Source of the DNA: Comamonas testosteroni
GTDB lineage: Bacteria; Pseudomonadota; Gammaproteobacteria; Burkholderiales; Burkholderiaceae_C
Reading direction: 5' to 3'
Assembly: GCF_014076415.1 (NCBI RefSeq)
Contig: NZ_CP043568.1
Span: 3,596,001 to 3,660,000 of the forward strand
Length of the DNA: 64,000 nucleotides
Position numbers and translations under genes: made by a program
Shown: one piece after another, positions 1-64,000 of the stretch
How the letters are laid out: each line of letters begins with the position of its first letter
Numbering within the stretch: the stretch's first letter is position 1
Notes under the pieces: generated by a model
The model's database searches: none
What the model was told of the DNA's origin: nothing
The model's input: only the letters and a program-made list of their open reading frames with translations

Positions 1-1250
1 TTCGCCTGGTCCACCTTTTGCACGTACAGGGTCCACTGCGTGGACAGATCCTGCATGGCCCTGCCCACGGTGGGCGGCAAGCGCTGAAACTCTGCGGCAA
101 CGGCTGCACTTTGGCCCTGCAGGGTAGTAATCACCGTCTGTGTGGTCAGCAAGCCTGACTCAGCCATCTTGCGCAACTCACCGGTGGTCACGCCCAGACC
201 ATCAGCCAGTGCCTTGGCCAGACGCGGAGCCTGCTCCATGACGCTGTTGAATTCTTCGCCACGCAGCACCCCGCTCTGCAAGCCTTGAATCAGCTGGGTA
301 ATGGCAGCAGAAGATGCCTCTGTGCTTGCGCCGCTGATCTGAACAGTCTGGTTGATCGTTTCCGTCAGCCCCAGGCTCTGCAGGCTGGCCTTCTCGGCAC
401 TCAGACCGGCATCACGCCCGGCCTGAGCAATGCGAGAAAACAGCACCCCGGTATCTTCAAGCGCACTGTGGGTGCGCAGCGCCACCTCGGTCACGCCCTC
501 CCACGATCGTGTGAAGTTCTCGCCCTCACCCGTGACCAACTTCATGCGGGCCTGCAGGTTGTTGGCCTGGTCAGCAGTAGCGGCCAGGTCGAAGGCGAGA
601 TTTTTAAGGCCCTGCAGCGACTGCAGTCCTATATAGAACTTCTGCAGCCGGTCCAGCTGCTTGCTGATGGACTCCACGCCATCACCGATCTGGCGGTGGC
701 TGCGCACCATGCTGGCGGCGGCATTCTGTGCGCCAGCTGCAGCACCTTGGTGAGCGGGCACCAACGTGAGCACCGATTCACGGACTTGCTCCACCTCCTG
801 GCGCAAGCGCTGCTGCGCCTGCTGGGCATTCTGTCCAGCGACGCCAAAGCGCTGCAGTTCACCTTGGGCCTGAGACAGGGCCTGCTTCTGCAGGTCGAAG
901 GTGGAGCGCGCACTATCTGCTGCTGCATTAAGCTGCCGAAGCGCGGCTGCTTCTTTTTCTGTGGGCGGGCCAAGCGCCGAGATCTGACGACCGTAGTTTC
1001 TGGCCTCGGTCTCTGCCTGGCGCAAGCTGGTAGCCGATGACCTGGCCTCGGCCTCCAGCTTGGTGAACGTGGTGATCGCGGCGTCCTGCTGGGCCAATTC
1101 GCGCAGCCTGGTTGCCGCCGTGCGCGCCTCAACCGCAACCTCGCCCTCCAGGACCTTGGCAACATTCTCCAGATCGTCAGCCAGGCCCACGATGGACTCA
1201 CGCCCCGTGACCCCGGTGTCAATCTGCAGGCTGATTTGCTTATCTGTCAT
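1..1250 (-). CDS. phage tape measure protein (3' part cut by window edge)
   Basis: The frame is open on the minus strand from an ATG at 1250 through base 1. The visible 416 residues begin MTDKQISLQIDTG and are rich in Ala, Gln and Glu with long predicted helices (about residues 30-170). They then enter a tape-measure-like region with GLSAEKASLQSLGL and LIQGLQSGVLRGEEFNSV, typical of the conserved core of tape measure proteins, which set tail length and guide tail tube assembly. It follows the tail tube gene in the late operon. No frameshifted tail-assembly chaperone pair is recognisable in the 280 bp between them. Confidence 0.85.
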   Translation of the reverse strand, partial: MTDKQISLQIDTGVTGRESIVGLADDLENVAKVLEGEVAVEARTAATRLRELAQQDAAITTFTKLEAEARSSATSLRQAETEARNYGRQISALGPPTEKEAAALRQLNAAADSARSTFDLQKQALSQAQGELQRFGVAGQNAQQAQQRLRQEVEQVRESVLTLVPAHQGAAAGAQNAAASMVRSHRQIGDGVESISKQLDRLQKFYIGLQSLQGLKNLAFDLAATADQANNLQARMKLVTGEGENFTRSWEGVTEVALRTHSALEDTGVLFSRIAQAGRDAGLSAEKASLQSLGLTETINQTVQISGASTEASSAAITQLIQGLQSGVLRGEEFNSVMEQAPRLAKALADGLGVTTGELRKMAESGLLTTQTVITTLQGQSAAVAAEFQRLPPTVGRAMQDLSTQWTLYVQKVDQA

Positions 1251-1269
1251 GGATTCCTACAATGGGCGG

Positions 1270-1428
1270 ATGACTCGTCTCATCGCCTTCATTGCATGCA
1301 TCGCCTTCCTGGTGGGTGCAGGAGTGTCTGTGCGTGCAGGCATGGCACTTGCGGCAGTGGCCTACGGCCTGCTCGGTGCCTATGTCCTGTGGACCGGGCT
1401 GCAGATGCTTCTTGGCCCCAGACGGTGA
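1270..1428 (+). CDS. possible small two-helix membrane protein, opposite to late operon
   Basis: A 52-residue frame starts MTRLIAFIACIAFLVGAG and holds two hydrophobic stretches (about 3-20 and 25-46). It is read against the late operon and its start lies within 20 bp of the tape measure start on the other strand. An in-frame ATG at 1261-1263 would add three residues. No clear Shine-Dalgarno is present. The hairpin at 1486-1503 could end it on the plus strand. I do not recognise a family; it may be a chance frame in what is otherwise a gap. Confidence 0.3.
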   Translation: MTRLIAFIACIAFLVGAGVSVRAGMALAAVAYGLLGAYVLWTGLQMLLGPRR

Positions 1429-1480
1429 CGCTGCTTGAAAGCGGCTTTCAGGCATCACTGTCGGTTTTTGAGCGCCAACA

Positions 1481-1506
1481 AAAAAGGCCAGCGAGTGCTG
1501 GCCTTA
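1481..1506 (-). terminator. Rho-independent terminator after tail tube gene
   Basis: On the minus strand GGCCAGC-ACTC-GCTGGCC (1503 to 1486) is followed by a run of T. It lies 28 nt past the tail tube stop. It resembles the hairpins at 7235-7252 and 15098-15115. It may reduce tape measure expression relative to the abundant tail tube protein. Confidence 0.75.
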
Positions 1507-1531
1507 GTCTTTTAAAAGGTCTGGTGCGGCG

Positions 1532-2533
1532 TCAGGTCTTGCGCACGCGGTAGTACTTGCTGATGCCGTTGCCCACCTTGGTGGAATCCATCAGGACCGA
1601 GCCGGTCACCTTCAGATTGATGAACCCGCTTTCCTGCAGCAGCGCGATGGATGATGCCACGCCCTGGCTCGCGCGCCAAATTTCCACGATGGCCAGCTTG
1701 CCGTCATCGGCTTCGTTCAGCCCTTCCAGGATGATCTCCAGCTCCTTGGGCTTGGTGGTCAGCGCCTCGATCACGGCATAGCCCACGTGAGAGTACGCAA
1801 CCTTGACCTCTTCACCCTCGGCCAGCCCTGTCGCGTCTTGGAACACGAAGATGCCAGCCGGGCGAACTTCATAGTTGCCTGCCGCAGGCACCACATCGCC
1901 AATGGTTGGGTATTTGTAGTTCACCCAGATGCCCTTGCCATCCGTGACACCGGGCGCAGCGGGATCGAGCTGGATACCTGCCGCCGTGACCGAGTAGTTG
2001 CCTGCCATGGTGAGCGCGGTGGCCGTGGCCACGCTATCACCGATCCGCACCGTCACATCCGTAGCCCCCGTATGGGCCAACGCCACCAGGTCGCCCTTCT
2101 TGACGTCCAGATGCTCTTCATCGGTCACGGTGGCCGTGCCTTGTGTCGTGCCTTTGGTCAAGACGACATTGCTGGGCTGCAAATGCTTGGTGCGCAACAA
2201 GCCGCCGCGCGTCACCTTCAGGGTCTCATTGCTGATCTGCCCCTGCTCCACCCCGCTGACTGTGCCCTGCGTGGCGCGTGCCAGGTTGATCGGATTGATG
2301 TCGGCCAGCGTCATCGCCAGCTCGACCTCCGTCACGCGGCGGATCTCGGAGTGCGTGCCGCCGCCCAGCGTGGTCATATTGGGTTGCTTCTTCACATCCT
2401 CCTTGTGCGACAGCTCGGCAGCCAGCACGTTGCCAATGGGCAGCGGCGCACTGGTGCTGCCGTACTCACGGGCATAGATCTGGCCGACCAATGCGGCAGG
2501 GGCAAAAATGCGTTTGATGACGTCATCAGACAT
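1532..2533 (-). CDS. phage major tail tube protein
   Basis: This 333-residue protein begins MSDDVIKRIFAPAALVGQ. Its position, directly upstream of the tape measure gene and downstream of neck genes, and its beta-rich composition support a tail tube role. The middle (about residues 170-250) contains two similar units, AGNYSVTAAGIQLDP and AGNYEVRPAGIFVFQ, each followed by an acidic loop and a VxY strand; this looks like a tandem duplication of an Ig-like element. No sheath gene is seen upstream, which favours a non-contractile tail. The family assignment rests mainly on context. Confidence 0.7.
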   Translation of the reverse strand: MSDDVIKRIFAPAALVGQIYAREYGSTSAPLPIGNVLAAELSHKEDVKKQPNMTTLGGGTHSEIRRVTEVELAMTLADINPINLARATQGTVSGVEQGQISNETLKVTRGGLLRTKHLQPSNVVLTKGTTQGTATVTDEEHLDVKKGDLVALAHTGATDVTVRIGDSVATATALTMAGNYSVTAAGIQLDPAAPGVTDGKGIWVNYKYPTIGDVVPAAGNYEVRPAGIFVFQDATGLAEGEEVKVAYSHVGYAVIEALTTKPKELEIILEGLNEADDGKLAIVEIWRASQGVASSIALLQESGFINLKVTGSVLMDSTKVGNGISKYYRVRKT

Positions 2534-2536
2534 AGG

Positions 2537-2755
2537 TCAGTCCTTTGTGTTGACAGGTTGAGATGCGGTTTGAGTTGTGGATGGAGCGGGTGCGGCGACG
2601 CCCATGGCCTCCAGCCATTGCGCGGTATCGGGGTGCACTGAGATCGCTGCGCCCGGCTGGAGCACAGAGCCCAGGTGCTCGTGCTCCGCCTTCAAGGTCA
2701 CAGAGACCATGGCGAGCTGGGCCGGTGCGGCCTTGCGGCGGGAGCTGGGTTTCAT
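2537..2755 (-). CDS. small phage structural-region protein
   Basis: A 72-residue protein begins MKPSSRRKAAPAQL. This start is preferred over upstream Met codons because ATG at 2755 overlaps the stop of the preceding gene as ATGA, a coupling used repeatedly in this operon. The centre carries LKAEHEHLGSVLQPGA, which resembles short DUF7210-like or head-tail accessory proteins. The C-terminus is Pro/Thr/Ala-rich. Function is unknown; a role in neck or tail completion is inferred from position. Confidence 0.6.
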   Translation of the reverse strand: MKPSSRRKAAPAQLAMVSVTLKAEHEHLGSVLQPGAAISVHPDTAQWLEAMGVAAPAPSTTQTASQPVNTKD

Positions 2756-3261
2756 GGCTTCCTCCATTCCACCCAGCTGCGGGTGCTCATCTCCAGCATG
2801 GCGCTGTGGCACAGCACCCCGGCAAACATGACCGGGCCAGCACTGGCCACCTGCACGCCGCGCTCCTCCTGGGTGGAGCCGCCCAACAGGCCGGGCAAGC
2901 CGAGCGTGGTGTCCACGCGCACGGCAGAGCGGATGCGCTCGACCAGGTCGTCAAAGATCAGCTCACTCTCCACGGCATCTTTAAAAGCCATGTAGCCACG
3001 GATCAGCCAGCGGTGCTCGTTCAGAATGCGACCATTGGCGTTGACCTCGGTGGTCGCTGTGCGGCGCACATACCAGCCACGGATATGCGGATCCAGCCCG
3101 AAGTCGTCGTCGGCCTGCGCCGGGCTGTACAGATAGAGCTTGCGAAACTCCGCCTCACTGGCGGCAAAGCGCTCCCGAGAATGAACCATGCCCACGGCAG
3201 GGACTGCGGCCAGGACGGCCAACAGCGCGCTGCGGGCAGCAGACAAAGTGGCGGCAGTCAT
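2752..3261 (-). CDS. phage neck / tail completion protein (Mu gp37-like position)
   Basis: This 169-residue protein begins MTAATLSAARSALLAVLAAV. It contains GWYVRRTATTEVNANGR and a dimer-like helix FKDAVESELIFDDLVERIRSAV, a pattern seen in small phage tail-terminator or tail-completion proteins. It lies between a gp10-like gene and the tail tube gene and overlaps both neighbours by 4 nt. The exact family is not certain. Confidence 0.6.
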   Translation of the reverse strand: MTAATLSAARSALLAVLAAVPAVGMVHSRERFAASEAEFRKLYLYSPAQADDDFGLDPHIRGWYVRRTATTEVNANGRILNEHRWLIRGYMAFKDAVESELIFDDLVERIRSAVRVDTTLGLPGLLGGSTQEERGVQVASAGPVMFAGVLCHSAMLEMSTRSWVEWRKP

Positions 3262-3758
3262 GCCTTGCCTCCTGTGATGAAGTTGAATATCTGGGCGGCA
3301 GCGCCTTCGAACATCGCGATGACCTGGCCGCGCGTGGTCAGGGCCGCCCGCTCCATGGGGCGCTGTGCTTCGGTGCCTTCACGGGCAATCTTTCTGGCAA
3401 CCAGGAAGGCCACCCGTTTGACTTCCTTGGGCTCACGAATGCCCAGCACAGCCTTGACCCAGGGTTCGATGGCCTTGATCGGCGGCATGTGGGGCTGGGT
3501 GCCCAGCTCAATAAACAAGGCCGTGGGCTGGCTGCTGCCCACAATGCCGAGCACCCCGGCAGGCGTGCTGGCCACATCGCTGGTGATGCTGCGGGCCGTG
3601 ATGCCACTGACGCGCGGCATGTTCTCTTGCCACTCGCGCTGCACCAGCAGTGTGGCCTGGTGCATGGTGGCTTCCAGCACCTGCCGGGTGTAGTCAGGCT
3701 CCTGGCGCAGGCCACGCTCGATGGCGCTCAGATCGCCCAGGCTGATGTTGAGGTTCAT
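3258..3758 (-). CDS. phage neck protein, HK97 gp10-like
   Basis: A 166-residue protein begins MNLNISLGDLSAIERGL. The features are those of gp10-like or Mu virion-morphogenesis proteins: an N-terminal helix, a variable loop, the LFIELGTQPHMPPIKAIEPW segment near residues 80-100 and a C-terminal helix. These act at the head-tail joint. It overlaps the gene before it (3755-3758) and the gene after it by 4 nt, so translation is probably coupled. Confidence 0.75.
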   Translation of the reverse strand: MNLNISLGDLSAIERGLRQEPDYTRQVLEATMHQATLLVQREWQENMPRVSGITARSITSDVASTPAGVLGIVGSSQPTALFIELGTQPHMPPIKAIEPWVKAVLGIREPKEVKRVAFLVARKIAREGTEAQRPMERAALTTRGQVIAMFEGAAAQIFNFITGGKA

Positions 3759-4432
3759 AGCCCGCCCCTACTCACCAGCCGGTGGCGAGGATTACGACGC
3801 GGCCAGCTCACGACCGCCGACACGGCAGAGCCTGCGACCGCATCCTGCAGCGCCGGGTCCAGTTGACCAATGCCTGCAAAGTAGGCGGCCCGATAGTCCT
3901 TGGCGCGGGCTGCATAGTTGCGCGAACGGCTCTCGGTGCGAGACATGTCCGAGCCCAGCGTGGTCTCGCGATCGCCTGCAAAGCGCGTGGCCAACTGCTG
4001 GCACAGCAGATGGGCCGCAAACGAAGCCACGGCCAGGCGATGACGTTGAGGAATGCTGTCGGCAGTGGCGTCCAGCACATGGGGAAGCAGAAAGCTCACC
4101 CGGACCAAAGCATTGCCAGGCAGCGCGTGTTCGCTCTCCAAACCCCAGCCGTTCGCCGTTCGGTAAGCGTCCGCCAACACCAACGAGGCAGGACGCCGCC
4201 CCACCGGAAACTCCACGGACTGGATGACTGCGCTATCCGACCAGCCTGTCGGCACCGGACCAAACACGCCAGTGGCAGGCCACACCACCTCCTCCAGCTC
4301 CAGGCGCGGCACGTCATCGCTGTAGCGCATGCGCGCCTGGTCGAGGGCACGGTCGCGCACTTCAGTGGTGATCGCATCGTCCTGGTCCGAGACCATGTCC
4401 TTGACCAGATTCTGAAAATCCTCAAGCGCCAC
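3755..4432 (-). CDS. phage head-tail connector protein (gp6-like)
   Basis: This 225-residue protein begins MALEDFQNLVKDMVSDQD. N-terminal helices are followed by IQSVEFPVGRRPASLVLA and a C-terminal helical block with SFAAHLLCQQLATRF. The pattern, length and position between capsid and gp10-like genes fit an adaptor that binds the portal. It is the first gene of a tightly overlapping set ending at the tail tube. A 130-nt gap separates it from the capsid gene. Confidence 0.65.
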   Translation of the reverse strand: MALEDFQNLVKDMVSDQDDAITTEVRDRALDQARMRYSDDVPRLELEEVVWPATGVFGPVPTGWSDSAVIQSVEFPVGRRPASLVLADAYRTANGWGLESEHALPGNALVRVSFLLPHVLDATADSIPQRHRLAVASFAAHLLCQQLATRFAGDRETTLGSDMSRTESRSRNYAARAKDYRAAYFAGIGQLDPALQDAVAGSAVSAVVSWPRRNPRHRLVSRGGL

Positions 4433-4563
4433 GACGGCTCCTAGTGTTTAAACAGGGAATGAACAAATCGACCATGGGTTTGCAAAGGCTCCTGACCAGG
4501 CTGGTGGCTTTGCAAACCCGCCCCGCTTGGGGCAGGCTTGGATGGGCTGGCGGGCCGGGCGAG

Positions 4564-6942
4564 TTACGCGACCACAGCCTTGGTCGTACCCTTTTCACCG
4601 TCGACCAGGACGGTGCCGCCATAGATGTGGCGGATCTTGTAGGTCAGCTTGTCGTTGCTGAACATGGAGCCACCATTGGGCTGGTCCTGCACAAACAGCT
4701 CGGGCTCTTCCTGGCCGTCCAGGAAGCCGACCTCCAGCACCGGCAGCACCACAGGGTCAGCGACCGTGCACCAGTCGTTGGCATCCGTCCAATAGCTGAC
4801 GGGGATCACCTCGGGATTGATGGTCTGAACAAAGGTCTTGTCCAGGTTCTGGTTGCGCACGAACAGGTCATAGGCGGTTTCCTGCAGCTCGAACGGCACC
4901 AGGATCGCTGCCGGGCCTGTGGCCAGGCGCTTTGCGCTGCCCGCACGGGTCTGCTTGAGCATGGCCAAGCGATGCGCTGCAAACTCGGCAGCCGTCAGCG
5001 CGCCCGTGAAAAGGTTGTTGTGATCGGCGTGGTAAAGCGCCTTGGCGTCGTAGATCAGGCCGTTGACGCGGAAGAAATCAAACACGAACTCATAGAGCGT
5101 GTTCTTGGCCGCCAGCGCCAGCTCGGTGGGAATGCGGCGCAGCGCCTGGACATCGTCGTTCTTGATCGCTTCCAGCGTCACGTCCTCCGTGCCGCCGCGC
5201 TTGCTCACCGCAAAGGTGGCCTTGTCATCGCCAGGCGAGCCCAGCGGCTGATAAGCGGCACCCTGCGCGACCGCAGGCAGATTGCCATAGCCGCCGATAC
5301 GGATGCGTTCCTGGGTGCGAAAGTCTTTGATCGGCGCGGTCGTGGCCACACGTCGCCATGCGTCCAGGTTGGTCAGGCCTGTGTAGACCGCCTGCATGCG
5401 GCGGGTGATGCTGTCGCCCAGCGCATCGCTCCAGGTGCTGCTGGTGACCGACTCACGCATGACGCCCAGGCTCTCGGCCATGCGGCCCAGATCGCAGTCA
5501 CGGATCTGGCCCGTGACACGGCGGTCGCCCGTGATCTCGATGTAGCACTCGCGCAGCGACTGCACGTTGCGGTGCTCCTTGTGCGTGGGGTCGAAAAACG
5601 CCGTCAGCATCTCGCGGATGGACACGCTGCGGTCTTCCACGTTGATGGAGCCATTACCGAACGCAGGCACACGAACCGTGCCGGACTCCGTCATGCGGGC
5701 AATGTAGTCGCCCTCAGCCTTGATCAGATCACCCACGGCTGCTTCGGTCAGGCGATCAGCGCCAGCGGTAGCCACCTGAGTCAGCAGGCGCTCCTTGGCT
5801 GCCTGCGGGAGCTTGGCGGCATTGATGCGCTCGCGAGCAGCCCCCCGCAGCTCAAACACCTGCAGGTCAGCGCGGGTCAGCGGCGCTTCGTCCGCCTGCG
5901 CCTCGGTCACACGCTGCGTGCCGGGCTCGGGCACCAGCGGGCCGCAAACGGCTTCATGCAGATTGACCACCTCGTCGTCGGTGATCGTGTCCAGTTTGAT
6001 GGCGGCATGCTTCGCCGGGTCTTTGGCCTTGATGGCCTCCAGCATGCGTTGCTTCCACAAAGGCATGGTTTGGCTTCCTTCTTGAGATTCAGGGGGAGAG
6101 GTACTTGGATCGGCAGCGGCTTCGGTAAGACGGTCCAGGCCGCCGCCCGCGCCTGGCTCGACAATCAGGTCCACCGAGTGAACCTTGGTGAACTTCACGG
6201 CTTCGCGCAGGGTCTCGCTGCCGCTGGTACGTTTGCGCGTGCGAGCGTCCGCGTCAATCGACAGGCCCAGGAGACCTTGCATGCCCCGTTTGACGGAGCC
6301 GACCATCTTGGTGACCGTGGAGTCGCTGGGGTCGATGGCTTTAAAGGTTCCGACCAGGCTGCCTGTGTCGGGCGTCTTGCCTTCGACAAAGCGCACGCTG
6401 TAGATGCCGCCGATCAGATTGCGCACGTCCTTGCCCTTGCCTGCGCTGTGATCGGCATCAGACTTGGCAAACACGCGTACGCCCTCAAACATGGGGGCTG
6501 CTTCGCGCAATGCCTGGTCGGGGTAATAGTTGCGGTTGCCGCTGCGGCCCGCACGGATCAGCGTGACTTCAATCGTGCCGTCCTGGGCTTCGCGGAAGGC
6601 TGCGGCTTCCTGAGATTCGCGCACAACTGAAGCAGCGGCGGGATCAGCGGCTGGTGCAGTGCCCACCGGCTGAAACTGTGCAACCACCTCTTCGGCCTCG
6701 GCCAGCACCACGGCGTTTTCTGCGCTGATTGTGTAGGCGTAGCTGTAAAGACGGCCCTTGTACTGCACCACCGCCCGGTCGGGCCAGATACCGCGCATGT
6801 CGACGTAGTAGTCGCTGTTGAGGGTCAGGCGCAGCTTGTCGCGTACCGCCTGGCGCACCAACTCAATCAACTGACCATATTCGGAAGTGACCGCCTCCGT
6901 CAGGCGATCAAAGCCCGTGCCGTGAGGAATGAGCTTGAGCAT
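4564..6942 (-). CDS. prohead protease-scaffold-major capsid polyprotein
   Basis: The 792-residue product joins three parts. Residues 1-120 are a helical and beta region I do not recognise. Residues 122-268 look like a prohead protease: RSGNRNYYPDQALREAAP, SDADHSAGKGKDVRNLIGG with a candidate catalytic His165, and GLLGLSIDADA with candidate Ser228. Residues 290-430 are helical scaffold-like, and 430-792 resemble the Mu gpT-type major head protein (DFFRVNGLIYDAKALYHADH). An internal ATG at 6066 (Met293, MPLWKQRML) has a good AAGGAAG Shine-Dalgarno about 7 nt upstream, so a separate scaffold-capsid chain could also be made. Protease and capsid are usually separate genes in Mu, so the fusion is notable. 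Position and content make the capsid role secure. Confidence 0.85.
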   Translation of the reverse strand: MLKLIPHGTGFDRLTEAVTSEYGQLIELVRQAVRDKLRLTLNSDYYVDMRGIWPDRAVVQYKGRLYSYAYTISAENAVVLAEAEEVVAQFQPVGTAPAADPAAASVVRESQEAAAFREAQDGTIEVTLIRAGRSGNRNYYPDQALREAAPMFEGVRVFAKSDADHSAGKGKDVRNLIGGIYSVRFVEGKTPDTGSLVGTFKAIDPSDSTVTKMVGSVKRGMQGLLGLSIDADARTRKRTSGSETLREAVKFTKVHSVDLIVEPGAGGGLDRLTEAAADPSTSPPESQEGSQTMPLWKQRMLEAIKAKDPAKHAAIKLDTITDDEVVNLHEAVCGPLVPEPGTQRVTEAQADEAPLTRADLQVFELRGAARERINAAKLPQAAKERLLTQVATAGADRLTEAAVGDLIKAEGDYIARMTESGTVRVPAFGNGSINVEDRSVSIREMLTAFFDPTHKEHRNVQSLRECYIEITGDRRVTGQIRDCDLGRMAESLGVMRESVTSSTWSDALGDSITRRMQAVYTGLTNLDAWRRVATTAPIKDFRTQERIRIGGYGNLPAVAQGAAYQPLGSPGDDKATFAVSKRGGTEDVTLEAIKNDDVQALRRIPTELALAAKNTLYEFVFDFFRVNGLIYDAKALYHADHNNLFTGALTAAEFAAHRLAMLKQTRAGSAKRLATGPAAILVPFELQETAYDLFVRNQNLDKTFVQTINPEVIPVSYWTDANDWCTVADPVVLPVLEVGFLDGQEEPELFVQDQPNGGSMFSNDKLTYKIRHIYGGTVLVDGEKGTTKAVVA

Positions 6943-6945
6943 GGC

Positions 6946-7155
6946 TTATTTGCCAGTCAGCTTCTGACCGTCCACGGTCACCACGACGATGTGAGTGCCG
7001 TAGTCCTTGAAGGACAGCACTTCATCACCGGAAACCGCGAGGCGCTTTTCTTTGAACTTGTCCTTGCCTTCTGCAGGCTCCAGGACGATGCGCTGGACGC
7101 GCTTTGCGGCATCAGCTGCCGTCAGCTTGGTTTCTTTGGTCTCGGATTCGGACAT
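6946..7155 (-). CDS. small head-region protein
   Basis: A 69-residue acidic protein begins MSESETKETKLTAADAA; a Met four residues upstream (7167) is an alternative. The second half, VSGDEVLSFKDYGTHIVVVTVDGQKLTGK, looks like a small beta-barrel. It is 3 nt from the polyprotein start. Function is unknown; small proteins at this place can be head decoration or assembly factors. Confidence 0.6.
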   Translation of the reverse strand: MSESETKETKLTAADAAKRVQRIVLEPAEGKDKFKEKRLAVSGDEVLSFKDYGTHIVVVTVDGQKLTGK

Positions 7156-7223
7156 GGGCCACTCCATCGAAGATGAGCCGCAGGGTGCGGCATTGCGATG
7201 GAGTGACTGTGCCTAGCGCGGCA

Positions 7224-7252
7224 CAAATAAATAAGGCCCGCAAATGCTGGCC
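7224..7252 (-). terminator. Terminator at end of membrane-pair cargo
   Basis: The minus strand reads GGCCAGCATTTGCGGGCC (7252 to 7235) followed by TTATTTATTT. The stem touches the stop codon of the membrane protein gene. The same 18 nt occur after the OLD-like ATPase gene at 15098-15115. It separates the cargo from the capsid genes downstream in the same orientation. Confidence 0.75.
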
Positions 7253-7795
7253 TCAATCTGAATCAACTGGCTTTTTATCAGCTCGCTGGGATAAAGCTGT
7301 CAATGACTCAAGAGCTTTACTTTGCTGATCCTCATTGTCCGAGAATGTCTTAATAACGCTCGCAGGAACTAAAGTGAGTACGACAGTCCAAATCTGCCAG
7401 AGCGTAAGAGACACTAGAACTGCATAAGAAAAACCTCTCACCCACTCTCGATCAATATCAATTGGATAGCGCTTTGCGATCGGTGCCACAATGCCAATCG
7501 CCAAAATAATTCCGAGAATCGATGTCGAATTTACAACGGGTGTAAATAGCTGTCCAAGACCAGTGTCTTTTGGATCGCTTTTGTCTTTTGATCTTCGCAG
7601 CGAGAGCTTCAATCTCTCTGGGTAGATGATTGCAAGCCACGCACCAATAACCGCGAAAATAATTGCAGCCGTAGTGCGGAGTGCTTCAAACATTGGCCAT
7701 TGTTCAGCAAAAGGCACAAGCCGACCAAACCACCCTCCGGCAGCGACAGCTACCACAGCAAAGGTCCAGCTAAGTATCTGCAACCGCACAAGCAT
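7253..7795 (-). CDS. four-helix membrane protein of an unrecognised two-gene cargo
   Basis: This 180-residue protein has hydrophobic stretches near residues 7-25, 41-59, 90-110 and 122-146. A basic loop (SLRRSKDKSD) lies between the second and third, and a polar tail follows (about 147-180). An AAGGAAA ribosome site precedes the ATG, and only 5 nt separate it from the end of the upstream gene, so the two are co-transcribed. It lies in the late operon but has lower GC than the phage genes. I do not recognise a family. By analogy with many defence systems a small multi-pass protein could be a membrane-acting effector, but that is inference only. Confidence 0.8.
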   Translation of the reverse strand: MLVRLQILSWTFAVVAVAAGGWFGRLVPFAEQWPMFEALRTTAAIIFAVIGAWLAIIYPERLKLSLRRSKDKSDPKDTGLGQLFTPVVNSTSILGIILAIGIVAPIAKRYPIDIDREWVRGFSYAVLVSLTLWQIWTVVLTLVPASVIKTFSDNEDQQSKALESLTALSQRADKKPVDSD

Positions 7796-7800
7796 TTTCC

Positions 7801-8823
7801 TTAATTTTCGAGCAGCTTCAAAAGCTGTCCACGATACCTTTCCAGCTCATGGAGCAAACTTTCCGGCTTCACAATTTCAATATTGTTACGAACGACATCT
7901 AGCTCCAACGTATCTCTGGCATACGATCGTCCTAGCCAGTGAGTTTTACTATCCCCTCGAAGGACAAAACCGTAATCTGAAAGTTCATCATCATCTTCTG
8001 ACCATTGCTGAACGATCTCCTGTACTTGACCCGCATCCAGTCCTGACACTTCTAATTCATAGTAAATAGCTACCTCTTGCTCCACAGTTTTGTACTTCGT
8101 CAGATTCACATCTTCCAACATCTTCTGCCACAGAGCTCTCTTTGGACGATGCTTAAGTTGCAACGATGCCTTTTTCTTAATCTTTCGAATTTCTGGTGCA
8201 TGCGCGACCACATAGTCAATAGGGCCGGGCTTTTTAAAAATTTCAGTCTTAAACGATGGTCTGAAGCCTCCCAGCTCATCAGCAGCAGACTTCCTGTACC
8301 CAACTACAGCAATCGATCCGGCCTCGTCGGGCTCCCCCAGAACTACGTGTGGTCCAAAACTATTGAGAAAACCGCTGATGAACTTACCCATTTCGTAGAC
8401 ACCAGCCATGGGGTGCTGAAAACGAATAGTGGCCATCAGGTTCTCTGCAGGCAGTAGCCAAAAGTAGGTCGCATGGCCTGGAATATGCCCCTCCTCAACC
8501 TCAGTCTCTGAAACGTCAGCAGCGCCTACAGCAGCGAACCCATCGATTGCAACAACCTTACCATCTGTATTTGCAGATTCGTTCCACAAAGTAAGAAGCC
8601 AAGAATTTTTGCCTGGAGACGCATCTACAAAATAAGCAGGGTACGCAACGGAAGCATCGGTCTTTCCATGAGTTCTCGTGTGGGCTAAAGATCGACCGGT
8701 GGACCATGCCGAGATGTGCCTTAGCGTGTCCTCAAGCGTTCCAAACTCAGCTTGGCGCTTTTTTCCGTACGGGTAGTAGCCGCACGAGCTAATTTTGTAA
8801 AACGTGATCTTTGCCTCTTCCAT
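7801..8823 (-). CDS. unrecognised 340-residue soluble cargo protein
   Basis: The protein begins MEEAKITFYKISSCGYYPYG and has no signal peptide or membrane segment. The N-terminal 150 residues look beta-rich with conserved-looking aromatic positions (SWLLTLWNES, PGHATYFWLLPAENLMATIRF). A basic patch KIRKIKKKASLQLKHRPKRA-like lies near 225-245, and the last 80 residues are helical and acidic (VQQWSEDDDEL). It is the first gene of a pair with the membrane protein. An inverted repeat covers its leader (8826-8853). No catalytic motif is obvious to me. The placement, low GC and own terminator mark it as a moron; a sensor or regulator for the membrane partner is a reasonable hypothesis, not a finding. 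Confidence 0.8.
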   Translation of the reverse strand: MEEAKITFYKISSCGYYPYGKKRQAEFGTLEDTLRHISAWSTGRSLAHTRTHGKTDASVAYPAYFVDASPGKNSWLLTLWNESANTDGKVVAIDGFAAVGAADVSETEVEEGHIPGHATYFWLLPAENLMATIRFQHPMAGVYEMGKFISGFLNSFGPHVVLGEPDEAGSIAVVGYRKSAADELGGFRPSFKTEIFKKPGPIDYVVAHAPEIRKIKKKASLQLKHRPKRALWQKMLEDVNLTKYKTVEQEVAIYYELEVSGLDAGQVQEIVQQWSEDDDELSDYGFVLRGDSKTHWLGRSYARDTLELDVVRNNIEIVKPESLLHELERYRGQLLKLLEN

Positions 8824-8825
8824 CT

Positions 8826-8853
8826 ACCTAACCTCTGGTCTATGTCGTTAGGT
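8826..8853. promoter_or_regulatory. inverted repeat in leader of cargo pair
   Basis: ACCTAAC at 8826-8832 and GTTAGGT at 8847-8853 form a perfect 7-bp inverted repeat with a 14-nt spacer, immediately before the ATG at 8823 and including its ribosome-binding region. It could be a protein operator or an RNA hairpin that limits translation. No separate strong promoter was assigned in 8854-8971. Confidence 0.45.
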
Positions 8854-8971
8854 GGATTACATCACGATACAAGCATTGCTTTAAACAACCTTTAAATGGG
8901 CGATAGCTGAGCCGATTCAGACTGCCGTGTATCAGCTTATGGATTTTGTGTTTAAAGCTCCACAGGCCGGC

Positions 8972-9928
8972 CTATTCAATGCGCCTTCCCCCAATCTTCG
9001 CCGCCTGATCAAGCGCAGCCTTGCGCCCATCCAACTGCAGCTCACGTTCAGTGAATGGCTTGGCCCCTGGGGTCATCACCCGCCAGCTCTTCATCCAGGG
9101 GATGGAAATACACCCGCAGTGGATGATCTGCTCCACGGGAGCCCTGGGATCATGCGGGCACTGCATCTTGTCGATGCCACCGCCAGGATTGGGCACCTTG
9201 AAAGGCTTGCTGGCTTCCACGACCTGACCGTCGATGATGTCGTGATTCCAGCGGCTGTGGATCTTGCCGCTGCGCCGCCACTGTTTGCCCAGGCCAGGTA
9301 CGAGAGGCTCTGCCTGTTGCAAGCGTTCATTGGAAGCCACGGCAAATGCCCGGCTGACTTCCGTGCGAACAATAGTCGCCGCACGCTTGGGTGACTCGGC
9401 CCCGAGAATCTTCTGCACCGCCTGGATGGCTTGGTAAGGCGTCTGCGCCCCAATAGTGGTCTGGCCCAATTGCTGACCGATCTTGCGAGCCGCTTCGTTG
9501 CCCACGTCCTTGAGCCGCAGGGAGCCAAAGGCCTTCATCTGCTTGAGCACGCCCACATCGAGCTGGGCCAGTCGCAGCTCCACGCGGTGGCCAATGATGG
9601 CCAGGGGCTTGTCTACGAAATCCTCCCCCAGGGTCCAGGCATCCTGCATGCGCATTTCAAATAAGGCACCGGCACGGCTGGTGGCTCCGGCCAGGACATC
9701 CTCGATCTGACCCAATAAGCGCGAGAGCTGTAGCTGCTGCCAATCGGCAGGCAAGCCTGCCAGCGTGACCAGGATCTGATCGCGGGCCTCTTTGAGCAGC
9801 AGCAGAACCTGAGTTTCTCCAGCCAGGAGCAGTTGGGCGCGCTCGCGCAAGCGCCGGGCCAGCTCAGCCTCAAATGCTTTATCTGGCTTTTGACCCAGCT
9901 CCTGCTCGCTTCTGGCTTTCTTAACCAT
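8972..9928 (-). CDS. phage minor head protein, Mu F-like (SPP1 gp7 family)
   Basis: This 318-residue protein begins MVKKARSEQELGQKPDKAF. The C-terminal half carries the family features: RTEVSRAFAVASNERLQQA, then KQWRRSGKIHSRWNHDIIDGQ, PHDPRAPVEQIIHCGC with paired Cys/His, and CISIPW. These proteins act in early head assembly at the portal. It overlaps the portal gene by 8 nt. The cargo pair begins 148 nt downstream. Confidence 0.85.
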   Translation of the reverse strand: MVKKARSEQELGQKPDKAFEAELARRLRERAQLLLAGETQVLLLLKEARDQILVTLAGLPADWQQLQLSRLLGQIEDVLAGATSRAGALFEMRMQDAWTLGEDFVDKPLAIIGHRVELRLAQLDVGVLKQMKAFGSLRLKDVGNEAARKIGQQLGQTTIGAQTPYQAIQAVQKILGAESPKRAATIVRTEVSRAFAVASNERLQQAEPLVPGLGKQWRRSGKIHSRWNHDIIDGQVVEASKPFKVPNPGGGIDKMQCPHDPRAPVEQIIHCGCISIPWMKSWRVMTPGAKPFTERELQLDGRKAALDQAAKIGGRRIE

Positions 9929-11429
9929 GGCTCTGAGCAGATGCTTCAGCCCTTACGGCAGCCAGATCCGCAGGCAAATTGGTGAACACGTCTTCAGCGT
10001 CTCTCTTGGCCTTACGCTCGGCAGCTTCCTTGCGTGCGGCCTCCAGCTCAGCCTTGGCATCAAAGTCTTGACCAAAGCGCTGGGCTACATCGGCCACGAT
10101 CTTGAGCGCTGTTTCCTCCGTCATCAACCCGGCCTCGATCATCTGCACCACGGACGCAGCCAGGGTCTGCATGGCGCTGGCAAATTTAGTGACGTCACGG
10201 TTGAGCAGTTCAGGGAAGACCGCAGTCACCTGCCACTTCTCTTCTGACCAGTCGGGTGTCACGCCTTGGGTTCGTGCCTGGCACAGCAATACATGGCGGC
10301 CAATCTCCTCCAGCATGATCTTGAGGAAAGACTGACGCATGCTGTACATCTTGAAGGTGGGCTCACCCATCTCAGAGGCAGCAGCGCGGTTCACATCCCC
10401 GCCGCCCCCAAACCAGTGCTCAGGCATGGTGCTGCCGCCGAGCACGTGGTTTCTCAGCAAGCGGGCGCTCTCGCTGGTGTCGGCTGCCTGCAGGCTCGGG
10501 CTCTTGGCTTCCAGCGTGACGCTGTCGTTATGGACGAACGTGCTGTTGGGCGCAGGCGGCACAAAGGTTTTCTCGTATTCCTTGACCTTGGCGTCATCCG
10601 CACCCTTCAGCTCCACGTCCCAAACAAAGGAGCGCAAGTAACCGATGCGGTCCAGCTCGTTGAACAGGAACTCGTCATAAGCATCCAGCCAGTCCATCTG
10701 GCCCAGAAGGTCGGAGCGACCCCGGCTGCCATTGGGAAACTTGTTGAGCTGGTAGAGCAGACACTCTCCATCTGTAAATTCTTCTGCGCGAATGCGGCAT
10801 GTGTTCTCGCTGAACAGCTCCACGTCCTCGCCCAGGACGATCACTCTGTATTTATATTGACGCCCCCGGTTGTCGCGCTTGGTCACGACACCAATGGGCT
10901 GCTCTGGGTTGCCGGGGTCATTGACCACGGTCGCGATCTGGCGCGGGTCCAGATAACCCAGGCGCACAAAGCCGTCTCCGTCGCGCACATTGGCGATATA
11001 GCACTGCTCACCAAGCAGGCCCAGAGCGCGCACCCTGCCCTGCAGCTTCAGCGGCCAGTTATTGATGGGGTCGGTCCAGAATGTATTCAGCAGTGCCTGG
11101 TGCTCTTCGTCCTGGCACTGCAGAGAGACGCCCTCGGCCAGCAGATAGGCCAGGGGCAGCTCGGTCAGACGATTGGCCAGCAGATTGCTTTGCCATAGAT
11201 ACTCAGCCAGCTTCTGCATGCGGTCCTGGGCCATCGGTGCCAGGTCGCGGTCGTTCAAACTATCAAGGCCCCCGCCGCTGAGCTTGCGCCACCCTTCATC
11301 ACTATTGCCCTGGGCGCTGGCGGCTTCCCGCATGGGCTGGGCGTGATGTGCCTGGTCTGTGTCTTGTGCGACCGCTGCCTGGTCAAAACCCAGAAAGGAT
11401 ATGACTCGGCTCCATGCCTGGGGCTTCAT
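9921..11429 (-). CDS. phage portal protein
   Basis: A 502-residue protein follows the large terminase gene with a 4-nt overlap. It carries portal-type features: TELPLAYLLAEGVSLQC near residue 95, GRSDLLGQMDWLDAYDEFLFNELDRIGYLR near 240 and the helical region LRNHVLGGSTMPEHWFGGGGDVNRAAASEMGEP near 330-365. The portal forms the ring through which DNA enters and leaves the head. The C-terminus is charged and helical. Confidence 0.85.
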   Translation of the reverse strand: MKPQAWSRVISFLGFDQAAVAQDTDQAHHAQPMREAASAQGNSDEGWRKLSGGGLDSLNDRDLAPMAQDRMQKLAEYLWQSNLLANRLTELPLAYLLAEGVSLQCQDEEHQALLNTFWTDPINNWPLKLQGRVRALGLLGEQCYIANVRDGDGFVRLGYLDPRQIATVVNDPGNPEQPIGVVTKRDNRGRQYKYRVIVLGEDVELFSENTCRIRAEEFTDGECLLYQLNKFPNGSRGRSDLLGQMDWLDAYDEFLFNELDRIGYLRSFVWDVELKGADDAKVKEYEKTFVPPAPNSTFVHNDSVTLEAKSPSLQAADTSESARLLRNHVLGGSTMPEHWFGGGGDVNRAAASEMGEPTFKMYSMRQSFLKIMLEEIGRHVLLCQARTQGVTPDWSEEKWQVTAVFPELLNRDVTKFASAMQTLAASVVQMIEAGLMTEETALKIVADVAQRFGQDFDAKAELEAARKEAAERKAKRDAEDVFTNLPADLAAVRAEASAQSHG

Positions 11430-13096
11430 GTATTTCTCCTGAACATTCGTGAGGCCTGGCGGGCATAGCGCTCGCGGGCGGTCTGTACCTGGTGGTTGTT
11501 GCCGCCCTGTGTGGCCGCAGCTATGCCACCAGTGACGGCCAGCATGTAGAGCATCTGAACCATGTCAGGACCGTCGTCGTGGTCTGCTTTGGGAAAATGC
11601 CTGAACTGGTCAATCAGCGTGGTCTGGCTGCTATGCACACGGATCAGGCCGTTATGCATATGAGGCTGCAGGCTTTCAATGCGCAGCAGCTTGTCGCTGA
11701 TCGGCAAGAGCGGACGAGCCGGTACCGGGATGCCCTGCTGGGCGCTGCGCTTGACCAGCTCGGTGCGCAAGAATTCCTGGAACTGCACGGATTCGAAGCC
11801 CCAGACAACGCAGCAGTATTCGCGCTGCATCTCGATGACATCGCTGATGATGCGATCGGGCACGCGCTTGCGGATGGCAGCCTCGACCACATCCATGATG
11901 CCTGTCTCTCGGTTGTAGCCGCCGACTCCAATTGCGCTGGGGTCGCGGCTATTGCCCGCCCTGCCCAGGCTGGGGTCGCATGCACCATAGAACACCCACT
12001 CGGCCAGGCGGTTGACCCAGAAGCGGATGGAGTTGGCAAACGGTGCATCCTCCCCGGCTGTCGGGTCGTTCTGCTGCTCGGAGTCAAATGCCGAGTGCCC
12101 TTCACGGGCGCGGCGGATCATCAGCTTGACCAGGGGCCGCAGTGCTGGCCAGGAGACCTTGCTGCCTTTTTCCATCTCGGCCTGGTGCTCTCTATATAGA
12201 GCCATGGCCGCAGCTTCGCCTTCCTGGGGCGTGTCGGCATTGAGCAGAAAGCCTTCGAACTGCTCCCACAGATCCATGCGCTCGGGCCACTGGATGATGG
12301 CTTTAAAGACTTTGCGGTTCCACAGCGGGTTCTTGAGAAAACGCGCCAGCACGCTGTCGTAGTGCAGCACGGTGCCCACCAGGATGGCGTCCATGGAGTC
12401 ATCTGGTGGCCCCAGCGACAGCACGCTCTTGGTCACAAAAGCCTGCAGCTTGTCGCGTTGGGCAGGAGTGTTGACGTTCTCGTCGTTCTCGATGTCGTCG
12501 CAAATCGCCAGATCTGGGCGGTGCGCGCCATGGCGGCGGCCCCGGATCTTCTTGCTGGAGCCAAACGCCTCGACCTTGCGACCGTTCGCCGTCACGATCA
12601 CGCCCGCCCGCCAGACACGGCCCAGCCCGCAGGCTTCAGGAAAATCGTTGGCAATGCGCGGGTTGGCTTCCAGCTCGGCCTTGATGGCCTCGAGCATCTC
12701 TGCAGCCTGCTCAAAAGCGTCCATCACGATGATGGCGTACCACTTGGCCCCGGTGACCAGGCACCACGACACAAAGCTCATGCTGATCTTGGTGGACTTG
12801 GCCTCGCCACGCGGGGCCGCAATCGCATCGCGCTGGCCCGCCGCAGTGTTCACTATCTCGGGCAAGCGCTTGTAGAGGTACTTGTGCAGCTCGCTGGGCT
12901 CGGCCCGGCCATAGTGAGGGAAGTAGTTGCGATCCCAATACTCGTAGCCATTGACCGGGTCACAGACCTTGCGGCGGCGCTCGGCAATGGCGGCAGGATC
13001 GGTATCCCAGCCGTCCAGGTTAGCGTCGATCTGCTTGCGCAGGTCATCGGCCAACGCTGTCAGGCCTGCCAGAAAGTCCTTGCTGTTCTTGGCCAT
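11426..13096 (-). CDS. phage terminase large subunit
   Basis: This 556-residue packaging ATPase/nuclease has a modified Walker A (AAPRGEAKST, about residues 90-99) and Walker B-like PDLAICDDIENDENV near residue 200. The nuclease domain begins near residue 360 with YGACDPSLGR and holds further acidic positions. It follows the DUF1804-like small subunit gene by 2 nt and overlaps the portal gene. From memory it resembles the BcepMu-type terminase. Confidence 0.88.
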   Translation of the reverse strand: MAKNSKDFLAGLTALADDLRKQIDANLDGWDTDPAAIAERRRKVCDPVNGYEYWDRNYFPHYGRAEPSELHKYLYKRLPEIVNTAAGQRDAIAAPRGEAKSTKISMSFVSWCLVTGAKWYAIIVMDAFEQAAEMLEAIKAELEANPRIANDFPEACGLGRVWRAGVIVTANGRKVEAFGSSKKIRGRRHGAHRPDLAICDDIENDENVNTPAQRDKLQAFVTKSVLSLGPPDDSMDAILVGTVLHYDSVLARFLKNPLWNRKVFKAIIQWPERMDLWEQFEGFLLNADTPQEGEAAAMALYREHQAEMEKGSKVSWPALRPLVKLMIRRAREGHSAFDSEQQNDPTAGEDAPFANSIRFWVNRLAEWVFYGACDPSLGRAGNSRDPSAIGVGGYNRETGIMDVVEAAIRKRVPDRIISDVIEMQREYCCVVWGFESVQFQEFLRTELVKRSAQQGIPVPARPLLPISDKLLRIESLQPHMHNGLIRVHSSQTTLIDQFRHFPKADHDDGPDMVQMLYMLAVTGGIAAATQGGNNHQVQTARERYARQASRMFRRNT

Positions 13097-13098
13097 GG

Positions 13099-13596
13099 CT
13101 ATTTCACCTTGGCCAGCTCTTCGCCAAACGGCTCCAGCATCTCGACCAAAGCGGCCAAGTGCTGCGGATAGCGCTGCTGGGCAAATGCGGCAAAGCGTTG
13201 AAGGATGTCCAGCTGCACGGCCTGGCGGTTCAACTCAGGATTGAGACGCTTGAAGCTGGACATGGTCTTGTTAAAGCTGTCGCTCATGCTGGCCAGAGTC
13301 TCGGCACGATCGCGCGGCCCCATGTCCTTGGCCTCGCGCAGCAGATCCATGGTGGCCTGGTGCTGGATGAGATAATCCTCGAGCAGCTTGGCCGAGAGGT
13401 TCTTGAAGTTCTCATCACCCATGGCCACGGCAGCTCGGGCGGTCTCCCAGTCATCGCCCTGCTCTGTCGCCTCCTGCTTCCAGCGGTTGCCGGTGCTGCG
13501 TGGCACGCCGAGCTTCTTGCAGGCCGCCTCCATGGCCATGCGCTGAAACACATACAGGCCACGCAGCTGGGTACGTTTTTCTTTGCCGTGCGCCAT
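13099..13596 (-). CDS. DUF1804-like phage protein, probable small terminase subunit
   Basis: The 165-residue protein begins MAHGKEKRTQLRGLYVFQRM. An N-terminal helix-turn-helix-like segment (MEAACKKLGVPRSTGNRWK) is followed by a long helical region with RDRAETLASMSDSFNKTM, as in DUF1804 proteins. Its place next to the large subunit and the DNA-binding N-terminus fit a packaging recognition role. It overlaps the preceding gene by a single base (TGATG). Confidence 0.8.
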   Translation of the reverse strand: MAHGKEKRTQLRGLYVFQRMAMEAACKKLGVPRSTGNRWKQEATEQGDDWETARAAVAMGDENFKNLSAKLLEDYLIQHQATMDLLREAKDMGPRDRAETLASMSDSFNKTMSSFKRLNPELNRQAVQLDILQRFAAFAQQRYPQHLAALVEMLEPFGEELAKVK

Positions 13597-13868
13597 CAGT
13601 TCCCCAGGCCCCCGCCACGAAAATAGGTCTTGATGCCTTCTACGATCAACGCCGTGCCGACCGCCACAGCACCGCCTGACACCGCGCCCGCGACCGCAGC
13701 CTTTTTCTCGACTTCGCGCAGCCGGGTATCAATGGAGTTGAGCCGCTGATCCACGCGTTCATCCAGCTCTTGAATGCGTTGGTCCTGGCGATTGAGATGC
13801 GCGGTAATGCCGTCGAGCTTGCCGTCGATCTTTCCCAGCAGCATCAGTTCGTCTTTTTCGAGTGACAT
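13596..13868 (-). CDS. small coiled-coil membrane-anchored phage protein
   Basis: A 90-residue protein begins MSLEKDELMLLGKIDGK. Residues 10-55 form a heptad-like coiled coil with repeated Leu and charged residues, and a single hydrophobic segment (AAVAGAVSGGAVAVGTALIV) is near the C-terminus. A GAGG ribosome site precedes the ATG. The shape recalls XhlA-like or holin-associated proteins near phage lysis genes. No classical multi-pass holin gene is otherwise recognised here. Confidence 0.6.
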   Translation of the reverse strand: MSLEKDELMLLGKIDGKLDGITAHLNRQDQRIQELDERVDQRLNSIDTRLREVEKKAAVAGAVSGGAVAVGTALIVEGIKTYFRGGGLGN

Positions 13869-13892
13869 GGTTCCTCTGTTTTTTGTGGCGAG

Positions 13893-14420
13893 TCATGGGT
13901 GCAGCAGCAGCGACCGGCAGGACGCATAGGCCGCGTTAAGGGTTTCGATCTCCTGAATCACTCCTGCAAGGCGCGCAGAATTTGCTGCTGGAAGTAGCCC
14001 GTAGGCCTGGCCTGCGTCTGCTGCACCAGGGTCGGTGCTGGCGGCTTGTTCACCTGCGGCGCGACAACCACCTGCCCCACTGGCAGCGAGCTGGGAGACG
14101 ATGCGCACCCGCACAGGGCGCAGCTTGTGCTCACCAGTAAAGCGAGCGATTTCTTGGACTGCCTGGGCATCGGTTTTTTCCTGCTGTTGGTAAAGCTGAT
14201 CCAGCCTGGCTTGAGCAGCATTGCGCTCGGCTGTCAGGCGCACCAGTTCGGCCTTGGCGGTGCGGTTCTGGGTGGCCACGCTGGCCTGCAACTGCTGCAG
14301 CTCGGTGGCGACGAGATGAGACTTGGTCTTCAAGTGCCACATGCCCAAGGCAAGCGCCAGGCACAACAGCAAAGCCAGCGCCAGCACCCCAGGGGCAATG
14401 AATTCCATAAAGCGCTTCAT
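13893..14420 (-). CDS. i-spanin (Rz-like) lysis protein
   Basis: The start at 14420 (MKRFMEFIAPGVLALA) gives a type II single N-terminal membrane helix (about 8-27) followed by a periplasmic coiled coil rich in Gln, Ala and Arg. This is the usual inner-membrane spanin architecture. The gene overlaps the lysozyme gene by 4 nt and contains the Rz1-like lipoprotein gene in another frame. Spanins fuse inner and outer membranes in the last step of lysis. Confidence 0.75.
   Translation of the reverse strand: MKRFMEFIAPGVLALALLLCLALALGMWHLKTKSHLVATELQQLQASVATQNRTAKAELVRLTAERNAAQARLDQLYQQQEKTDAQAVQEIARFTGEHKLRPVRVRIVSQLAASGAGGCRAAGEQAASTDPGAADAGQAYGLLPAANSARLAGVIQEIETLNAAYASCRSLLLHP
13958..14170 (-). 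CDS. o-spanin (Rz1-like) lipoprotein nested in Rz
   Basis: A 70-residue frame inside the i-spanin gene begins MPRQSKKSLALLVSTS. A lipobox LCGC lies at about residues 17-20 and is followed by a Pro-rich mature part (NKPPAPTLVQQTQARP). A fully nested, Pro-rich lipoprotein in the alternative frame of Rz is the classical embedded Rz/Rz1 arrangement. Both partners would end close together. Confidence 0.7.
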   Translation of the reverse strand: MPRQSKKSLALLVSTSCALCGCASSPSSLPVGQVVVAPQVNKPPAPTLVQQTQARPTGYFQQQILRALQE

Positions 14421-15061
14421 GGCTGCGCCTTCCAGGTGCCGGTGGCAAAGTCGTAATGAGCGCGCAGCAATGCCACGCCCAGCAGGCAATCAGCGCGCTC
14501 TTTTAAACGGCGGTTGTAGAGGCCCTGGACAAAGCGATACTCCCACTCGCCCTTGGCATTGCGCTTGCCGGTCTTGGTGTAGCTCCAGACGGGCGTGCCA
14601 CTCGGCGCATGAGCCAGCGCATCGCAGGCTTCCTCATAGCGCTTGGCATTGAGCAGGCCCATGGCTCGACTGGCGCAGGTCGACGGTTCACCGTTGTTGT
14701 GGCCATGGCTGGAGAAGGCATCCAGAACGGGCTGGGTCACCGGCACCTTGATGCAGTCAAGGACCTTTGCCTGCCCCTTAGCCAGCACCTGACTGCCCAC
14801 CGCCATGCATTGCGCATCGGACCAGTAATCGCCCAGCACAACAGGCACCGGGCTGGCGGTCTTGGTCAGCCCCAGGCAGGCCGTGGGCAAGCCTGCTGCC
14901 AGTGCATCTGCGTAGACCACATTCTTGAATTGCGGCCTGCCATCGCGCTTGGCAGGACCGTCCTCGTAGCCAGAGATATAGGTGACATACGCACCGCCAC
15001 CCAGCACAAGTGGGATGCCAAAGCGCAGAACCGTTCTACCAAGGGAGAGTGTGTTTGCCAT
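14417..15061 (-). CDS. phage lysozyme (GH24-like) with SAR-type N-terminus
   Basis: The 214-residue product starts MANTLSLGRTVLRFGIP with a GGAGGGC ribosome site. A weakly hydrophobic N-terminal helix (about 11-30) leads directly into GYEDGP, as in SAR endolysins, which begin membrane-tethered. GH24 features follow: the Glu of GYEDG, VYADALAAGLPTACLGLT, and the helical C-terminus with VQGLYNRRLKERADCLLG. Spacing between the Glu and the Asp/Thr pair is longer than usual, so the fold is divergent. It is first in the lysis cassette. Confidence 0.75.
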   Translation of the reverse strand: MANTLSLGRTVLRFGIPLVLGGGAYVTYISGYEDGPAKRDGRPQFKNVVYADALAAGLPTACLGLTKTASPVPVVLGDYWSDAQCMAVGSQVLAKGQAKVLDCIKVPVTQPVLDAFSSHGHNNGEPSTCASRAMGLLNAKRYEEACDALAHAPSGTPVWSYTKTGKRNAKGEWEYRFVQGLYNRRLKERADCLLGVALLRAHYDFATGTWKAQP

Positions 15062-15092
15062 GCCCTCCACTTTCGTGGGACAGGCATAAACG

Positions 15093-15118
15093 AAAAAGGC
15101 CCGCAAATGCTGGCCTTA
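15093..15118 (-). terminator. Terminator after OLD-like ATPase gene
   Basis: The minus strand carries GGCCAGCATTTGCGGGCC (15115 to 15098) followed by TTTTTCG. It lies 67 nt beyond the ATPase stop and just upstream of the lysozyme start, so it would shield the late operon from transcription out of the repressor/ATPase side. The 18-nt stem-loop is identical to the one at 7235-7252. Confidence 0.8.
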
Positions 15119-15182
15119 AAGATTTAAGAGACAAGATGATATCAGCGTAGGTAACCTAAATCTATCACCATGAACATAATAT

Positions 15183-16748
15183 TTAATCTCTAATAACAGA
15201 AAAATGCTGTAATGATCTTGTTACCAATTGCTTGATGTCGTCAGAATGACGCTGATATTCTGCTGATAATTTAAATACGTCGTAACAGCGATTGCGAGCA
15301 TCTTTTTTATCAGAAGCCAATCCAAGATTAATCATTTTTTCAAATAGAAAATGATGATCCTCATACTGTAACGAGGAAGATAGCTCTTCATTTGGATGGC
15401 TTGATAGATAGGAACGCACGAGGAATTTTTCTGGTTTATCGTGAGGATAAATGAATCCAGCATACTCATCATTATTATTCATATAATATGCGTAATTTTC
15501 ATCCTCAGCATAATCACCATCCATAACAGCACAATAGCCAATTTTATTTCTTAAGTGACTAAAGTTTTTTTTATGTCGTTCATAATCAACCTTAACTTCA
15601 TTAATTGGCCCAGATGGCACGATATTAATTAATCTAGAAATATGTGGTTCAGTATTTGACAGATCAATTAACTGTTGAGATATCAAAAATTGTGCAAGAT
15701 CGTCTTCACAATACAACTGAATAAGAGGGTGCGAAATGGAATCCATCTTACTAGCTGCTGCTTGAATAGAAATCTCAGGGGTGCACTTCCACTGCCCATT
15801 ATTACTTTCAATAAAGCGACGCGAGCACCCATCCACTGCTGAAAGTGCCGTTGGCGAATGAGTAGTAAATATAACCTGTTTCTTGTCACGCCAAGAAACC
15901 ATATAAACAATATCTATTAATTTTCTTAAAACTGCAGGATGAATACCAGCTTCAATTTCCTCAATTAAAATTAAAGTGTTTTTTGGACTCTCAATTAAAT
16001 CTTTAAGTATGTATATAACTGCCTCCTCTCCGGAAGCAGCGTTATATGTCGAGTACGTTGCTGTATTTCTATTAATAATAAAACAGCGTCTATTTAAGTG
16101 ATTTGCTGCCTCTGATATACTTGCAACAGGAGTACTAAATATGTACCCAAATGCTTTTGCAATATCAACATCCAAAGCTAAAACTTGGGCACCATTAGCC
16201 TTCTTGAATAGATAATCAGAAAATGCACGCGCTGGTAGCAATCTCTCCAAATCTATAAGACGAACTTCTTTTTTTCTTATCTTTGCATTCGTGCGATTTT
16301 TATCAGAACTTCTCTTGGCGAGTCCACTCCATGCGCGAGAAGTGTGAAGTCTCTTGCCTGTCCCATCGCGATCTTTTGTGCCTTCACGCCACTCCATCTT
16401 GTACTCATAGTCAGATTGAACAGTTTCATGTGACGTAAAAGAAAGAACATCTGCCCACGTATGTTCTCGCATTCCAACAGCAGTCGATTTCGCATCCAGT
16501 CGCATAAATTTTTCATGACTACATGCAAGAAGTAATAGCAAACTTGTTTTCCCCGACCGATTAGAACCTGCAATTGCGGTTACCGGACTGGAAAATCCAA
16601 CTTCTAAATCAACAATATGGCGGAATTGAGTGATATGGATTTTCTTTACAAAATTTGAATAACTTTGTCCTGAATCAACAAATATAGATACATCGCAATT
16701 CTCAATTTTTTTCTTAATTTCGAATAAATTCTGAATTTCGAGAGCCAC
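15183..16748 (-). CDS. solitary OLD-like AAA ATPase with TOPRIM-like C-terminus
   Basis: This 521-residue protein has an ABC/SMC-like ATPase core: Walker A GSNRSGKT (61-68), signature-like ASGEEA (238-243), Walker B LILIEEIEAG (259-268) and a switch His in FTTHSP (294-299). C-terminal LYCEDD (345-350) and VMDGDY (408-413) match the Glu and DxD elements of a TOPRIM nuclease as in OLD-family proteins. Start is GTG with GGAGGGG upstream. No helicase partner is adjacent, which suggests a class 1 (solo) type. It lies 320 nt downstream of the repressor on the same strand and is much richer in A+T than the phage genes. A superinfection-exclusion or defence role is inferred. Confidence 0.8.
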   Translation of the reverse strand: MALEIQNLFEIKKKIENCDVSIFVDSGQSYSNFVKKIHITQFRHIVDLEVGFSSPVTAIAGSNRSGKTSLLLLLACSHEKFMRLDAKSTAVGMREHTWADVLSFTSHETVQSDYEYKMEWREGTKDRDGTGKRLHTSRAWSGLAKRSSDKNRTNAKIRKKEVRLIDLERLLPARAFSDYLFKKANGAQVLALDVDIAKAFGYIFSTPVASISEAANHLNRRCFIINRNTATYSTYNAASGEEAVIYILKDLIESPKNTLILIEEIEAGIHPAVLRKLIDIVYMVSWRDKKQVIFTTHSPTALSAVDGCSRRFIESNNGQWKCTPEISIQAAASKMDSISHPLIQLYCEDDLAQFLISQQLIDLSNTEPHISRLINIVPSGPINEVKVDYERHKKNFSHLRNKIGYCAVMDGDYAEDENYAYYMNNNDEYAGFIYPHDKPEKFLVRSYLSSHPNEELSSSLQYEDHHFLFEKMINLGLASDKKDARNRCYDVFKLSAEYQRHSDDIKQLVTRSLQHFSVIRD

Positions 16749-17071
16749 TACAAACCCCTCCGCCTTATTAAATTAATTCTTCGTAATTTTTGATTATTAC
16801 ATTCTTATGAGTATAGCTTTACAGCAATGCTAGTAGCGAAGAGCATAGGCTTGCTCAACTCGAGATTTCGTACATCCTGTACATGCACACCCGTAGCCTC
16901 TTTAATGCAAAAGCTGCATGTTGTGTCTGAAAACATACAGGCAGGTATCCAAAGGCTCCCCGATTGCAGCCAGGTTGACATGACTGCTTTTCGGGCATGT
17001 CTGTTCCATAACTCCCCCCATTCTTGTGAGCCGCCTACACCAACGGCGCAAACCCTGAATCATTGGCAGCC
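16749..17071. other. intergenic region between ATPase gene and repressor
   Basis: These 323 bp hold no convincing gene. The left 60 bp are AT-rich and contain the ATPase ribosome site. The rest has base composition closer to the phage. A promoter for the ATPase is expected here, but I could not assign convincing -35 and -10 boxes. Confidence 0.5.
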
Positions 17072-17416
17072 CTAGGCTGCCTTGTCTCTTGGGACGATTG
17101 GCTTTGCAGCTGCAGAAGCAGCAGCATCAATGATTCTTTTTCCCTCTTCACTCATCTGGTCGTAGTTCTCCAGCAAAAAGCGTTGACGTGGAGACAGTGC
17201 AGGCGCATCTGCAGCCTGTTGATTTATTTGACCGGTGAGCACGTAAAGCACATCTACCCCAACAGCGGCGAGTGCAGATAACTGCACTGCGGTCGGTGAG
17301 GAAACGCCTTTCTCCCAATCAATCAGCGTTCGCTTGCTCACACCGGCGGTTTCCGCGAACACCGGCTGCGTGAGTCCAAGCCTCTCTCGCTCACTCTTTA
17401 GCCGTTCATTGATCAC
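17072..17416 (-). CDS. XRE-family phage repressor (c-like)
   Basis: The protein has an N-terminal helix-turn-helix (RLKSERERLGLTQPVFAET and VSKRTLIDWEKG, first 45 residues) and a helical C-terminus with LSPRQRFLLENYDQMSEEG. I prefer the GTG start at 17416 because AAAGGTGAGG lies 8 nt upstream; ATG codons at 17437 and 17443 have no ribosome site and would place the start inside the early promoter. It is divergent from the early operon, with an operator-like palindrome between, as expected for the lysogeny repressor. Whether it resembles Mu c in mechanism cannot be told. Confidence 0.85.
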   Translation of the reverse strand: MINERLKSERERLGLTQPVFAETAGVSKRTLIDWEKGVSSPTAVQLSALAAVGVDVLYVLTGQINQQAADAPALSPRQRFLLENYDQMSEEGKRIIDAAASAAAKPIVPRDKAA

Positions 17417-17437
17417 GAAAATATCCTCACCTTTCAT

Positions 17438-17466
17438 TTGCATAGTGCAAATATCTGCACCATAAT
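17438..17466 (+). promoter_or_regulatory. early promoter with operator palindrome in its spacer
   Basis: TTGCAT (17438-17443) and CATAAT (17461-17466) are separated by exactly 17 nt, a good sigma-70 promoter pointing to the Ner-like gene. The spacer contains GTGCAAATATCTGCAC (17445-17460), a 16-bp palindrome with one mismatched pair. A repressor bound here would block early transcription directly. A second hairpin, AGCGCCG/CGGCGCT (17479-17501), lies in the predicted early leader. Confidence 0.65.
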
Positions 17467-17538
17467 CCAGCCTAAGAAAGCGCCGAACTCCGTCCGGCGC
17501 TGTTCCCCCTAACTACTTAGACAAAGGATATCAAAGCA

Positions 17539-17886
17539 ATGCACCCGGAAGAGATCAAAGCGGCGATGCGCATCGCAGGAACAACGCCCGCCATGCTGTG
17601 CGACGAGCTGCAAGTGGCGGCATCCTCCATCTCGCAGACCATCAGTGGCCATATCAAAAGCAAGCGCATTCAAGCGCGCATTGCAGAAATCATCGGCAAG
17701 CCCATCGATTTCATCTGGCCCAACCAGCTCGTTTTGCGCCGTACCCGCGCCCAGATCGACTCCCAGCGCCAGACCATTGCCGCCGGCCAGCAGCGCGACA
17801 CGGCCAGCAACTCTTCCCCCAAGCCCCGCAGTCCTCGTCGCAAGCCCAGCGCACCTGCGGTTGCAGATGAAGGGAGAGCCGCATGA
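17539..17886 (+). CDS. Ner/Nlp-like DNA-binding protein
   Basis: This 115-residue protein begins MHPEEIKAAMRIAGTTPAML. Its first 65 residues match the Ner/Nlp pattern: a helix-turn-helix followed by ARIAEIIGKPIDFIWPNQ, where the IWP motif is typical. The remaining tail is rich in Ser, Pro, Arg and Lys. Ner in Mu turns down early and repressor transcription. It is the first gene of the rightward early operon, with AAGGA ahead of the start. Confidence 0.85.
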   Translation: MHPEEIKAAMRIAGTTPAMLCDELQVAASSISQTISGHIKSKRIQARIAEIIGKPIDFIWPNQLVLRRTRAQIDSQRQTIAAGQQRDTASNSSPKPRSPRRKPSAPAVADEGRAA

Positions 17887-17916
17887 ACTCGCGCATTGAC
17901 TACTTTCCGCCCGCCG

Positions 17917-18210
17917 TCATGCGGGAGGCTCGCCGCCTTCGAGTCCCGCCGCGAAAGCGCGATACAGATTCAGTGCCCGTAACACCAGCGGGAACTCCTC
18001 CCCATCAGGACCATGGAGCTGCAGCGCCGCTTCCTGAAACCCACTCAGAAGCTGATACGCCGGCACAGCCCCCGTGCGGTGCATGCCTGCCATCAGAACC
18101 CGCAGGGCCGCCTCGCTGGCCATCAATCGGTCCTGGGTCAGCTTCAGGGCGTCCTCCAGAAACTCCACCCGCTCCTCAAGGCTGATGCCTTCCTCTGGGT
18201 TATCGGTCAT
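17917..18210 (-). CDS. small acidic helical protein encoded against the early operon
   Basis: A 97-residue frame begins MTDNPEEGISLEERVEFLED and is preceded by a very strong ribosome site, TGAGGAGGGG. It is helical, acidic and coiled-coil-like at the N-terminus. It lies on the strand opposite to its neighbours, between the Ner-like and KilA-N genes. The plus-strand frame in the same place is a low-complexity Pro-rich shadow. Family unknown. A small regulator expressed in lysogeny is possible. Confidence 0.55.
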   Translation of the reverse strand: MTDNPEEGISLEERVEFLEDALKLTQDRLMASEAALRVLMAGMHRTGAVPAYQLLSGFQEAALQLHGPDGEEFPLVLRALNLYRAFAAGLEGGEPPA

Positions 18211-18238
18211 TGACCCCTCCTCACAAAAGAGCACCATC

Positions 18239-18811
18239 ATGACAGCAGCCATTACGATCTTCGACACCGGTATTCGGCAGGACTCCGATGGACGCTTCTG
18301 CCTTAATGACTTGCATAGGGCGGCAGGCGGCGTCAAAAGACACGCACCCAATGAGTGGCTGCGCAATCGCAAAACCAAAGAGCTGGCTCAGGAAATAAGC
18401 AGACCGGGAATTCCCGGTCTGGTCTCCATCAGGGGCGGCAAGCACCCTGGGGTCTTTGCCGTACGCGAGCTGGTCATTGCCTACGCCGCCTGGATCAGCC
18501 CCGTCTTTCATGTCAAGGTGCTGCAGGTCTTTCTGGCGGCAAGCTCCCCAGCCCCATCCTTGCCGCAGCGTGCTGCGCCCCGTTATATGAGCGAGGCATG
18601 GTTTGCCATCCTGCGCCACCAGGCGGGCTGCACCATGCACCGGGCCCTGGCTCGGGCTTTGCAGATTCATGAGTCCACCTTGAGTCAGGTGCTCAACGGC
18701 TCTGGCTGCTACGGCGCAGGCCACTGCTCCACGGACCGTATTGCGCATCGCGTGATGCGGGTGTTCTGCGCCAAGCAGCGCATTCACCCTCGGCAACTGA
18801 GCCTGGTCTAA
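18239..18811 (+). CDS. KilA-N domain protein fused to an SGCYG-type HTH domain
   Basis: The 190-residue protein begins MTAAITIFDTGIRQDSDGRF. Residues 1-105 resemble a KilA-N domain (FCLNDLHRAAG, NEWLRNRKTKELAQEI, AYAAWISPVFHVKVLQVFL). Residues 125-185 form a second DNA-binding-like domain: MSEAWFAILRHQAG, ALQIHESTLSQVLNGSG and CYGAGHCSTDRIAHRVM. This second domain recurs at the N-terminus of the gene at 22391, so the phage carries two paralogous copies. It is co-oriented with the transposase gene, 11 nt upstream of it. Confidence 0.75.
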   Translation: MTAAITIFDTGIRQDSDGRFCLNDLHRAAGGVKRHAPNEWLRNRKTKELAQEISRPGIPGLVSIRGGKHPGVFAVRELVIAYAAWISPVFHVKVLQVFLAASSPAPSLPQRAAPRYMSEAWFAILRHQAGCTMHRALARALQIHESTLSQVLNGSGCYGAGHCSTDRIAHRVMRVFCAKQRIHPRQLSLV

Positions 18812-18822
18812 GGGGCAGGCTT

Positions 18823-21000
18823 ATGTGGCTCACCTCCAAGCATCTGGCTGGTCTTGATGGCTTGCCTTCTTCTGAAAAAGGTACTCGACTTTGGCTGCAA
18901 CGCCACGGCGTACCTAGCCGTCCACGCAATGCCAGCGGAGGCGGTCTTGAATACGACTGCTCAAAGCTGCCCGAGGCTGCTCGTGCAGCCTTGAGCGCAA
19001 AACAGATCGCAGAGGCAGGCTCCAAAGCTCTGGCCGTGGTGGACACCCCTCCAGTCCGCAGCTTTTTGCCACCTGCGTCTACGGTCAGCAACGCCATCAG
19101 CCGTGTGCCCAGCCAGGCAGAAAAAGATGTGGCCGACGCCCGCGTGCGCTTGGTCAACCTGGTGCTTGAGCTAGTGCCCCTGCATGGCCTGCGCCGAGCA
19201 TGCCAGTTGCTGGCCGCGCGCATCATCACAGGCGAAGCTGGAGCCGAGGCACAGAACATTGCACGTCAAGCGAACCAACGCGCTCGTGGTGGAGAGGTCA
19301 GTGCCCGTTCACTGGAGCGCTGGGTGGGCATGCATCGCAGCAACGGCTGGTTTGGACTCTTGCCCGCTGCTTCACAGTCCGGATCGACACCACAAGTTGA
19401 TGACGATGTGGCCGCCGTGCTGGGTTTGTTCCACAGCAAGGACCACCGCTTTCGCAAGTTGAGCGGCGCTGCCAAAGAAGTCACCCGCATGCTGGGCCGC
19501 GATTTCGATGAATGGCGCAAGCTGTACCACCGCGCCCGGCGCGTTCTGGACAAGCTGGGGCAGTCTGCAGAGGCCAGTGTCGCCCTCATCAAGTCTCGCC
19601 ATACCGGCGCGCAGCGCGACACCAAGCTGCCGTTTAAACGCCGCGATACCTCCATGTTGGCTTTTGCTGATGTGTTCGTGATCGACGGTCACACCTTTAA
19701 AGCCAAGGTTCGCCACCCGGACCATGGTGCACCCTTCGCGCCTGAGCTGACAGTGGTGCTGGATGCCGCGACCCGACTGATCGTGGGCTGGTCAGTCAAT
19801 CTGTCCGAGAACGTGATCGCGGTGGGCGATGCCCTGCGCCATGCAGTGGGCCAATACGGCATTCCGGCCATTCTTTATGGTGACAACGGCGCTGGTGAAA
19901 CCGCCAAGGCCATGGACTGCCCGATCGATGGTATCTGTGCGCGCCTAGGCATCGATCACCGCCTGGGCCTGCCCGGCAAGCCGCAAGGTCACGGAATCAT
20001 TGAGCGCAGTTGGCAGACCCATGCCATCAATGCAGCCCGCAAGTTCGGGAGCTTTCAGGGCGGCGATGTGGATGCAGGGACCTTCCGCAAGGTAGCAGCA
20101 GTCCTGGCCAAGGAGCAACGCGCCATCAAGCGTTCGGAGCAAACCGGAGAGGTCATCGCGCTCACTCCCAAGGCTCCGACCTGGAAGCAGTTCGTCGACG
20201 GCATCGAAGTGATGGTCCACGAATACAACACGCAGCACCGCCATCGTGGTCTGCCCAAGCGCACAGACGGCAAGCACCCCACGCCCATGGAAGCGTTTGA
20301 CGCCTGCTTTGACCCAGCGCTGCAGGAGAAGCCTTCTGAGCTGGAGTTGCGCACCTTGTTCATGCCGAGCGTGATCCGCACCGCCAAGCGCGGTCAGGTG
20401 CAGTTCTTCAATCAGTTCTACCAGGCACCCGACCTGATGCGCCGCGATATCGATGGCCGCGAAGTCAGCGTGCGCTACGACATTCACAACCCGAACTATG
20501 TATTGATTTACACGCTGGGCGGTGAGTTCGTCTGCGAGGCGCAGTGGGATGCCAACCGCATCGACTACTTCCCCAAGCCGGTCATTCAGATGGCCCGCGA
20601 AAAGCGCGTGGCCCAGGCCGTCAAGCGCCGCGAGCTGCAGATCGACACCGCCCTGCGCGAGCTGGGTCCAGCCATGGACACCACACCTCTTTCCCTGCCG
20701 GAGCCAAGCACCCCATTCGTGACGGTGCCCTCCTTCGTGGAGACACCTGTCTCCGCCATCAACTCTCCCTCCACGGAAGTGGCTGCGCAAGCAGCCGCTA
20801 GCAGGCCTTTCTTTAACGGACCAAGCGAGCGCTACGAATGGCTCATGCGCAACCAAGACCAATGGACCGACGCAGACGGCACATGGCTGCGCAACTACAC
20901 GGCATCAGAGAGCTATGCAGATCTACGCGACTACTACGAGGGGCGGGGATTGGGATGGAACGACGCGGGCAATGAGCCCGGTTTGAAGAGTGCTCTGTGA
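18823..21000 (+). CDS. MuA-like DDE transposase
   Basis: The 725-residue protein has an N-terminal Mu-type DNA-binding region (MWLTSKHLAGLDGLPSSEKG), further site-specific binding helices, and an rve/DDE core. Candidate catalytic residues are the Asp in VFVIDGHTFKA (about 288), the Asp in LYGDNGAGE (about 353) and the Glu in GHGIIERSW (about 394). A beta-barrel Mu-C-like domain follows (LRTLFMPSVIRTAKRGQVQF). It joins phage ends to target DNA in integration and replicative transposition. Likely binding sites are the 22-bp-phased repeats near 29.8 kb. Confidence 0.95.
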   Translation: MWLTSKHLAGLDGLPSSEKGTRLWLQRHGVPSRPRNASGGGLEYDCSKLPEAARAALSAKQIAEAGSKALAVVDTPPVRSFLPPASTVSNAISRVPSQAEKDVADARVRLVNLVLELVPLHGLRRACQLLAARIITGEAGAEAQNIARQANQRARGGEVSARSLERWVGMHRSNGWFGLLPAASQSGSTPQVDDDVAAVLGLFHSKDHRFRKLSGAAKEVTRMLGRDFDEWRKLYHRARRVLDKLGQSAEASVALIKSRHTGAQRDTKLPFKRRDTSMLAFADVFVIDGHTFKAKVRHPDHGAPFAPELTVVLDAATRLIVGWSVNLSENVIAVGDALRHAVGQYGIPAILYGDNGAGETAKAMDCPIDGICARLGIDHRLGLPGKPQGHGIIERSWQTHAINAARKFGSFQGGDVDAGTFRKVAAVLAKEQRAIKRSEQTGEVIALTPKAPTWKQFVDGIEVMVHEYNTQHRHRGLPKRTDGKHPTPMEAFDACFDPALQEKPSELELRTLFMPSVIRTAKRGQVQFFNQFYQAPDLMRRDIDGREVSVRYDIHNPNYVLIYTLGGEFVCEAQWDANRIDYFPKPVIQMAREKRVAQAVKRRELQIDTALRELGPAMDTTPLSLPEPSTPFVTVPSFVETPVSAINSPSTEVAAQAAASRPFFNGPSERYEWLMRNQDQWTDADGTWLRNYTASESYADLRDYYEGRGLGWNDAGNEPGLKSAL

Positions 21001-21066
21001 CGGCGGCAACCGTCACAGAGCGTGCCAGAGATTTTTTTTAAGAAATACGAGCAGGAGAAATGTACT

Positions 21067-21804
21067 GTGAAACGAGGCTTTGTCAAAACTGAAAACTTTA
21101 AGCGCCTATCCGAAGCCCAGAAGCTGGTGGAAAAGCGTGGTGCTCGCGAGGCAAGCCTGGTGCTGGTCCAGGGCCGTTATGGCATTGGCAAATCCGAGCT
21201 GACCGAACGCTGGGCCGCCGATAGCGGCTGGGTGTTTGTGCGCGCCAAGAGCACCTGGACCAAGCGCGCTATGCTCGATGAGCTGGCCGAGCGCATGGGT
21301 CTGGCCAAGACCGGACGCAACACCGAGGTGCAGTCGCGCATCATCGGCAAGCTGGCGGTCGAGATGGTCCCTGTGATCATCGACGAGGCCGACTTCCTGG
21401 TGGGCACAACCGCAAGCCTGCTGGAGCTGATCCGCGACGTCACCGACCTGACCGGCACCATGTGCTTCCTGGTCGGCATGGAGCACTTCCCCATGAAGGT
21501 GGCCCGCTTCGGCCACATCGCCAGCCGGGTGGCCAAGGTGGTGGAGCTGCAGCCGATCTCACTCGCCGACGTCAAGGCAACGGTCGCAGCCAAAGCTGAA
21601 GTCGAGATTGCCGACGAGGTACTTCCCGAGATGCTGGCCCAGGCAGAAGGCCGCATGCGGCTGCTGCTCAACGCCATCGCCAACCTTGAGGCCTGGGCGG
21701 ACGCCAACGGCTGGACCAAGGTCACCCTGGAGCACATCAAGGGCCTCCCCCTGTGCCCCGAGTTCAATGGCAAGCCGCTGGGCCGCAAGGGAGTCAAGCC
21801 ATGA
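21067..21804 (+). CDS. MuB-like transposition ATPase
   Basis: This AAA ATPase has Walker A QGRYGIGKSE (about 34-43) and Walker B MVPVIIDEADF (about 101-111). It then has a sensor-like region and a C-terminal helical part (RLLLNAIANLEAWADANGW). MuB binds target DNA and delivers it to the transposase. GTG at 21067 is chosen because AGGAG lies 9 nt upstream; an in-frame ATG at 21022 would add 15 residues. It overlaps the next gene by 4 nt. Confidence 0.9.
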   Translation: MKRGFVKTENFKRLSEAQKLVEKRGAREASLVLVQGRYGIGKSELTERWAADSGWVFVRAKSTWTKRAMLDELAERMGLAKTGRNTEVQSRIIGKLAVEMVPVIIDEADFLVGTTASLLELIRDVTDLTGTMCFLVGMEHFPMKVARFGHIASRVAKVVELQPISLADVKATVAAKAEVEIADEVLPEMLAQAEGRMRLLLNAIANLEAWADANGWTKVTLEHIKGLPLCPEFNGKPLGRKGVKP

Positions 21805-22394
21805 CGACCGCCTCGGTGAAGCCTTACGGCTGGTTCATGCCTGCCACCTTGATCGCTCTGGGTCGCCTTACCGCCCACGCAGTGCAGCCCTTCACGGTGG
21901 CCGAGTTGCAGAAGATCGTGCCCGAGCTGACAGAGGGCAAGGACGCTCGCAGGGCTTGCAAGCTGCTGGAGCAGCGCAGGCTGGCCGTCCCCTGTCCCAC
22001 CCAGCGGTTTACCTGGGAGCTGACCCCTGCGGGAGTACAGACCTGTAAAGCGGCTCTGCATGCGTCGCTGGCTGAAGGCAAATGCAAGCCTGCAGTGATG
22101 CGCCCCAACAAGCTCACGGTCGCCGAGCAGATCTCTGCGCGCCTGTGGAATCTCCTGCGCATTCGCAATGTTCTGACCAGTGTCGACGCGGTGTCGGTCT
22201 TGGCCAATGCCGGTGACAACACTGTCTATTTACAGGCTGTCATCGGTCGCCTGCTCAGGGCTTGGAGCGAGGCCTGCCCGGACGCGGTCGAGGTCAGCAA
22301 GAAACGGGTCAATGGAGCGCTGCGCTATGTACTCAAGCGCGACATCGGACCCCAAGCACCTGTGCTGGCCAAAGCCAAGAAGGTGATTGCATGA
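21801..22394 (+). CDS. unknown early phage protein with winged-helix-like regions
   Basis: A 197-residue protein starts MTTASVKPYGWFMPATLIAL, overlapping the MuB-like stop by 4 nt. Two segments look like winged helices: VAELQKIVPELTEGKDARRACKLLEQRRLAV and ISARLWNLLRIRNVLTSVDAV. It is conserved-looking and translationally coupled within the early operon, so a role in transposition or host takeover is plausible. I do not recognise the family precisely. Confidence 0.65.
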   Translation: MTTASVKPYGWFMPATLIALGRLTAHAVQPFTVAELQKIVPELTEGKDARRACKLLEQRRLAVPCPTQRFTWELTPAGVQTCKAALHASLAEGKCKPAVMRPNKLTVAEQISARLWNLLRIRNVLTSVDAVSVLANAGDNTVYLQAVIGRLLRAWSEACPDAVEVSKKRVNGALRYVLKRDIGPQAPVLAKAKKVIA

Positions 22395-22852
22395 AGCCCG
22401 GCTACATGAATGAGCCTTGGTTCGCAATCCTTCTGGAGCGTGTGCAGCGGCCCGAGTCCGTGCGAGCACGCATCGCTCGCCAGCTCGGCATCAGCGCAGC
22501 GGCTTTGAGCCAGGTGCTCAACGCCAGTGGTTGCTATGGAAATGGCTCCGCCAAGACCGACCGCATTGCAGAAAAGGTGATTCACACCTTCGGTCGCTAC
22601 ACCTGCCCGCACCTCACGGCCGAGGCCAGTGGCGACGACCAGGTCATCACTGCGGAGCAATGCCGCGCCTTTGCCCACCGTGATGCGCCCACATCCAGCC
22701 CCCGCGACATGCAGCACTGGCAAGCCTGCCGCCAATGCATTCACCGCGAGGCCAGCGCTCCGCCCGTGCCTCGTGCACTGCAGATCAGAGGTGGCCGCAA
22801 GGTCATCCCCATTACCCATATCCAGGAGGCCAGCTATGCATCACCTCGTTAA
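22391..22852 (+). CDS. SGCYG-type HTH protein, paralogue of KilA-N fusion C-terminus
   Basis: The 153-residue protein begins MKPGYMNEPWFAILLERVQ. Residues 6-75 (ARQLGISAAALSQVLNASG, CYGNGSAKTDRIAEKVIHTF) match the C-terminal domain of the protein encoded at 18239. The remainder is less ordered and has a paired Cys motif in HWQACRQCIHRE. It overlaps its neighbours by 4 and 17 nt. It probably binds DNA. Confidence 0.65.
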   Translation: MKPGYMNEPWFAILLERVQRPESVRARIARQLGISAAALSQVLNASGCYGNGSAKTDRIAEKVIHTFGRYTCPHLTAEASGDDQVITAEQCRAFAHRDAPTSSPRDMQHWQACRQCIHREASAPPVPRALQIRGGRKVIPITHIQEASYASPR

Positions 22853-23081
22853 AGACGGCTGCCTGCCTCTGGTGATCGGCTTGGCGCTGCCCATGACCGA
22901 GGCCGACTACCGCCGTCCGCCCCTGGGCTGGATCAAGCGCCGCGCCAGGCGGCTGATGCGCGCTTACCGCATCGAGCGCCGCTATGCCATCGCCTGCGCC
23001 GCCGACGACTACTCCGACTTCACCCATATGCACCGCGAACGCCTGTCTCAACTGCTCAAAGGAGAACTCCGACATGCCTAA
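22836..23081 (+). CDS. small basic early phage protein
   Basis: An 81-residue protein starts MHHLVKDGCLPLVIGLAL with an AGGAGG ribosome site inside the preceding gene. The middle is very basic (WIKRRARRLMRAYRIERRY). The end is helical. Unknown function. Confidence 0.55.
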   Translation: MHHLVKDGCLPLVIGLALPMTEADYRRPPLGWIKRRARRLMRAYRIERRYAIACAADDYSDFTHMHRERLSQLLKGELRHA

Positions 23082-23262
23082 GACCACGCGGACCCAAACG
23101 CGCCCCCTGCCCGCCTGGACCATCGAGCACGCCGGCACAGCACCGATGTCCCTCCGGGCAAAGCTGGCCCTGACGCTTTTGATCTTTGTGCTGTTCATGG
23201 CTCTGGGCTTCCTGATTGCCGCCGTTACCGGCTACGTAGAAATGCGCTCCGTGTTTTTCTAA
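23074..23262 (+). CDS. small single-pass membrane protein
   Basis: A 62-residue protein starts MPKTTRTQTRPLPAW with AAAGGAGAA upstream. One hydrophobic helix spans about residues 30-50 (LALTLLIFVLFMALGFLIAA). It overlaps the preceding gene by 8 nt. Function is unknown; small early membrane proteins in phages may affect exclusion or host physiology. Confidence 0.55.
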   Translation: MPKTTRTQTRPLPAWTIEHAGTAPMSLRAKLALTLLIFVLFMALGFLIAAVTGYVEMRSVFF

Positions 23263-23289
23263 ACCCGCACTACCGAAAGAAGGCACCGT

Positions 23290-23919
23290 ATGAATCAGCA
23301 AATCTCTCTTCCCAAGGTCCCGGCAGGCTATTGGGAAAACGCCAAGGGTGACCTGGTCCCCGAAAGCAAGGTCTGCGACATCGACAAGCTGCGCGACCAG
23401 CTGGTGCGCGACCTCTGCGCCCAGGCCGAGGCCAGGAGCAAGGATCTGGCCAAGTTCAAGCTGGACTCCATGGGCGACGTCACGGCGTTTGTGGAAGCCA
23501 GCGTGGAGCAATACGGGGTCAAGGTTCGCGGCACCAAGGGCAACTTCACGCTCATGACGTTTGACGGCAAGTTAAAGGTCGTGCGCCAGATGCAGGAGCA
23601 GATCACATTTAGCGAGCAGCTGCAGGCGGCCAAGTCCCTGATCGACCAGTGCGTGACGCGCTGGGCCGAAGGTGCCAACGACAACATCAAAGTCCTCGTC
23701 ACCGATGCCTTCCAGGTCGACAAGCAAGGCCTGATCAACACAGGCCGCGTGCTGGGCCTGCGCCGCCTGGACATCAAGGACGAAGACTGGCAGACGGCCA
23801 TGAAAGCCATCTCAGACAGCATCCAGGTCGCCAGCACCAAGCCCTACATCCGCTTCTACAAGCGCAATGAAACCACCGGCGCTTATGACGCCATCAACCT
23901 GGATCTGGCTGCCGTATGA
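23290..23919 (+). CDS. DUF3164 family phage protein
   Basis: This 209-residue protein begins MNQQISLPKVPAGYWENAKG. The opening GYWENAKGDLVPESKV, the helical middle with AFVEASVEQYGVK, and C-terminal RLDIKDEDWQTAMKAISDSIQV with YIRFYKR are hallmarks of DUF3164, a family of Mu-like transposable phages. Biochemical function is not known to me. It is in the middle of the early operon. Confidence 0.8.
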   Translation: MNQQISLPKVPAGYWENAKGDLVPESKVCDIDKLRDQLVRDLCAQAEARSKDLAKFKLDSMGDVTAFVEASVEQYGVKVRGTKGNFTLMTFDGKLKVVRQMQEQITFSEQLQAAKSLIDQCVTRWAEGANDNIKVLVTDAFQVDKQGLINTGRVLGLRRLDIKDEDWQTAMKAISDSIQVASTKPYIRFYKRNETTGAYDAINLDLAAV

Positions 23920-24143
23920 CGACTACCCGCTTTGCTTCTACCGCCGATGTCGCTCACTCTGTGTGCACCAGCGAGGGCGCGCAGTCGTTGCCGCTGGTGC
24001 AGAACACCAAGATCGTCGACTTCACCCTGCGCACGGTCATCGGTCTGAACTGCCAGAACGGCAACACCCTGGACATCAATCTCGGAAACGGCCATGTCTT
24101 GAGCTGCAGCGTCAAGAAAGCCATCGGCCCTACGGACGTTTAA
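23916..24143 (+). CDS. small early phage protein
   Basis: A 75-residue protein begins MTTTRFASTADVAHSV, overlapping the DUF3164 stop by 4 nt. It is beta-rich (VDFTLRTVIGLNCQNGNTL). Unknown family and function. Confidence 0.55.
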   Translation: MTTTRFASTADVAHSVCTSEGAQSLPLVQNTKIVDFTLRTVIGLNCQNGNTLDINLGNGHVLSCSVKKAIGPTDV

Positions 24144-24153
24144 AGGAGGCGAA

Positions 24154-24612
24154 ATGACCCGCTTTGTCGCTCGCACCTCGCCTTTTGCTGCAAAAGATCA
24201 GCGCCGCCGTGAGCTTGGCCGCATCCATCAGGGACGCACGGCCCTTGGCTGGACGGAGGATGACTACCGCTTCCACTTGGTCGAAATCACGGGGGTGGAC
24301 AGTTCTGCGGATCTGGACGCAGCGGGTCGTGCCAAGGTACTGGCTCACATGGCCAAGCTGGGCTTCCGGCCCAAGTCCAGCAACTTCAAACCCTTTGGTC
24401 AGCCCGAGAAGATCAAGTGGCTCTGGAAAAAGCTCGGTGAAGCAGGCGGTCTGCGCGACGGCAGTCCCACCGCCCTGCTCGCCTTCGTGGGCCGAACCGT
24501 TGGCGCTGAGGTGTCGCATGTGAAGTTTCTGCCAACCGCCCAGGCCAGCACAGTCATTGAGGCGCTGAAGTCCATGCTGGACCGGGCCAAGCGTCAGGCA
24601 CAGGTGAAATGA
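24154..24612 (+). CDS. GemA-like regulator (Mu gp16 / DUF1018)
   Basis: This 152-residue protein has the family pattern: RRELGRIHQGRTALGWTEDD near the start, then VDSSADLDAAGRAKVLAHM and LGFRPK, then IKWLWKKLGEAG. Mu GemA modulates host and early gene expression. AAAGGAGGC precedes the ATG. It overlaps mor by 4 nt. Confidence 0.85.
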   Translation: MTRFVARTSPFAAKDQRRRELGRIHQGRTALGWTEDDYRFHLVEITGVDSSADLDAAGRAKVLAHMAKLGFRPKSSNFKPFGQPEKIKWLWKKLGEAGGLRDGSPTALLAFVGRTVGAEVSHVKFLPTAQASTVIEALKSMLDRAKRQAQVK

Positions 24613-25025
24613 ACCAGACTTTCACCGTTCCCATCGACTTACTGCCGCCGCTGCTGCAAGAGTTTGAGCGCCTGGTGGGTCTGCAGGCCACCATGGCGCT
24701 GGTTCAGAAATGGGGTGGACTGCGGGTGTACTTTCCAACGCCAGAGCGTGTCACTGAAGATCACCCCTATGCCGCAGTCATTGGCATCGCAGCGCTTTTA
24801 AAGCTGGCAGAGGAATATGGAGGCCTACCTCATTTTCAGCTGCCGAAAGCGGAAAGAGCGCTCCAGGCTGTGCGCAATGCACGGATTGCGTCTGAGTATG
24901 CGACCAACAAGACTGCACGAGAGATCGCGTCAGAACATGGTCTTACGGAAGGTCAAGTCGTTAGGATTGTCGCAATGCTTGGCGTGTCCGCCCCCACTGA
25001 AAGGCGGCAGCGCAACCTGTTCTAA
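24609..25025 (+). CDS. Mor-type middle transcription activator
   Basis: The 138-residue protein resembles Mor/C activators. The dimerisation half is LQEFERLVGLQATMALVQKWGGLRVYFP, and the C-terminal helix-turn-helix is RIASEYATNKTAREIASEHGLTEGQVVRIV, followed by LGV. In Mu, Mor turns on the middle promoter that leads to late gene activation. It is the last early-operon gene and is followed by a strong terminator. Confidence 0.9.
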   Translation: MNQTFTVPIDLLPPLLQEFERLVGLQATMALVQKWGGLRVYFPTPERVTEDHPYAAVIGIAALLKLAEEYGGLPHFQLPKAERALQAVRNARIASEYATNKTAREIASEHGLTEGQVVRIVAMLGVSAPTERRQRNLF

Positions 25026-25040
25026 CTCGTCCCACAATTG

Positions 25041-25077
25041 AAAGCGCCCAATTTTTCCTAAAGTTGGGCGCTTTTTA
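25041..25077. terminator. bidirectional terminator between mor and the UvrD-like gene
   Basis: AAAGCGCCCAA (25041-25051) pairs with TTGGGCGCTTT (25064-25074) and is flanked by T and A runs on both sides. It lies between the converging mor and helicase genes and can serve both. Confidence 0.85.
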
Positions 25078-25148
25078 TGAAGCACGGCAAAAAACAGATT
25101 CAAGAGAAAATACTTAATAGTCGGCTTGACTAAAAATCTGGAACGAAT

Positions 25149-27008
25149 TTAACTGAATTCTTTAAACTCAACTCCAGAATCCACAAGCATCTCAATAAAT
25201 TTTTCAACATTATTGTGGCCTCGAGAATCTAAAGTTAGAGAGAATCTAACTTTTTCTCTAGCCCTTGAGAGAGCCACAAAGAAAACATTAACATCATCAT
25301 GATTATTCCAGAAGGAATCATCATTAAACTCTGTGAATATAACCATATTGTACTCTAGACCTTTTGACTTATGAATGGTCATGAGCTTTACAGAACCGCG
25401 ACCTTCAAGGTTATCTATAAGCTCCCTCCAACTCATTGTGCCGGTGCTGCACTCATCGAGGAAGGAAGATACTGCATTTATGATTGAATCAAGATATTCG
25501 CTATTCTGATATTCCTTATAGCTTCGCCCTAGTTTTTCACGACGTTCAACCGTAAAAACAGTATCCATCAGAGATGGAAAGCTTACGGTTGTCGGCAACT
25601 GCTCTTTTGTTAAGAACGATAACTCAGCGACCAAACTTTGCACCAACTGAAGACTTCTTGCAGTACCTCTGTCCGTTGCAAGATCAAGGCCCTCTATATC
25701 TGCAAGTATATCCCGGCATACACGAAACGGGTTTCCACTACGAACCCCATGCACCATTTTTAAAATCGAAGCTAAGAATTCGAAAATCTTCTCTTTAACC
25801 AGATCCTGAATGCTGGATGGACCTAGCAATCTTGCATCATTTCGTAATCGCAACCCTTCCCCGGCAAAATAAGGAGCGAGTCGGCGTTCAACCTCGTCCG
25901 CTCTTATTCGCGTCAAAATCACAAAATCATGAGCACCTAAACTAGGGTCATCCAGCAAGGACTGCCTTACAAACCTTGCAAGACCTTCCCCCTCTGCCGC
26001 TCGCGTTGGAAATACCCAGCCCTCTAATGCATCATTGGGAGCTTCTGCTTCAGAGCGTGAGCTTTCTGTGCGAATGAAATCACTGGAAGGAGCTATAAGC
26101 CTAGATAGATTATTGATAACCTCAACAATCTTAGAGTTAGAGCGAAAATTAAAAAGAAGTGTTCTATTCTCAGCTATAAAATCACCAGCAAATTTATTGA
26201 ATATATCTGGCAAAGCGCCAGCCCACCCCATAATAGCCTGATTAGTATCACCGACTGCTGTAACAACAGTGTTTGACCCCTTAAAAATACAACTTATCAA
26301 ATCATATTGTAAGCCAGACACATCTTGAAATTCATCAAGAAAAACATGAGAATAGGTACTCGAAATTGCATTTTTTATAATTTCATGCGTACGAATAATA
26401 TGTGCCGCCAACACCATAATCATATCGAAGGTAAGTACAGAGGGAGAACTTTCAATACAATAGCTCCACCAAATTTCTCTATTCTTATCAATTGAGCTAA
26501 TATTATTCGTATGAATGCCTGGCAATTTCTTTCCAAGATCCGTGAGATCTGATAAATTTAATTTTCCAATATCAGGATAATCATTTTTATATCTATCTTG
26601 GAATCTAGCCAAATCCACTTTGCTGGGAAAAAATATTTTGTAGTTTGATAATGGTCTAAGTTTTATTTCCAATGCTTCTCGAAATTGATCAAGAGTCCGC
26701 TTTGCAAAAGCGTGCAGTGTAAGTGACTCGAAACGCTTTGCCACCTCATGCTCAGAGCGCAGCTGAACACGATCTAGAAGATTACGGGCCGCATCGACCT
26801 TAAAGGTAATAGCCAAGATTCTTTTTGGTGGGGTGCAAAGCCGGGTACTTAACAAAAACACAGCGCGCTGTGCAAGAAGCTCCGTTTTACCAGCACCAGG
26901 CCCGGCCAGAACAGACATTGAGGTAGTTGACTTAACTACTTCCAACGCCGCGCCTTCTATAGATATTCCTGGCGTTGACTTCCAATTCTCGGGACTGATC
27001 AACATCAC
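25149..27008 (-). CDS. UvrD/Rep-like helicase of a Gabija-type pair (GajB-like)
   Basis: This 619-residue SF1 helicase-like protein has Walker A AGPGAGKTE (35-43), Walker B FLDEFQD (223-229), motif III VGDTNQAI (252-259), motif IV FNFRSN, motif V LMTIHKSKGLEY (542-553) and motif VI VALSRAREK (578-586). It overlaps the stop of the OLD-type nuclease gene by 4 nt and is read second. OLD nuclease plus UvrD-like helicase is the class 2 OLD arrangement and the Gabija defence architecture. It is longer than GajB as I remember it (about 494 residues), so this is a divergent member. Codon use and GC are lower than in the phage genes. Confidence 0.85.
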   Translation of the reverse strand: MMLISPENWKSTPGISIEGAALEVVKSTTSMSVLAGPGAGKTELLAQRAVFLLSTRLCTPPKRILAITFKVDAARNLLDRVQLRSEHEVAKRFESLTLHAFAKRTLDQFREALEIKLRPLSNYKIFFPSKVDLARFQDRYKNDYPDIGKLNLSDLTDLGKKLPGIHTNNISSIDKNREIWWSYCIESSPSVLTFDMIMVLAAHIIRTHEIIKNAISSTYSHVFLDEFQDVSGLQYDLISCIFKGSNTVVTAVGDTNQAIMGWAGALPDIFNKFAGDFIAENRTLLFNFRSNSKIVEVINNLSRLIAPSSDFIRTESSRSEAEAPNDALEGWVFPTRAAEGEGLARFVRQSLLDDPSLGAHDFVILTRIRADEVERRLAPYFAGEGLRLRNDARLLGPSSIQDLVKEKIFEFLASILKMVHGVRSGNPFRVCRDILADIEGLDLATDRGTARSLQLVQSLVAELSFLTKEQLPTTVSFPSLMDTVFTVERREKLGRSYKEYQNSEYLDSIINAVSSFLDECSTGTMSWRELIDNLEGRGSVKLMTIHKSKGLEYNMVIFTEFNDDSFWNNHDDVNVFFVALSRAREKVRFSLTLDSRGHNNVEKFIEMLVDSGVEFKEFS

Positions 27009-29017
27009 AAGGCCCCTTTCGATGCCGTATCAGCAATCAATTCATTAGCCCTATCAATCAAAGCTCTCAATGGCTCTGGACAGTCCTTCTTTAAAATTTC
27101 CTGATCAAGCTCCCCAAAGGCAATAAGATGTGATCCAGGCTTAGAAGATGATTTAAAAAAATATTTATATTTATATAGTTCTTCATCGGAAAAATTGTGC
27201 CCAACCACATTAAGCTCAGTATTTCCCTGACCTTGGTTGCCAAAAACCGTTTTTTTCAATTCTATTGGATCCACTTTATTTACATCATAGGCTTTATCTG
27301 GCTTATAAGCATTAGGAAATGCCTTGATCATCATCATATCGAGATCAACAGGTGAAGAATAAAAAATTCCATTCTCTCTCAGCCAATTTACCCAAAGATC
27401 AAAATTCGTTTTATCCAAAATATCATTCTTAGGCAAATCCTCAGCTACAGCATCCTCGAGCGTCGGAGGTGCTGGTGGTGAATCAACCTCAAGCTTAGGG
27501 ATATATTCTCGGCCTATGGCAGTTAACCAAGTTACAGCATTCGCTATACGCCCCATACCACCGCCATAACGGCCAAAATCTAAGTCCAAAAGAGTTAGAT
27601 GTGGAATAGAAAGGCCCTTCAGAAGTCGCCACAAATGCTGTGCGTGCCTACCGCCGATAGAAACGTATGCAATAAAAGACGGATCAAGACTAGTACCCAA
27701 TGCCTCTGCCATCTTTGGGATAACAATACGTTCAGTATCCCCTTCACCAATAATCACAAGCTTAGCGAAGTAGATCTCAGGGTTAGCCAAAATTACCTGC
27801 TGAATAAACTTATCCTCTTCCGTTTTCTCCAACGGAAGTGGTATTTCAAGCGCATTGGAACGCAACGTGGATGAACAATTTCGAAAATACTGAACGTGTC
27901 GTGGATTAACTCTAGATAAGATACTCGTTGCATGACTGGTGACGATAGACTGCGCGGACCCGCTAGCGTTCAAAGTGTCAAGTAAACTCATTAGCCGCGG
28001 CAAATAGAACGGCGAAAGATGATTTTCCGGCTCTTCCAACGCGAAAATCGTAAGAGGAGGATAAGAGAAGTCAGCAGGTTTGAATCCCTTAAGCGGCTTC
28101 GGTAGAGACTTTTGCATCTCCCACATAAGATTATGCAAGGTAGCCGAAAGAGCGAAATAAAGCAAAGATGTTTGCCCCTCACTTAACTCACTAAGCTGCC
28201 TCATACCACCACCAGGTGATTTATCAAATTTAAGAGTTAACTCTCTAATGAGCTTTTCAAACTCCACCGCTAAGACGCTTATTTTTGGAGTTGCGTCATA
28301 GTGCCCATCATGTAATGCGGCCCAAAAACCATTCAGCCTCGCCGTTACTTCTGTGATTGCATCGGTGGCGTTGAGGTTCTTCTCAAGGTCTTGTGCAAAC
28401 TTTAAAGAAGTTGCCTTGGTCGCCTCCGTCCAATCAGCGGACCACTCCAAGCGCTGAAGCACATTTTTTAATGCATACTGACTAACACTGCGTGAATCAC
28501 GGTGCGCGGGAATGTAGACAATTTCAGCGTATTGATTTATTTTACCTCGAAGCGGTGTTTTACGCTCATCTTCTGCCCCAAATGGAACAGGCTCTGTTGT
28601 ATTGACGGAGTAAATCTTAACATCGATATTGTCTTCAATTGATTCAGATGGCTCATAGAGCCCCTCTAAGACAATTCGGACTTTTAATGACTTATCGGCT
28701 GAATTGAAGAACAAATCCGTAAATACTGCAGATACAGCGGAGGTAGTGTCAAAGCCGAACACTGCATCGATGACGATCTCACGTTTTCCCAAGCTTATAG
28801 CGTCTTCGCCAGGCCCAAAGTGAACGTCCGAACGCCTCAACTGACGCCCTTCAGCCAAGGGCGAGAAAAGCCGCTTCAACGCCTCTAATGCAGCAGTCTT
28901 CCCGGCGCCATTGTTTCCAACGAAAGCATTGGTACCGGCTTTAAATTTAAGAAGAACAGGAATGTCCCCGAAACAACGAAAATTCCGAATAGTTAAGCTC
29001 TCAAGATGCACTGTCAC
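27005..29017 (-). CDS. OLD-family ATPase-TOPRIM nuclease of a Gabija-type pair (GajA-like)
   Basis: The 670-residue protein has Walker A GNNGAGKT (34-41), signature LSEGQ (278-282), Walker B LTIFALEEPEN (322-332) and switch TSHAT (360-364). It then has a TOPRIM domain with Glu425 in IIGEGDTE and DLDF (478-481). The C-terminal SKPGSHLIAFGELD is also usual in OLD proteins. ABC-ATPase plus TOPRIM defines the OLD family; with the overlapping helicase gene this is a class 2 or Gabija-like system, in which the nuclease is restrained by nucleotides and acts when phage depletes them. It is transcribed leftward from near the right phage end. Confidence 0.88.
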   Translation of the reverse strand: MTVHLESLTIRNFRCFGDIPVLLKFKAGTNAFVGNNGAGKTAALEALKRLFSPLAEGRQLRRSDVHFGPGEDAISLGKREIVIDAVFGFDTTSAVSAVFTDLFFNSADKSLKVRIVLEGLYEPSESIEDNIDVKIYSVNTTEPVPFGAEDERKTPLRGKINQYAEIVYIPAHRDSRSVSQYALKNVLQRLEWSADWTEATKATSLKFAQDLEKNLNATDAITEVTARLNGFWAALHDGHYDATPKISVLAVEFEKLIRELTLKFDKSPGGGMRQLSELSEGQTSLLYFALSATLHNLMWEMQKSLPKPLKGFKPADFSYPPLTIFALEEPENHLSPFYLPRLMSLLDTLNASGSAQSIVTSHATSILSRVNPRHVQYFRNCSSTLRSNALEIPLPLEKTEEDKFIQQVILANPEIYFAKLVIIGEGDTERIVIPKMAEALGTSLDPSFIAYVSIGGRHAQHLWRLLKGLSIPHLTLLDLDFGRYGGGMGRIANAVTWLTAIGREYIPKLEVDSPPAPPTLEDAVAEDLPKNDILDKTNFDLWVNWLRENGIFYSSPVDLDMMMIKAFPNAYKPDKAYDVNKVDPIELKKTVFGNQGQGNTELNVVGHNFSDEELYKYKYFFKSSSKPGSHLIAFGELDQEILKKDCPEPLRALIDRANELIADTASKGAL

Positions 29018-29802
29018 CCCTCCACGTAAAGATTTGTTAAAATTATCCTATATTTGTTGAAATTTTCCATAAAAATAAATGAGTTCTTTTAAATTATTTA
29101 AAATTTGTTAATTGACAAATTTAGGCTTTCCACTTTGCAAATTATTCTCTATCTGGAATCATCTAATTCAATACTATGAGATCGGTAGATTCTTATCTTT
29201 GAGAGATTACTTTATTGCTTCCAATATCAGAATAGCTAAGCCTCCCGTCAACTGCAGCCCTCATTTTTAGAGCTAGTCCTTTCTGCAAGGAAAAATAACT
29301 TATCCGTAACAACCCGATATATTTTGATTTTTTTCCCTGCTCTAAGAAAGATACTCTTATCTCTAGAAGGTCTAAGCGCTGAGCACCTATAAAAGCAGAG
29401 AATTTCACTTCCGAGCACCGAGAGATGAGAAGCACTTTGAACTCATCCCGATCCTAGTATCTATATGATTTATTGGAACTTTCTTGCAAAGAAGCTGCAA
29501 AGCTTCCAACCTCGTGGCTTCGCACCTTAGGAACAACATGAAATCTCGCCATGGATACATGAACTTCGCTCTAACATAGAGTATCTCTAGAAGAATCAAG
29601 TCTAACGACTTGTGCAGTATTCGATCATTCTTACCGTTTTACGCGATTGAGCAGCTCATTCGGTGCCAAAGCCACGTCAACGCGTCGAACGCCATAAATC
29701 ACTCGCCAACCCGCATCAACATTGAAGGCTTGAAACTTTTCTACGAACATCTTCGGAGCCAAAACAGTCACTCCCCCACATTAGAGAGTTGCGTTGCGCG
29801 GC
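29018..29802. other. AT-rich stretch between Gabija-like operon and phage end
   Basis: The first 600 bp are AT-rich and contain the leftward promoter region of the OLD gene; short frames here look like chance. From about 29,640 the composition becomes GC-richer. GGTGCCAAAG at 29662-29671 is an inverted copy of the terminal repeat core and may be an internal transposase site. Confidence 0.5.
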
Positions 29803-29866
29803 CTTTGGCACAAATTTGCGCGATCTTTGGCACAAAGTAGCACAGGCTTTGGCACCAAGGCTGACA
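29803..29866. repeat. probable right prophage end with phased transposase-binding repeats
   Basis: CTTTGGCACAAA occurs at 29803 and 29825, and CTTTGGCACCAA at 29847. The spacing is exactly 22 bp each time, close to the size of a MuA-type binding site. Read inward from the right the end would begin TGTCAGCCTTGGTGCCAAAG, giving the TG/CA terminus expected of Mu-like elements. The end position (CA at 29865-29866) is my best placement. The next five bases, ACTTG, would be the target duplication if it is right. Confidence 0.65.
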
Positions 29867-30009
29867 ACTTGGCAAGCGTTCAGCGGCCCGTATGTGTTGT
29901 TTTGTCGCCAACGGCCAGATCCAACTCTGGCGATGGATGTATCGGCCAGTAGCCTTTTCAGGCTACAGGAGCGGCAGGAAGCGCCCCAAAGAAGACTCTG
30001 GGCAGAACA

Positions 30010-30297
30010 TCACGCGCTTCGTCGGAGCGAAACTTGTCCGCCGATGCTCTCAAGGGCGTTACACATCCCATACGCATAACAGTCATCGGCAAGGTACACC
30101 TCAAAGATTTCCCGGGCTGCAATCTTCTTCACCACGTTCTTCGCTTCTGCGTGGGACATGGGAGTGCTCAGTTGTAGCGATCGCATGAACAGTTTTTCCA
30201 CGTAGCCTCCCATGCCGGGAAACCATGCAGCGGTTTCATCCCACCCAAGGACTGCCAACGTGCATGAATTTGAATGTACTTTTTTGAAAGTAGTCAT
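30010..30297 (-). CDS. orphan protein with L7/L12 C-terminal-like domain
   Basis: A 95-residue protein starts MTTFKKVHSNSCTLAVL. Its second half (SHAEAKNVVKKIAAREIFEV, then ESIGGQVSLR) follows the alpha-beta pattern of the ribosomal L7/L12 C-terminal domain, used in many small unrelated proteins. The N-terminal part is aromatic and unknown. It is the first gene outside the prophage. Confidence 0.55.
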   Translation of the reverse strand: MTTFKKVHSNSCTLAVLGWDETAAWFPGMGGYVEKLFMRSLQLSTPMSHAEAKNVVKKIAAREIFEVYLADDCYAYGMCNALESIGGQVSLRRSA

Positions 30298-30354
30298 TTG
30301 GAAGCCTGGTTGCAACTGATCCGCGAATGTCACTGAGCGACCCAGAGCTGACCT

Positions 30355-30714
30355 TTATTGAAACAGCGAAAACAGAGCGTAGATTGCCGTCAGAAACCAA
30401 GTGACTCTCTTCGCTGCGGCCGCGCTCTCGGACGTAATTGGGACCAGTTCCACATGCATCCACATTGCGACGTTAATGAGCACCGTGAGCACAACCACGG
30501 CCGCTAGCCCGACAGCCATTGGGATGTTAAGCAGAGCAGCAACAATAGAGAGCCCAGCGACTGAGAGAAGCGTTCCCACCCAGATGCCATTTGATGTGCT
30601 GGATAGGGCGGCACCGCACTGCTCACATTTTGCTGGCCACCCTCGGGTTGACCATCGCTTTGCCATTTCCGAAATGCCCCTTGCTTGGCAAGTGGGACAA
30701 AGCGTTTTCATCAT
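30355..30714 (-). CDS. zinc-ribbon two-helix membrane protein
   Basis: The product starts MMKTLCPTCQARGISEM. Two Cys pairs (CPTC and CEQCG, about 6-9 and 32-36) form a probable zinc ribbon. Hydrophobic helices follow at about 47-85 and one near the C-terminus. A Met one residue later is an alternative start. Unknown role. It is co-oriented with the neighbouring orphans but separated by gaps. Confidence 0.6.
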   Translation of the reverse strand: MMKTLCPTCQARGISEMAKRWSTRGWPAKCEQCGAALSSTSNGIWVGTLLSVAGLSIVAALLNIPMAVGLAAVVVLTVLINVAMWMHVELVPITSESAAAAKRVTWFLTAIYALFSLFQ

Positions 30715-30864
30715 GTTGAACGTCCGTTTCTGGCCGACCTGCAACTGTCGCAACACGACCCAAAGCACCCCAATGAGTCCAAAATCAAGTGCCGCTTAAA
30801 TGCTGGAAGAAGTTAAGTCCTAGGCAGAGGAATATCCCTCACCCGATCAAACAAACAATTCGAT

Positions 30865-31359
30865 TCAGGAGCATTTGTTTGGCGCAGGTTGCTCCTGCAC
30901 AGGTTCAATCAAGCAACGGCCAAAAACCCTTGAGCGCTTAACCAAGATCAACTGCTGCTGCGTTATGTCTGACCTTCCTTGCATCTCACAAAAGTCTACC
31001 TCCCCACCGGAGCAAGGTAGTCCGTAGTGAACCTTCACTGAGCCACTCAACATTGGTTCCTGAAAATTGGAAGACGCGTATATCTGCTCTGGCGGTAATA
31101 AAAAATCAGCTCCTAGGAGCAATGCAACGATGAGCAACAGTGTCCGTGCCGATTTTCTAAGTGCCTTGCAGGTACTTGCCATGGTCTCACGGATTGGCTT
31201 TCCAGAAGATATCTGCAAGTAAACAAGAGCTATGCAGAGAAGCACGCCCGCAAGGGTAAGCATGGACTCAAGGGCATCCACAACTAGCAATGAAGATTTG
31301 TTCAATGTTGTGCTTCCGGCGTATCTCCGCATTTGAGTAGCACATGAGCTTGAAGTCAA
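30865..31359 (-). CDS. orphan two-helix membrane protein
   Basis: A 164-residue frame with hydrophobic segments near 30-50 and 70-90 and a Cys-containing extracytoplasmic tail (GLPCSGGEVDFCEMQG). The start is uncertain: Met codons at residues 1, 10 and 33 are possible. Unknown family. Confidence 0.5.
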   Translation of the reverse strand: MTSSSCATQMRRYAGSTTLNKSSLLVVDALESMLTLAGVLLCIALVYLQISSGKPIRETMASTCKALRKSARTLLLIVALLLGADFLLPPEQIYASSNFQEPMLSGSVKVHYGLPCSGGEVDFCEMQGRSDITQQQLILVKRSRVFGRCLIEPVQEQPAPNKCS

Positions 31360-31446
31360 ATATTGCGAAGTCCGCTCTTGGCCGAAAGCGACAGTAGCAA
31401 ATGACCTTAAGTCGACCGACTCAGAATTTGGACTTGCTGAACTCGT

Positions 31447-31926
31447 TCAGAGGCCTCTGAAGCCCACGACTCCCTTTGTCCAGACGACTTTCCCGTCAGC
31501 GTCTACCTGCCAGAAAACAAGGGCATGGGTGCTGTACGCGAGAGAGCTTTTGTGCTTTTGGCTGAAGGAGGCATGGCGGATAAGCGGTTCAGTATCACAG
31601 GAGCCATGAAAGCTAAAGCCTTGCGCCAAAAGAAATTTGGTCAGAGCGTCTTCGGTCGACCCTGGAGGAAACGCTTCGAGCAGGCGTTGATTGAGTTCTG
31701 GTGAAATGGCTAGTTTTCGAGTACTCGAAGCTTCTTCTGTCTTAGGTGCAGGGCAAGCGGAAGAGTAACCCTCGCCTGCACTCACCCCATGAAGAATGGC
31801 GGGAAGCTCCTCGTTTGCATCGGAACAGGCAGACACAATAAATGCACCTGCCAAGAGTAAAAGAGACCGAAGGCTCCTGGATAACGTCACGGTTAGGAAG
31901 CTAGAAGTCAATTTGCACGCATTCAT
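31447..31926 (-). CDS. predicted lipoprotein
   Basis: The 159-residue protein has a signal peptide with hydrophobic core LRSLLLLAGAFIVSAC and a lipobox ending at Cys34. The mature part contains STEDALTKFLLAQGFSFHGSC and FWQVDADGKVVWTKGVVG, which looks like a small periplasmic fold. Unknown function. Confidence 0.65.
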   Translation of the reverse strand: MNACKLTSSFLTVTLSRSLRSLLLLAGAFIVSACSDANEELPAILHGVSAGEGYSSACPAPKTEEASSTRKLAISPELNQRLLEAFPPGSTEDALTKFLLAQGFSFHGSCDTEPLIRHASFSQKHKSSLAYSTHALVFWQVDADGKVVWTKGVVGFRGL

Positions 31927-32156
31927 TAGATTGCATAGCCGTTTGTCGTTGAATTCTCGGCGCCCCTAATACTGTGGACTAGAAAATATTTCCACAACAC
32001 CGGGTGGAAGGGGCCCACTAACCCAACTCCGAAAGACAACTCATGGCCGATCTAAGGCTGTCGCAGACCGTCCCATAGGCAACAGGCAATATTATGAAAG
32101 TAACGATAAAATTTTGATCCGAAATTAATTTTTTCACTAAATTTATACGACCTCTT

Positions 32157-32387
32157 TTATTTTATAAAGGAAGAGATAGCAAATACAATGACAATTAAAT
32201 ACAAATTCGCAAAAGATATAACAAGAGCAACAGATCCTTTTGTTTTATTCTTTAAGCATCGTCTCAATCCAACAATAAAAGGCTCCGAAGAATCTAAATG
32301 TTTACTCATAGAGAAAAATATTGGAACAGAAATAATTGAAGAAAAAATAAAATAACAAATTAAATAGAACTCTGTGTCATCTGACAT
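32157..32387 (-). CDS. small two-helix membrane protein
   Basis: A 76-residue frame begins MSDDTEFYLICYFIFSSII, with helices near 7-26 and 50-74 and a basic loop between (RRCLKNKTKG). It is markedly AT-rich. No family recognised. Confidence 0.5.
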   Translation of the reverse strand: MSDDTEFYLICYFIFSSIISVPIFFSMSKHLDSSEPFIVGLRRCLKNKTKGSVALVISFANLYLIVIVFAISSFIK

Positions 32388-32535
32388 GTCGGTATCTCTC
32401 CTCTAAACACTCCCTGCGACTGGCATAAACACTATGACATATCGGGCTAGGTATGTCTGCTTCTGGCCGTCAGCAGCCCGTCACAAGGGCTGCAATCGAC
32501 AAACGGCGGCTCACCCCAAGCCATTACCAACTTTC

Positions 32536-33018
32536 CTAGCTCTCGGAATTACCGGGGGCGTAGAGGCGAAAGCGTAGAAAGCGAACGCCATCGACATCAA
32601 ACTCGCCATCCTCCTTAAATCCTAGCCTAAAAATCCCTCTAATTCTCTTTCTCGAAGGAGGCAGCAGAATGGTGATGGAAGTCAAGCCGATGCTTGTGAA
32701 AGCGAGATTGATAATTTCCTGATAGATGGTTTTGCCACTTCCCCAATATTTTGGATGCAGCACCAAGGCCAAGTCTGCGTCACCTGCTTCATGCTGCAGC
32801 CCTCCCCAGCCGGCAAATTCCTGATCTACAAAAAATGCCCATGGACCGTACCCATATTTGGCCCATTGAGCGTCTTTGTTTTCAACCCAATCCTTAGCTT
32901 TAACCTCATCGAAATCGGCCCTGCCTAACGGCATTTGGCGTAGCACTTCGGGATTGTTGTTGAGCGCAATGATTTCGGCCAAACCGACTTCGGTAAGACG
33001 CTTGAATTCCAGAGTCAT
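32536..33018 (-). CDS. GNAT-like acetyltransferase
   Basis: This 160-residue protein begins MTLEFKRLTEVGLAEIIALN. It follows the RimJ/RimL-type GNAT order: an N-terminal helix, FVDQEFAGWGGLQHE, LALVLHPKYWGSGKTIYQEI for the acetyl-CoA loop, then ILLPPSRKRIRGIFRLGFKEDGEF. The usual Q/R-x-x-G-x-G/A loop is weak (YWGSGK). Substrate unknown. Confidence 0.7.
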   Translation of the reverse strand: MTLEFKRLTEVGLAEIIALNNNPEVLRQMPLGRADFDEVKAKDWVENKDAQWAKYGYGPWAFFVDQEFAGWGGLQHEAGDADLALVLHPKYWGSGKTIYQEIINLAFTSIGLTSITILLPPSRKRIRGIFRLGFKEDGEFDVDGVRFLRFRLYAPGNSES

Positions 33019-33391
33019 GTCTTGACTTTATCTGGATTTGAGTGAATGGTGAAGTACATACATCAGAGGCTATAGCTCAGCCCGCTGACGTCCTCCAGTT
33101 GCTCCCTTCAAGCGCACCAACAACCTCTTTCGGAAAAACGTCCTCGGACTTCGTCCTTTTGGAAAGACCTCGCTCATGCGAGCTGACAAGCTTTAGTGCC
33201 AGCTTGACTGTACGGCTTCCCCAACTTTTTTCATCGGCTCGATGCTTTTCTGAATTAATACGCATCAAGTTGAGCCACAATGGATGCGTTCACTTTCAAT
33301 TGAAGTTGAACTAAATGCATAAGCGATGTATCTCATGTATGAGTGCACCAATTTAGTGCTTGCACAAATATTTACAGAGGATATAGTTTTA
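33019..33391. other. intergenic region upstream of H-NS-like gene
   Basis: 373 bp between divergent genes. It falls in GC toward the right and should contain promoters for both genes. I see no RNA gene or credible frame. Confidence 0.45.
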
Positions 33392-33685
33392 ATGAGCACA
33401 AATTCCTACAAAGAATTATTGGCACAACGCGAAGCTCTTGAGCAGCAGATTGCAGCCGCCCGAAAGGCTGAAGTCGCAGGCGCGGTGCAAGAAATCAGAA
33501 GCTTGATTGATGCTTTCGGTCTGACGCAGGATGATGTCTTCCCTCCCGCCAAGCAAAAACAAAAGCGCGAGACTGGCTCCGTTGCCCCTAAATACCGCGA
33601 CCCAGCCACAGGCCAGACTTGGTCCGGTCGAGGAAAGCCTCCTAACTGGATCAAGGATCAAGACCGCTCCAAGTTCGAAATCTAA
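33392..33685 (+). CDS. H-NS-family nucleoid protein
   Basis: This 97-residue protein begins MSTNSYKELLAQREALEQQI. An N-terminal coiled coil (about 5-50) precedes a C-terminal H-NS DNA-binding motif: KYRDPATGQTWSGRGKPPNWI, where GRGKPP is the AT-hook-like core. The start is chosen because an upstream Met would add 22 residues not typical of the family. H-NS-like proteins silence AT-rich foreign DNA. A terminator follows at once. Confidence 0.9.
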   Translation: MSTNSYKELLAQREALEQQIAAARKAEVAGAVQEIRSLIDAFGLTQDDVFPPAKQKQKRETGSVAPKYRDPATGQTWSGRGKPPNWIKDQDRSKFEI

Positions 33686-33714
33686 AAGTGGCCCTAGCGG
33701 CCACTTTTTTATTT
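33684..33714 (+). terminator. terminator after H-NS-like gene
   Basis: AAAAGTGGCC-CTAGC-GGCCACTTTTTT overlaps the end of the stop codon. It is a strong Rho-independent structure that could also serve the opposite strand. Confidence 0.85.
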
Positions 33715-33735
33715 CTTGGATTCGCTGCCGCTTCC

Positions 33736-34344
33736 TCAGAACAGCCCCGCAGGCTCCTCGCTCCTGGCCCAGCTGTAGATCACCAACTCGCCACACTCCA
33801 CACGGTTCGCCCTCCTTCAACCGTGTAGTCCAGTTTCAAAGACTCCATCTCTAAGTCTTTAAAGCACTCCCGAATGGCAGGATGGTCATTGATACTGATG
33901 ACCGCCTTGCCTTTGATTTCCTTGAGCTTCTTGGCCATCAGCTCGTACTGATCCCACTCAAACGGCACGCCATAGACCTCGGTCTCCCAATAGGGAGGAT
34001 CAAGGTAGAAAAGCGTGTACGTCCTGTCGTATCTGTCAATGCATTGCGCCCAATCGAGCTGCTCGATGTAGGTTCCACCCGCCATTCGTAGATGGGCAGC
34101 CGACAGGTTCTCCTCGATCCGCAGCAGATTGATAGCCGGAGCCGTAGTGGCCGTACCAAAGGTCTGGTCTGCTACTTTCCCGCCAAAGCTCTGCTGCTGT
34201 AGGTAAAAGAACCGGGCGGCGCGGTGAATGTCTGTCAAGGTTTCGGGCCTGGTCTCTTGCAGCCATTTAAGACCTGCCTGCTGGTCAAGGCCCACTTGAA
34301 CTGTCTCACAAACTCTTCCAGATGGTGGGTCAATACACGTCTAC
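33736..34344 (-). pseudogene. phage-type D12 DNA adenine methylase, truncated and frameshifted
   Basis: Homology to Dam-like N6-adenine methyltransferases runs through three frames. One frame reads VLTHHLEEFVRQFKWALTSRQ up to about 34,280. The next reads LQETRPETLTDIHRAARFFY through TLFYLDPPYWETE (catalytic DPPY) and SINDHPAIRECF. The last reads ANRVECGELVIYSWARSEEP to the stop at 33736. Two frameshifts and loss of the N-terminus, which ends at the IS5-type remnant, make it a pseudogene. It is probably left from another phage. Confidence 0.8.
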
Positions 34345-34981
34345 CGTCGCCAGAGCAGCTTGCAAGTCCATGTTCCGTACCGATCCAGTCAGACGGGGCT
34401 GCATTTGCTCGTGGACTCCACAGGCATCAAGTTTTTGGGCGAAGGCGAATGGAAATGCAAAAACGCACGGCCCTGCGCGCCGTCGTCAGTGGCGCAACCT
34501 GCACATCGGCATTGATGCACAGACACTGCAAATGCGTGCAATTTGCGTGACCAGCAACGAGGTAGTCGATGCGACCGTTGTAGCGGATCTTCTGGTCTAA
34601 ATTCCTCACCACAAGGGCATCCGGAGTCTTACTGGCGATGCTGCGCATGACACTCAGACTGCCCACGAAGCAGCCATTCAAAGAGGTGCCATTCCCGTCA
34701 TCCCTCCGAGAAAGAATGCCCGGGTTCGCAAAGGCGATGCCTTTGTGTACCGCAATACGGCTGCCGCCGCATGCCGGCGTTTGGGTCGAAGGATATGGAA
34801 AGTGTGGAGCGATTAGCACCGACCAAGCTTGGTGGAGACGAAAATGAACTGCATCAAACGACTGGGCGAACGGGTGATGTCCAGAACCTTTGAACGGCAA
34901 GTCAATGGACTGCATATACGCTCAGCCATCCTCAATCGGTTCACTGAACTAGGGCGTCCGCAGACGGTGGCCGTGGCATAG
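34335..34981 (+). pseudogene. decayed IS5-family transposase
   Basis: Fragments in alternating frames match an IS5-like DDE transposase: LLVDSTGIKFLGEGEWKCK, then RRRQWRNLHIGIDAQTLQM and VTSNEVVDATVVADLL, then AIQRGAIPVIPPRKNARV, then SLVETKMNCIKRLGERVM ending in ELGRPQTVAVA. Frameshifts and in-frame stops are present. Its 5' part is missing and abuts the methylase pseudogene. No terminal inverted repeats are recognised. Confidence 0.75.
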
Positions 34982-34985
34982 CTGT

Positions 34986-35215
34986 GTCTGGGGTCAGGGG
35001 CCAAGGCTGCAGTGCTGACCGGCAAACACAACCTCGACCCTATCTCACAATGGGTGATGGCCTTGAGGCAGCACAGTGGCTGGCAAAAAACCGCCGTGGC
35101 TTTTTGGCCAGCAAAAAATGGACGCATCCTGTGGGCGCTCATGACACAGGAGCGTACCTACGAAGCAGCCCGTATCAGCGAAGGTCCCAGGCCACCCGTC
35201 TTTGCCATTGCCTGA
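34986..35215 (+). pseudogene. C-terminal fragment of IS110-type transposase
   Basis: A short frame reads ISQWVMALRQHSGWQKTAVA and then NGRILWALMTQERTYEA, which resembles the extreme C-terminus of IS110-family transposases. The rest of the gene is absent. Adjacent IS debris supports the call. Confidence 0.5.
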
Positions 35216-35936
35216 GACAGGCACTTCAACATGCCAGACTGAAATCCAAGATGCAATGAACAGGTCTGACCAGCAGCAGGCAAGCTCGGTTGTTGCATTG
35301 TGAGTCGCAATACGTCACGAGATTTGACTGGAGCCCTGCTGCGCGGTTTGTTTCTTGGGGCGCACACATAGTGCCTAACCCCATCTGTAGATGTGCAGTC
35401 TGTTCCTCGTTTCAATCACCTGGATCGTCCTGGCAGACAGGTCCGCCAAAGGTTAATGATCAGCGCTTGCATTGACGGGAAGTCCCTGTAGTGCAACAAC
35501 GCCCTCAAGAATTGAAAAGAAAAGCGAGCTCTTGTTGAGATCTTCACCGTAGAAATTTGCAGCCACTTGAATCCAGCCTCTGTGTAATGCGTCTTGATCG
35601 CATCAAAAGCACTGAGAAAGAACGCTATTTATCTGCTGACTACTGAATATCACATTGCTCTGCCGAACTAGCAGACGAACGTTTCAAGACCAACCGACAC
35701 ACAGAATTTCGCAAATTTCGACTCCTCCGCAATGTGAACCAATGACAACAAATGAAACAAATCGCATACTGTTTGTATATTTGAGCTTGTATCTCTCAGT
35801 TTGCATGTTGATGGACCCTGCACACTCCTCCTATCTGGAGTGTCTGTATCCCTTGCATGGATGGTGATTTCAGCCTAGGCCCGCGGCAAGTGAAAATGGC
35901 TTGTGCCGGCCTGCATCTAGCGTAGGAGCGCGTTCT
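35216..35936. other. intergenic region, no gene seen
   Basis: About 720 bp of mixed composition with no credible frame or RNA. The right end contains AGGAG at 35924-35928 in front of the GGDEF/EAL gene. An AT-rich segment at about 35,730-35,800 could hold its promoter. Confidence 0.45.
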
Positions 35937-38900
35937 ATGGTGCGGAGGTCTAGTTTCGAGTCTAAGGTTGTCACAGCATTTGGAACAGCCGCACTGGTAG
36001 TGATCGCGATGGCACTATCGACGTGGGAAGTTGCAAATGATGCAGCCAAAGCCGCCCAAATGGTGACACATGCACACCAGTTGCTCAACAATATTGATCG
36101 CGTCAGAGGCTATTCTCTCCAATCTGAACTAACCACTCAAAATTTCCGCCTGACAGGTAATGCAGAGCATATTGCCGAGCGAAATGCAGCGATGGCTGAA
36201 CGAGAGCTTTCGCTGGAAAAAATACGCCAACTAACGATCGATAATCCAGATCAACAACGTCGCTGGACAGAGCTGCGTAAAGTCATTGACCAGCGCATGG
36301 AAGCTGCACGCCAAATTGAAAAATTGCGCAATACCCAAGGTCAGAAGGCTGCAAATGCATTTGCTGCCACAACTACGCTTGCATCCACGCGCTTGCGCAC
36401 CTATGAGTTGCTCAGCGAGATGGATACCGAGGCACGCCTGCGACTAGCTCTGGAGGAGGCCGAGCACGCGCAAGCGCGTCATAAGCTGGTGATGGCGGGA
36501 ACATTGGTCGCTGTGGCACTTATCTTGCTGTTGGGCTCCTCCTATCTTCTGATAAGACGTCAATTGCGCGAAACAGAAGCCAGTCAGCGTGCTCTGGCTG
36601 ACAATGAAGAAAGCCTTGTGACCACCTTGCACTCGATCGGCGATGCAGTACTCGCAACAGACACTGAAGGGCGGATCACCCGCATGAATTCAGTGGCCGA
36701 ACAGCTCACAGGCTGGAGTATTAATGAAGCTCAAGGCCGTTCTATCGAGGAAGTATTCAATATCGTTCATGAGCAGACGCGCGAGCCTGCTCACATTCCT
36801 GTAGCAACGGTGCTAGCCACCGGGGAAGTGCAAGTACTGGCCGATTACACCTCAATCATTGCCAGAGATGGTACCGAACGTCCAATCTCTGATAGTGCCG
36901 CCCCCATCCGCGATTCCAAAGGCCAACTACGAGGTGCTGTGCTAGTCTTTAGGGACGTTACTCTGGAGCGAAAGGCACAACGGATCATCCGTGAGCAAAA
37001 TGCGTCACTTGAAGCTGACGTGCACCAACGCACTTTGCAATGGCATGAGATTCAAAGCCATTTGCACAACGTCATCAGCGCCGTTCCGGCGCTGATTGCC
37101 TACGTTAATGCGCAACAGCACTACGAGTACGTCAACACTCAGTACCGGGAGTGCTTTGCACCTGACCGCGAAGACATCACGGGTGAATCGGTAAGAAAAA
37201 TCCTCGGAGAGGAACGCTATGCTGTCGCCAATGATTTGATCGGCAAGGTCCTCGCAGGAGAGCCGCAAACATATGATTGGCAGCCCTTTCCAGGAGTTTG
37301 GCAGACTATTCAGCATGTTCCCAAACACCAAGCCGATGGAACGGTTGCTGGCTATTACGTATTGGGCACAGATATTACTGAGCGCAAGCACTATGAAGAA
37401 CGTATCCAGACGCTCAATGGTGAACTTGAACAACGAGTGCATGAGTTAGAGCACATTGGCCGCGGACTGCGAACCTTGAGCGCCGGTAATCGCACCATGC
37501 TACGTGCCAGCGAGGAACAGAGTCTGCTTGAGAACATGTGCCGAGCCATCGTGGCTGCAGGAGGCTATGGCATGGCTGCCGTCTGGTATTCGGGTGACGA
37601 GCCAGATCAACCACTACGTCCGATGGCCGAGTGCAATTATCCAGGCGGTATCGAAGCACTTCGCAGTCTAGGACTCATGGCAGCCGATACGGAGCTAGGC
37701 CAAAGTCTGACATCCAGCGCAATTCGCAGCGGCAAGGTTCAATTTGTCCGAGACATGCGCGTAGATTCCAACCATGTTCGATGGAGAGACAAGCTTGGTG
37801 AACTGAAATCAGGTTTATCTTGCCCTTTATTGGTTGAGGGCGAAGTCATTGGTGCACTATCCATTTATGACACCGAAACAGACGCGTTCGGCGAAGATGA
37901 AATCGCATTGCTGACTGAGTCAGCGGACGATCTAGCCTTTGGTATTTCCATTCTGCGTACACGCTCTGAACAACTACGTGTACAAGCAGAGATGAATCAT
38001 ATGCTGCGCCATGACCCCTTGACTGGACTACCCAATTCGATTGAATTCAGGGAAGTTCTGACTGCGAAAATTGAGGGCAGTTCTTCGCATCCAGAACCAA
38101 TCGCGGCTTTGCAATTCAATATTGAGCGCCTCCGAGAAATCAACGAGGTGCTGGGTTTCTCTAATGGGGACCAGATTCTTAGAGACTTCGGAGAGCGCCT
38201 AAGGCAAAGCATTCCTGATTCTGCACATATTGCGCGTTTACGTGGAGACGAATTCGCAGTATTGGCGCCCACTCTGGATAGAGGTTCTGCCGTAGCCTTG
38301 GCCGAAGAATTGGAAAAAACCATCTCCCGCCCTTTCCCGATCGCAGATATTGAATTGGATGTCAGCGCAAGAGCTGGCATAGCTTTGTTTCCCGAACACG
38401 GCACAACTGCCGATGAACTATTGCGTCAAATGGGAAAGGCCACCTATCAAGCCAAGGCCCGCGGATTGAGCCAGTGCGTATTTGATCCGTCGCATCAGAA
38501 AAATCAAGCGGGACGCTTGACCATGGCAGGGGAGCTTCGGCGAGCCATTGCAGGCAACCAGCTGCGACTATTTTTACAGCCAAAGGTTGATTTTTCCTCC
38601 GGGCAAATCTGTGGAGCAGAGGCCTTGGTACGCTGGATGCATCCGCTTAAAGGACTAATTCCTCCCGGATTGTTTATCGACTTGGCTGAGCAAACAGGTT
38701 TGATCAAGCCTTTGACGGAATGGGTCATTGTCGCAGCCCTTGATCTGCTGCAGGGCTGGCAGGCAAAAGGTTGTGCTGTTCCTATTGCAATCAATCTCTC
38801 CGCGCGAAACTTCAAAGATGAACAGCTTTTCGCCAAGTATCGCCAATGGCATTCAGAGCGCTCTGTGTCAACCGGACTATTGGAAATCGAGATTACGGAA

Positions 38901-39296
38901 AGTACCGTAATGGAGCATGCTGAATACGCTCTACGAGCACTGAGTGAGATGAGCGATGCAGGGATTCCTCTTTATGTGGATGATTTTGGAACAGGGTACT
39001 CCTCATTGAGCTATCTACAAAAACTACCAGTAGATTACATCAAGATCGACAAATCATTCGTTTCTGCAATGCATCGCGACCGGGATTCCGCCACGATTGT
39101 GCGCTCCACCATTGATCTCATACATGATCTCGGACGCAAGACAGTTGCCGAAGGTGTGGAGACCAAAGAGCACTGGGACCTGCTCAAGGATCTCGGCTGT
39201 GATATTGCACAAGGGTACTACATCGCTAAACCTATGCCTTCCAGCGATTTCCAGCAATGGGCCAAAGATTTCAAAAAAATGTCAATTACAGGATAG
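35937..39296 (+). CDS. membrane sensor with PAS, PAS, GAF, GGDEF and EAL domains
   Basis: This 1119-residue protein starts at ATG 35937, with AGGAG 9 nt upstream. Two membrane helices (about 11-30 and 184-206) bracket a CHASE3-like helical sensor domain. PAS domains lie at about 225-345 and 370-480, a GAF domain at about 510-670 and GGDEF at about 680-845. The GGDEF signature is RGDEF (about 769), with the first Gly replaced by Arg. The EAL domain follows (about 865-1115) with EALVRW, IEITES, YVDDFGTGYSSL, IKIDKSF, VAEGVE and QGYYIAKP, all as in active phosphodiesterases. It probably sets cyclic-di-GMP in response to an external cue. Confidence 0.92.
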   Translation: MVRRSSFESKVVTAFGTAALVVIAMALSTWEVANDAAKAAQMVTHAHQLLNNIDRVRGYSLQSELTTQNFRLTGNAEHIAERNAAMAERELSLEKIRQLTIDNPDQQRRWTELRKVIDQRMEAARQIEKLRNTQGQKAANAFAATTTLASTRLRTYELLSEMDTEARLRLALEEAEHAQARHKLVMAGTLVAVALILLLGSSYLLIRRQLRETEASQRALADNEESLVTTLHSIGDAVLATDTEGRITRMNSVAEQLTGWSINEAQGRSIEEVFNIVHEQTREPAHIPVATVLATGEVQVLADYTSIIARDGTERPISDSAAPIRDSKGQLRGAVLVFRDVTLERKAQRIIREQNASLEADVHQRTLQWHEIQSHLHNVISAVPALIAYVNAQQHYEYVNTQYRECFAPDREDITGESVRKILGEERYAVANDLIGKVLAGEPQTYDWQPFPGVWQTIQHVPKHQADGTVAGYYVLGTDITERKHYEERIQTLNGELEQRVHELEHIGRGLRTLSAGNRTMLRASEEQSLLENMCRAIVAAGGYGMAAVWYSGDEPDQPLRPMAECNYPGGIEALRSLGLMAADTELGQSLTSSAIRSGKVQFVRDMRVDSNHVRWRDKLGELKSGLSCPLLVEGEVIGALSIYDTETDAFGEDEIALLTESADDLAFGISILRTRSEQLRVQAEMNHMLRHDPLTGLPNSIEFREVLTAKIEGSSSHPEPIAALQFNIERLREINEVLGFSNGDQILRDFGERLRQSIPDSAHIARLRGDEFAVLAPTLDRGSAVALAEELEKTISRPFPIADIELDVSARAGIALFPEHGTTADELLRQMGKATYQAKARGLSQCVFDPSHQKNQAGRLTMAGELRRAIAGNQLRLFLQPKVDFSSGQICGAEALVRWMHPLKGLIPPGLFIDLAEQTGLIKPLTEWVIVAALDLLQGWQAKGCAVPIAINLSARNFKDEQLFAKYRQWHSERSVSTGLLEIEITESTVMEHAEYALRALSEMSDAGIPLYVDDFGTGYSSLSYLQKLPVDYIKIDKSFVSAMHRDRDSATIVRSTIDLIHDLGRKTVAEGVETKEHWDLLKDLGCDIAQGYYIAKPMPSSDFQQWAKDFKKMSITG

Positions 39297-39913
39297 CTCA
39301 TTTTTTTCGGGATAACCAATTACATCGAAATCACGCATCTAGCAACAGAAAAAAAATAGACTCACAAATAGCATAGATACGCCTGAAACTTCATGCCGAA
39401 AAATTCTATGGCGACAGCGGACAACTAATTCCTATCGCGATTCAAATAATTCGACGGCTACAAGCCTTATTCCGTTACCCTTGCACTTCGCACCTTCAGA
39501 GCTGAATATATTCTCACATCCGACCTCATACGAGATTGGAAACACTTGAATTCATAAGCGCCAGGCATCTATTTGATTTAAATGACATTCAAAGATCGGA
39601 TGCAGACCTTATACTACCCTGCCTCAGATTGAATTCCAAGCACACAAGAAGCGTTTCAAATGCGCACCACGCAACAAAGCAAGTATGCCAGTGGCACTAT
39701 GCTGATCGCTATCGTCTATGGATTCAACTGGTGAATGCAACACAATGCATGCCTCTGGCGGAGGGAGTGCTGGCATGAAGCAAAGACCGCGGATTTACTA
39801 CACTGAAAATCCAAAGAGCCGCACTTTGTACCCAAGCAGTCATTTCCCAACACCCGCTGCCAGTCCGACCTAGTTGTCCAATTCACTTACCTCGGACTAC
39901 TACGCCTGCCACC
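39297..39913. other. intergenic region, no gene seen
   Basis: About 620 bp, AT-rich on the left. One 80-codon frame (39536-39778) lacks a ribosome site and any recognisable sequence. I see nothing else. Confidence 0.45.
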
Positions 39914-40483
39914 ATGACACCTGATCAATATCTTGCGCATTTGCATGCTGTGTATGCTGCATTCCAGCTACGCTTTCACCCCTTGCCTCCGGCCAGCGAA
40001 CAGGATCTGGCCGCTTTGGCCGCCGCGCTGGGGCCTCTGGACACCGATCTTGCCGCATTCTGGCGCCTGACTGCAGGCAGCAGCACCGACAGCACCCAGC
40101 CCCTGTTTCAGCGGCCAGGCTATGTGGATGCACTGGACCTTCTCACGCCAACACAGGCCATGGCCCAGGCACTCCGCATGGAAAAACGGGCCCAGCGCAT
40201 GTGGGATCTGGCCGGCCCCGCGTCCCAGGATCCACGCCTGAGCGGGCGCTGGTGGCACGCCGGCTGGCAGCCGTTTGCCAGCTTCTATGGCGACATCGTG
40301 CTAATGGCCGATCATCATCCCGGCCCTGAAGGACAACGCGGCCAGATCATTGCCTATGTGCACGACCCCGACCAGATCTACTGGATTGCCCCCAGCTTCT
40401 CAGCCTATCTTCAAGCGTCCGCCGACTCGATTGACGATGACAGGGAAGAGTTTTTGAATGGGCCACTGGACGAGCAGGAATAA
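39914..40483 (+). CDS. SMI1/KNR4 (SUKH) family protein
   Basis: The 189-residue protein begins MTPDQYLAHLHAVYAAFQLR. The family pattern is visible: helical start, PPASEQDLAALAAALG, LDTDLAAFWRLTAGSS, a central loop, then FASFYGDIVLMADHHPG and the acidic C-terminus. SUKH proteins are often immunity proteins of polymorphic toxins, but many are solitary with unknown roles; no toxin gene is adjacent here. Confidence 0.75.
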   Translation: MTPDQYLAHLHAVYAAFQLRFHPLPPASEQDLAALAAALGPLDTDLAAFWRLTAGSSTDSTQPLFQRPGYVDALDLLTPTQAMAQALRMEKRAQRMWDLAGPASQDPRLSGRWWHAGWQPFASFYGDIVLMADHHPGPEGQRGQIIAYVHDPDQIYWIAPSFSAYLQASADSIDDDREEFLNGPLDEQE

Positions 40484-40499
40484 GCGGAGCTCTGAGCTA

Positions 40500-41164
40500 C
40501 TCCCCGGCCTGAAGGCAATAACTGGACAGCGTGGCCGAGTCCATGAAGGCCTCTTCAATGTAAACGCGGCGGGCCAGCTCCTGCTCGGCCTCCCATCACC
40601 ATCAGCGGCAGCAGATGCTCCTCCAGCGGATGGGCCATACGCGCGCCGCGGACCCGATCCCAATTGGCCAACCAATCGAATCGTCAAACAGCTTGGAAGG
40701 CGCCCGCCCCACGGGGCCGAAGCTAGGCATATTGTGATAAATGGACGTGGTCGTGCCTCGCTGGTCGTCAGCCCGCACCCCCTCTCCAGCCTGCGCCAGC
40801 AACTGCTGCACCCTGCCTGCCAGCTCAGACGAGCCAGGCGCACGGTAATGCAGGCTATAGGTGTGCGGCAGAAAGCCTCTGTAGTCATACATGCCAGGAT
40901 GGGCAGCACTCTGCCCGGTGAAAACCGGCACCTCCCAGTGGGCGGACATCGCAATACGGCCCTGGGCCTGCGCACCAGTTGGCGCGGAATATTGCGTAAA
41001 CCCTCTGCCATCAGCGCATGCCAGCCGTGCATCTCGGGCACCCGGGGCCAGGGGCCGGCGCCATGACAGAGAAAGTACACGGGCATGCGAGCACCTGCCT
41101 CTACTAGCCCGGAAACCGCCTGGGTGCTCAGGCTTTCACACTCCTCCATGCCAGTCTCTCCCAA
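40500..41164 (-). pseudogene. DODA-type class III extradiol dioxygenase, frameshifted
   Basis: One frame gives YFLCHGAGPWPRVPEMHGW and LRNIPRQLVRRPRAVL. Another gives HWEVPVFTGQSAAHPGMYDY and ELAGRVQQLLAQAGEGVRAD. A third gives MAHPLEEHLLPLMV, and a fourth EEAFMDSATLSSY. Together these are a 4,5-DOPA dioxygenase-like protein broken by at least three frameshifts. The metal His of SHG and HWE are still readable. It is non-functional unless the assembly is wrong. Confidence 0.8.
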
Positions 41165-41253
41165 GCATCAATAGGCCCTCAAAAAACATAGATGCATGCG
41201 CTTTCCCTATCAAAACTGGAGACCTAAAAATTTTCATTCTTGACAGACAGGCA

Positions 41254-41283
41254 TAAAAAAACCTCCTTGCGGAGGTTTTTTGC
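41254..41283. terminator. bidirectional terminator after sodB
   Basis: AAAAAAACCTCC-TTGC-GGAGGTTTTTT, 53 nt past the sodB stop. Strong on both strands. Confidence 0.85.
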
Positions 41284-41336
41284 CAACGATCAGGTCCGAG
41301 CCCTACAGCCGCAGACCCGATGCCGTGTTGCCGTGA

Positions 41337-41924
41337 TCAGGCAGCGAAGTTGGCTTCGGCGAACTTCCAGTTCACCAGCTTTTCCAGGAAGGTTTCGACA
41401 AACTTGGGACGCAGGTTGCGGTAGTCGATGTAGTAGGCGTGCTCCCACACGTCCACGGTCAGCAGCGCCTTGTCAGCGGTGGTCAGAGGGGTGCCGGCAG
41501 CACCCATGTTGACGATGTCCACGGAACCGTCGGCCTTCTTCACCAGCCAGGTCCAGCCCGAACCGAAATTGCCGGCAGCGGAAGCAACAAAAGCCTTCTT
41601 GAACTCGGCGTAGGAGCCCCACTTCTTGTTGATGGCATCAGCCAGAGCGCCTGTAGGCTCTGCTCCGCCGTTGGGGGTCATGCAGTTCCAGAAGAAGGTG
41701 TGGTTCCAGATCTGGGCAGCGTTGTTGTAGATGCCGCCGGAAGACTTCTTGACGACTTCTTCCAGATCCATGTTTTCGAATTCGGTGCCCTTTTGCAGGT
41801 TGTTCAGGTTCACCACATAGGCGTTATGGTGCTTGCCATGGTGGAATTCTAGGGTTTCCTGGCTGTAACCGAACGGAGCCAGTGCATCGATAGCGTATGG
41901 CAGGGGGGGCAGAGTGCGTTCCAT
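41337..41924 (-). CDS. sodB: iron superoxide dismutase
   Basis: This 195-residue protein starts at ATG 41924 ([19 protein letters not shown]), which fits the usual SodB length. Metal ligands are His in LEFHHGKHH, His in IWNHTFFW, and Asp and His in [11 protein letters not shown]. The Gln in NNAAQIWNH is the iron-type marker. It disproportionates superoxide in the cytoplasm. It is monocistronic, with its own terminator. Confidence 0.95.
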
Positions 41925-42240
41925 GATGGTTTTCCTCGTGGTTGAAATTTTTGGGGGCCGTCCAGTGCCAAGGCGCCTGAGCGGTGACCGCTGTGCCGAC
42001 GGGCACATTGCTGTACTACAGACGTCAAGTATTGCACTAACCGAACCATTGTAGAAAGAACTGAGTGGCTACGCGCCACTCATCAGGACTATTGCTCACG
42101 CTGCCAAAAGCATGCGCTCACGGCTTACCGCGCATGAATACTGGCCCCTTTTGCATTGCCTGCGCGGATTGCAAAAGAGTTCTGATGAAGAACCCGGTTA
42201 GCGTGCGGGTGTTTTGCGGCCAGCTTGTGGCCGGCGAGCA
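41925..42240. other. sodB upstream region
   Basis: 316 bp between the 3' end of xseA and sodB, both leftward. It holds a GAGTGGC/GCCACTC hairpin at 42063-42081 without a T run. No Fur box was recognised with confidence. Confidence 0.45.
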
Positions 42241-43587
42241 TCAAAGCAGACGCGGCTGAGTGACCACCACATCCACCGCCCCGTCCGACAACTGAGCCTT
42301 CAGCGCCGCTCCCGGCACGGCCTGCCTGACCTGGGTCACAGCCCTTCCCTGCTCATCCGTCAGCAAGGCATAGCCGCGCTGCAGAACCAGGCGCGGGTCC
42401 AGCAGCTGCAAGCGCAGGTCGATACGATCAAGCGTTTGCTTTTGCTGCTCCAGATTGCGCTGGAAGATATTAGAAAAACTGACCTGTAGCGCTTGCTGGC
42501 TCTGCGCAAGCCGCTGTAGTTTTAATAGCATGGCATGACGCAGACGCTGCACCTGCCGGCTGAGTTGCAGCTGGTTGCGCGCCAGCTGCTCGCTGGGCCG
42601 ACCCAGGCGCTGGGCCGCGATATCCAGGCGTTGGGCCTGGCGATCCAGCGCACGCTGCACGGCATTGTCCAGACGGTCCTGCATCAGACCCAGAGTCCCC
42701 AGCCAGACCTCGCGCGGCTGGGCTACCAGCTCGGCTGCCGCCGTGGGCGTAGGCGCGCGCAGGTCGGCGCAGAAATCGGCAATGGTGAAGTCGGTTTCGT
42801 GACCCACGCCGCTGATTAGCGGCACCGGGCTTTGCACAATGGTGCGCGCCAGTTGCTCGTCGTTGAAGGCCCACAGGTCTTCCAGCGAGCCGCCACCGCG
42901 CACCAGCAAGATGATGTCAATCACCGGCTGCCGCGCGGAATCAACACGCAAGTCGCCGCTGGCCTCTTGCCCCTCTTGCGCCAGGCGATACAGTTTTGAT
43001 AGCGCCTGCACAAGCGACTGCGGTGCCTGGGACCCCTGTACCAGGGCCGGAACAATTACCACCGGAATATGCGGCACGCGGCGGCGCAACGCCGTCACCA
43101 CATCGTGCAAGGCTGCCGCCCCCAGGGAAGTGACTAGGCCAATACCGCGCGGCAAAGGCGGCAGCGGCCTCTTGCGCGCAGGGTCGAACAGTCCTTCGGA
43201 CTCCAACTGGGCCTTGAGGCGCAGAAACTGCTCGAACAAGGCCCCCTGCCCGGCTCGCTGCATGCTCTCCACCACCAGTTGCAGATCGCCACGCTGCTCG
43301 TAGACGCCTAGGCGCCCTCTGACTTCGACCAGCTCGCCATCACGCGGCAAGAAACCTACCTGCTCAGCCGCACGACGAAACATGGCGCAGCGAATCTGCC
43401 CGCTCGCGTCCTTGAGGTTGAAATAGCAATGCCCGCTGGCAGCACGCGAAAAGCCGCTGAGCTCGCCGCGCACCGCCACCGGATTGAAGCGCGCCTGCAA
43501 GGCATCGCCAATGGCGTGGCATAGCGCGCCAACTTCCCACACATGCGGCGTGGCTGCTGGGTTTGGACGTTCAAACAGTGAATTCAT
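42241..43587 (-). CDS. xseA: exodeoxyribonuclease VII large subunit
   Basis: This 448-residue protein has an N-terminal OB fold (VRGELSGFSRAASGHCYFNLKD, about 38-60) and a nuclease domain with GLVTSLGAAALHDVVTAL, VRGGGSLEDLWAFND and PLISGVGHETDFTIADFCADLRAPTPTAAAE-type motifs (given here in parts). A long helical C-terminus follows. It is the catalytic subunit of ExoVII, which degrades single-stranded DNA from both ends. The small subunit gene is not adjacent. Confidence 0.95.
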   Translation of the reverse strand: MNSLFERPNPAATPHVWEVGALCHAIGDALQARFNPVAVRGELSGFSRAASGHCYFNLKDASGQIRCAMFRRAAEQVGFLPRDGELVEVRGRLGVYEQRGDLQLVVESMQRAGQGALFEQFLRLKAQLESEGLFDPARKRPLPPLPRGIGLVTSLGAAALHDVVTALRRRVPHIPVVIVPALVQGSQAPQSLVQALSKLYRLAQEGQEASGDLRVDSARQPVIDIILLVRGGGSLEDLWAFNDEQLARTIVQSPVPLISGVGHETDFTIADFCADLRAPTPTAAAELVAQPREVWLGTLGLMQDRLDNAVQRALDRQAQRLDIAAQRLGRPSEQLARNQLQLSRQVQRLRHAMLLKLQRLAQSQQALQVSFSNIFQRNLEQQKQTLDRIDLRLQLLDPRLVLQRGYALLTDEQGRAVTQVRQAVPGAALKAQLSDGAVDVVVTQPRLL

Positions 43588-44028
43588 GCGGTGTCAGCGA
43601 GGTCTTACGCGGGCCGGATTCTCCACAGATGTCGGCGTCCAGCCCTGTCGGCGACAAAGCCAGAAAAATCCTAAACAGCACATGAAGAACATCACCCATC
43701 TTATTGATTTAAAACAACTTATAAGGCTTCACACAGGTGTCAAACTCGTAACAAGCCTTTAGAGCGAAGCAGATGACTGCCCGGCATAGCAACTAGATCA
43801 CAAAGTTATCCACAGATTTCTGTGCTATACGCGAAAGCATTCGCAAAGAATCGCAAGCTCTTTGTGATTGCTCTGTCGCTCCAAGCTCCGTGCACTTCAA
43901 GCGCTGCCGCACGATCTTGCTGCGCTGACTCAAGTCAGCTGCATGAGGCCTGTAAAAACGGGTCGCAACGGCACGGCAGTGGGTCATAATCGTCGGCTGC
44001 AATTTCTGTACGACGAGGGAGAGCAACG
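43588..44028. other. intergenic region upstream of exbB
   Basis: 440 bp between divergent xseA and exbB. It contains one perfect DnaA box, TTATCCACA (43806-43814), but no cluster. A GAGGGA ribosome site for exbB is at 44015-44020. Confidence 0.5.
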
Positions 44029-44661
44029 TTGCTGTCGATCATACAAGCCGCAGGATGGCCTATCTGGCCTTTGATTGCCTGCTCGATTTTGGCCCTGGCC
44101 CTGATTTTTGAGCGCTTTGCCTCGCTGAAAGCCAGCAAGGTCGCGCCGACCAATCTGCTCAATGAAGCGATTTCGGTCTCCACCAAGCACCTGCCCAGCG
44201 CTGAAACCACCCAGCAACTGGCCCAAAGCTCGGTATTGGGTGAGGTTCTTGCCACTGGTCTGCGTACCCGCCAGGCACATCCCGAAAGCAGCGAGGAAGA
44301 GCTGCGCTCGGCCATGGAAGGCGCGGGCCGCGCCGCCGCCCACAAGCTGGAAAAGTATTTGAGCGCCCTGGCCACCATTGCCTCGGCCGCTCCGTTGCTG
44401 GGCCTGTTGGGCACGGTGATCGGCATGATCGAGATTTTCGGCTCCCAGCCCGGAGCCAGCTCCGGCGCCGGCAACCCCGCCCAGCTCGCCCATGGCATCT
44501 CGATTGCGCTCTACAACACGGCATTCGGCCTGATGGTGGCCATTCCTTCGCTGATCTTCTGGCGCTATTTCCGCGCCCGTGTGGACGGCTATCTGCTGGG
44601 CATGGAACTGGCGTCCGAGCAGTTCGTGCGCCACCTGGGTCGCCTCAAGCCGGCCAAGTAA
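44029..44661 (+). CDS. exbB: ExbB/TolQ-family proton channel subunit
   Basis: The 210-residue protein begins with TTG (LSIIQAAGWPIWPLIACS) after GAGGGA. It has one N-terminal helix and two C-terminal helices (ALATIASAAPLLGLLGTVIGM and FGLMVAIPSLIFWRYF), the standard MotA/TolQ/ExbB layout. It forms the inner-membrane proton channel that energises TonB-dependent transport with ExbD, encoded 19 nt downstream. No tonB gene is adjacent. Confidence 0.9.
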   Translation: MLSIIQAAGWPIWPLIACSILALALIFERFASLKASKVAPTNLLNEAISVSTKHLPSAETTQQLAQSSVLGEVLATGLRTRQAHPESSEEELRSAMEGAGRAAAHKLEKYLSALATIASAAPLLGLLGTVIGMIEIFGSQPGASSGAGNPAQLAHGISIALYNTAFGLMVAIPSLIFWRYFRARVDGYLLGMELASEQFVRHLGRLKPAK

Positions 44662-44680
44662 GAAGCGGAACACATCCACC

Positions 44681-45112
44681 ATGAACTTCCGTCCTCGTCA
44701 CCGCGATGAGCCAGAGATCAATCTGATCGCCTTCATCGATGTGCTGCTGGTGGTGCTGATCTTTTTGATGCTCTCCACCACTTACAGCAAGTTCACCGAA
44801 CTGCAGCTGACCCTGCCCGTGGCCGACACCGAGCAGCAACGCGACCGCCCCAAGGAAATCATCGTCGGCGTCTCCGCTGACGGCCGCTACTCCGTCAACA
44901 AGCAGGGCGTGGATGACCGCAGCGTCTCCTCTGTTGCTGCCGCCCTGTCCGGCGCGGCAACAGCGGGCAGTGACAGCGTGGTCATCATCAGCGCCGATGC
45001 CAACTCCCCGCACCAGTCAGTGGTGACCGTCATGGAAGCGGCCCGCCACGCAGGACTGTCGCAAATCACGTTTGCCACCCAGACCTCGGCCAGCGCAGGC
45101 AAGGCCAACTAG
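44681..45112 (+). CDS. exbD: ExbD/TolR-family protein
   Basis: A 143-residue protein begins MNFRPRHRDEPEINLIAFID. The single membrane helix contains the essential Asp in LIAFIDVLLVVLIFLML. The periplasmic domain with VSADGRYSVNKQGV and VVIISADANSPHQSVVTVMEA follows. It partners ExbB. A bidirectional terminator ends the operon. Confidence 0.92.
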   Translation: MNFRPRHRDEPEINLIAFIDVLLVVLIFLMLSTTYSKFTELQLTLPVADTEQQRDRPKEIIVGVSADGRYSVNKQGVDDRSVSSVAAALSGAATAGSDSVVIISADANSPHQSVVTVMEAARHAGLSQITFATQTSASAGKAN

Positions 45113-45147
45113 GAACTCGCTATCCCTCTTTTGGTGATGACACCACA

Positions 45148-45179
45148 TGAAAAACGGGCCATCTGGCCCGTTTTTCTTT
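45148..45179. terminator. bidirectional terminator between exbD and DyP gene
   Basis: GAAAAACGGGCC-ATCT-GGCCCGTTTTTC lies between converging genes and can serve both. Confidence 0.88.
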
Positions 45180-45183
45180 GTCC

Positions 45184-46104
45184 TCAGGCCTGGAGACCCA
45201 GCACCGTCAGATCCAGCTTGCCGCTGGAAACCGGCGGGCACCAGAAATAGCAGCCCGTCAGCGGCCTGGAAAAGCGGAACAGTCCATCGCTGATGCCGTC
45301 ATCCATGCCCAGCATGCGGCGCATCTGAGCCTCGAAAGCGTCGAAGCTGCAACCAAAGGCGGAGAACATCAAGCCGCTGCGATCACGGCCCTGCGGGCTG
45401 ACGCTCCACCAGGGCATGGAGCGTCGCACCACAAAGGCTTCCGGCTCAAAGCTCTCCTGCGCCGTGCGCTTGACATGGGCCGACTCAGGGGCATCGTCCA
45501 GCTCCTCGTTGTCGCTGCGGCGACGCCCCACGGCATGGTCCTGCTCCGTGGTGCTCATGCTGCCAAAGGCCGAGTAGTCATGCTCCCACTGCTGCAAGGC
45601 CCAGTAACTGCAGCCGTCCAGACCAGCTCCCAGTTCTGCCGCAATGCCGGCAACCACGGCCTCATCGTCCTCGGGGTTCTCGGTGCCGTCTTCATAACCG
45701 GTCAGATCACGGCCATGACCGTTGTCCGAGCGCTGGTGCACAAAGGCATCCACGATGTGATCAAGCTTGAAAACCGGTGCCAGCAAGTTGGTCAGCTTGG
45801 CCGTCAGGGCGATCAGCTCACCACGTTGATCGCCGCGCAGCCACAGGCACAGCGCATAAGGTGTGCTGGGTGCTTCGAACTGCGGTCCCTTTAGGTGCGG
45901 GAACTCGCGCATCAGCGGCAGTTTCTTGTCCAGTTGCTGCAGCACCTGCAGTCCCAGACCCGCCACTACCTGCTGACCGTCAACACTGGTCTGCAATTTC
46001 TTCAGACTGTTCTGCAAATCTGCACCTGCACCGGCCAGGGTGAAAAAAACATAGCGCCCCTGTTCAGGAAGAGACGCCAGAATGCCTGCTTGTGCTTTTG
46101 TCAT
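45184..46104 (-). CDS. DyP-type heme peroxidase (YfeX-like)
   Basis: This 306-residue protein has the defining GxxDG motif in GRDLTGYEDGTENP (about 132-145), a proximal heme His in the C-terminal half, and the distal Arg in the FRFSRPLTGCYFW region or nearby. There is no Tat signal, so it is probably cytoplasmic. DyP peroxidases oxidise dyes, porphyrinogens or other organics with hydrogen peroxide. It stands alone, with terminators on its left. Confidence 0.9.
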   Translation of the reverse strand: MTKAQAGILASLPEQGRYVFFTLAGAGADLQNSLKKLQTSVDGQQVVAGLGLQVLQQLDKKLPLMREFPHLKGPQFEAPSTPYALCLWLRGDQRGELIALTAKLTNLLAPVFKLDHIVDAFVHQRSDNGHGRDLTGYEDGTENPEDDEAVVAGIAAELGAGLDGCSYWALQQWEHDYSAFGSMSTTEQDHAVGRRRSDNEELDDAPESAHVKRTAQESFEPEAFVVRRSMPWWSVSPQGRDRSGLMFSAFGCSFDAFEAQMRRMLGMDDGISDGLFRFSRPLTGCYFWCPPVSSGKLDLTVLGLQA

Positions 46105-46278
46105 GGGGTTGCCGATTCAATTGATGGAAAACACATCAAAGTTTAGTAGCGAATCAGCAGCTCCCAGCCAAGCCTTGACTGGGTTGCAGAATGAGAAAAA
46201 TAGGGCTCGAACGCAAAAAAGTCGCGACTTTGCCCAAACCACCATTTTTCCGCTGCTAGAATTCATCCCATCGACGAC

Positions 46279-46355
46279 AGGCGCGTAGCTCAGCTGGTTA
46301 GAGCACCACCTTGACATGGTGGGGGTCGTTGGTTCGAGTCCAATCGCGCCTACCA
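46279..46355 (+). tRNA. tRNA-Val (anticodon GAC)
   Basis: The 77-nt sequence folds as acceptor AGGCGCG/CGCGCCT, D stem GCTC/GAGC, anticodon stem CCACC/GGTGG with loop TTGACAT (anticodon GAC), and T arm GTTGG/CCAAT with TTCGAGT. CCA is encoded at 46353-46355. A terminator follows at 46391. Confidence 0.97.
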
Positions 46356-46390
46356 AACATCGCAAGCAAAACCAGAGCTTGCAAGCAAGA

Positions 46391-46416
46391 CAGCCCGCTG
46401 CAAAGCGGGCTTTTTT
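46391..46416 (+). terminator. terminator after tRNA-Val
   Basis: CAGCCCGCT-GCAA-AGCGGGCTTTTTTG, about 36 nt beyond the tRNA. Confidence 0.88.
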
Positions 46417-46500
46417 GTTTTGCACCTCTCTTGGATCGCCGACGCATGGATCACGCCATGCATTGACCTCGGGCCGTCAATGTCGCGCTCTGTGCCGTTT

Positions 46501-46950
46501 TCACGCTCCGTCAGGGATGGTCGGCTCCACCAGGAGGGCAAGCAGCTGCAGCGACTCCTGCCAACCCAGATAGCAGGCCTGCTCGGGAATCATGTCGGGA
46601 ACACCCTCCTGCACCACATGCAGCTCGGTGCCACAAAACACGGCTTTCAAGGTCACGGTGGTGATCATTTCACCCGGCAGATTCGGGTCCTCGAAGCGAT
46701 CGGTATGGCGTATGCGCTGGCCCGGCACCAACTCCAGAAACTCGCCGCCAAAGCTGTTTTGACTGTTGGCGGAAAAATTGATGAAGCTCATGCGGTAGCG
46801 GCCGCCCACGCGTGCGTCAAATTCATGCACCTGCGCCGCGAAACCATGAGGCGGCAACCACTTGACCATGGCTTCTGGGGTCGTGAAGGCCCGATAGACG
46901 CGTTCGGGCGGAGCTTTGATCACACGGTGCAGTCGAATGGTCTGTGGCAT
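46501..46950 (-). CDS. SRPBCC/AHSA1-domain protein
   Basis: The 149-residue protein starts MPQTIRLHRVIKAPPERVYR with CAGGAG upstream. The pattern is that of the AHSA1 branch of START-like proteins: an initial strand, APPERVYRAFTTPEAMVKWLPP, then EFDARVGGRYRMSF and a C-terminal helix with GWQESLQLLALLVEP. These bind small hydrophobic ligands or, in some cases, Hsp90-like partners. Substrate unknown. Confidence 0.85.
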   Translation of the reverse strand: MPQTIRLHRVIKAPPERVYRAFTTPEAMVKWLPPHGFAAQVHEFDARVGGRYRMSFINFSANSQNSFGGEFLELVPGQRIRHTDRFEDPNLPGEMITTVTLKAVFCGTELHVVQEGVPDMIPEQACYLGWQESLQLLALLVEPTIPDGA

Positions 46951-47100
46951 GCGAGACTCCTGAGGTAGAGGCCGCAAGCTTAGCCCTCATCACAATGACT
47001 GGCTACCAGCTTCTCGAGGATGCGCACATCAACTGCTGCGTCGAAACAAGCACCACTACAGCAAACTCCATTGACCAGTCCTCGACATTCACAGAACCCG

Positions 47101-47553
47101 ATGAAGGATTCGCCGACTTTAGGCAGATGGCTGTCCATGGCGCGCGATGACGAGATCGTCATCGACGCCGCCGACATCAACCACGAGGCATCGTCCAATC
47201 TGTGGTGCTTTTCTCCGTGCGATGACGAGTCCCAGGGGCTCAGTGCTGCAGCTCTTGTCGATTTCATCAACCAGGTCATGACAGCCAGGCGAGAGAAGTT
47301 GAGCGGAAATTCATCCATGCTTTTCTATTGCTGGCATGACGCACAGACGAGGCAGCTACGCTTCAGTCTTGTCTCCAGCACACATGGCCGGCTACCTTTC
47401 GGCTGTGCCATAGACCCCTCTTCAGAGCTCGCCGTCGTCGCAGGACATATCGTCAGGAAGGACTGGCTCAATGCCGACTGGGGCAAGACTGGGCCGAACG
47501 GCCCTGGTGCAGAAGCAGCCTTGAGCCTGCCCGTGTTCGTTGCCAATCTGTAG
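47101..47553 (+). CDS. hypothetical protein
   Basis: A 150-residue protein with Met at 47101 (MKDSPTLGRWLSMARDDEIV). Segments such as LSAAALVDFINQVMTARREKL and LFYCWHDAQTRQLRFSLVS suggest a compact alpha-beta fold. No family is recognised. The start could be upstream at 47020. Confidence 0.6.
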   Translation: MKDSPTLGRWLSMARDDEIVIDAADINHEASSNLWCFSPCDDESQGLSAAALVDFINQVMTARREKLSGNSSMLFYCWHDAQTRQLRFSLVSSTHGRLPFGCAIDPSSELAVVAGHIVRKDWLNADWGKTGPNGPGAEAALSLPVFVANL

Positions 47554-47759
47554 CAGCCAAGCCCGGCCTTCAGACTCATCACAGCCCAAGCCAGTCACCC
47601 ACCTGAACGCTCCCGCCGCAATTCAGAAGCTGCCCACGGACATAGGGCAGGGAACATGGCACACTGTGACAAACAGCAGCGAGAGCAATGCGGACTGGAG
47701 CATCGCGTTGCCAGTCGCAAGCTTGTCTCAGCCTCATGAAAACCGCCCCGGGAGTTCGT

Positions 47760-48602
47760 ATGGGCAAAGGCAAACCAGACGCCTCAGTGGCGTTTTCAGC
47801 TATCGCATCCCCGCTTGTCGACTCGGCAGTCGAACAGGCCCGGCGCATAGCCCGAGAGCCCGCTGCCGAGGGGATTCATCAATTGCGCGTTGCGCTGCGC
47901 AACCTGCTGACGCTATGGTGGCTCTACCGACCCCTGATGGGCGCCGAGGAGTATGCACGGCAGCGCGGCTGCCTGAAATCGATTGCCGGCGCAGCAGGCA
48001 AGGCCCGCGATTACGACATTCTGATCGAGCTGCTGGGCCGTCATGACAAATGCAGTGCAGCCGACATTGCCGCAATATACGTCGCTCGCGAGGCAGCCTT
48101 GCAGGCTGGCAGAGAAATCCTGTCACCTCCGCATATACAGACATGCCTGCTGAAAACTCTGACACAAACCGAGGCAAGCTTGCGCGCCAAGCCTCGCCAG
48201 CTGCGCTTGGGAGCAATTGCCGAGGCACGGATCGCAAAGTCCAGGCGGCAGTTGCACCAACGCATCAAGCGGGCGATAACAGCGAACAAGCCAGATATCG
48301 AAGCATTTCACGATGTCAGAAAAGCTGGCAAGAAGACTCGTTATCTTCTTGAGCTGTTCGGACCTCTGCTGCCCAAAGATCACCACCGTCTGCTCAAACG
48401 CCTCAAGAAAATCCAGCAACCTCTCGGAGAGCTGAATGATCTTGCCGCCAGCGAGAGCCTGCTACGCCAGAACCTGCGCCTGATCTCCACACCGGATCAA
48501 GCGAAAAAGCTAGAACGCTGGCTCAAGAGAAAACGCAAACGTCGCCAGAGTACTCTGGCCTGCTCGCTGCGGCAGGATTGGCAGCCCAAGCGGCCTGGCT
48601 AA
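47760..48602 (+). CDS. CHAD-domain protein
   Basis: This 280-residue protein is almost fully helical with conserved basic and His positions: AAEGIHQLRVALRNLLTLWW near residue 35, KARDYDILIELLG near 85, FHDVRKAGKKTRYLLELFG near 185 and LGELNDLAAS near 225. CHAD domains bind polyphosphate and often accompany CYTH or polyphosphate enzymes; none is adjacent here. The start at 47760 has GGAG 5 nt upstream; ATG 47736 is an alternative. Confidence 0.85.
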   Translation: MGKGKPDASVAFSAIASPLVDSAVEQARRIAREPAAEGIHQLRVALRNLLTLWWLYRPLMGAEEYARQRGCLKSIAGAAGKARDYDILIELLGRHDKCSAADIAAIYVAREAALQAGREILSPPHIQTCLLKTLTQTEASLRAKPRQLRLGAIAEARIAKSRRQLHQRIKRAITANKPDIEAFHDVRKAGKKTRYLLELFGPLLPKDHHRLLKRLKKIQQPLGELNDLAASESLLRQNLRLISTPDQAKKLERWLKRKRKRRQSTLACSLRQDWQPKRPG

Positions 48603-48623
48603 GGGCCTGATACGGCACCACTA

Positions 48624-49430
48624 TCAGTCCCACACAGGAGCCAGGCCATCGGGGCTGACTTCTCGTCCGTTGCGCTCCAGCGCGGCGATCAGCGCCATGT
48701 CTTCGGCATCCAGCCTGAGGTCGCGCGCCAGAAGGTTGCTGGTCAGGTTCTCGCGCTTGGTGGACGACGGAATCACCGCATAGCCTAGCTGCAGCGCCCA
48801 GGCCAGGGCTACCTGCGCCACCGTGGCGTTGTGCCTGGCCGCGATCTGCGCCAGCACCGGGTCATTGAGCACCTTGCCATAGGCCAGGGTCATGTACGAA
48901 GTGACCTGAATGCCCTGCTCCTTGAGGAAGGCCGTCAGCTTGCCGCCTTGCAGATAGGGGCTCAGCTCGATCTGGTTGGTGGCAATCTCGCCCCGGCCTA
49001 CGGCCGCGATGGCCTGGCGTGTCAGCTCGATATTGAAGTTGGAAATGCCGATCTGGCGAGTCAAGCCCCGGGCCTTGGCCTCGGCCAGCGCTTCCATGTA
49101 TTCGGACAGCTCCACGCCGTTGCCGGGTGCGGGCCAGTGGATCAGGGTCAGATCCACATAGTCGGTGCGCAGCCTCTTGAGGCTGTCCTGCAGGCTGGGG
49201 ATCAGCCTGGCACGGCTGTAGTTGTCGGTCCAGATCTTGGTGGTCACAAACAGATCGCTGCGCGCCACACCGCTGTCGGCGATGGCCTGGCCGACTTCGG
49301 CTTCGTTACCGTAGATCTGGGCCGTATCGACAGCGCGGTAACCCACATCGAGTGCGTTGCGCACGGAATCGATTACGACCTGGCCGTTGAGGCGGAAAGT
49401 GCCGACGCCGAAGGAAGGAATATGGCTCAT
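48624..49430 (-). CDS. dkgB: aldo/keto reductase, DkgB-like
   Basis: The 268-residue protein starts [20 protein letters not shown]. The tetrad is visible: Asp and Tyr in [10 protein letters not shown], Lys in VTTKIW and His in TLIHWP. NADPH-binding [14 protein letters not shown] is near the C-terminus. It is close to E. coli 2,5-diketo-D-gluconate reductase B along its whole length and reduces 2,5-diketogluconate or small aldehydes. A divergent LysR-type gene next to it mirrors the E. coli dkgB-yafC neighbourhood. Confidence 0.88.
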
Positions 49431-49837
49431 GAAATCACTCCTGGATGAGATTGAGGACTGCAGCCCGTCCGGAGCTTGCATGTCTGCTGTCCGCACCGAC
49501 TTTCCCGATGCCTGAAGTTTGCCGCGTTCATATTCGCGGATTAAGCCTTGTATTTCACAAATACTCTTGAAACCAAATCAAATATAAAACCAGAATCTTG
49601 CACCGGCAGCCGCCAATTTTCCTGATCTGCGACCACCGCACACGCCATGCCCCCCTGCAGAACGCTGATCTGCGCGCCACCGGCAATCACTGGCATTAGC
49701 TCCACAGGGATGCATCCGGCAATACGCCGGTGACCAGGGCGGACCTCGCCACCGACGAGCTCCCAGGGCAGTGCACTCGGGTAATATTTGCAGATAAAGC
49801 TTGGTATTCCCTCAATTTTCTTGATCTACATTCAACA
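49431..49837. promoter_or_regulatory. divergent promoter region of dkgB and LysR gene
   Basis: 407 bp between divergent genes, AT-rich near 49,540-49,600. LysR-type T-N11-A sites are expected here, but none was assigned with confidence. No gene is seen. Confidence 0.5.
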
Positions 49838-50740
49838 ATGAAGACCACGCTCGACGAATTGCAGGCCTTTGTGGCCGTCGTGGACACAGGGTCCATCACG
49901 GCCGCTTCGGAGCTGCTGGGCCTGACGATTTCCGCCACCAGCCGTACCCTGGGGCGTCTGGAAGAAAAGCTGCAGACCACGCTGCTGCGCCGCACCACCA
50001 GACGCCTGGAGCTGACCGAGGAAGGCGCCACCTTCTTGCAGCACGCCCGCTCCATTCTTGCATCGGTCGACGAAGCGGAGGAGATGATGGCGGCGCGGCG
50101 CATGCGGCCGGCGGGAAGATTGCGTGTCGATGCTGCCACCCCCTTCATGCTGCATGTGCTGGTGCCGCTGATTGCAGGATTTCGTACGCGCTACCCCGAG
50201 GTGGAGCTGGAGCTGAATTCCAACGAAGGCATCATCGACCTGCTCGAAAGACGCACCGACGTGGCATTTCGCATCGGCGTGCTCAAGGACTCCACACTGC
50301 ACGCCCGCCCAGTGGGCATCAGCCGCATACGCGTGCTGGCCAGCCCGGCCTATCTCAGGCGCCACGGCATGCCTGCCAGTCCGGCACAGCTCAGCCAACA
50401 CAGCCTGCTGGGCTTTACCCAGCCCGAATCGCTCAACGACTGGCCGCTGCGCGACGCCGACGGCAACGCCGTGCATATCCGCCCGGACATTGCCTCCTCC
50501 AGCGGCGAGACACTGCGGCAAATGGCGCTGGCCGGCCTGGGCATAGCCTGTCTGTCGGACTTCATGACCCGAGCAGACCGCGAGCAAGGAAATCTGGTGC
50601 AACTGTTTGGCAAGCAGACACTGGACATCTGCCAGCCCATCAATGCGGTCTACTATCGAAACACCGCATTGGCGGCGCGCATCACCTGCTTTGTGGACCA
50701 TGTGGTGGAAACGCTGGGCAGCCGCCCCTTCGGGACCTGA
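49838..50740 (+). CDS. LysR-family regulator (YafC-like)
   Basis: This 300-residue protein begins MKTTLDELQAFVAVVDTGSI. The winged HTH spans residues 1-62 (ITAASELLGLTISATSRTLG), and a substrate-binding-like effector domain follows (RLRVDAATPFMLHVLVPLIAGF, GIGVL-type loops, GLGIACLSDFMT). It probably controls the divergent aldo/keto reductase gene. The E. coli counterpart yafC is likewise next to dkgB. Confidence 0.88.
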   Translation: MKTTLDELQAFVAVVDTGSITAASELLGLTISATSRTLGRLEEKLQTTLLRRTTRRLELTEEGATFLQHARSILASVDEAEEMMAARRMRPAGRLRVDAATPFMLHVLVPLIAGFRTRYPEVELELNSNEGIIDLLERRTDVAFRIGVLKDSTLHARPVGISRIRVLASPAYLRRHGMPASPAQLSQHSLLGFTQPESLNDWPLRDADGNAVHIRPDIASSSGETLRQMALAGLGIACLSDFMTRADREQGNLVQLFGKQTLDICQPINAVYYRNTALAARITCFVDHVVETLGSRPFGT

Positions 50741-50744
50741 GCGG

Positions 50745-51425
50745 CGCAAGCCGGCGAATCAGGTCAGCCTGGGCGGCTTTGTCATCGCCTACTTTCCGCT
50801 GTTCTTGCTGGGCGCGGTCTTCGGCAAGCTGACGGAGGCGTCGGGGGCAGCTCACATCATTGCCCAGGGCATTGCGGCAGCACTGGGCGAGCAGCGCGCC
50901 ATACTCGCCGTGGTGCTGGCCCGCGCCGTTCTCACCTATGGTGGCGTTTCCTTGTCTGTCGTGGCCTTTGCAGTGTATCCCATCGCCCAGGCGCTTTTTA
51001 GGCGTGCCGACATCCCGCGCCGTCTCATGCCGGCCACGATTGCGCTGGGAGACTTTACCTTCACCATGACGGCGCTGCCCGGCACGCCGGCCATCCAGAA
51101 CGCGCTTCCCATGCCCTATTTCGGCACCACGCCGTTTGCCGCACCGGGACTGTGCCTGATCGCCACAGCCGTGATGCTGATGCCCGGCCTGTGTTGGTTG
51201 CACTGGCGCAGCGCGCAGGCGCGCTCCAGAGGCGAAGGCTTTACCGCCGAGGATGAAGCACAGCAGCTGGCAGACGAACTTGCTCCCGCGGCAGAGGCCC
51301 CCAGCCATCTGGAGCTGGGCAGCCTGCTTGGCAGCTTCTGGCCTCAGGCTCCCGGGATCAGGACCCAGGTATTTGCGCATCACGCAGGCCCGTTGGCTGC
51401 GGGAACTCCGGCCGCACCCGTATGA
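50745..51425 (+). pseudogene. GntP-family permease fragment
   Basis: The frame has no start and begins inside the homology: YFPLFLLGAVFGKLTEASGA, LAVVLARAVLTYGGVSLSVV, IPRRLMPATIALGDFTFTMT and ALPGTPAIQNALPMPYFGTT match the middle of GntP-type gluconate/H+ symporters. Both the N-terminal and C-terminal helices are missing. It abuts the LysR gene stop on one side and the lpxK start on the other. Confidence 0.8.
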
Positions 51426-52480
51426 TCCCAACCCCTATGCCTCAAAACACCGTCCAAGCATCCTCCTCGCAACATGGCTTGCGCGCCCTCTGGCGCCGGC
51501 GTGGAGCGGGTGCCTGGCTGCTGTGGCCGCTATCGCTGCTCTATGGAGTGCTGCAGGCCTGGAATGCCAGGCGCATGCTCGGCCGCCAGCAAAGCGCCGG
51601 CCTGCCTGTCATCGTTGTCGGCAATGTGATTGCGGGCGGTGCGGGCAAGACCCCTGTGACCCAGGCCGTGGTGGCCCACCTCAAGGCCAGGGGCTGGCAG
51701 CCGGCTATCATCTCGCGCGGCTATGGCCGCAGCATAGAGAGCGGGCAGGATTGCCGCGAGGCCCTGCCGGACAGCCCCGCCAGCGAGGTCGGCGACGAGC
51801 CTGCCCTGCTGGCACGCAGCACCGGCGTGCCGGTCTTTGTCGCCTCCAGGCGTCTGGAGGCGGCGCAAGCGCTGCGCCAGCGCTACCCGCAGGTCGACGT
51901 GATCGTGAGCGACGACGGCCTGCAACATCTGGCCATGGCACGCGATGTGGAGCTGTGCGTCTTCAATGATGAAGGAGTTGGCAACGGCTTTCTGCTGCCC
52001 GCAGGCCCGTTGCGCGAGCCCTGGCCTCGCCCGGTCACGGCCACACTGCATGCAGGCCAGCCGCCCCGGCCACTGGGCTCTTCACCGGCGTTCGCGCTGC
52101 AGCGCAGCCTGGCCGAGACCGCCCACAACGGTCATGGCCAGAGCATCCTGCTGCACAGCCTGGCCGCGCAGAGCCCGGAGGCCGTGGCCGCCGTGGCACG
52201 CCCCGAGTCCTTTTTTGCCATGCTGACCGCCCAGGGCATCACTCCGGCAGCAACCCAGGCCCTGCCCGATCACTATGATTTCGAGAGCTTCTCGCGCACG
52301 CTGGAAAACGACAAACCCTTGATTTGCACCGAAAAAGATGCCGTCAAACTCTGGCGCAGCCATCCTGAAGCCTGGGCCGTGCCCCTGCAGTTGCAGCTGC
52401 CGCAGGCCTTCTGGGAGCTGCTGGATGCGCAACTGGCCAAGGCCAACGCCAATATTCGCCGCGATGGCAAGCCAGCCTGA
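51422..52480 (+). CDS. lpxK: tetraacyldisaccharide 4'-kinase
   Basis: This 352-residue kinase has the P-loop GNVIAGGAGKTPVTQ (about 64-78), ISRGYGR and the late motif ICTEKDAVKL. It phosphorylates the lipid A precursor at the 4' position at the inner membrane. Met at 51437 is an equally possible start. It heads the lpxK-Trm112-kdsB-adk set; its 5' end overlaps the permease fragment. Confidence 0.93.
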   Translation: MIPTPMPQNTVQASSSQHGLRALWRRRGAGAWLLWPLSLLYGVLQAWNARRMLGRQQSAGLPVIVVGNVIAGGAGKTPVTQAVVAHLKARGWQPAIISRGYGRSIESGQDCREALPDSPASEVGDEPALLARSTGVPVFVASRRLEAAQALRQRYPQVDVIVSDDGLQHLAMARDVELCVFNDEGVGNGFLLPAGPLREPWPRPVTATLHAGQPPRPLGSSPAFALQRSLAETAHNGHGQSILLHSLAAQSPEAVAAVARPESFFAMLTAQGITPAATQALPDHYDFESFSRTLENDKPLICTEKDAVKLWRSHPEAWAVPLQLQLPQAFWELLDAQLAKANANIRRDGKPA

Positions 52481-52576
52481 CTATCATTGAGCCTACGGAT
52501 CAACAGCGTTTGATCACCTCTTTTTGCAGCGCCAGCCCCCTGCTGGCGCCCTCATCCCGTTTTGCAGGAATACTCC

Positions 52577-52768
52577 ATGGACGCCAAACTTCTCGAACTG
52601 CTGGTCTGCCCCGTCACCAAGGGCCCGCTGCGCTTTGACCGCGAGCATCAGGAGCTGATCAGCCACAGCGCGCGTCTGGCCTATCCCGTGCGCGACGGCA
52701 TCCCGGTGCTGCTGGAAAACGAAGCCCGCACCCTGTCCGACGACGAGCTGGAAGAAGAAAAGCAATAA
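52577..52768 (+). CDS. Trm112-family (YcaR-like) protein
   Basis: A 63-residue protein begins [20 protein letters not shown], the standard Trm112/YcaR fold with [10 protein letters not shown] and [15 protein letters not shown]. It usually sits between lpxK and kdsB, as here (3 nt before kdsB). Confidence 0.92.
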
Positions 52769-52771
52769 GCC

Positions 52772-53548
52772 ATGAGCTATACGGTACTGATCCCCGCCCG
52801 CCTGTCCTCGACCCGTCTGCCCGGCAAGCCCCTGGCGGATATTGCCGGCCTGCCGATGGTGGCGCGTGTGGCCCAGCGCGCGGCTCTGGCCGGCGCAGCC
52901 CGCTGCGTGGTGGCGGCCGACGACGAGAGCATTGTGGCGGCCTGCGCCCAGCATGGCGTCCAGGCCATCCTGACGCGCAAGGATCATCCAAGCGGCAGCG
53001 ACCGTCTGGCCGAAGCCTGTGCTCAACTGGGCCTGTCCGGCGACGATGTGGTCGTCAATGTGCAGGGCGACGAGCCGCTGATCGACCCCAAGCTGATCGA
53101 GGCTGTGGCACAGCTGCTGCTGGCCCGCCCCGAAGCCAGCATGGGCACGGCGGCTCATCCTATTGATAGCTTGACGGATTACCGCAACCCGAACGTGGTG
53201 AAGGTGGTCTGTGACGCCAAGGGTCTGGCCAGCTATTTCAGCCGCGCACCCATCCCCTGTTCACGCGACCACGGCGATGAAGCCTGGTGGCAGACGGCGG
53301 CCCCCAAGGCCGGTCACCCAGGTTTCACACCGCTGCGCCATATTGGCATCTACAGCTACAAGGCCGGTTTTCTGCGCGAGTTCCCGCAACTCTCGCCCGC
53401 CCCCACCGAAGCCATGGAGCAGCTGGAGCAGTTGCGCGCCCTCTGGCACGGCCACCGCATTGCCGTGCATATCACGCCCGATGCACCGGGTGCCGGCGTC
53501 GACACACCCGAAGATCTGGAGCGCGTGCGCGCCGTTTTCGCTGGTTGA
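52772..53548 (+). CDS. kdsB: 3-deoxy-manno-octulosonate cytidylyltransferase
   Basis: The 258-residue enzyme begins [20 protein letters not shown], with [12 protein letters not shown] and [13 protein letters not shown] as nucleotide-binding motifs, and [11 protein letters not shown] at the end. It activates KDO with CTP for lipopolysaccharide core synthesis. Context with lpxK supports this. Confidence 0.95.
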
Positions 53549-54595
<1,047 letters not shown>

Positions 54596-54655
54596 TCGCC
54601 CAGATCACTCGCGCGTGGAGCCTTGCCGCCTTTTCGCGGCCAGGCATCTCTGGGC

Positions 54656-54689
54656 AAAAAAGGCCGGTGTCCTCACCGGCCTTTTTTGT
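54656..54689. terminator. terminator after adk
   Basis: AAAAAAGGCCGGTG-TCCT-CACCGGCCTTTTTT, strong on both strands. Confidence 0.9.
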
Positions 54690-54871
54690 TCTTGAAGCTC
54701 GTGCTCCCGCCCTTCCGGCCGACATCAGTCCGGTGCGAAAAAGCTGCACCGAGGATGGCATTGGAGCCATCAATATTCATAGCTGCCTGCGCCTACACTC
54801 ATTGGATTTCAGACCCAAACAGCATAAATACTCTGTATCAATGAAGGCCAGCAGCTCTCATAATAAGAGCA

Positions 54872-55855
54872 TCAACCTAATGCGCGAGGCCAGCCCATCA
54901 GCTCCAGCATCAGGCTGATTCTGGCCTTGGCCGCCGGCAGGCTGCTCATAAGGCTATCTCGCGCTCCCTCGGCATGCACCACCTGCCCCTCCTCGCACCG
55001 GGTCGTGATGCGCAAAGCCATGCCCTGCGCCTGCGCCCAGTCCAGGGCTGGCCCCAGCGCCTCATGGATAGTGCCATTGCCCGTGCCGACCACCACCACG
55101 GCACGCACGCCTGCCGAATTCCAGGCCTGCATCACCGCCAGCGCCACGGCGCTGCTGCAGCCCGCATGGCTATGAAGCAGCTCCACCAGGGGCCAGTGAT
55201 CTGCGGGCGGTAAAGCGATTGCAGTGGAGCTGGCCGCAACGACCCGGGGCAGGCCGCCCGTTGCCCAGCGCAGCCGCCCCTCCTCCACCCAGCCCTGCGG
55301 GCCGGCGCCACTGCCATCAAAGGCATCCACACGGTAGGGATGCACCTTGCGCACCTGGCGTGCACTGAACACCCGACCCGCCACCACGGCAAGCACACCG
55401 CGGCCAGCAGCCTGCGTGTCGGCCGCACAGGCCACGGCATCGCGCAGATTGCCAGGGCCGTCGGCCGAAATCGCTGTCGCCGGGCGCATGGCGCAGGTCA
55501 GCACCACGGGCTTTGCCGGGTGCAGAACACATTGCAGAAACCAGGCGGTTTCCTCCAGGGTGTCGGTGCCGTGGGTGATGACAATACCGCTCACATCATC
55601 ACGCGCGAGCAGCTCGGCACATCGCAGCGCGAGTGCATGCCAGGTCGCGTGATCCATATCCTTGCTGTCCAGCTGCGCCAGCTGCTCCGCCTGCAGCGAC
55701 GCCGCAGCAACGCCTTCCAGGTCCGGCACGGCCTGCAGCAGCTGAGCCACGCCCAGCTGGGCCGCACGGTAGCCCACACTGGTGCCAGCCTGCTCGGCAA
55801 CTCCGGCAATCGTGCCACCGGTGCCCAGGATGACGATATTTTTGTCACGTTCCAC
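54872..55855 (-). CDS. L-asparaginase
   Basis: This 327-residue protein starts with GTG (MERDKNIVILGTGGTIAG). It has both active-site motifs: ILGTGGTIAG (Thr near 15) and VITHGTDTLEETAWFL (about 93-108), plus the RPATAISADGPGNL loop. It has no signal peptide, so it is probably cytoplasmic. It hydrolyses asparagine to aspartate and ammonia. It diverges from lexA with only 82 nt between. Confidence 0.9.
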   Translation of the reverse strand: MERDKNIVILGTGGTIAGVAEQAGTSVGYRAAQLGVAQLLQAVPDLEGVAAASLQAEQLAQLDSKDMDHATWHALALRCAELLARDDVSGIVITHGTDTLEETAWFLQCVLHPAKPVVLTCAMRPATAISADGPGNLRDAVACAADTQAAGRGVLAVVAGRVFSARQVRKVHPYRVDAFDGSGAGPQGWVEEGRLRWATGGLPRVVAASSTAIALPPADHWPLVELLHSHAGCSSAVALAVMQAWNSAGVRAVVVVGTGNGTIHEALGPALDWAQAQGMALRITTRCEEGQVVHAEGARDSLMSSLPAAKARISLMLELMGWPRALG

Positions 55856-55889
55856 TTGCAGTCCTCTTCAAACTGATTAAAAATACAGG

Positions 55890-55909
55890 TACTGGATGAA
55901 CACACAGTA
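55890..55909 (+). promoter_or_regulatory. LexA binding site (SOS box)
   Basis: TACTG-GATGAACACA-CAGTA contains CTG-N10-CAG with flanking TA and TA, the classical SOS box. It covers an ATG at 55896, which argues that this codon is not the lexA start and that LexA represses itself. Confidence 0.88.
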
Positions 55910-55937
55910 TTCATCATCGATCGATCAAGGAATGCCC

Positions 55938-56609
55938 ATGGACCACCCCAAGCTCACTCCCCGCCAGCAGCAGATTCTGGACCTCATCCAGTCCACCATC
56001 GCTCGCACGGGTGCGCCCCCTACCCGGGCCGAGATTGCCAGCACCTTTGGCTTCAAGTCGGCCAATGCTGCAGAAGAGCATTTGCAGGCACTGGCACGCA
56101 AGGGCGTCATAGATCTGGTCAGCGGCACATCGCGCGGCATTCGCCTGCGCGCCGATACCGTGCGCACCATCAATGCGGCACGCGGCGCCAGCTTTGCGCT
56201 GCCGCTCACGGCCCTGGCCCCGCTGGTGCTTCCCCTGGTCGGCCGCGTCGCTGCCGGCTCGCCTATTCTGGCCCAGGAACATATCGATCAGAGCTATTCG
56301 GTCGAGCCCAGCCTGTTTGCCGCCAAGCCCGATTACCTGCTCAAGGTCCGCGGGATGTCCATGCGTGACGCGGGCATCATGGACGGCGACCTGCTCGCGG
56401 TACAGGCTACGCATGAAGCGCGCAACGGCCAGATTGTGGTGGCCCGCCTCGGTGACGACGTGACCGTCAAGCGCTTCAAGCGCACGCCTCAGGGCATCGA
56501 GCTGCTACCCGAGAACCCAGACTACAAGATCATTCACGTCGATCCTGAAGAGCCGTTCGCCATCGAAGGCCTGGCCGTAGGCCTTATCCGCAACAGCATG
56601 TTCATGTAA
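55938..56609 (+). CDS. lexA: LexA repressor
   Basis: The 223-residue protein starts at ATG 55938 ([20 protein letters not shown]), preceded by CAAGGA; ATG 55932 is less well spaced, and upstream codons lie in the SOS box. The winged HTH spans 1-65 ([23 protein letters not shown]). The Ala-Gly cleavage site is in VGRVAAGSP, the catalytic Ser in GMSMRDAGI and the Lys in VTVKRFKR. An insertion rich in Ala/Leu before the cleavage site is usual in this family branch. Confidence 0.95.
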
Positions 56610-56778
56610 CGGGCAGACGGCGTCCCTCCGTCTATGCAGCCGAGGCACCGAGCCTCCTTCCCTCTCAAGCCCAGGTGGTAGGCGCGAAGCCGTTGAGCTT
56701 CGCCCTGGGCGGAGCTTTGCCGAAAGAACGCAATCCTGCCCTTATCCATGCCGCGAGGTCATCAAAAGGAGTTGCCAA

Positions 56779-57201
56779 ATGGGATTCGCCACATCACTGC
56801 AGGCTTTGACACGCCTGACCATGAAAGGCCTGCCTGCCACGCTGTCGCCCAATCCGAACTTCAGCTCCGATGACGCAAGCGAAGCCGCTGCAGAGCCCGT
56901 ATCCTTCACTGCCAATCGTCCAATGGCGAAGCAGATCGGCATCCCTGTCATGCGCGCCAACCGCGGCCGCAGTCGCCTCGGCAGCAATACACTTCGCCCG
57001 CAGGCCTTTGCTGCGACCCCAGAGCTTCAATCGCCAATAATCGACCAGTCGACACAAGCAGCTTCTCCACGACTTCTCAAAATCGTGCAGCGAGAACCGC
57101 GCAGGCAACCCGAATGCCTGCTGATCTGCGGACGCATGGCCGATGTCTGCGCCGCGCTGGAGCGTATGGCACTCCATGAGCAAACGGCCCCGCAAGTCTG
57201 A
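56779..57201 (+). CDS. hypothetical protein
   Basis: A 140-residue protein begins MGFATSLQALTRLTMKGL with AAAAGGAG upstream. The start is variable and low-complexity; the C-terminal part (ECLLICGRMADVCAALERMA) is a short motif I associate with small Comamonadaceae proteins. Function unknown. Confidence 0.6.
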   Translation: MGFATSLQALTRLTMKGLPATLSPNPNFSSDDASEAAAEPVSFTANRPMAKQIGIPVMRANRGRSRLGSNTLRPQAFAATPELQSPIIDQSTQAASPRLLKIVQREPRRQPECLLICGRMADVCAALERMALHEQTAPQV

Positions 57202-57620
57202 AAGCACAATGAGGTTTGCCTGCCTGCACTTATGCAGCCCCGAACCCGACCCGAAATAGGCCTGCAGGCAATGTAACAGGGCTTCCATATGCATCCAACA
57301 AGAAGCCATCGCAACGCTCTTGGCCCATCGGCCGGCAGATATGGCGCCAGACAACGCTGCCAACAGTGCATAGGCGAAAAACTCGATGTCGCCAAAACAG
57401 ACCCTCAGTATTGGCGCCGAACGATCTGGATCGCCATGTAAATTATTTGCTGATGCTCTGCCTGCCCCTGCCCGCCGGAGCGCATTTTGCACAAGCCTCG
57501 CAGCCTTCTAAACTCCTTGTCAGGCACGAATATCCGTCAGAACAGATACCCGGATCAGGGTATTGCGGCACCTCTTCGACAGTGGAAACATTCATATACA
57601 CATGTCAACGAGGGCGTCTT
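57202..57620. other. intergenic region, no gene seen
   Basis: About 420 bp. Frames on either strand here lack ribosome sites and family features. A short palindromic run near 57,560 was not interpretable. Confidence 0.4.
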
Positions 57621-57866
57621 ATGAGTGCCTACCGCAAGCTCTTGCAGCACATACAGGCCAAAGACGCCAATGGAGACCTGCGCCTGATTCTGGTCTATCA
57701 GAGTTTTGATGAGATCGACATGCCGCATGGCGTCTCCATACGCCCGTCTGCCATTTACTTTGAAACTGCCGATCACCAGGAGGTCAACTGGCTCAATCCA
57801 CAGCAGTTCGAGATAGAGGCCACTGGCGAAATCCTCAATCGCGTTCCTCCTTCGCCCGAGGAATGA
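57621..57866 (+). CDS. small hypothetical protein
   Basis: An 81-residue protein begins MSAYRKLLQHIQAKDANGDL with GAGGG 6 nt upstream. It has a mixed alpha-beta pattern ending in FEIEATGEILNRVPPSPEE. Family unknown. Confidence 0.55.
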   Translation: MSAYRKLLQHIQAKDANGDLRLILVYQSFDEIDMPHGVSIRPSAIYFETADHQEVNWLNPQQFEIEATGEILNRVPPSPEE

Positions 57867-58010
57867 GACGATTCGACGAGACCGCCCCTTGTTACAGAGT
57901 CTTACCTCCTGTCTGCAACTCTGCTGCATTCAAAAACTAGGCATTGCGCGGCTCCAGGTATTGGAATAAATTGATTTCCAGGCACATCTTCCGGCATCAG
58001 GAGGTTGAAC

Positions 58011-58472
58011 ATGTTCAAGCACCTGCTCATTCCCACCGATGGCACCAAACTGTCAGAGGCTGCCGTGCGTGCTGGCGTTCTGCTTGCGCGTGAACAAGGC
58101 GCCAAGGTGACCGGCCTGTATGTCATGCCCGATTACCGCGCCATCATCTACGGCGCAGACGCACTGCTGACTTACAACAGCGCAGAGTTCGAGCGCAGTG
58201 CCAACAGCGATGCAGATGCGGCTTTGCAGTTCGTTGACCAGATTGCCAGACCTGAAGGCGTACCCTGCAACTTTGTGCGAGTCACCCACGCCTCTGTTTA
58301 CCAAGCCATTGTTCAGCAGGCGCAGGAATTGCAATGCGACCTGATTTGCATGGCTTCACACGGTCGCAAAGGTATCGGCGGAATTTTGCTGGGCAGCGAA
58401 ACCCAGCGCGTTCTGACCCACAGCCATGTCCCGGTGCTGGTACACCGGCCTGCCTCAACCGGCAAACATTAA
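58011..58472 (+). CDS. universal stress protein UspA-family (copy 1)
   Basis: A 153-residue protein starts MFKHLLIPTDGTKLSEAAVR with AGGAGG 6 nt upstream. The ATP-binding loop is GRKGIGGILLGSETQRVL near the C-terminus (G-x2-G-x9-G-S). It is very similar to the second copy at 61995. TTGATTT lies 40 nt before the start, and a comparable motif lies 45 nt before the second gene. Confidence 0.93.
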   Translation: MFKHLLIPTDGTKLSEAAVRAGVLLAREQGAKVTGLYVMPDYRAIIYGADALLTYNSAEFERSANSDADAALQFVDQIARPEGVPCNFVRVTHASVYQAIVQQAQELQCDLICMASHGRKGIGGILLGSETQRVLTHSHVPVLVHRPASTGKH

Positions 58473-58778
58473 GGAGCCAGAAATATCGAATGGCAGTCCT
58501 GCCTGTCGCACGCTCGCCTCGATACAAGGCGGGCACAAGCGACTTGCAAGTCATGGCTGCAAAATGCAGGCCCGCAAGTCAGAAGTTGCTGGCCGCACCC
58601 GATGGGGCAACCTGTCAACCGTTCAAACGCGTCAGCAACAGTGCAAGAGCGATAAACGGCGATTGAGGCCAAAGTAACGCCTCTGCCAACTATTCAAATG
58701 CATTGACTGTGTGAGCTGCAGAACCGGATCGAGAGGACCCCGAAACTTGCCCGCCTTGCGCGGGCATTTTTTTGGCTG
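58473..58778. other. region downstream of UspA copy 1, with terminator
   Basis: No gene is seen. TGCCCGCC-TTG-CGCGGGCATTTTTTT (58748-58773) is a good terminator for the plus strand and lies between converging genes. Confidence 0.7.
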
Positions 58779-59162
58779 CTAGGCACATCGCTCCGATACT
58801 TCTCCCAATCGCTCACGATGCCCAGGCAAGGTGAACAGAATCTGGAGATTCTGCGAGTCCATTTGCTGCACCACGATGGAGCCGTCTTCGTGCAGATAGA
58901 TCCGCACAGTGTGTTCATCATCCAGATCCCAGTGCGCAACGCTCGTATTCACCCCCCGCCAGCCATGCTCCTCGCACAGCCGACGCCGGCGCAAGGCCTT
59001 CAAAAATTCCTGCGAAGCACCAAGCTCTGCATTGGTTTGCACCCAGCTGTCGATCACCAGCTCATAAGCCATCTGCTGCGTATGGCAAGGCTTGGCCAGC
59101 TTCATATGCCTGATCCAGGCATCTAGACGGGAGGCAAAAGTGTATTGCAGGTGGTGGGACAT
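58779..59162 (-). CDS. hypothetical protein
   Basis: A 127-residue protein begins MSHHLQYTFASRLDAWIRHM. The N-terminal half is helical. The C-terminal half (VAHWDLDDEHTVRIYLHEDG, SIVVQQMDSQNLQILFTL) looks like a beta sheet. It reads as a genuine gene from codon use, but I know no family. Confidence 0.55.
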   Translation of the reverse strand: MSHHLQYTFASRLDAWIRHMKLAKPCHTQQMAYELVIDSWVQTNAELGASQEFLKALRRRRLCEEHGWRGVNTSVAHWDLDDEHTVRIYLHEDGSIVVQQMDSQNLQILFTLPGHRERLGEVSERCA

Positions 59163-59875
59163 GGGCTTTTTTTGAATTCAGTAGTGCATCGGGCCAGATC
59201 GCCGCTTGCACATCAAAATCAGAATTTTCCTACGCCCAATTTACCGAAAAGTGCAGCAGAAACAAAATCTACATCACCAAAAGGTTCAGGGTTTAACACT
59301 GCTTGATGACTGACCTGAGAGACAACTGGCAACGCGAGACTGGCCAGAGCCACGGTGAACCCTGAGCCTGCACGATGACATATCTCAGGATTGGATAAGC
59401 TGGCTCCGGGACGCTTGCCAACTGCTCAGCCACCGCATTGCCAAGTATTTCGTGAGTACCTACCGGTGACTTGCTTGTTGAAATTCAGGCAAGGCGTTTC
59501 AGCCCTGCTTTCGATGACTCAGGCCTAGAGCATCGCCATCCGGAAATTCAATGCGCCTCTCTAAAAATTGTCATCATCAGGCAATTTTTACCCTCAAGCC
59601 CATACCGGCTCAGGATAGATTTCATTAAAAAAATCTATCTTTTCACTCAGTTACTTAGCACGGCCACTTCATCAAGAAAAGATGACAGCGGCACCGGCAA
59701 AGCACCTCCTCGGCGCTTCAAAGAAGCTCACACATCAGATCTGTCCTATCCATTGGCACGATCTGTAAGTGCCTACATACTTCCTTACATCCTCTTGATA
59801 CAACATCAGTCAAATGCAATGAAATGTCAGCTCGCAGGTCCTGCGGCAAGTCGTTGAGCAACAGGGAGTTTCGTC
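59163..59875. other. intergenic region, no gene seen
   Basis: About 710 bp with no supported frame; a 128-codon frame (59471-59857) has no ribosome site and no family features. The next gene has CAGGGAG upstream of its start. Confidence 0.4.
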
Positions 59876-60184
59876 ATGAGAAAAGTTAATCCTGCCGCCA
59901 AGAACGCGAACCGCGCTTTTGTCCGTCTGCACACGTATGTGACCAAGCAATTCGACTGGGATCTCTTCACCAAGGACTACCGGGTAGTCCTGCACACAGA
60001 CGAGGATGGAGGCGTCACGCTCTACATCGTCAAGGTCTTCGACAAGGATGGACAGCCTGCCGCACTGGGACCAAAGATCCCTAACCAGATTACGTTCTCT
60101 TACCGCCAAGCTCCCATCATGTCGGTATGGACAGAGTTCTTCAACGACGGCAAATTCAGTTGGCGCAATGTCTCCTGCCGCTAG
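59876..60184 (+). CDS. small hypothetical protein
   Basis: A 102-residue protein starts MRKVNPAAKNANRAFVRLHT with GGGAG upstream. A central stretch (YRVVLHTDEDGGVTLYIVKVF) suggests beta strands. Unknown. Confidence 0.55.
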   Translation: MRKVNPAAKNANRAFVRLHTYVTKQFDWDLFTKDYRVVLHTDEDGGVTLYIVKVFDKDGQPAALGPKIPNQITFSYRQAPIMSVWTEFFNDGKFSWRNVSCR

Positions 60185-60279
60185 GGCGCGGCGGTGGTGG
60201 ATGGAGGCCCGGCTGTCGGCATAGACACCCGTCGCTGCGCCAGGAGCGCCATCCTGCCCAACACATTCAGGAGAGTTGC

Positions 60280-60684
60280 ATGACCCGCTTCCAACCGATG
60301 CTTGCAACTGCTGCCCTGCTCAGTCTCATGACGCTACATCTCAGCAGCAGCTCCATGGCACAGGCCGCCTTTACAACCCCGGGCGGCTACACCAACTCCT
60401 ACAGCGGCCAGATCACGGGCAACGGTATCGTGCAATACGGGCTCGAAACTCGGCCCTTCCAGCGCATGACCGTCACGCTCAACACCAACAACCCATCCAG
60501 CCAGATGAACGTCTTCAAGGACGGCTCTGCCCAGCCTCTATGCCAAGGCTCGGCCAACAACAACATCTGCACCTTCCGCATCGAGCGTGGTGCCAGCTAC
60601 CGTGTGCTGATCTTCCTCACGCGTGAAGCAGCCCTGCGCGGCGAAAGCGCACGCTTTACGCTCACCACCGAAGAAAGCACCTGA
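60280..60684 (+). CDS. secreted hypothetical protein
   Basis: A 134-residue protein begins MTRFQPMLATAALLSLMT and has a clear Sec signal peptide ending near AQA (about 29). The mature part is Asn/Ser/Gly-rich with two Cys (QPLCQGSANNNICTF), so a disulfide is likely. AGGAGAG precedes the ATG. Unknown periplasmic or extracellular role. Confidence 0.7.
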   Translation: MTRFQPMLATAALLSLMTLHLSSSSMAQAAFTTPGGYTNSYSGQITGNGIVQYGLETRPFQRMTVTLNTNNPSSQMNVFKDGSAQPLCQGSANNNICTFRIERGASYRVLIFLTREAALRGESARFTLTTEEST

Positions 60685-60768
60685 CGGCCTGACGGCCGTC
60701 AAGAGCACCTCAGTCCGTAGCTTGTAAACTGGTTTCAACAGATTCAAAGTGAAAGCCCGTGACACGAT

Positions 60769-61410
60769 ATGGAAAACTTTCCCAAAGACATCTACACCGA
60801 GCCCACGCCCGATGTGAATACCCTGGCCAACCTCGGTCCCCTCACCGGCATGGCCGGCATCTGGACCGGCAAGCGCGGCCTGGACATCAACCCCAAGGCT
60901 GACGGCCCCGAGAAGCAGGCCTTTATCGAGCATATGGAATGCCAGCCCATCGATGCGCAAACCAACGGGCCGCAGCTCTTCTATGGCCTGCGCTACCACA
61001 CGCGCATCGTCAAGCCCGACGACGTGGAAACCTTTCACGACCAGGTCGGTTACTGGCTGTGGGAGCCTGCCACCGGCAACATCATCCAGACCCTGACCAT
61101 CCCGCGCGGGCAGACCGCCATGGCCACGGGCAAGACCACGGCCGACGCTACCAGCTTCACCCTCAGGGCCGAGCGCGGCTCCACCGTCAACGGCATCTCC
61201 AGCAACCCCTTTCTGGAGCACGCATTCAGAACCGACGCCTATACCATCACCGTCACCAAGCACTCGGACGGCACATGGTCGTATGAGCAAGAAACCACGC
61301 TGACCATCCCCGGCCGCAGCGAGCCCTTTGCCCATACCGACCGCAACACCTTGCACAAGATTGGCGAGCCAACTCCCAACCCCACGGCAAGGGCTGCAGT
61401 TGAAATCTGA
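60769..61410 (+). CDS. heme-binding beta-barrel / FABP-like protein
   Basis: This 213-residue protein begins MENFPKDIYTEPTPDVNTLA. LTGMAGIWTGKRGLDINP, QLFYGLRYHTRIVKPDDVETFHDQVGYWLWEP (given in parts: YHTRIV and GYWLWEP) and the end FAHTDRNTLHKIG follow the nitrobindin-like DUF1794 barrel pattern. These are ten-stranded barrels that can hold heme. Ligand not proven here. Confidence 0.7.
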   Translation: MENFPKDIYTEPTPDVNTLANLGPLTGMAGIWTGKRGLDINPKADGPEKQAFIEHMECQPIDAQTNGPQLFYGLRYHTRIVKPDDVETFHDQVGYWLWEPATGNIIQTLTIPRGQTAMATGKTTADATSFTLRAERGSTVNGISSNPFLEHAFRTDAYTITVTKHSDGTWSYEQETTLTIPGRSEPFAHTDRNTLHKIGEPTPNPTARAAVEI

Positions 61411-61994
61411 TTAGCGCCATCCAAGGACTCCATGCCCCGGCCGAATTCGCTGGCTCCACAGGTTGCACGCTCCTTGACTACCGCATGGCCCGCGATGGCC
61501 TTACGCTGCTGGTCATGGCCCTTATGTGCAAGAAGGCGCTTGCCTTCAAACTGGCCTGTATGGATGCCCTCAATCTGGTCGCGAAGGCTGCGGCGCACTG
61601 CGTTCAAGACCTTGATACAGGGCAATGCTCACAGATGAGCGCATAGCAGCCATTTGCCGAACCTGAATTGCGGTCGCCCACCCTGCGCCATGTACAGCCG
61701 ATCGTGACCGAGCTCAGGCAGGCCTCCTTCGACAGCCTGCCGACCGGCAACAGCCGCAGGGAATGCTGCGCATGACCTTCGGTTAGTCTGCTTTTGATAG
61801 CTTCTAACGCTTTATGGATAAGGGCTTTAGGCGGCTTTTATCTGCGACTTCATGAATTTGATTTCCATCAAGAAACCGTCTGAATACTCATTTCAAGGTG
61901 TTGCATTAGCAGCCCTGGAGTGTGAGTATGAGTTCAGTGATCGATCGAATTGATTTGGCAACAAGACGCGCACCTATGCGCAAGGAGGCTGGAT
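61411..61994. other. intergenic region with a dispersed repeat
   Basis: About 580 bp. No intact gene is seen. A Comamonadaceae-type dispersed motif is at 61800-61850. TTGATTT (61950-61956) precedes the second UspA gene, and CAAGGAGG (61981-61988) is its ribosome site. Confidence 0.5.
61800..61850. repeat. Comamonadaceae-type intergenic repeat
   Basis: The block contains TTTTGATAGCTTCTAACGC and ATGGATAAGGGCTTTAGGC, a partly self-complementary unit that I recall as frequent between genes in Comamonas, Delftia and Acidovorax. A weaker relative may lie at about 54,765-54,800. Its function is not known to me. Confidence 0.45.
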
Positions 61995-62447
61995 ATGTTC
62001 AAGCACATTTTGATTCCTACGGACGGCTCTAAGCTCTCTGAGGCCGCGCTGCGCGCGGGCATACAACTGGCCAAGGAACAAGGCGCACAGGTGACGGCGC
62101 TGTATGTGATGCCGGATTACGCAGCCATGATTTACGGAGCCGAGGCGCTGATCGCCTACAACTCTGCAGAGTTCGACAAGAGCGCCCAGAAGGAAGCAGA
62201 TCAGGTGTTGCAAGCTGCCCTGGACATTGCCAAGACCGAGGGCGTGGCCTGCCAGACGGTGCGGGTAACGAATATCTCCATCAATCAGGCCATCATCAAG
62301 CAGGCGCAGGAGGGTAACTGCGATCTGATCTGCATGGCATCACACGGCCGCAAGGGCATTGCCGGCATTTTGCTGGGCAGCGAGACCCAGCGCGTACTGG
62401 TCAACAGCAGCATTCCGGTTCTGGTGCATCGCCCGGTTCAAGCCTGA
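61995..62447 (+). CDS. universal stress protein UspA-family (copy 2)
   Basis: A 150-residue protein starts MFKHILIPTDGSKLSEAALR with AAGGAGG upstream. It has the same loop GRKGIAGILLGSETQRVL and is closely similar to copy 1 throughout, so the two arose by duplication. The spacing of a TTGATTT motif to the start is also similar, which suggests shared control. Confidence 0.93.
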   Translation: MFKHILIPTDGSKLSEAALRAGIQLAKEQGAQVTALYVMPDYAAMIYGAEALIAYNSAEFDKSAQKEADQVLQAALDIAKTEGVACQTVRVTNISINQAIIKQAQEGNCDLICMASHGRKGIAGILLGSETQRVLVNSSIPVLVHRPVQA

Positions 62448-62491
62448 TTGACTGCGGCGCAGCCACTTCCCGGCCGCTCTCATAATACAAA

Positions 62492-62528
62492 CAGCGCCCC
62501 ATCGCCCTCGTGCGGTGGGGCGCTTTTT
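62492..62528 (+). terminator. terminator after UspA copy 2
   Basis: AGCGCCCCA and TGGGGCGCT flank a 12-nt loop and are followed by TTTTT. Confidence 0.8.
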
Positions 62529-62636
62529 CATGGCCGATCGTCGTGTAGCATCGGTGCATCAAATTGTGAGCCTTTGGTTCCATTTGTCACGCCGGCAGCG
62601 GCGTCTCTTGTTCATTTTGAAAAAAGGGAAAAGCAG

Positions 62637-64000
62637 ATGAGTCACGCAATCGCAACCGATGCCGGCCTGACGTGGCAGACCGGCCCGATTCGCCCCAGAG
62701 CCTGCACCTGCGGCAGCGTGGTGTGCCAGTTGCTGCATGAGCGGGTGATGAGCGATATGTCGCGCCGCATGTTTGTCGGTGGTGTGGCAGCGACGATGGC
62801 TCCGTTTGTAGGCCTGCATGCGGCCGAGCCCGGTGCCGGCGGCACGCCCCAGCAGGCCGACCGCCCCGTGTTGCTGACCAATCTGCGCCTGTTTGACGGT
62901 ACGGGCAAGTCGGTGCGCCAAGGCGTGCAGGTGCTGATCCAGGGCAAGCTGATTGCCGCCCTGCCCTCTGCCGGCGAGAAGGTAGAAGGTGCGCAAGTGA
63001 TCGACTGCCAGGGCAAGCTGGTGATGCCGGGCATGATCGATACGCACTGGCACACCATGCTGGCGGCCGTGCCGCAAATGACGGCCATGACGGCAGATCT
63101 GGGCTATCTGTACATCTCCGCCGCACAAGAGGCGCAGCGCACGCTGATGCGCGGCTTCACTGCGGTTCGCGACGCGGGCGGCCCCGCCTTTGCGCTCAAG
63201 CGCGCGATCGACGAGGGCATGATCCCGGGCCCGCGCATCTATCCGAGCGGGGCGATGATTTCTCAGACCTCGGGCCATGGCGACTTCCGCCTTCGCAGCG
63301 ATATTCCACGTGCAGCGAACGAGCCGCTGAGCATGGTGGAGCAAACCGGCGTGTCCATGATTGCGGACGGCGAGGCCGAGGTGCTGCGCCGCGTGCGCGA
63401 GCAGTTGATGCTGGGGGCATCGCAAATCAAGATGCTGGCAGGCGGCGGCGTGGCATCGCTGTACGACCCGCTGGACAGCACCCAGTTCACCGAGAAGGAG
63501 CTGCGCGCCGGCGTGGAAGCCGCCGCAGACTGGAACACCTATGTAATGTCGCATGTTTACACGCCCAAAGGCATCAAGCGGGCCATCAAGGCGGGCGTGA
63601 AGAGCATCGAACACGGCCAGTTGGCCGACGAGGAAAGCGTGCGCATGATGCGCGACGAGGGCGTGTGGTGGAGCCTGCAGCCGTTTCTGCAGGACGAGGA
63701 CGCCAACCCCTACACCGATGCGGTGCGCCGCGAGAGCCAGTCGCGCGTGGCCCAGGGCACGGTGCGCGCCTATGAGATGGCGCAGAAGTACGGCATCAAG
63801 ACGGGCTGGGGCACGGACATTCTGTTCAGCCCCAGGGGCACTGTCACACAAGGCAAGCAACTGGCCAAGCTGACGCGCTTTTACGACCCGATGACGCTGC
63901 TGAAGCAGGCCACAGGCACCAACGGCGAACTGCTGGCCCTGTCGGGCGAGCGCAACCCCTACCCCCAGCCTCTGGGCCGCATCGCCCCTGGCGCATTTGC
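62637..64000 (+). CDS. metal-dependent amidohydrolase with internal Tat-like motif (3' end cut)
   Basis: The frame is open from ATG 62637 to the window edge (454 residues visible). Residues 37-65 contain MSDMSRRMFVGGVAATMAP, a Tat-type signal, so translation may start at 62748 or 62757 rather than 62637. The amidohydrolase motifs follow: MPGMIDTHWHTM (HxH), QIKMLAGGG with a candidate carbamylated Lys, VMSHVYTP, SIEHGQLAD and GWGTDILF. It resembles imidazolonepropionase-like or Xaa-Pro dipeptidase-like hydrolases. Probably exported and cofactor-loaded in the cytoplasm. Confidence 0.88.
   Translation, partial: MSHAIATDAGLTWQTGPIRPRACTCGSVVCQLLHERVMSDMSRRMFVGGVAATMAPFVGLHAAEPGAGGTPQQADRPVLLTNLRLFDGTGKSVRQGVQVLIQGKLIAALPSAGEKVEGAQVIDCQGKLVMPGMIDTHWHTMLAAVPQMTAMTADLGYLYISAAQEAQRTLMRGFTAVRDAGGPAFALKRAIDEGMIPGPRIYPSGAMISQTSGHGDFRLRSDIPRAANEPLSMVEQTGVSMIADGEAEVLRRVREQLMLGASQIKMLAGGGVASLYDPLDSTQFTEKELRAGVEAAADWNTYVMSHVYTPKGIKRAIKAGVKSIEHGQLADEESVRMMRDEGVWWSLQPFLQDEDANPYTDAVRRESQSRVAQGTVRAYEMAQKYGIKTGWGTDILFSPRGTVTQGKQLAKLTRFYDPMTLLKQATGTNGELLALSGERNPYPQPLGRIAPGAF

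Follow-up and report, generated by a model that had tools for sequence, protein, structure and literature searches.

The window analysed here is a stretch of 64,000 nt of the Comamonas testosteroni genome that harbors a Mu-like prophage. The prophage has a Mu-type transposase gene (18823-21000) and a helix-turn-helix gene (17072-17443), which we took as the repressor gene, since the annotated repressor of phage Ps59 is a homologue of its product (48%). Two genes on the minus strand, A (7801..8823) and B (7253..7795), are separated by only 5 nt, reading GGAAA. The coordinates of both open reading frames and their spacing had been called correctly in an earlier sequence-only reading. Gene A is present once in the genome and encodes a protein of 340 aa (38.2 kDa); B encodes a protein of 180 aa (20 kDa, pI 9.3). 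The hydrophobicity scan of A gave no segment over the cut-off, while four segments were detected in B (about residues 1-20, 39-57, 88-106 and 124-145). In the AlphaFold2 model, the helices of B span residues 2-24, 29-57, 80-109 and 116-173. The description of the pair as a soluble protein plus a four-helix membrane protein, made from the sequence, was thus borne out, and so was its low GC content: 0.474 for A and 0.464 for B, compared to a mean of 0.567 in the window and about 0.61 in adjoining 500-base windows. GC3 was 0.46 for A and 0.40 for B, compared to 0.72-0.78 in the MuF, portal and capsid genes.

Upstream of A lies a MuF-like gene (8972-9928, minus strand). A gene for a 792-aa protein with a capsid domain (4564-6942, minus strand; PF25209, E 1.6e-41) forms the downstream flank, with a gene for a 73-aa protein (6946-7167, minus strand) before it. 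The match of the MuF-like gene to PF04233 (E 2.7e-4, 22.1 bits) is under the Pfam cut-off of 29.6; with this limit, the predicted position between Mu F-like and capsid genes held. MuF-like and capsid genes belong to the phage backbone. Since the pair lies between them on the strand of the late genes, it could be a structural or late accessory pair, co-transcribed with the late operon and acting in virion assembly, in lysis or as a holin-like helper. A weak match of B to Pfam Phage_holin_2, below the cut-off (E 0.053), also points in this direction. The GC and GC3 values of the pair, in contrast, are unlike those of the backbone.

We compared the region with ten prophages from IMG/VR that have relatives of the MuF-like gene, eight of them at 90-96% (L126-L132 and L135) and two at 76-77% (L133 and L134). 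In these relatives, the DNA match to the window broke off no more than about 25 bases from the MuF end. Homology resumed at 7257-7253, the stop codon of B, in the eight closer relatives, which showed 78-95% identity in their main alignments of the flanks; L133 and L134 rejoined the window at 7238. The part that differs between the window and the relatives is a variable cargo slot (7258..8949). In L128 (7251-8100), L130 (7334-8216) and L131 (7155-8103) the slot holds a helix-turn-helix gene, called by Pfam in L128, by 49% identity in L130 and by eye in L131, followed by a second gene, which encodes an IrrE-type metallopeptidase in L128 and L130, the two that were scanned. The slot genes of these three prophages also showed partial similarity to the PADLOC capP and RmrA models. 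L135 (7089-8366) has a 425-aa protein of the defence candidate PDC-S54 (E 1.3e-133), and L132 has other genes, none of them with a match; behind the first, 100 bases of the MuF end are repeated. L126 and L129 have one protein each (286 and 305 aa), which share 36% identity and have no PADLOC match; these are possible undescribed exclusion proteins. By eye, the L126 (7102-7962) and L129 (7078-7995) proteins have hydrophobic stretches at the N-terminus. The inserts of L133 and L134 have 1713 and 487 nt, and the slot of L127 is nearly empty (173 nt).

Phage morons are optional prophage cargo genes with their own signals. The pair is absent or replaced in close relatives, as is typical of morons, and this result supported that it is cargo and not part of the phage structural machinery. 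The earlier view of a soluble and a multi-pass membrane protein of abortive-infection design, standing outside this machinery, was supported as well.

The leader from the MuF stop to A (8824..8971, minus strand) comprises three TTTAAA boxes and CGTGATGTAAT. The boxes of the triple element (8880..8956, minus strand) are at 8951, 8891 and 8880, the last two being 11 bp apart. The tandem form occurred once in the window and in 0 of 100 shuffles, and the same was true for the triple form. All three boxes were present in 6 of the 10 relatives, with 60-61 nt from the first to the second, and the tandem form in 8 of the 10; L132 and L133 had neither form. Since the element was kept across differing cargo and in the near-empty L127, it marks the slot and not the pair. 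Consistently, a tandem TTTAAA within 400 nt upstream of A was found in only 7 of 103 loci with A, all of them in the MuF-capsid slot and six of them from one lineage. The element may be an operator, a part of a promoter or an exchange site. Between this element and A, CGTGATGTAAT (8856..8866, minus strand) is a candidate extended -10 element and, judged from its sequence, possibly part of a promoter of the pair's own. It is common to the three lineages with the pair in this slot, one of which, L055, has it with one base different (CGTGATTTAAT). The promoter scan of the leader did not flag CGTGATGTAAT at 8856..8866. On the other side, a terminator-like hairpin with a U-run (7222..7255, minus strand) begins at the stop codon of B. 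The stretch 7260-7195 folded better than shuffled sequences (z -3.06); a simple consensus terminator scan did not flag the hairpin at 7255-7222. The pair had been thought to end in its own terminator. The hairpin and the U-run are indeed there, but they lie in the flank common to the relatives, including the near-empty L127, and therefore belong to the phage backbone.

The pair also occurs elsewhere. In Ps59 it follows the annotated repressor at a distance of two genes and precedes the holin, and U3 has it at the corresponding place. The Ps59 flanks (10950 and 12534) are 38 nt apart in Fc02 and Fc22, which represents a clean empty site, and at this site JBD25 and AV002 carry different DNA of about 0.9 and 0.7 kb, respectively. 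For Fc02, small exclusion genes close to the repressor have been reported; the available part of that report names no RexAB-like pair (PMC9936078). A genome of the same family (G485) harbors a prophage related to the one in the window (terminase 79%, portal 70% and MuF 55% identical), in which the pair (A 33%, B 59% identical) is located one gene behind a repressor homologue. The MuF-capsid slot holds the pair in two further Mu-like lineages (L049-L054 with L057; L055). In L065 the pair, its B intact, occupies this slot in reverse orientation relative to the late genes. The inversion in L065, the repressor-side location in Ps59, U3 and the G485 prophage, and the unrelated genes or almost empty slots in close relatives all argue against a structural or late accessory role, which we consider highly improbable.

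The location in the repressor region of several phages is consistent with another function, in which A would bind operator-region DNA and bias the decision between lysis and lysogeny, with B being secondary. Lambda RexA, acting independently of RexB, biases the bistable switch (PMC11077077). The pair in the window, however, is about 8 kb away from the repressor-like gene, in a slot that has other kinds of genes in the relatives. A homologue of this repressor-like gene was found 0.3-2.6 kb before A in 11 of 103 loci. HTH_3 was present in only 5 of 124 upstream-neighbour proteins, so adjacency to a repressor is not the rule.

A second low-GC cargo gene is present in the window between the repressor-like gene and the late genes (15183-16748, minus strand, 36.5% GC). 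It encodes an AAA/OLD-like ATPase (PADLOC HEC-04, E 1e-37). The homology of seven relatives (L126, L128-L132 and L135) ends at about 15115-15127, so this region looks like a second variable slot.

In the protein search, A had 45 relatives and B had 387, of which 120 were among the matches listed. Since this search detects only relatives that share short exact words, the gap between the two numbers may merely reflect a stronger conservation of B. Our sample comprised 107 loci: 42 from genomes, 55 from IMG/VR, Ps59, U3 and eight extra loci. The 42 genome loci with relatives of A came from Burkholderiales, Pseudomonas, Vibrio, other gammaproteobacteria, Desulfosarcina, Sulfurimonas, and cyanobacterial and spirochaete bins. 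A was called in 103 of the 107 loci and was followed by B within 900 nt downstream in 101 of the 103 (77 of 78 after loci with A at least 85% identical were dropped). The two exceptions, L122 and L123, showed only weak similarity to B (E about 0.01). In the IMG/VR loci found through B, A was upstream of B in 59 of 59, many of the contigs being the same as in the set found through A. The two genes thus form a unit. Split genes were seen for A in L029, L039 and L091 and for B in L036 (two frames), so some copies of the pair look decayed. According to the sequence-only reading, a pair confined to this place in related phages would rather be a structural or regulatory moron. The pair is not so confined: other phages have it on the repressor side, one has it inverted, and it occurs in many bacteria. 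That A nearly always keeps B argues against a modulator of the lysogeny switch in which B is secondary. In addition, deletion of the RexAB-type genes of Pseudomonas putida left the promoter activity of the repressor gene as in the wild type, according to the accessible sections of that study (PMC12894663). We regard such a modulator as unlikely.

Neither protein had seemed to match a known family. This was true for Pfam and NCBIfam, where A and B had no match over the cut-off, but not for PADLOC and PHROGs. In PADLOC, residues 1-337 of A matched positions 1-337 of the 339 of PDC-M18A (PDLC04494, E 1.3e-117), and residues 1-174 of B matched 1-175 of the 178 of PDC-M18B (PDLC04499, E 8.2e-78). 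With both matches near full length, in identical order and adjacent, the pair is a member of PDC-M18. The PHROGs matches were phrog_24371 (function not known) for A (E 3.8e-50) and phrog_37654 for B (E 9e-5). The PDC-M18 models also matched the relatives of A from Ps59, L050, L055, L065 and L213 and the relatives of B from Ps59 and L213. PDC stands for phage defence candidate (PMC11514479), so that PDC-M18 is a candidate label only; a string search of the papers available to us for "PDC-M18" turned up none. The claim of an undescribed system was not supported, since the pair is PDC-M18, and its predicted fold and its architecture adjoin RexAB, which was tested in a P. putida prophage (PMC12894663). 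The finding as such is real; the gene families themselves are not undescribed.

In the fold search with the predicted structure of A, RexA was the best match, and the model has the two domains of the RexA fold. No sequence relationship was detected between A and RexA (PF15969 and PADLOC RexA), nor for ten diverged members of the A family, nor between B and RexB, whose profile is thin (9 sequences, Neff 1.4). Lambda RexA and RexB matched PADLOC's own RexA and RexB models, which are separate from PDC-M18. As in lambda, where RexB has four predicted helices (PMC11077077), a soluble protein whose best fold match is RexA is directly followed by a small four-helix membrane protein, and this arrangement is conserved. 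Lambda rexAB lies behind cI, which is comparable to the repressor-side pair in Ps59, U3, L213 and others, whereas the pair in the window is among the late genes and not beside the repressor. The two systems also differ in sequence, in PADLOC models and in size (A 340 vs 279 aa, B 180 vs 144 aa).

Further likenesses are by description. RexABpp of P. putida prophage P1 (PP_5643/PP_5644) consists of a RexA-like soluble DNA-binding protein, 37.5 kDa when His-tagged compared to 38.2 kDa for A, and a four-helix membrane protein; unlike the pair in the window, it is located downstream of a CI-like repressor and not in a MuF-capsid slot (PMC12894663). The soluble RexA-like proteins of the actinobacteriophages CarolAnn, Sbash and Toast have 370, 372 and 337 aa (PMC11077077), compared to 340 aa for A. 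In CarolAnn, Sbash and the actinobacteriophage Butters the Rex-like protein is paired with a membrane protein, as it is here (PMC12894663). The pair is best read as a RexAB-like system beyond sequence recognition, located in a reusable prophage cargo slot.

For the P. putida system, the accessible sections of PMC12894663 report that defence needs both genes and that DNA binding by the soluble protein is non-specific. Overproducing this protein arrests growth only in the presence of the four-helix membrane protein. Growth arrest came with leakiness in a subpopulation but without measured depolarisation, and a two-hybrid test for contact between the two proteins was negative (PMC12894663). By analogy, A would be the sensor and B the effector. 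We therefore propose, with a probability of roughly 70%, that the pair, as cargo of the Mu-like prophage, serves in superinfection exclusion or abortive infection in the manner of RexAB. As suggested by RexAB, it would be expressed in the lysogen and act in the following way. A, a putative DNA-clamp protein of predicted RexA/RdgC-like fold that presumably dimerises and binds DNA, would recognise the DNA of an infecting phage, or complexes of that DNA with protein, and, once triggered, switch on B. The four-helix protein B would probably oligomerise in the inner membrane and compromise it, so that cell growth would stop before the invading phage matures.

The roles could also be reversed, as for gp30/gp31 of mycobacteriophage Butters, with A as an antiviral effector that B keeps at the membrane until an infection occurs. 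This was described for a Rex-like pair of the same architecture, while in the P. putida system the membrane protein is the effector (PMC12894663); we consider reversed roles quite unlikely. A two-gene operon with a small membrane protein would also fit an addiction module that stabilises the prophage, with A controlling a membrane toxin B, and the activated membrane protein of P. putida is indeed toxic. The P. putida prophage, however, tolerates the deletion of either gene or of both, and its soluble protein activates the membrane protein instead of neutralising it (PMC12894663). A toxin-antitoxin function is thus very unlikely. For RexAB-type exclusion, the trigger is described as still unknown in the available part of PMC12894663, and a diverse family whose sensor and effector are conserved eases the search for it. 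Through the tie to RexAB, which is among the oldest known exclusion systems, the defence candidate PDC-M18 gains a concrete, testable mechanism.

The slot shows how Mu-like prophages can exchange cargo modules within an operon of virion genes, and it points to further candidates, such as the PDC-S54 protein of L135 and the single slot proteins of L126 and L129. Tentatively, and with somewhat less than even odds, the MuF-capsid gap may be a dedicated cargo bay, insulated by the triple-TTTAAA leader on one side and the terminator on the other, in which defence modules are swapped, with a second bay behind the repressor. PDC-M18 would then be a second RexAB-type branch, unrecognisable by sequence, that senses infection with the RdgC/CENP-N DNA-clamp fold (CENP-N being the counterpart of Chl4) and has moved between both bays. 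In a viral fold library, four phage proteins of 277-314 aa matched the model of A at 8-10% identity (best A0A8S5S8L2, E 8e-10); these may be further Rex-like proteins.
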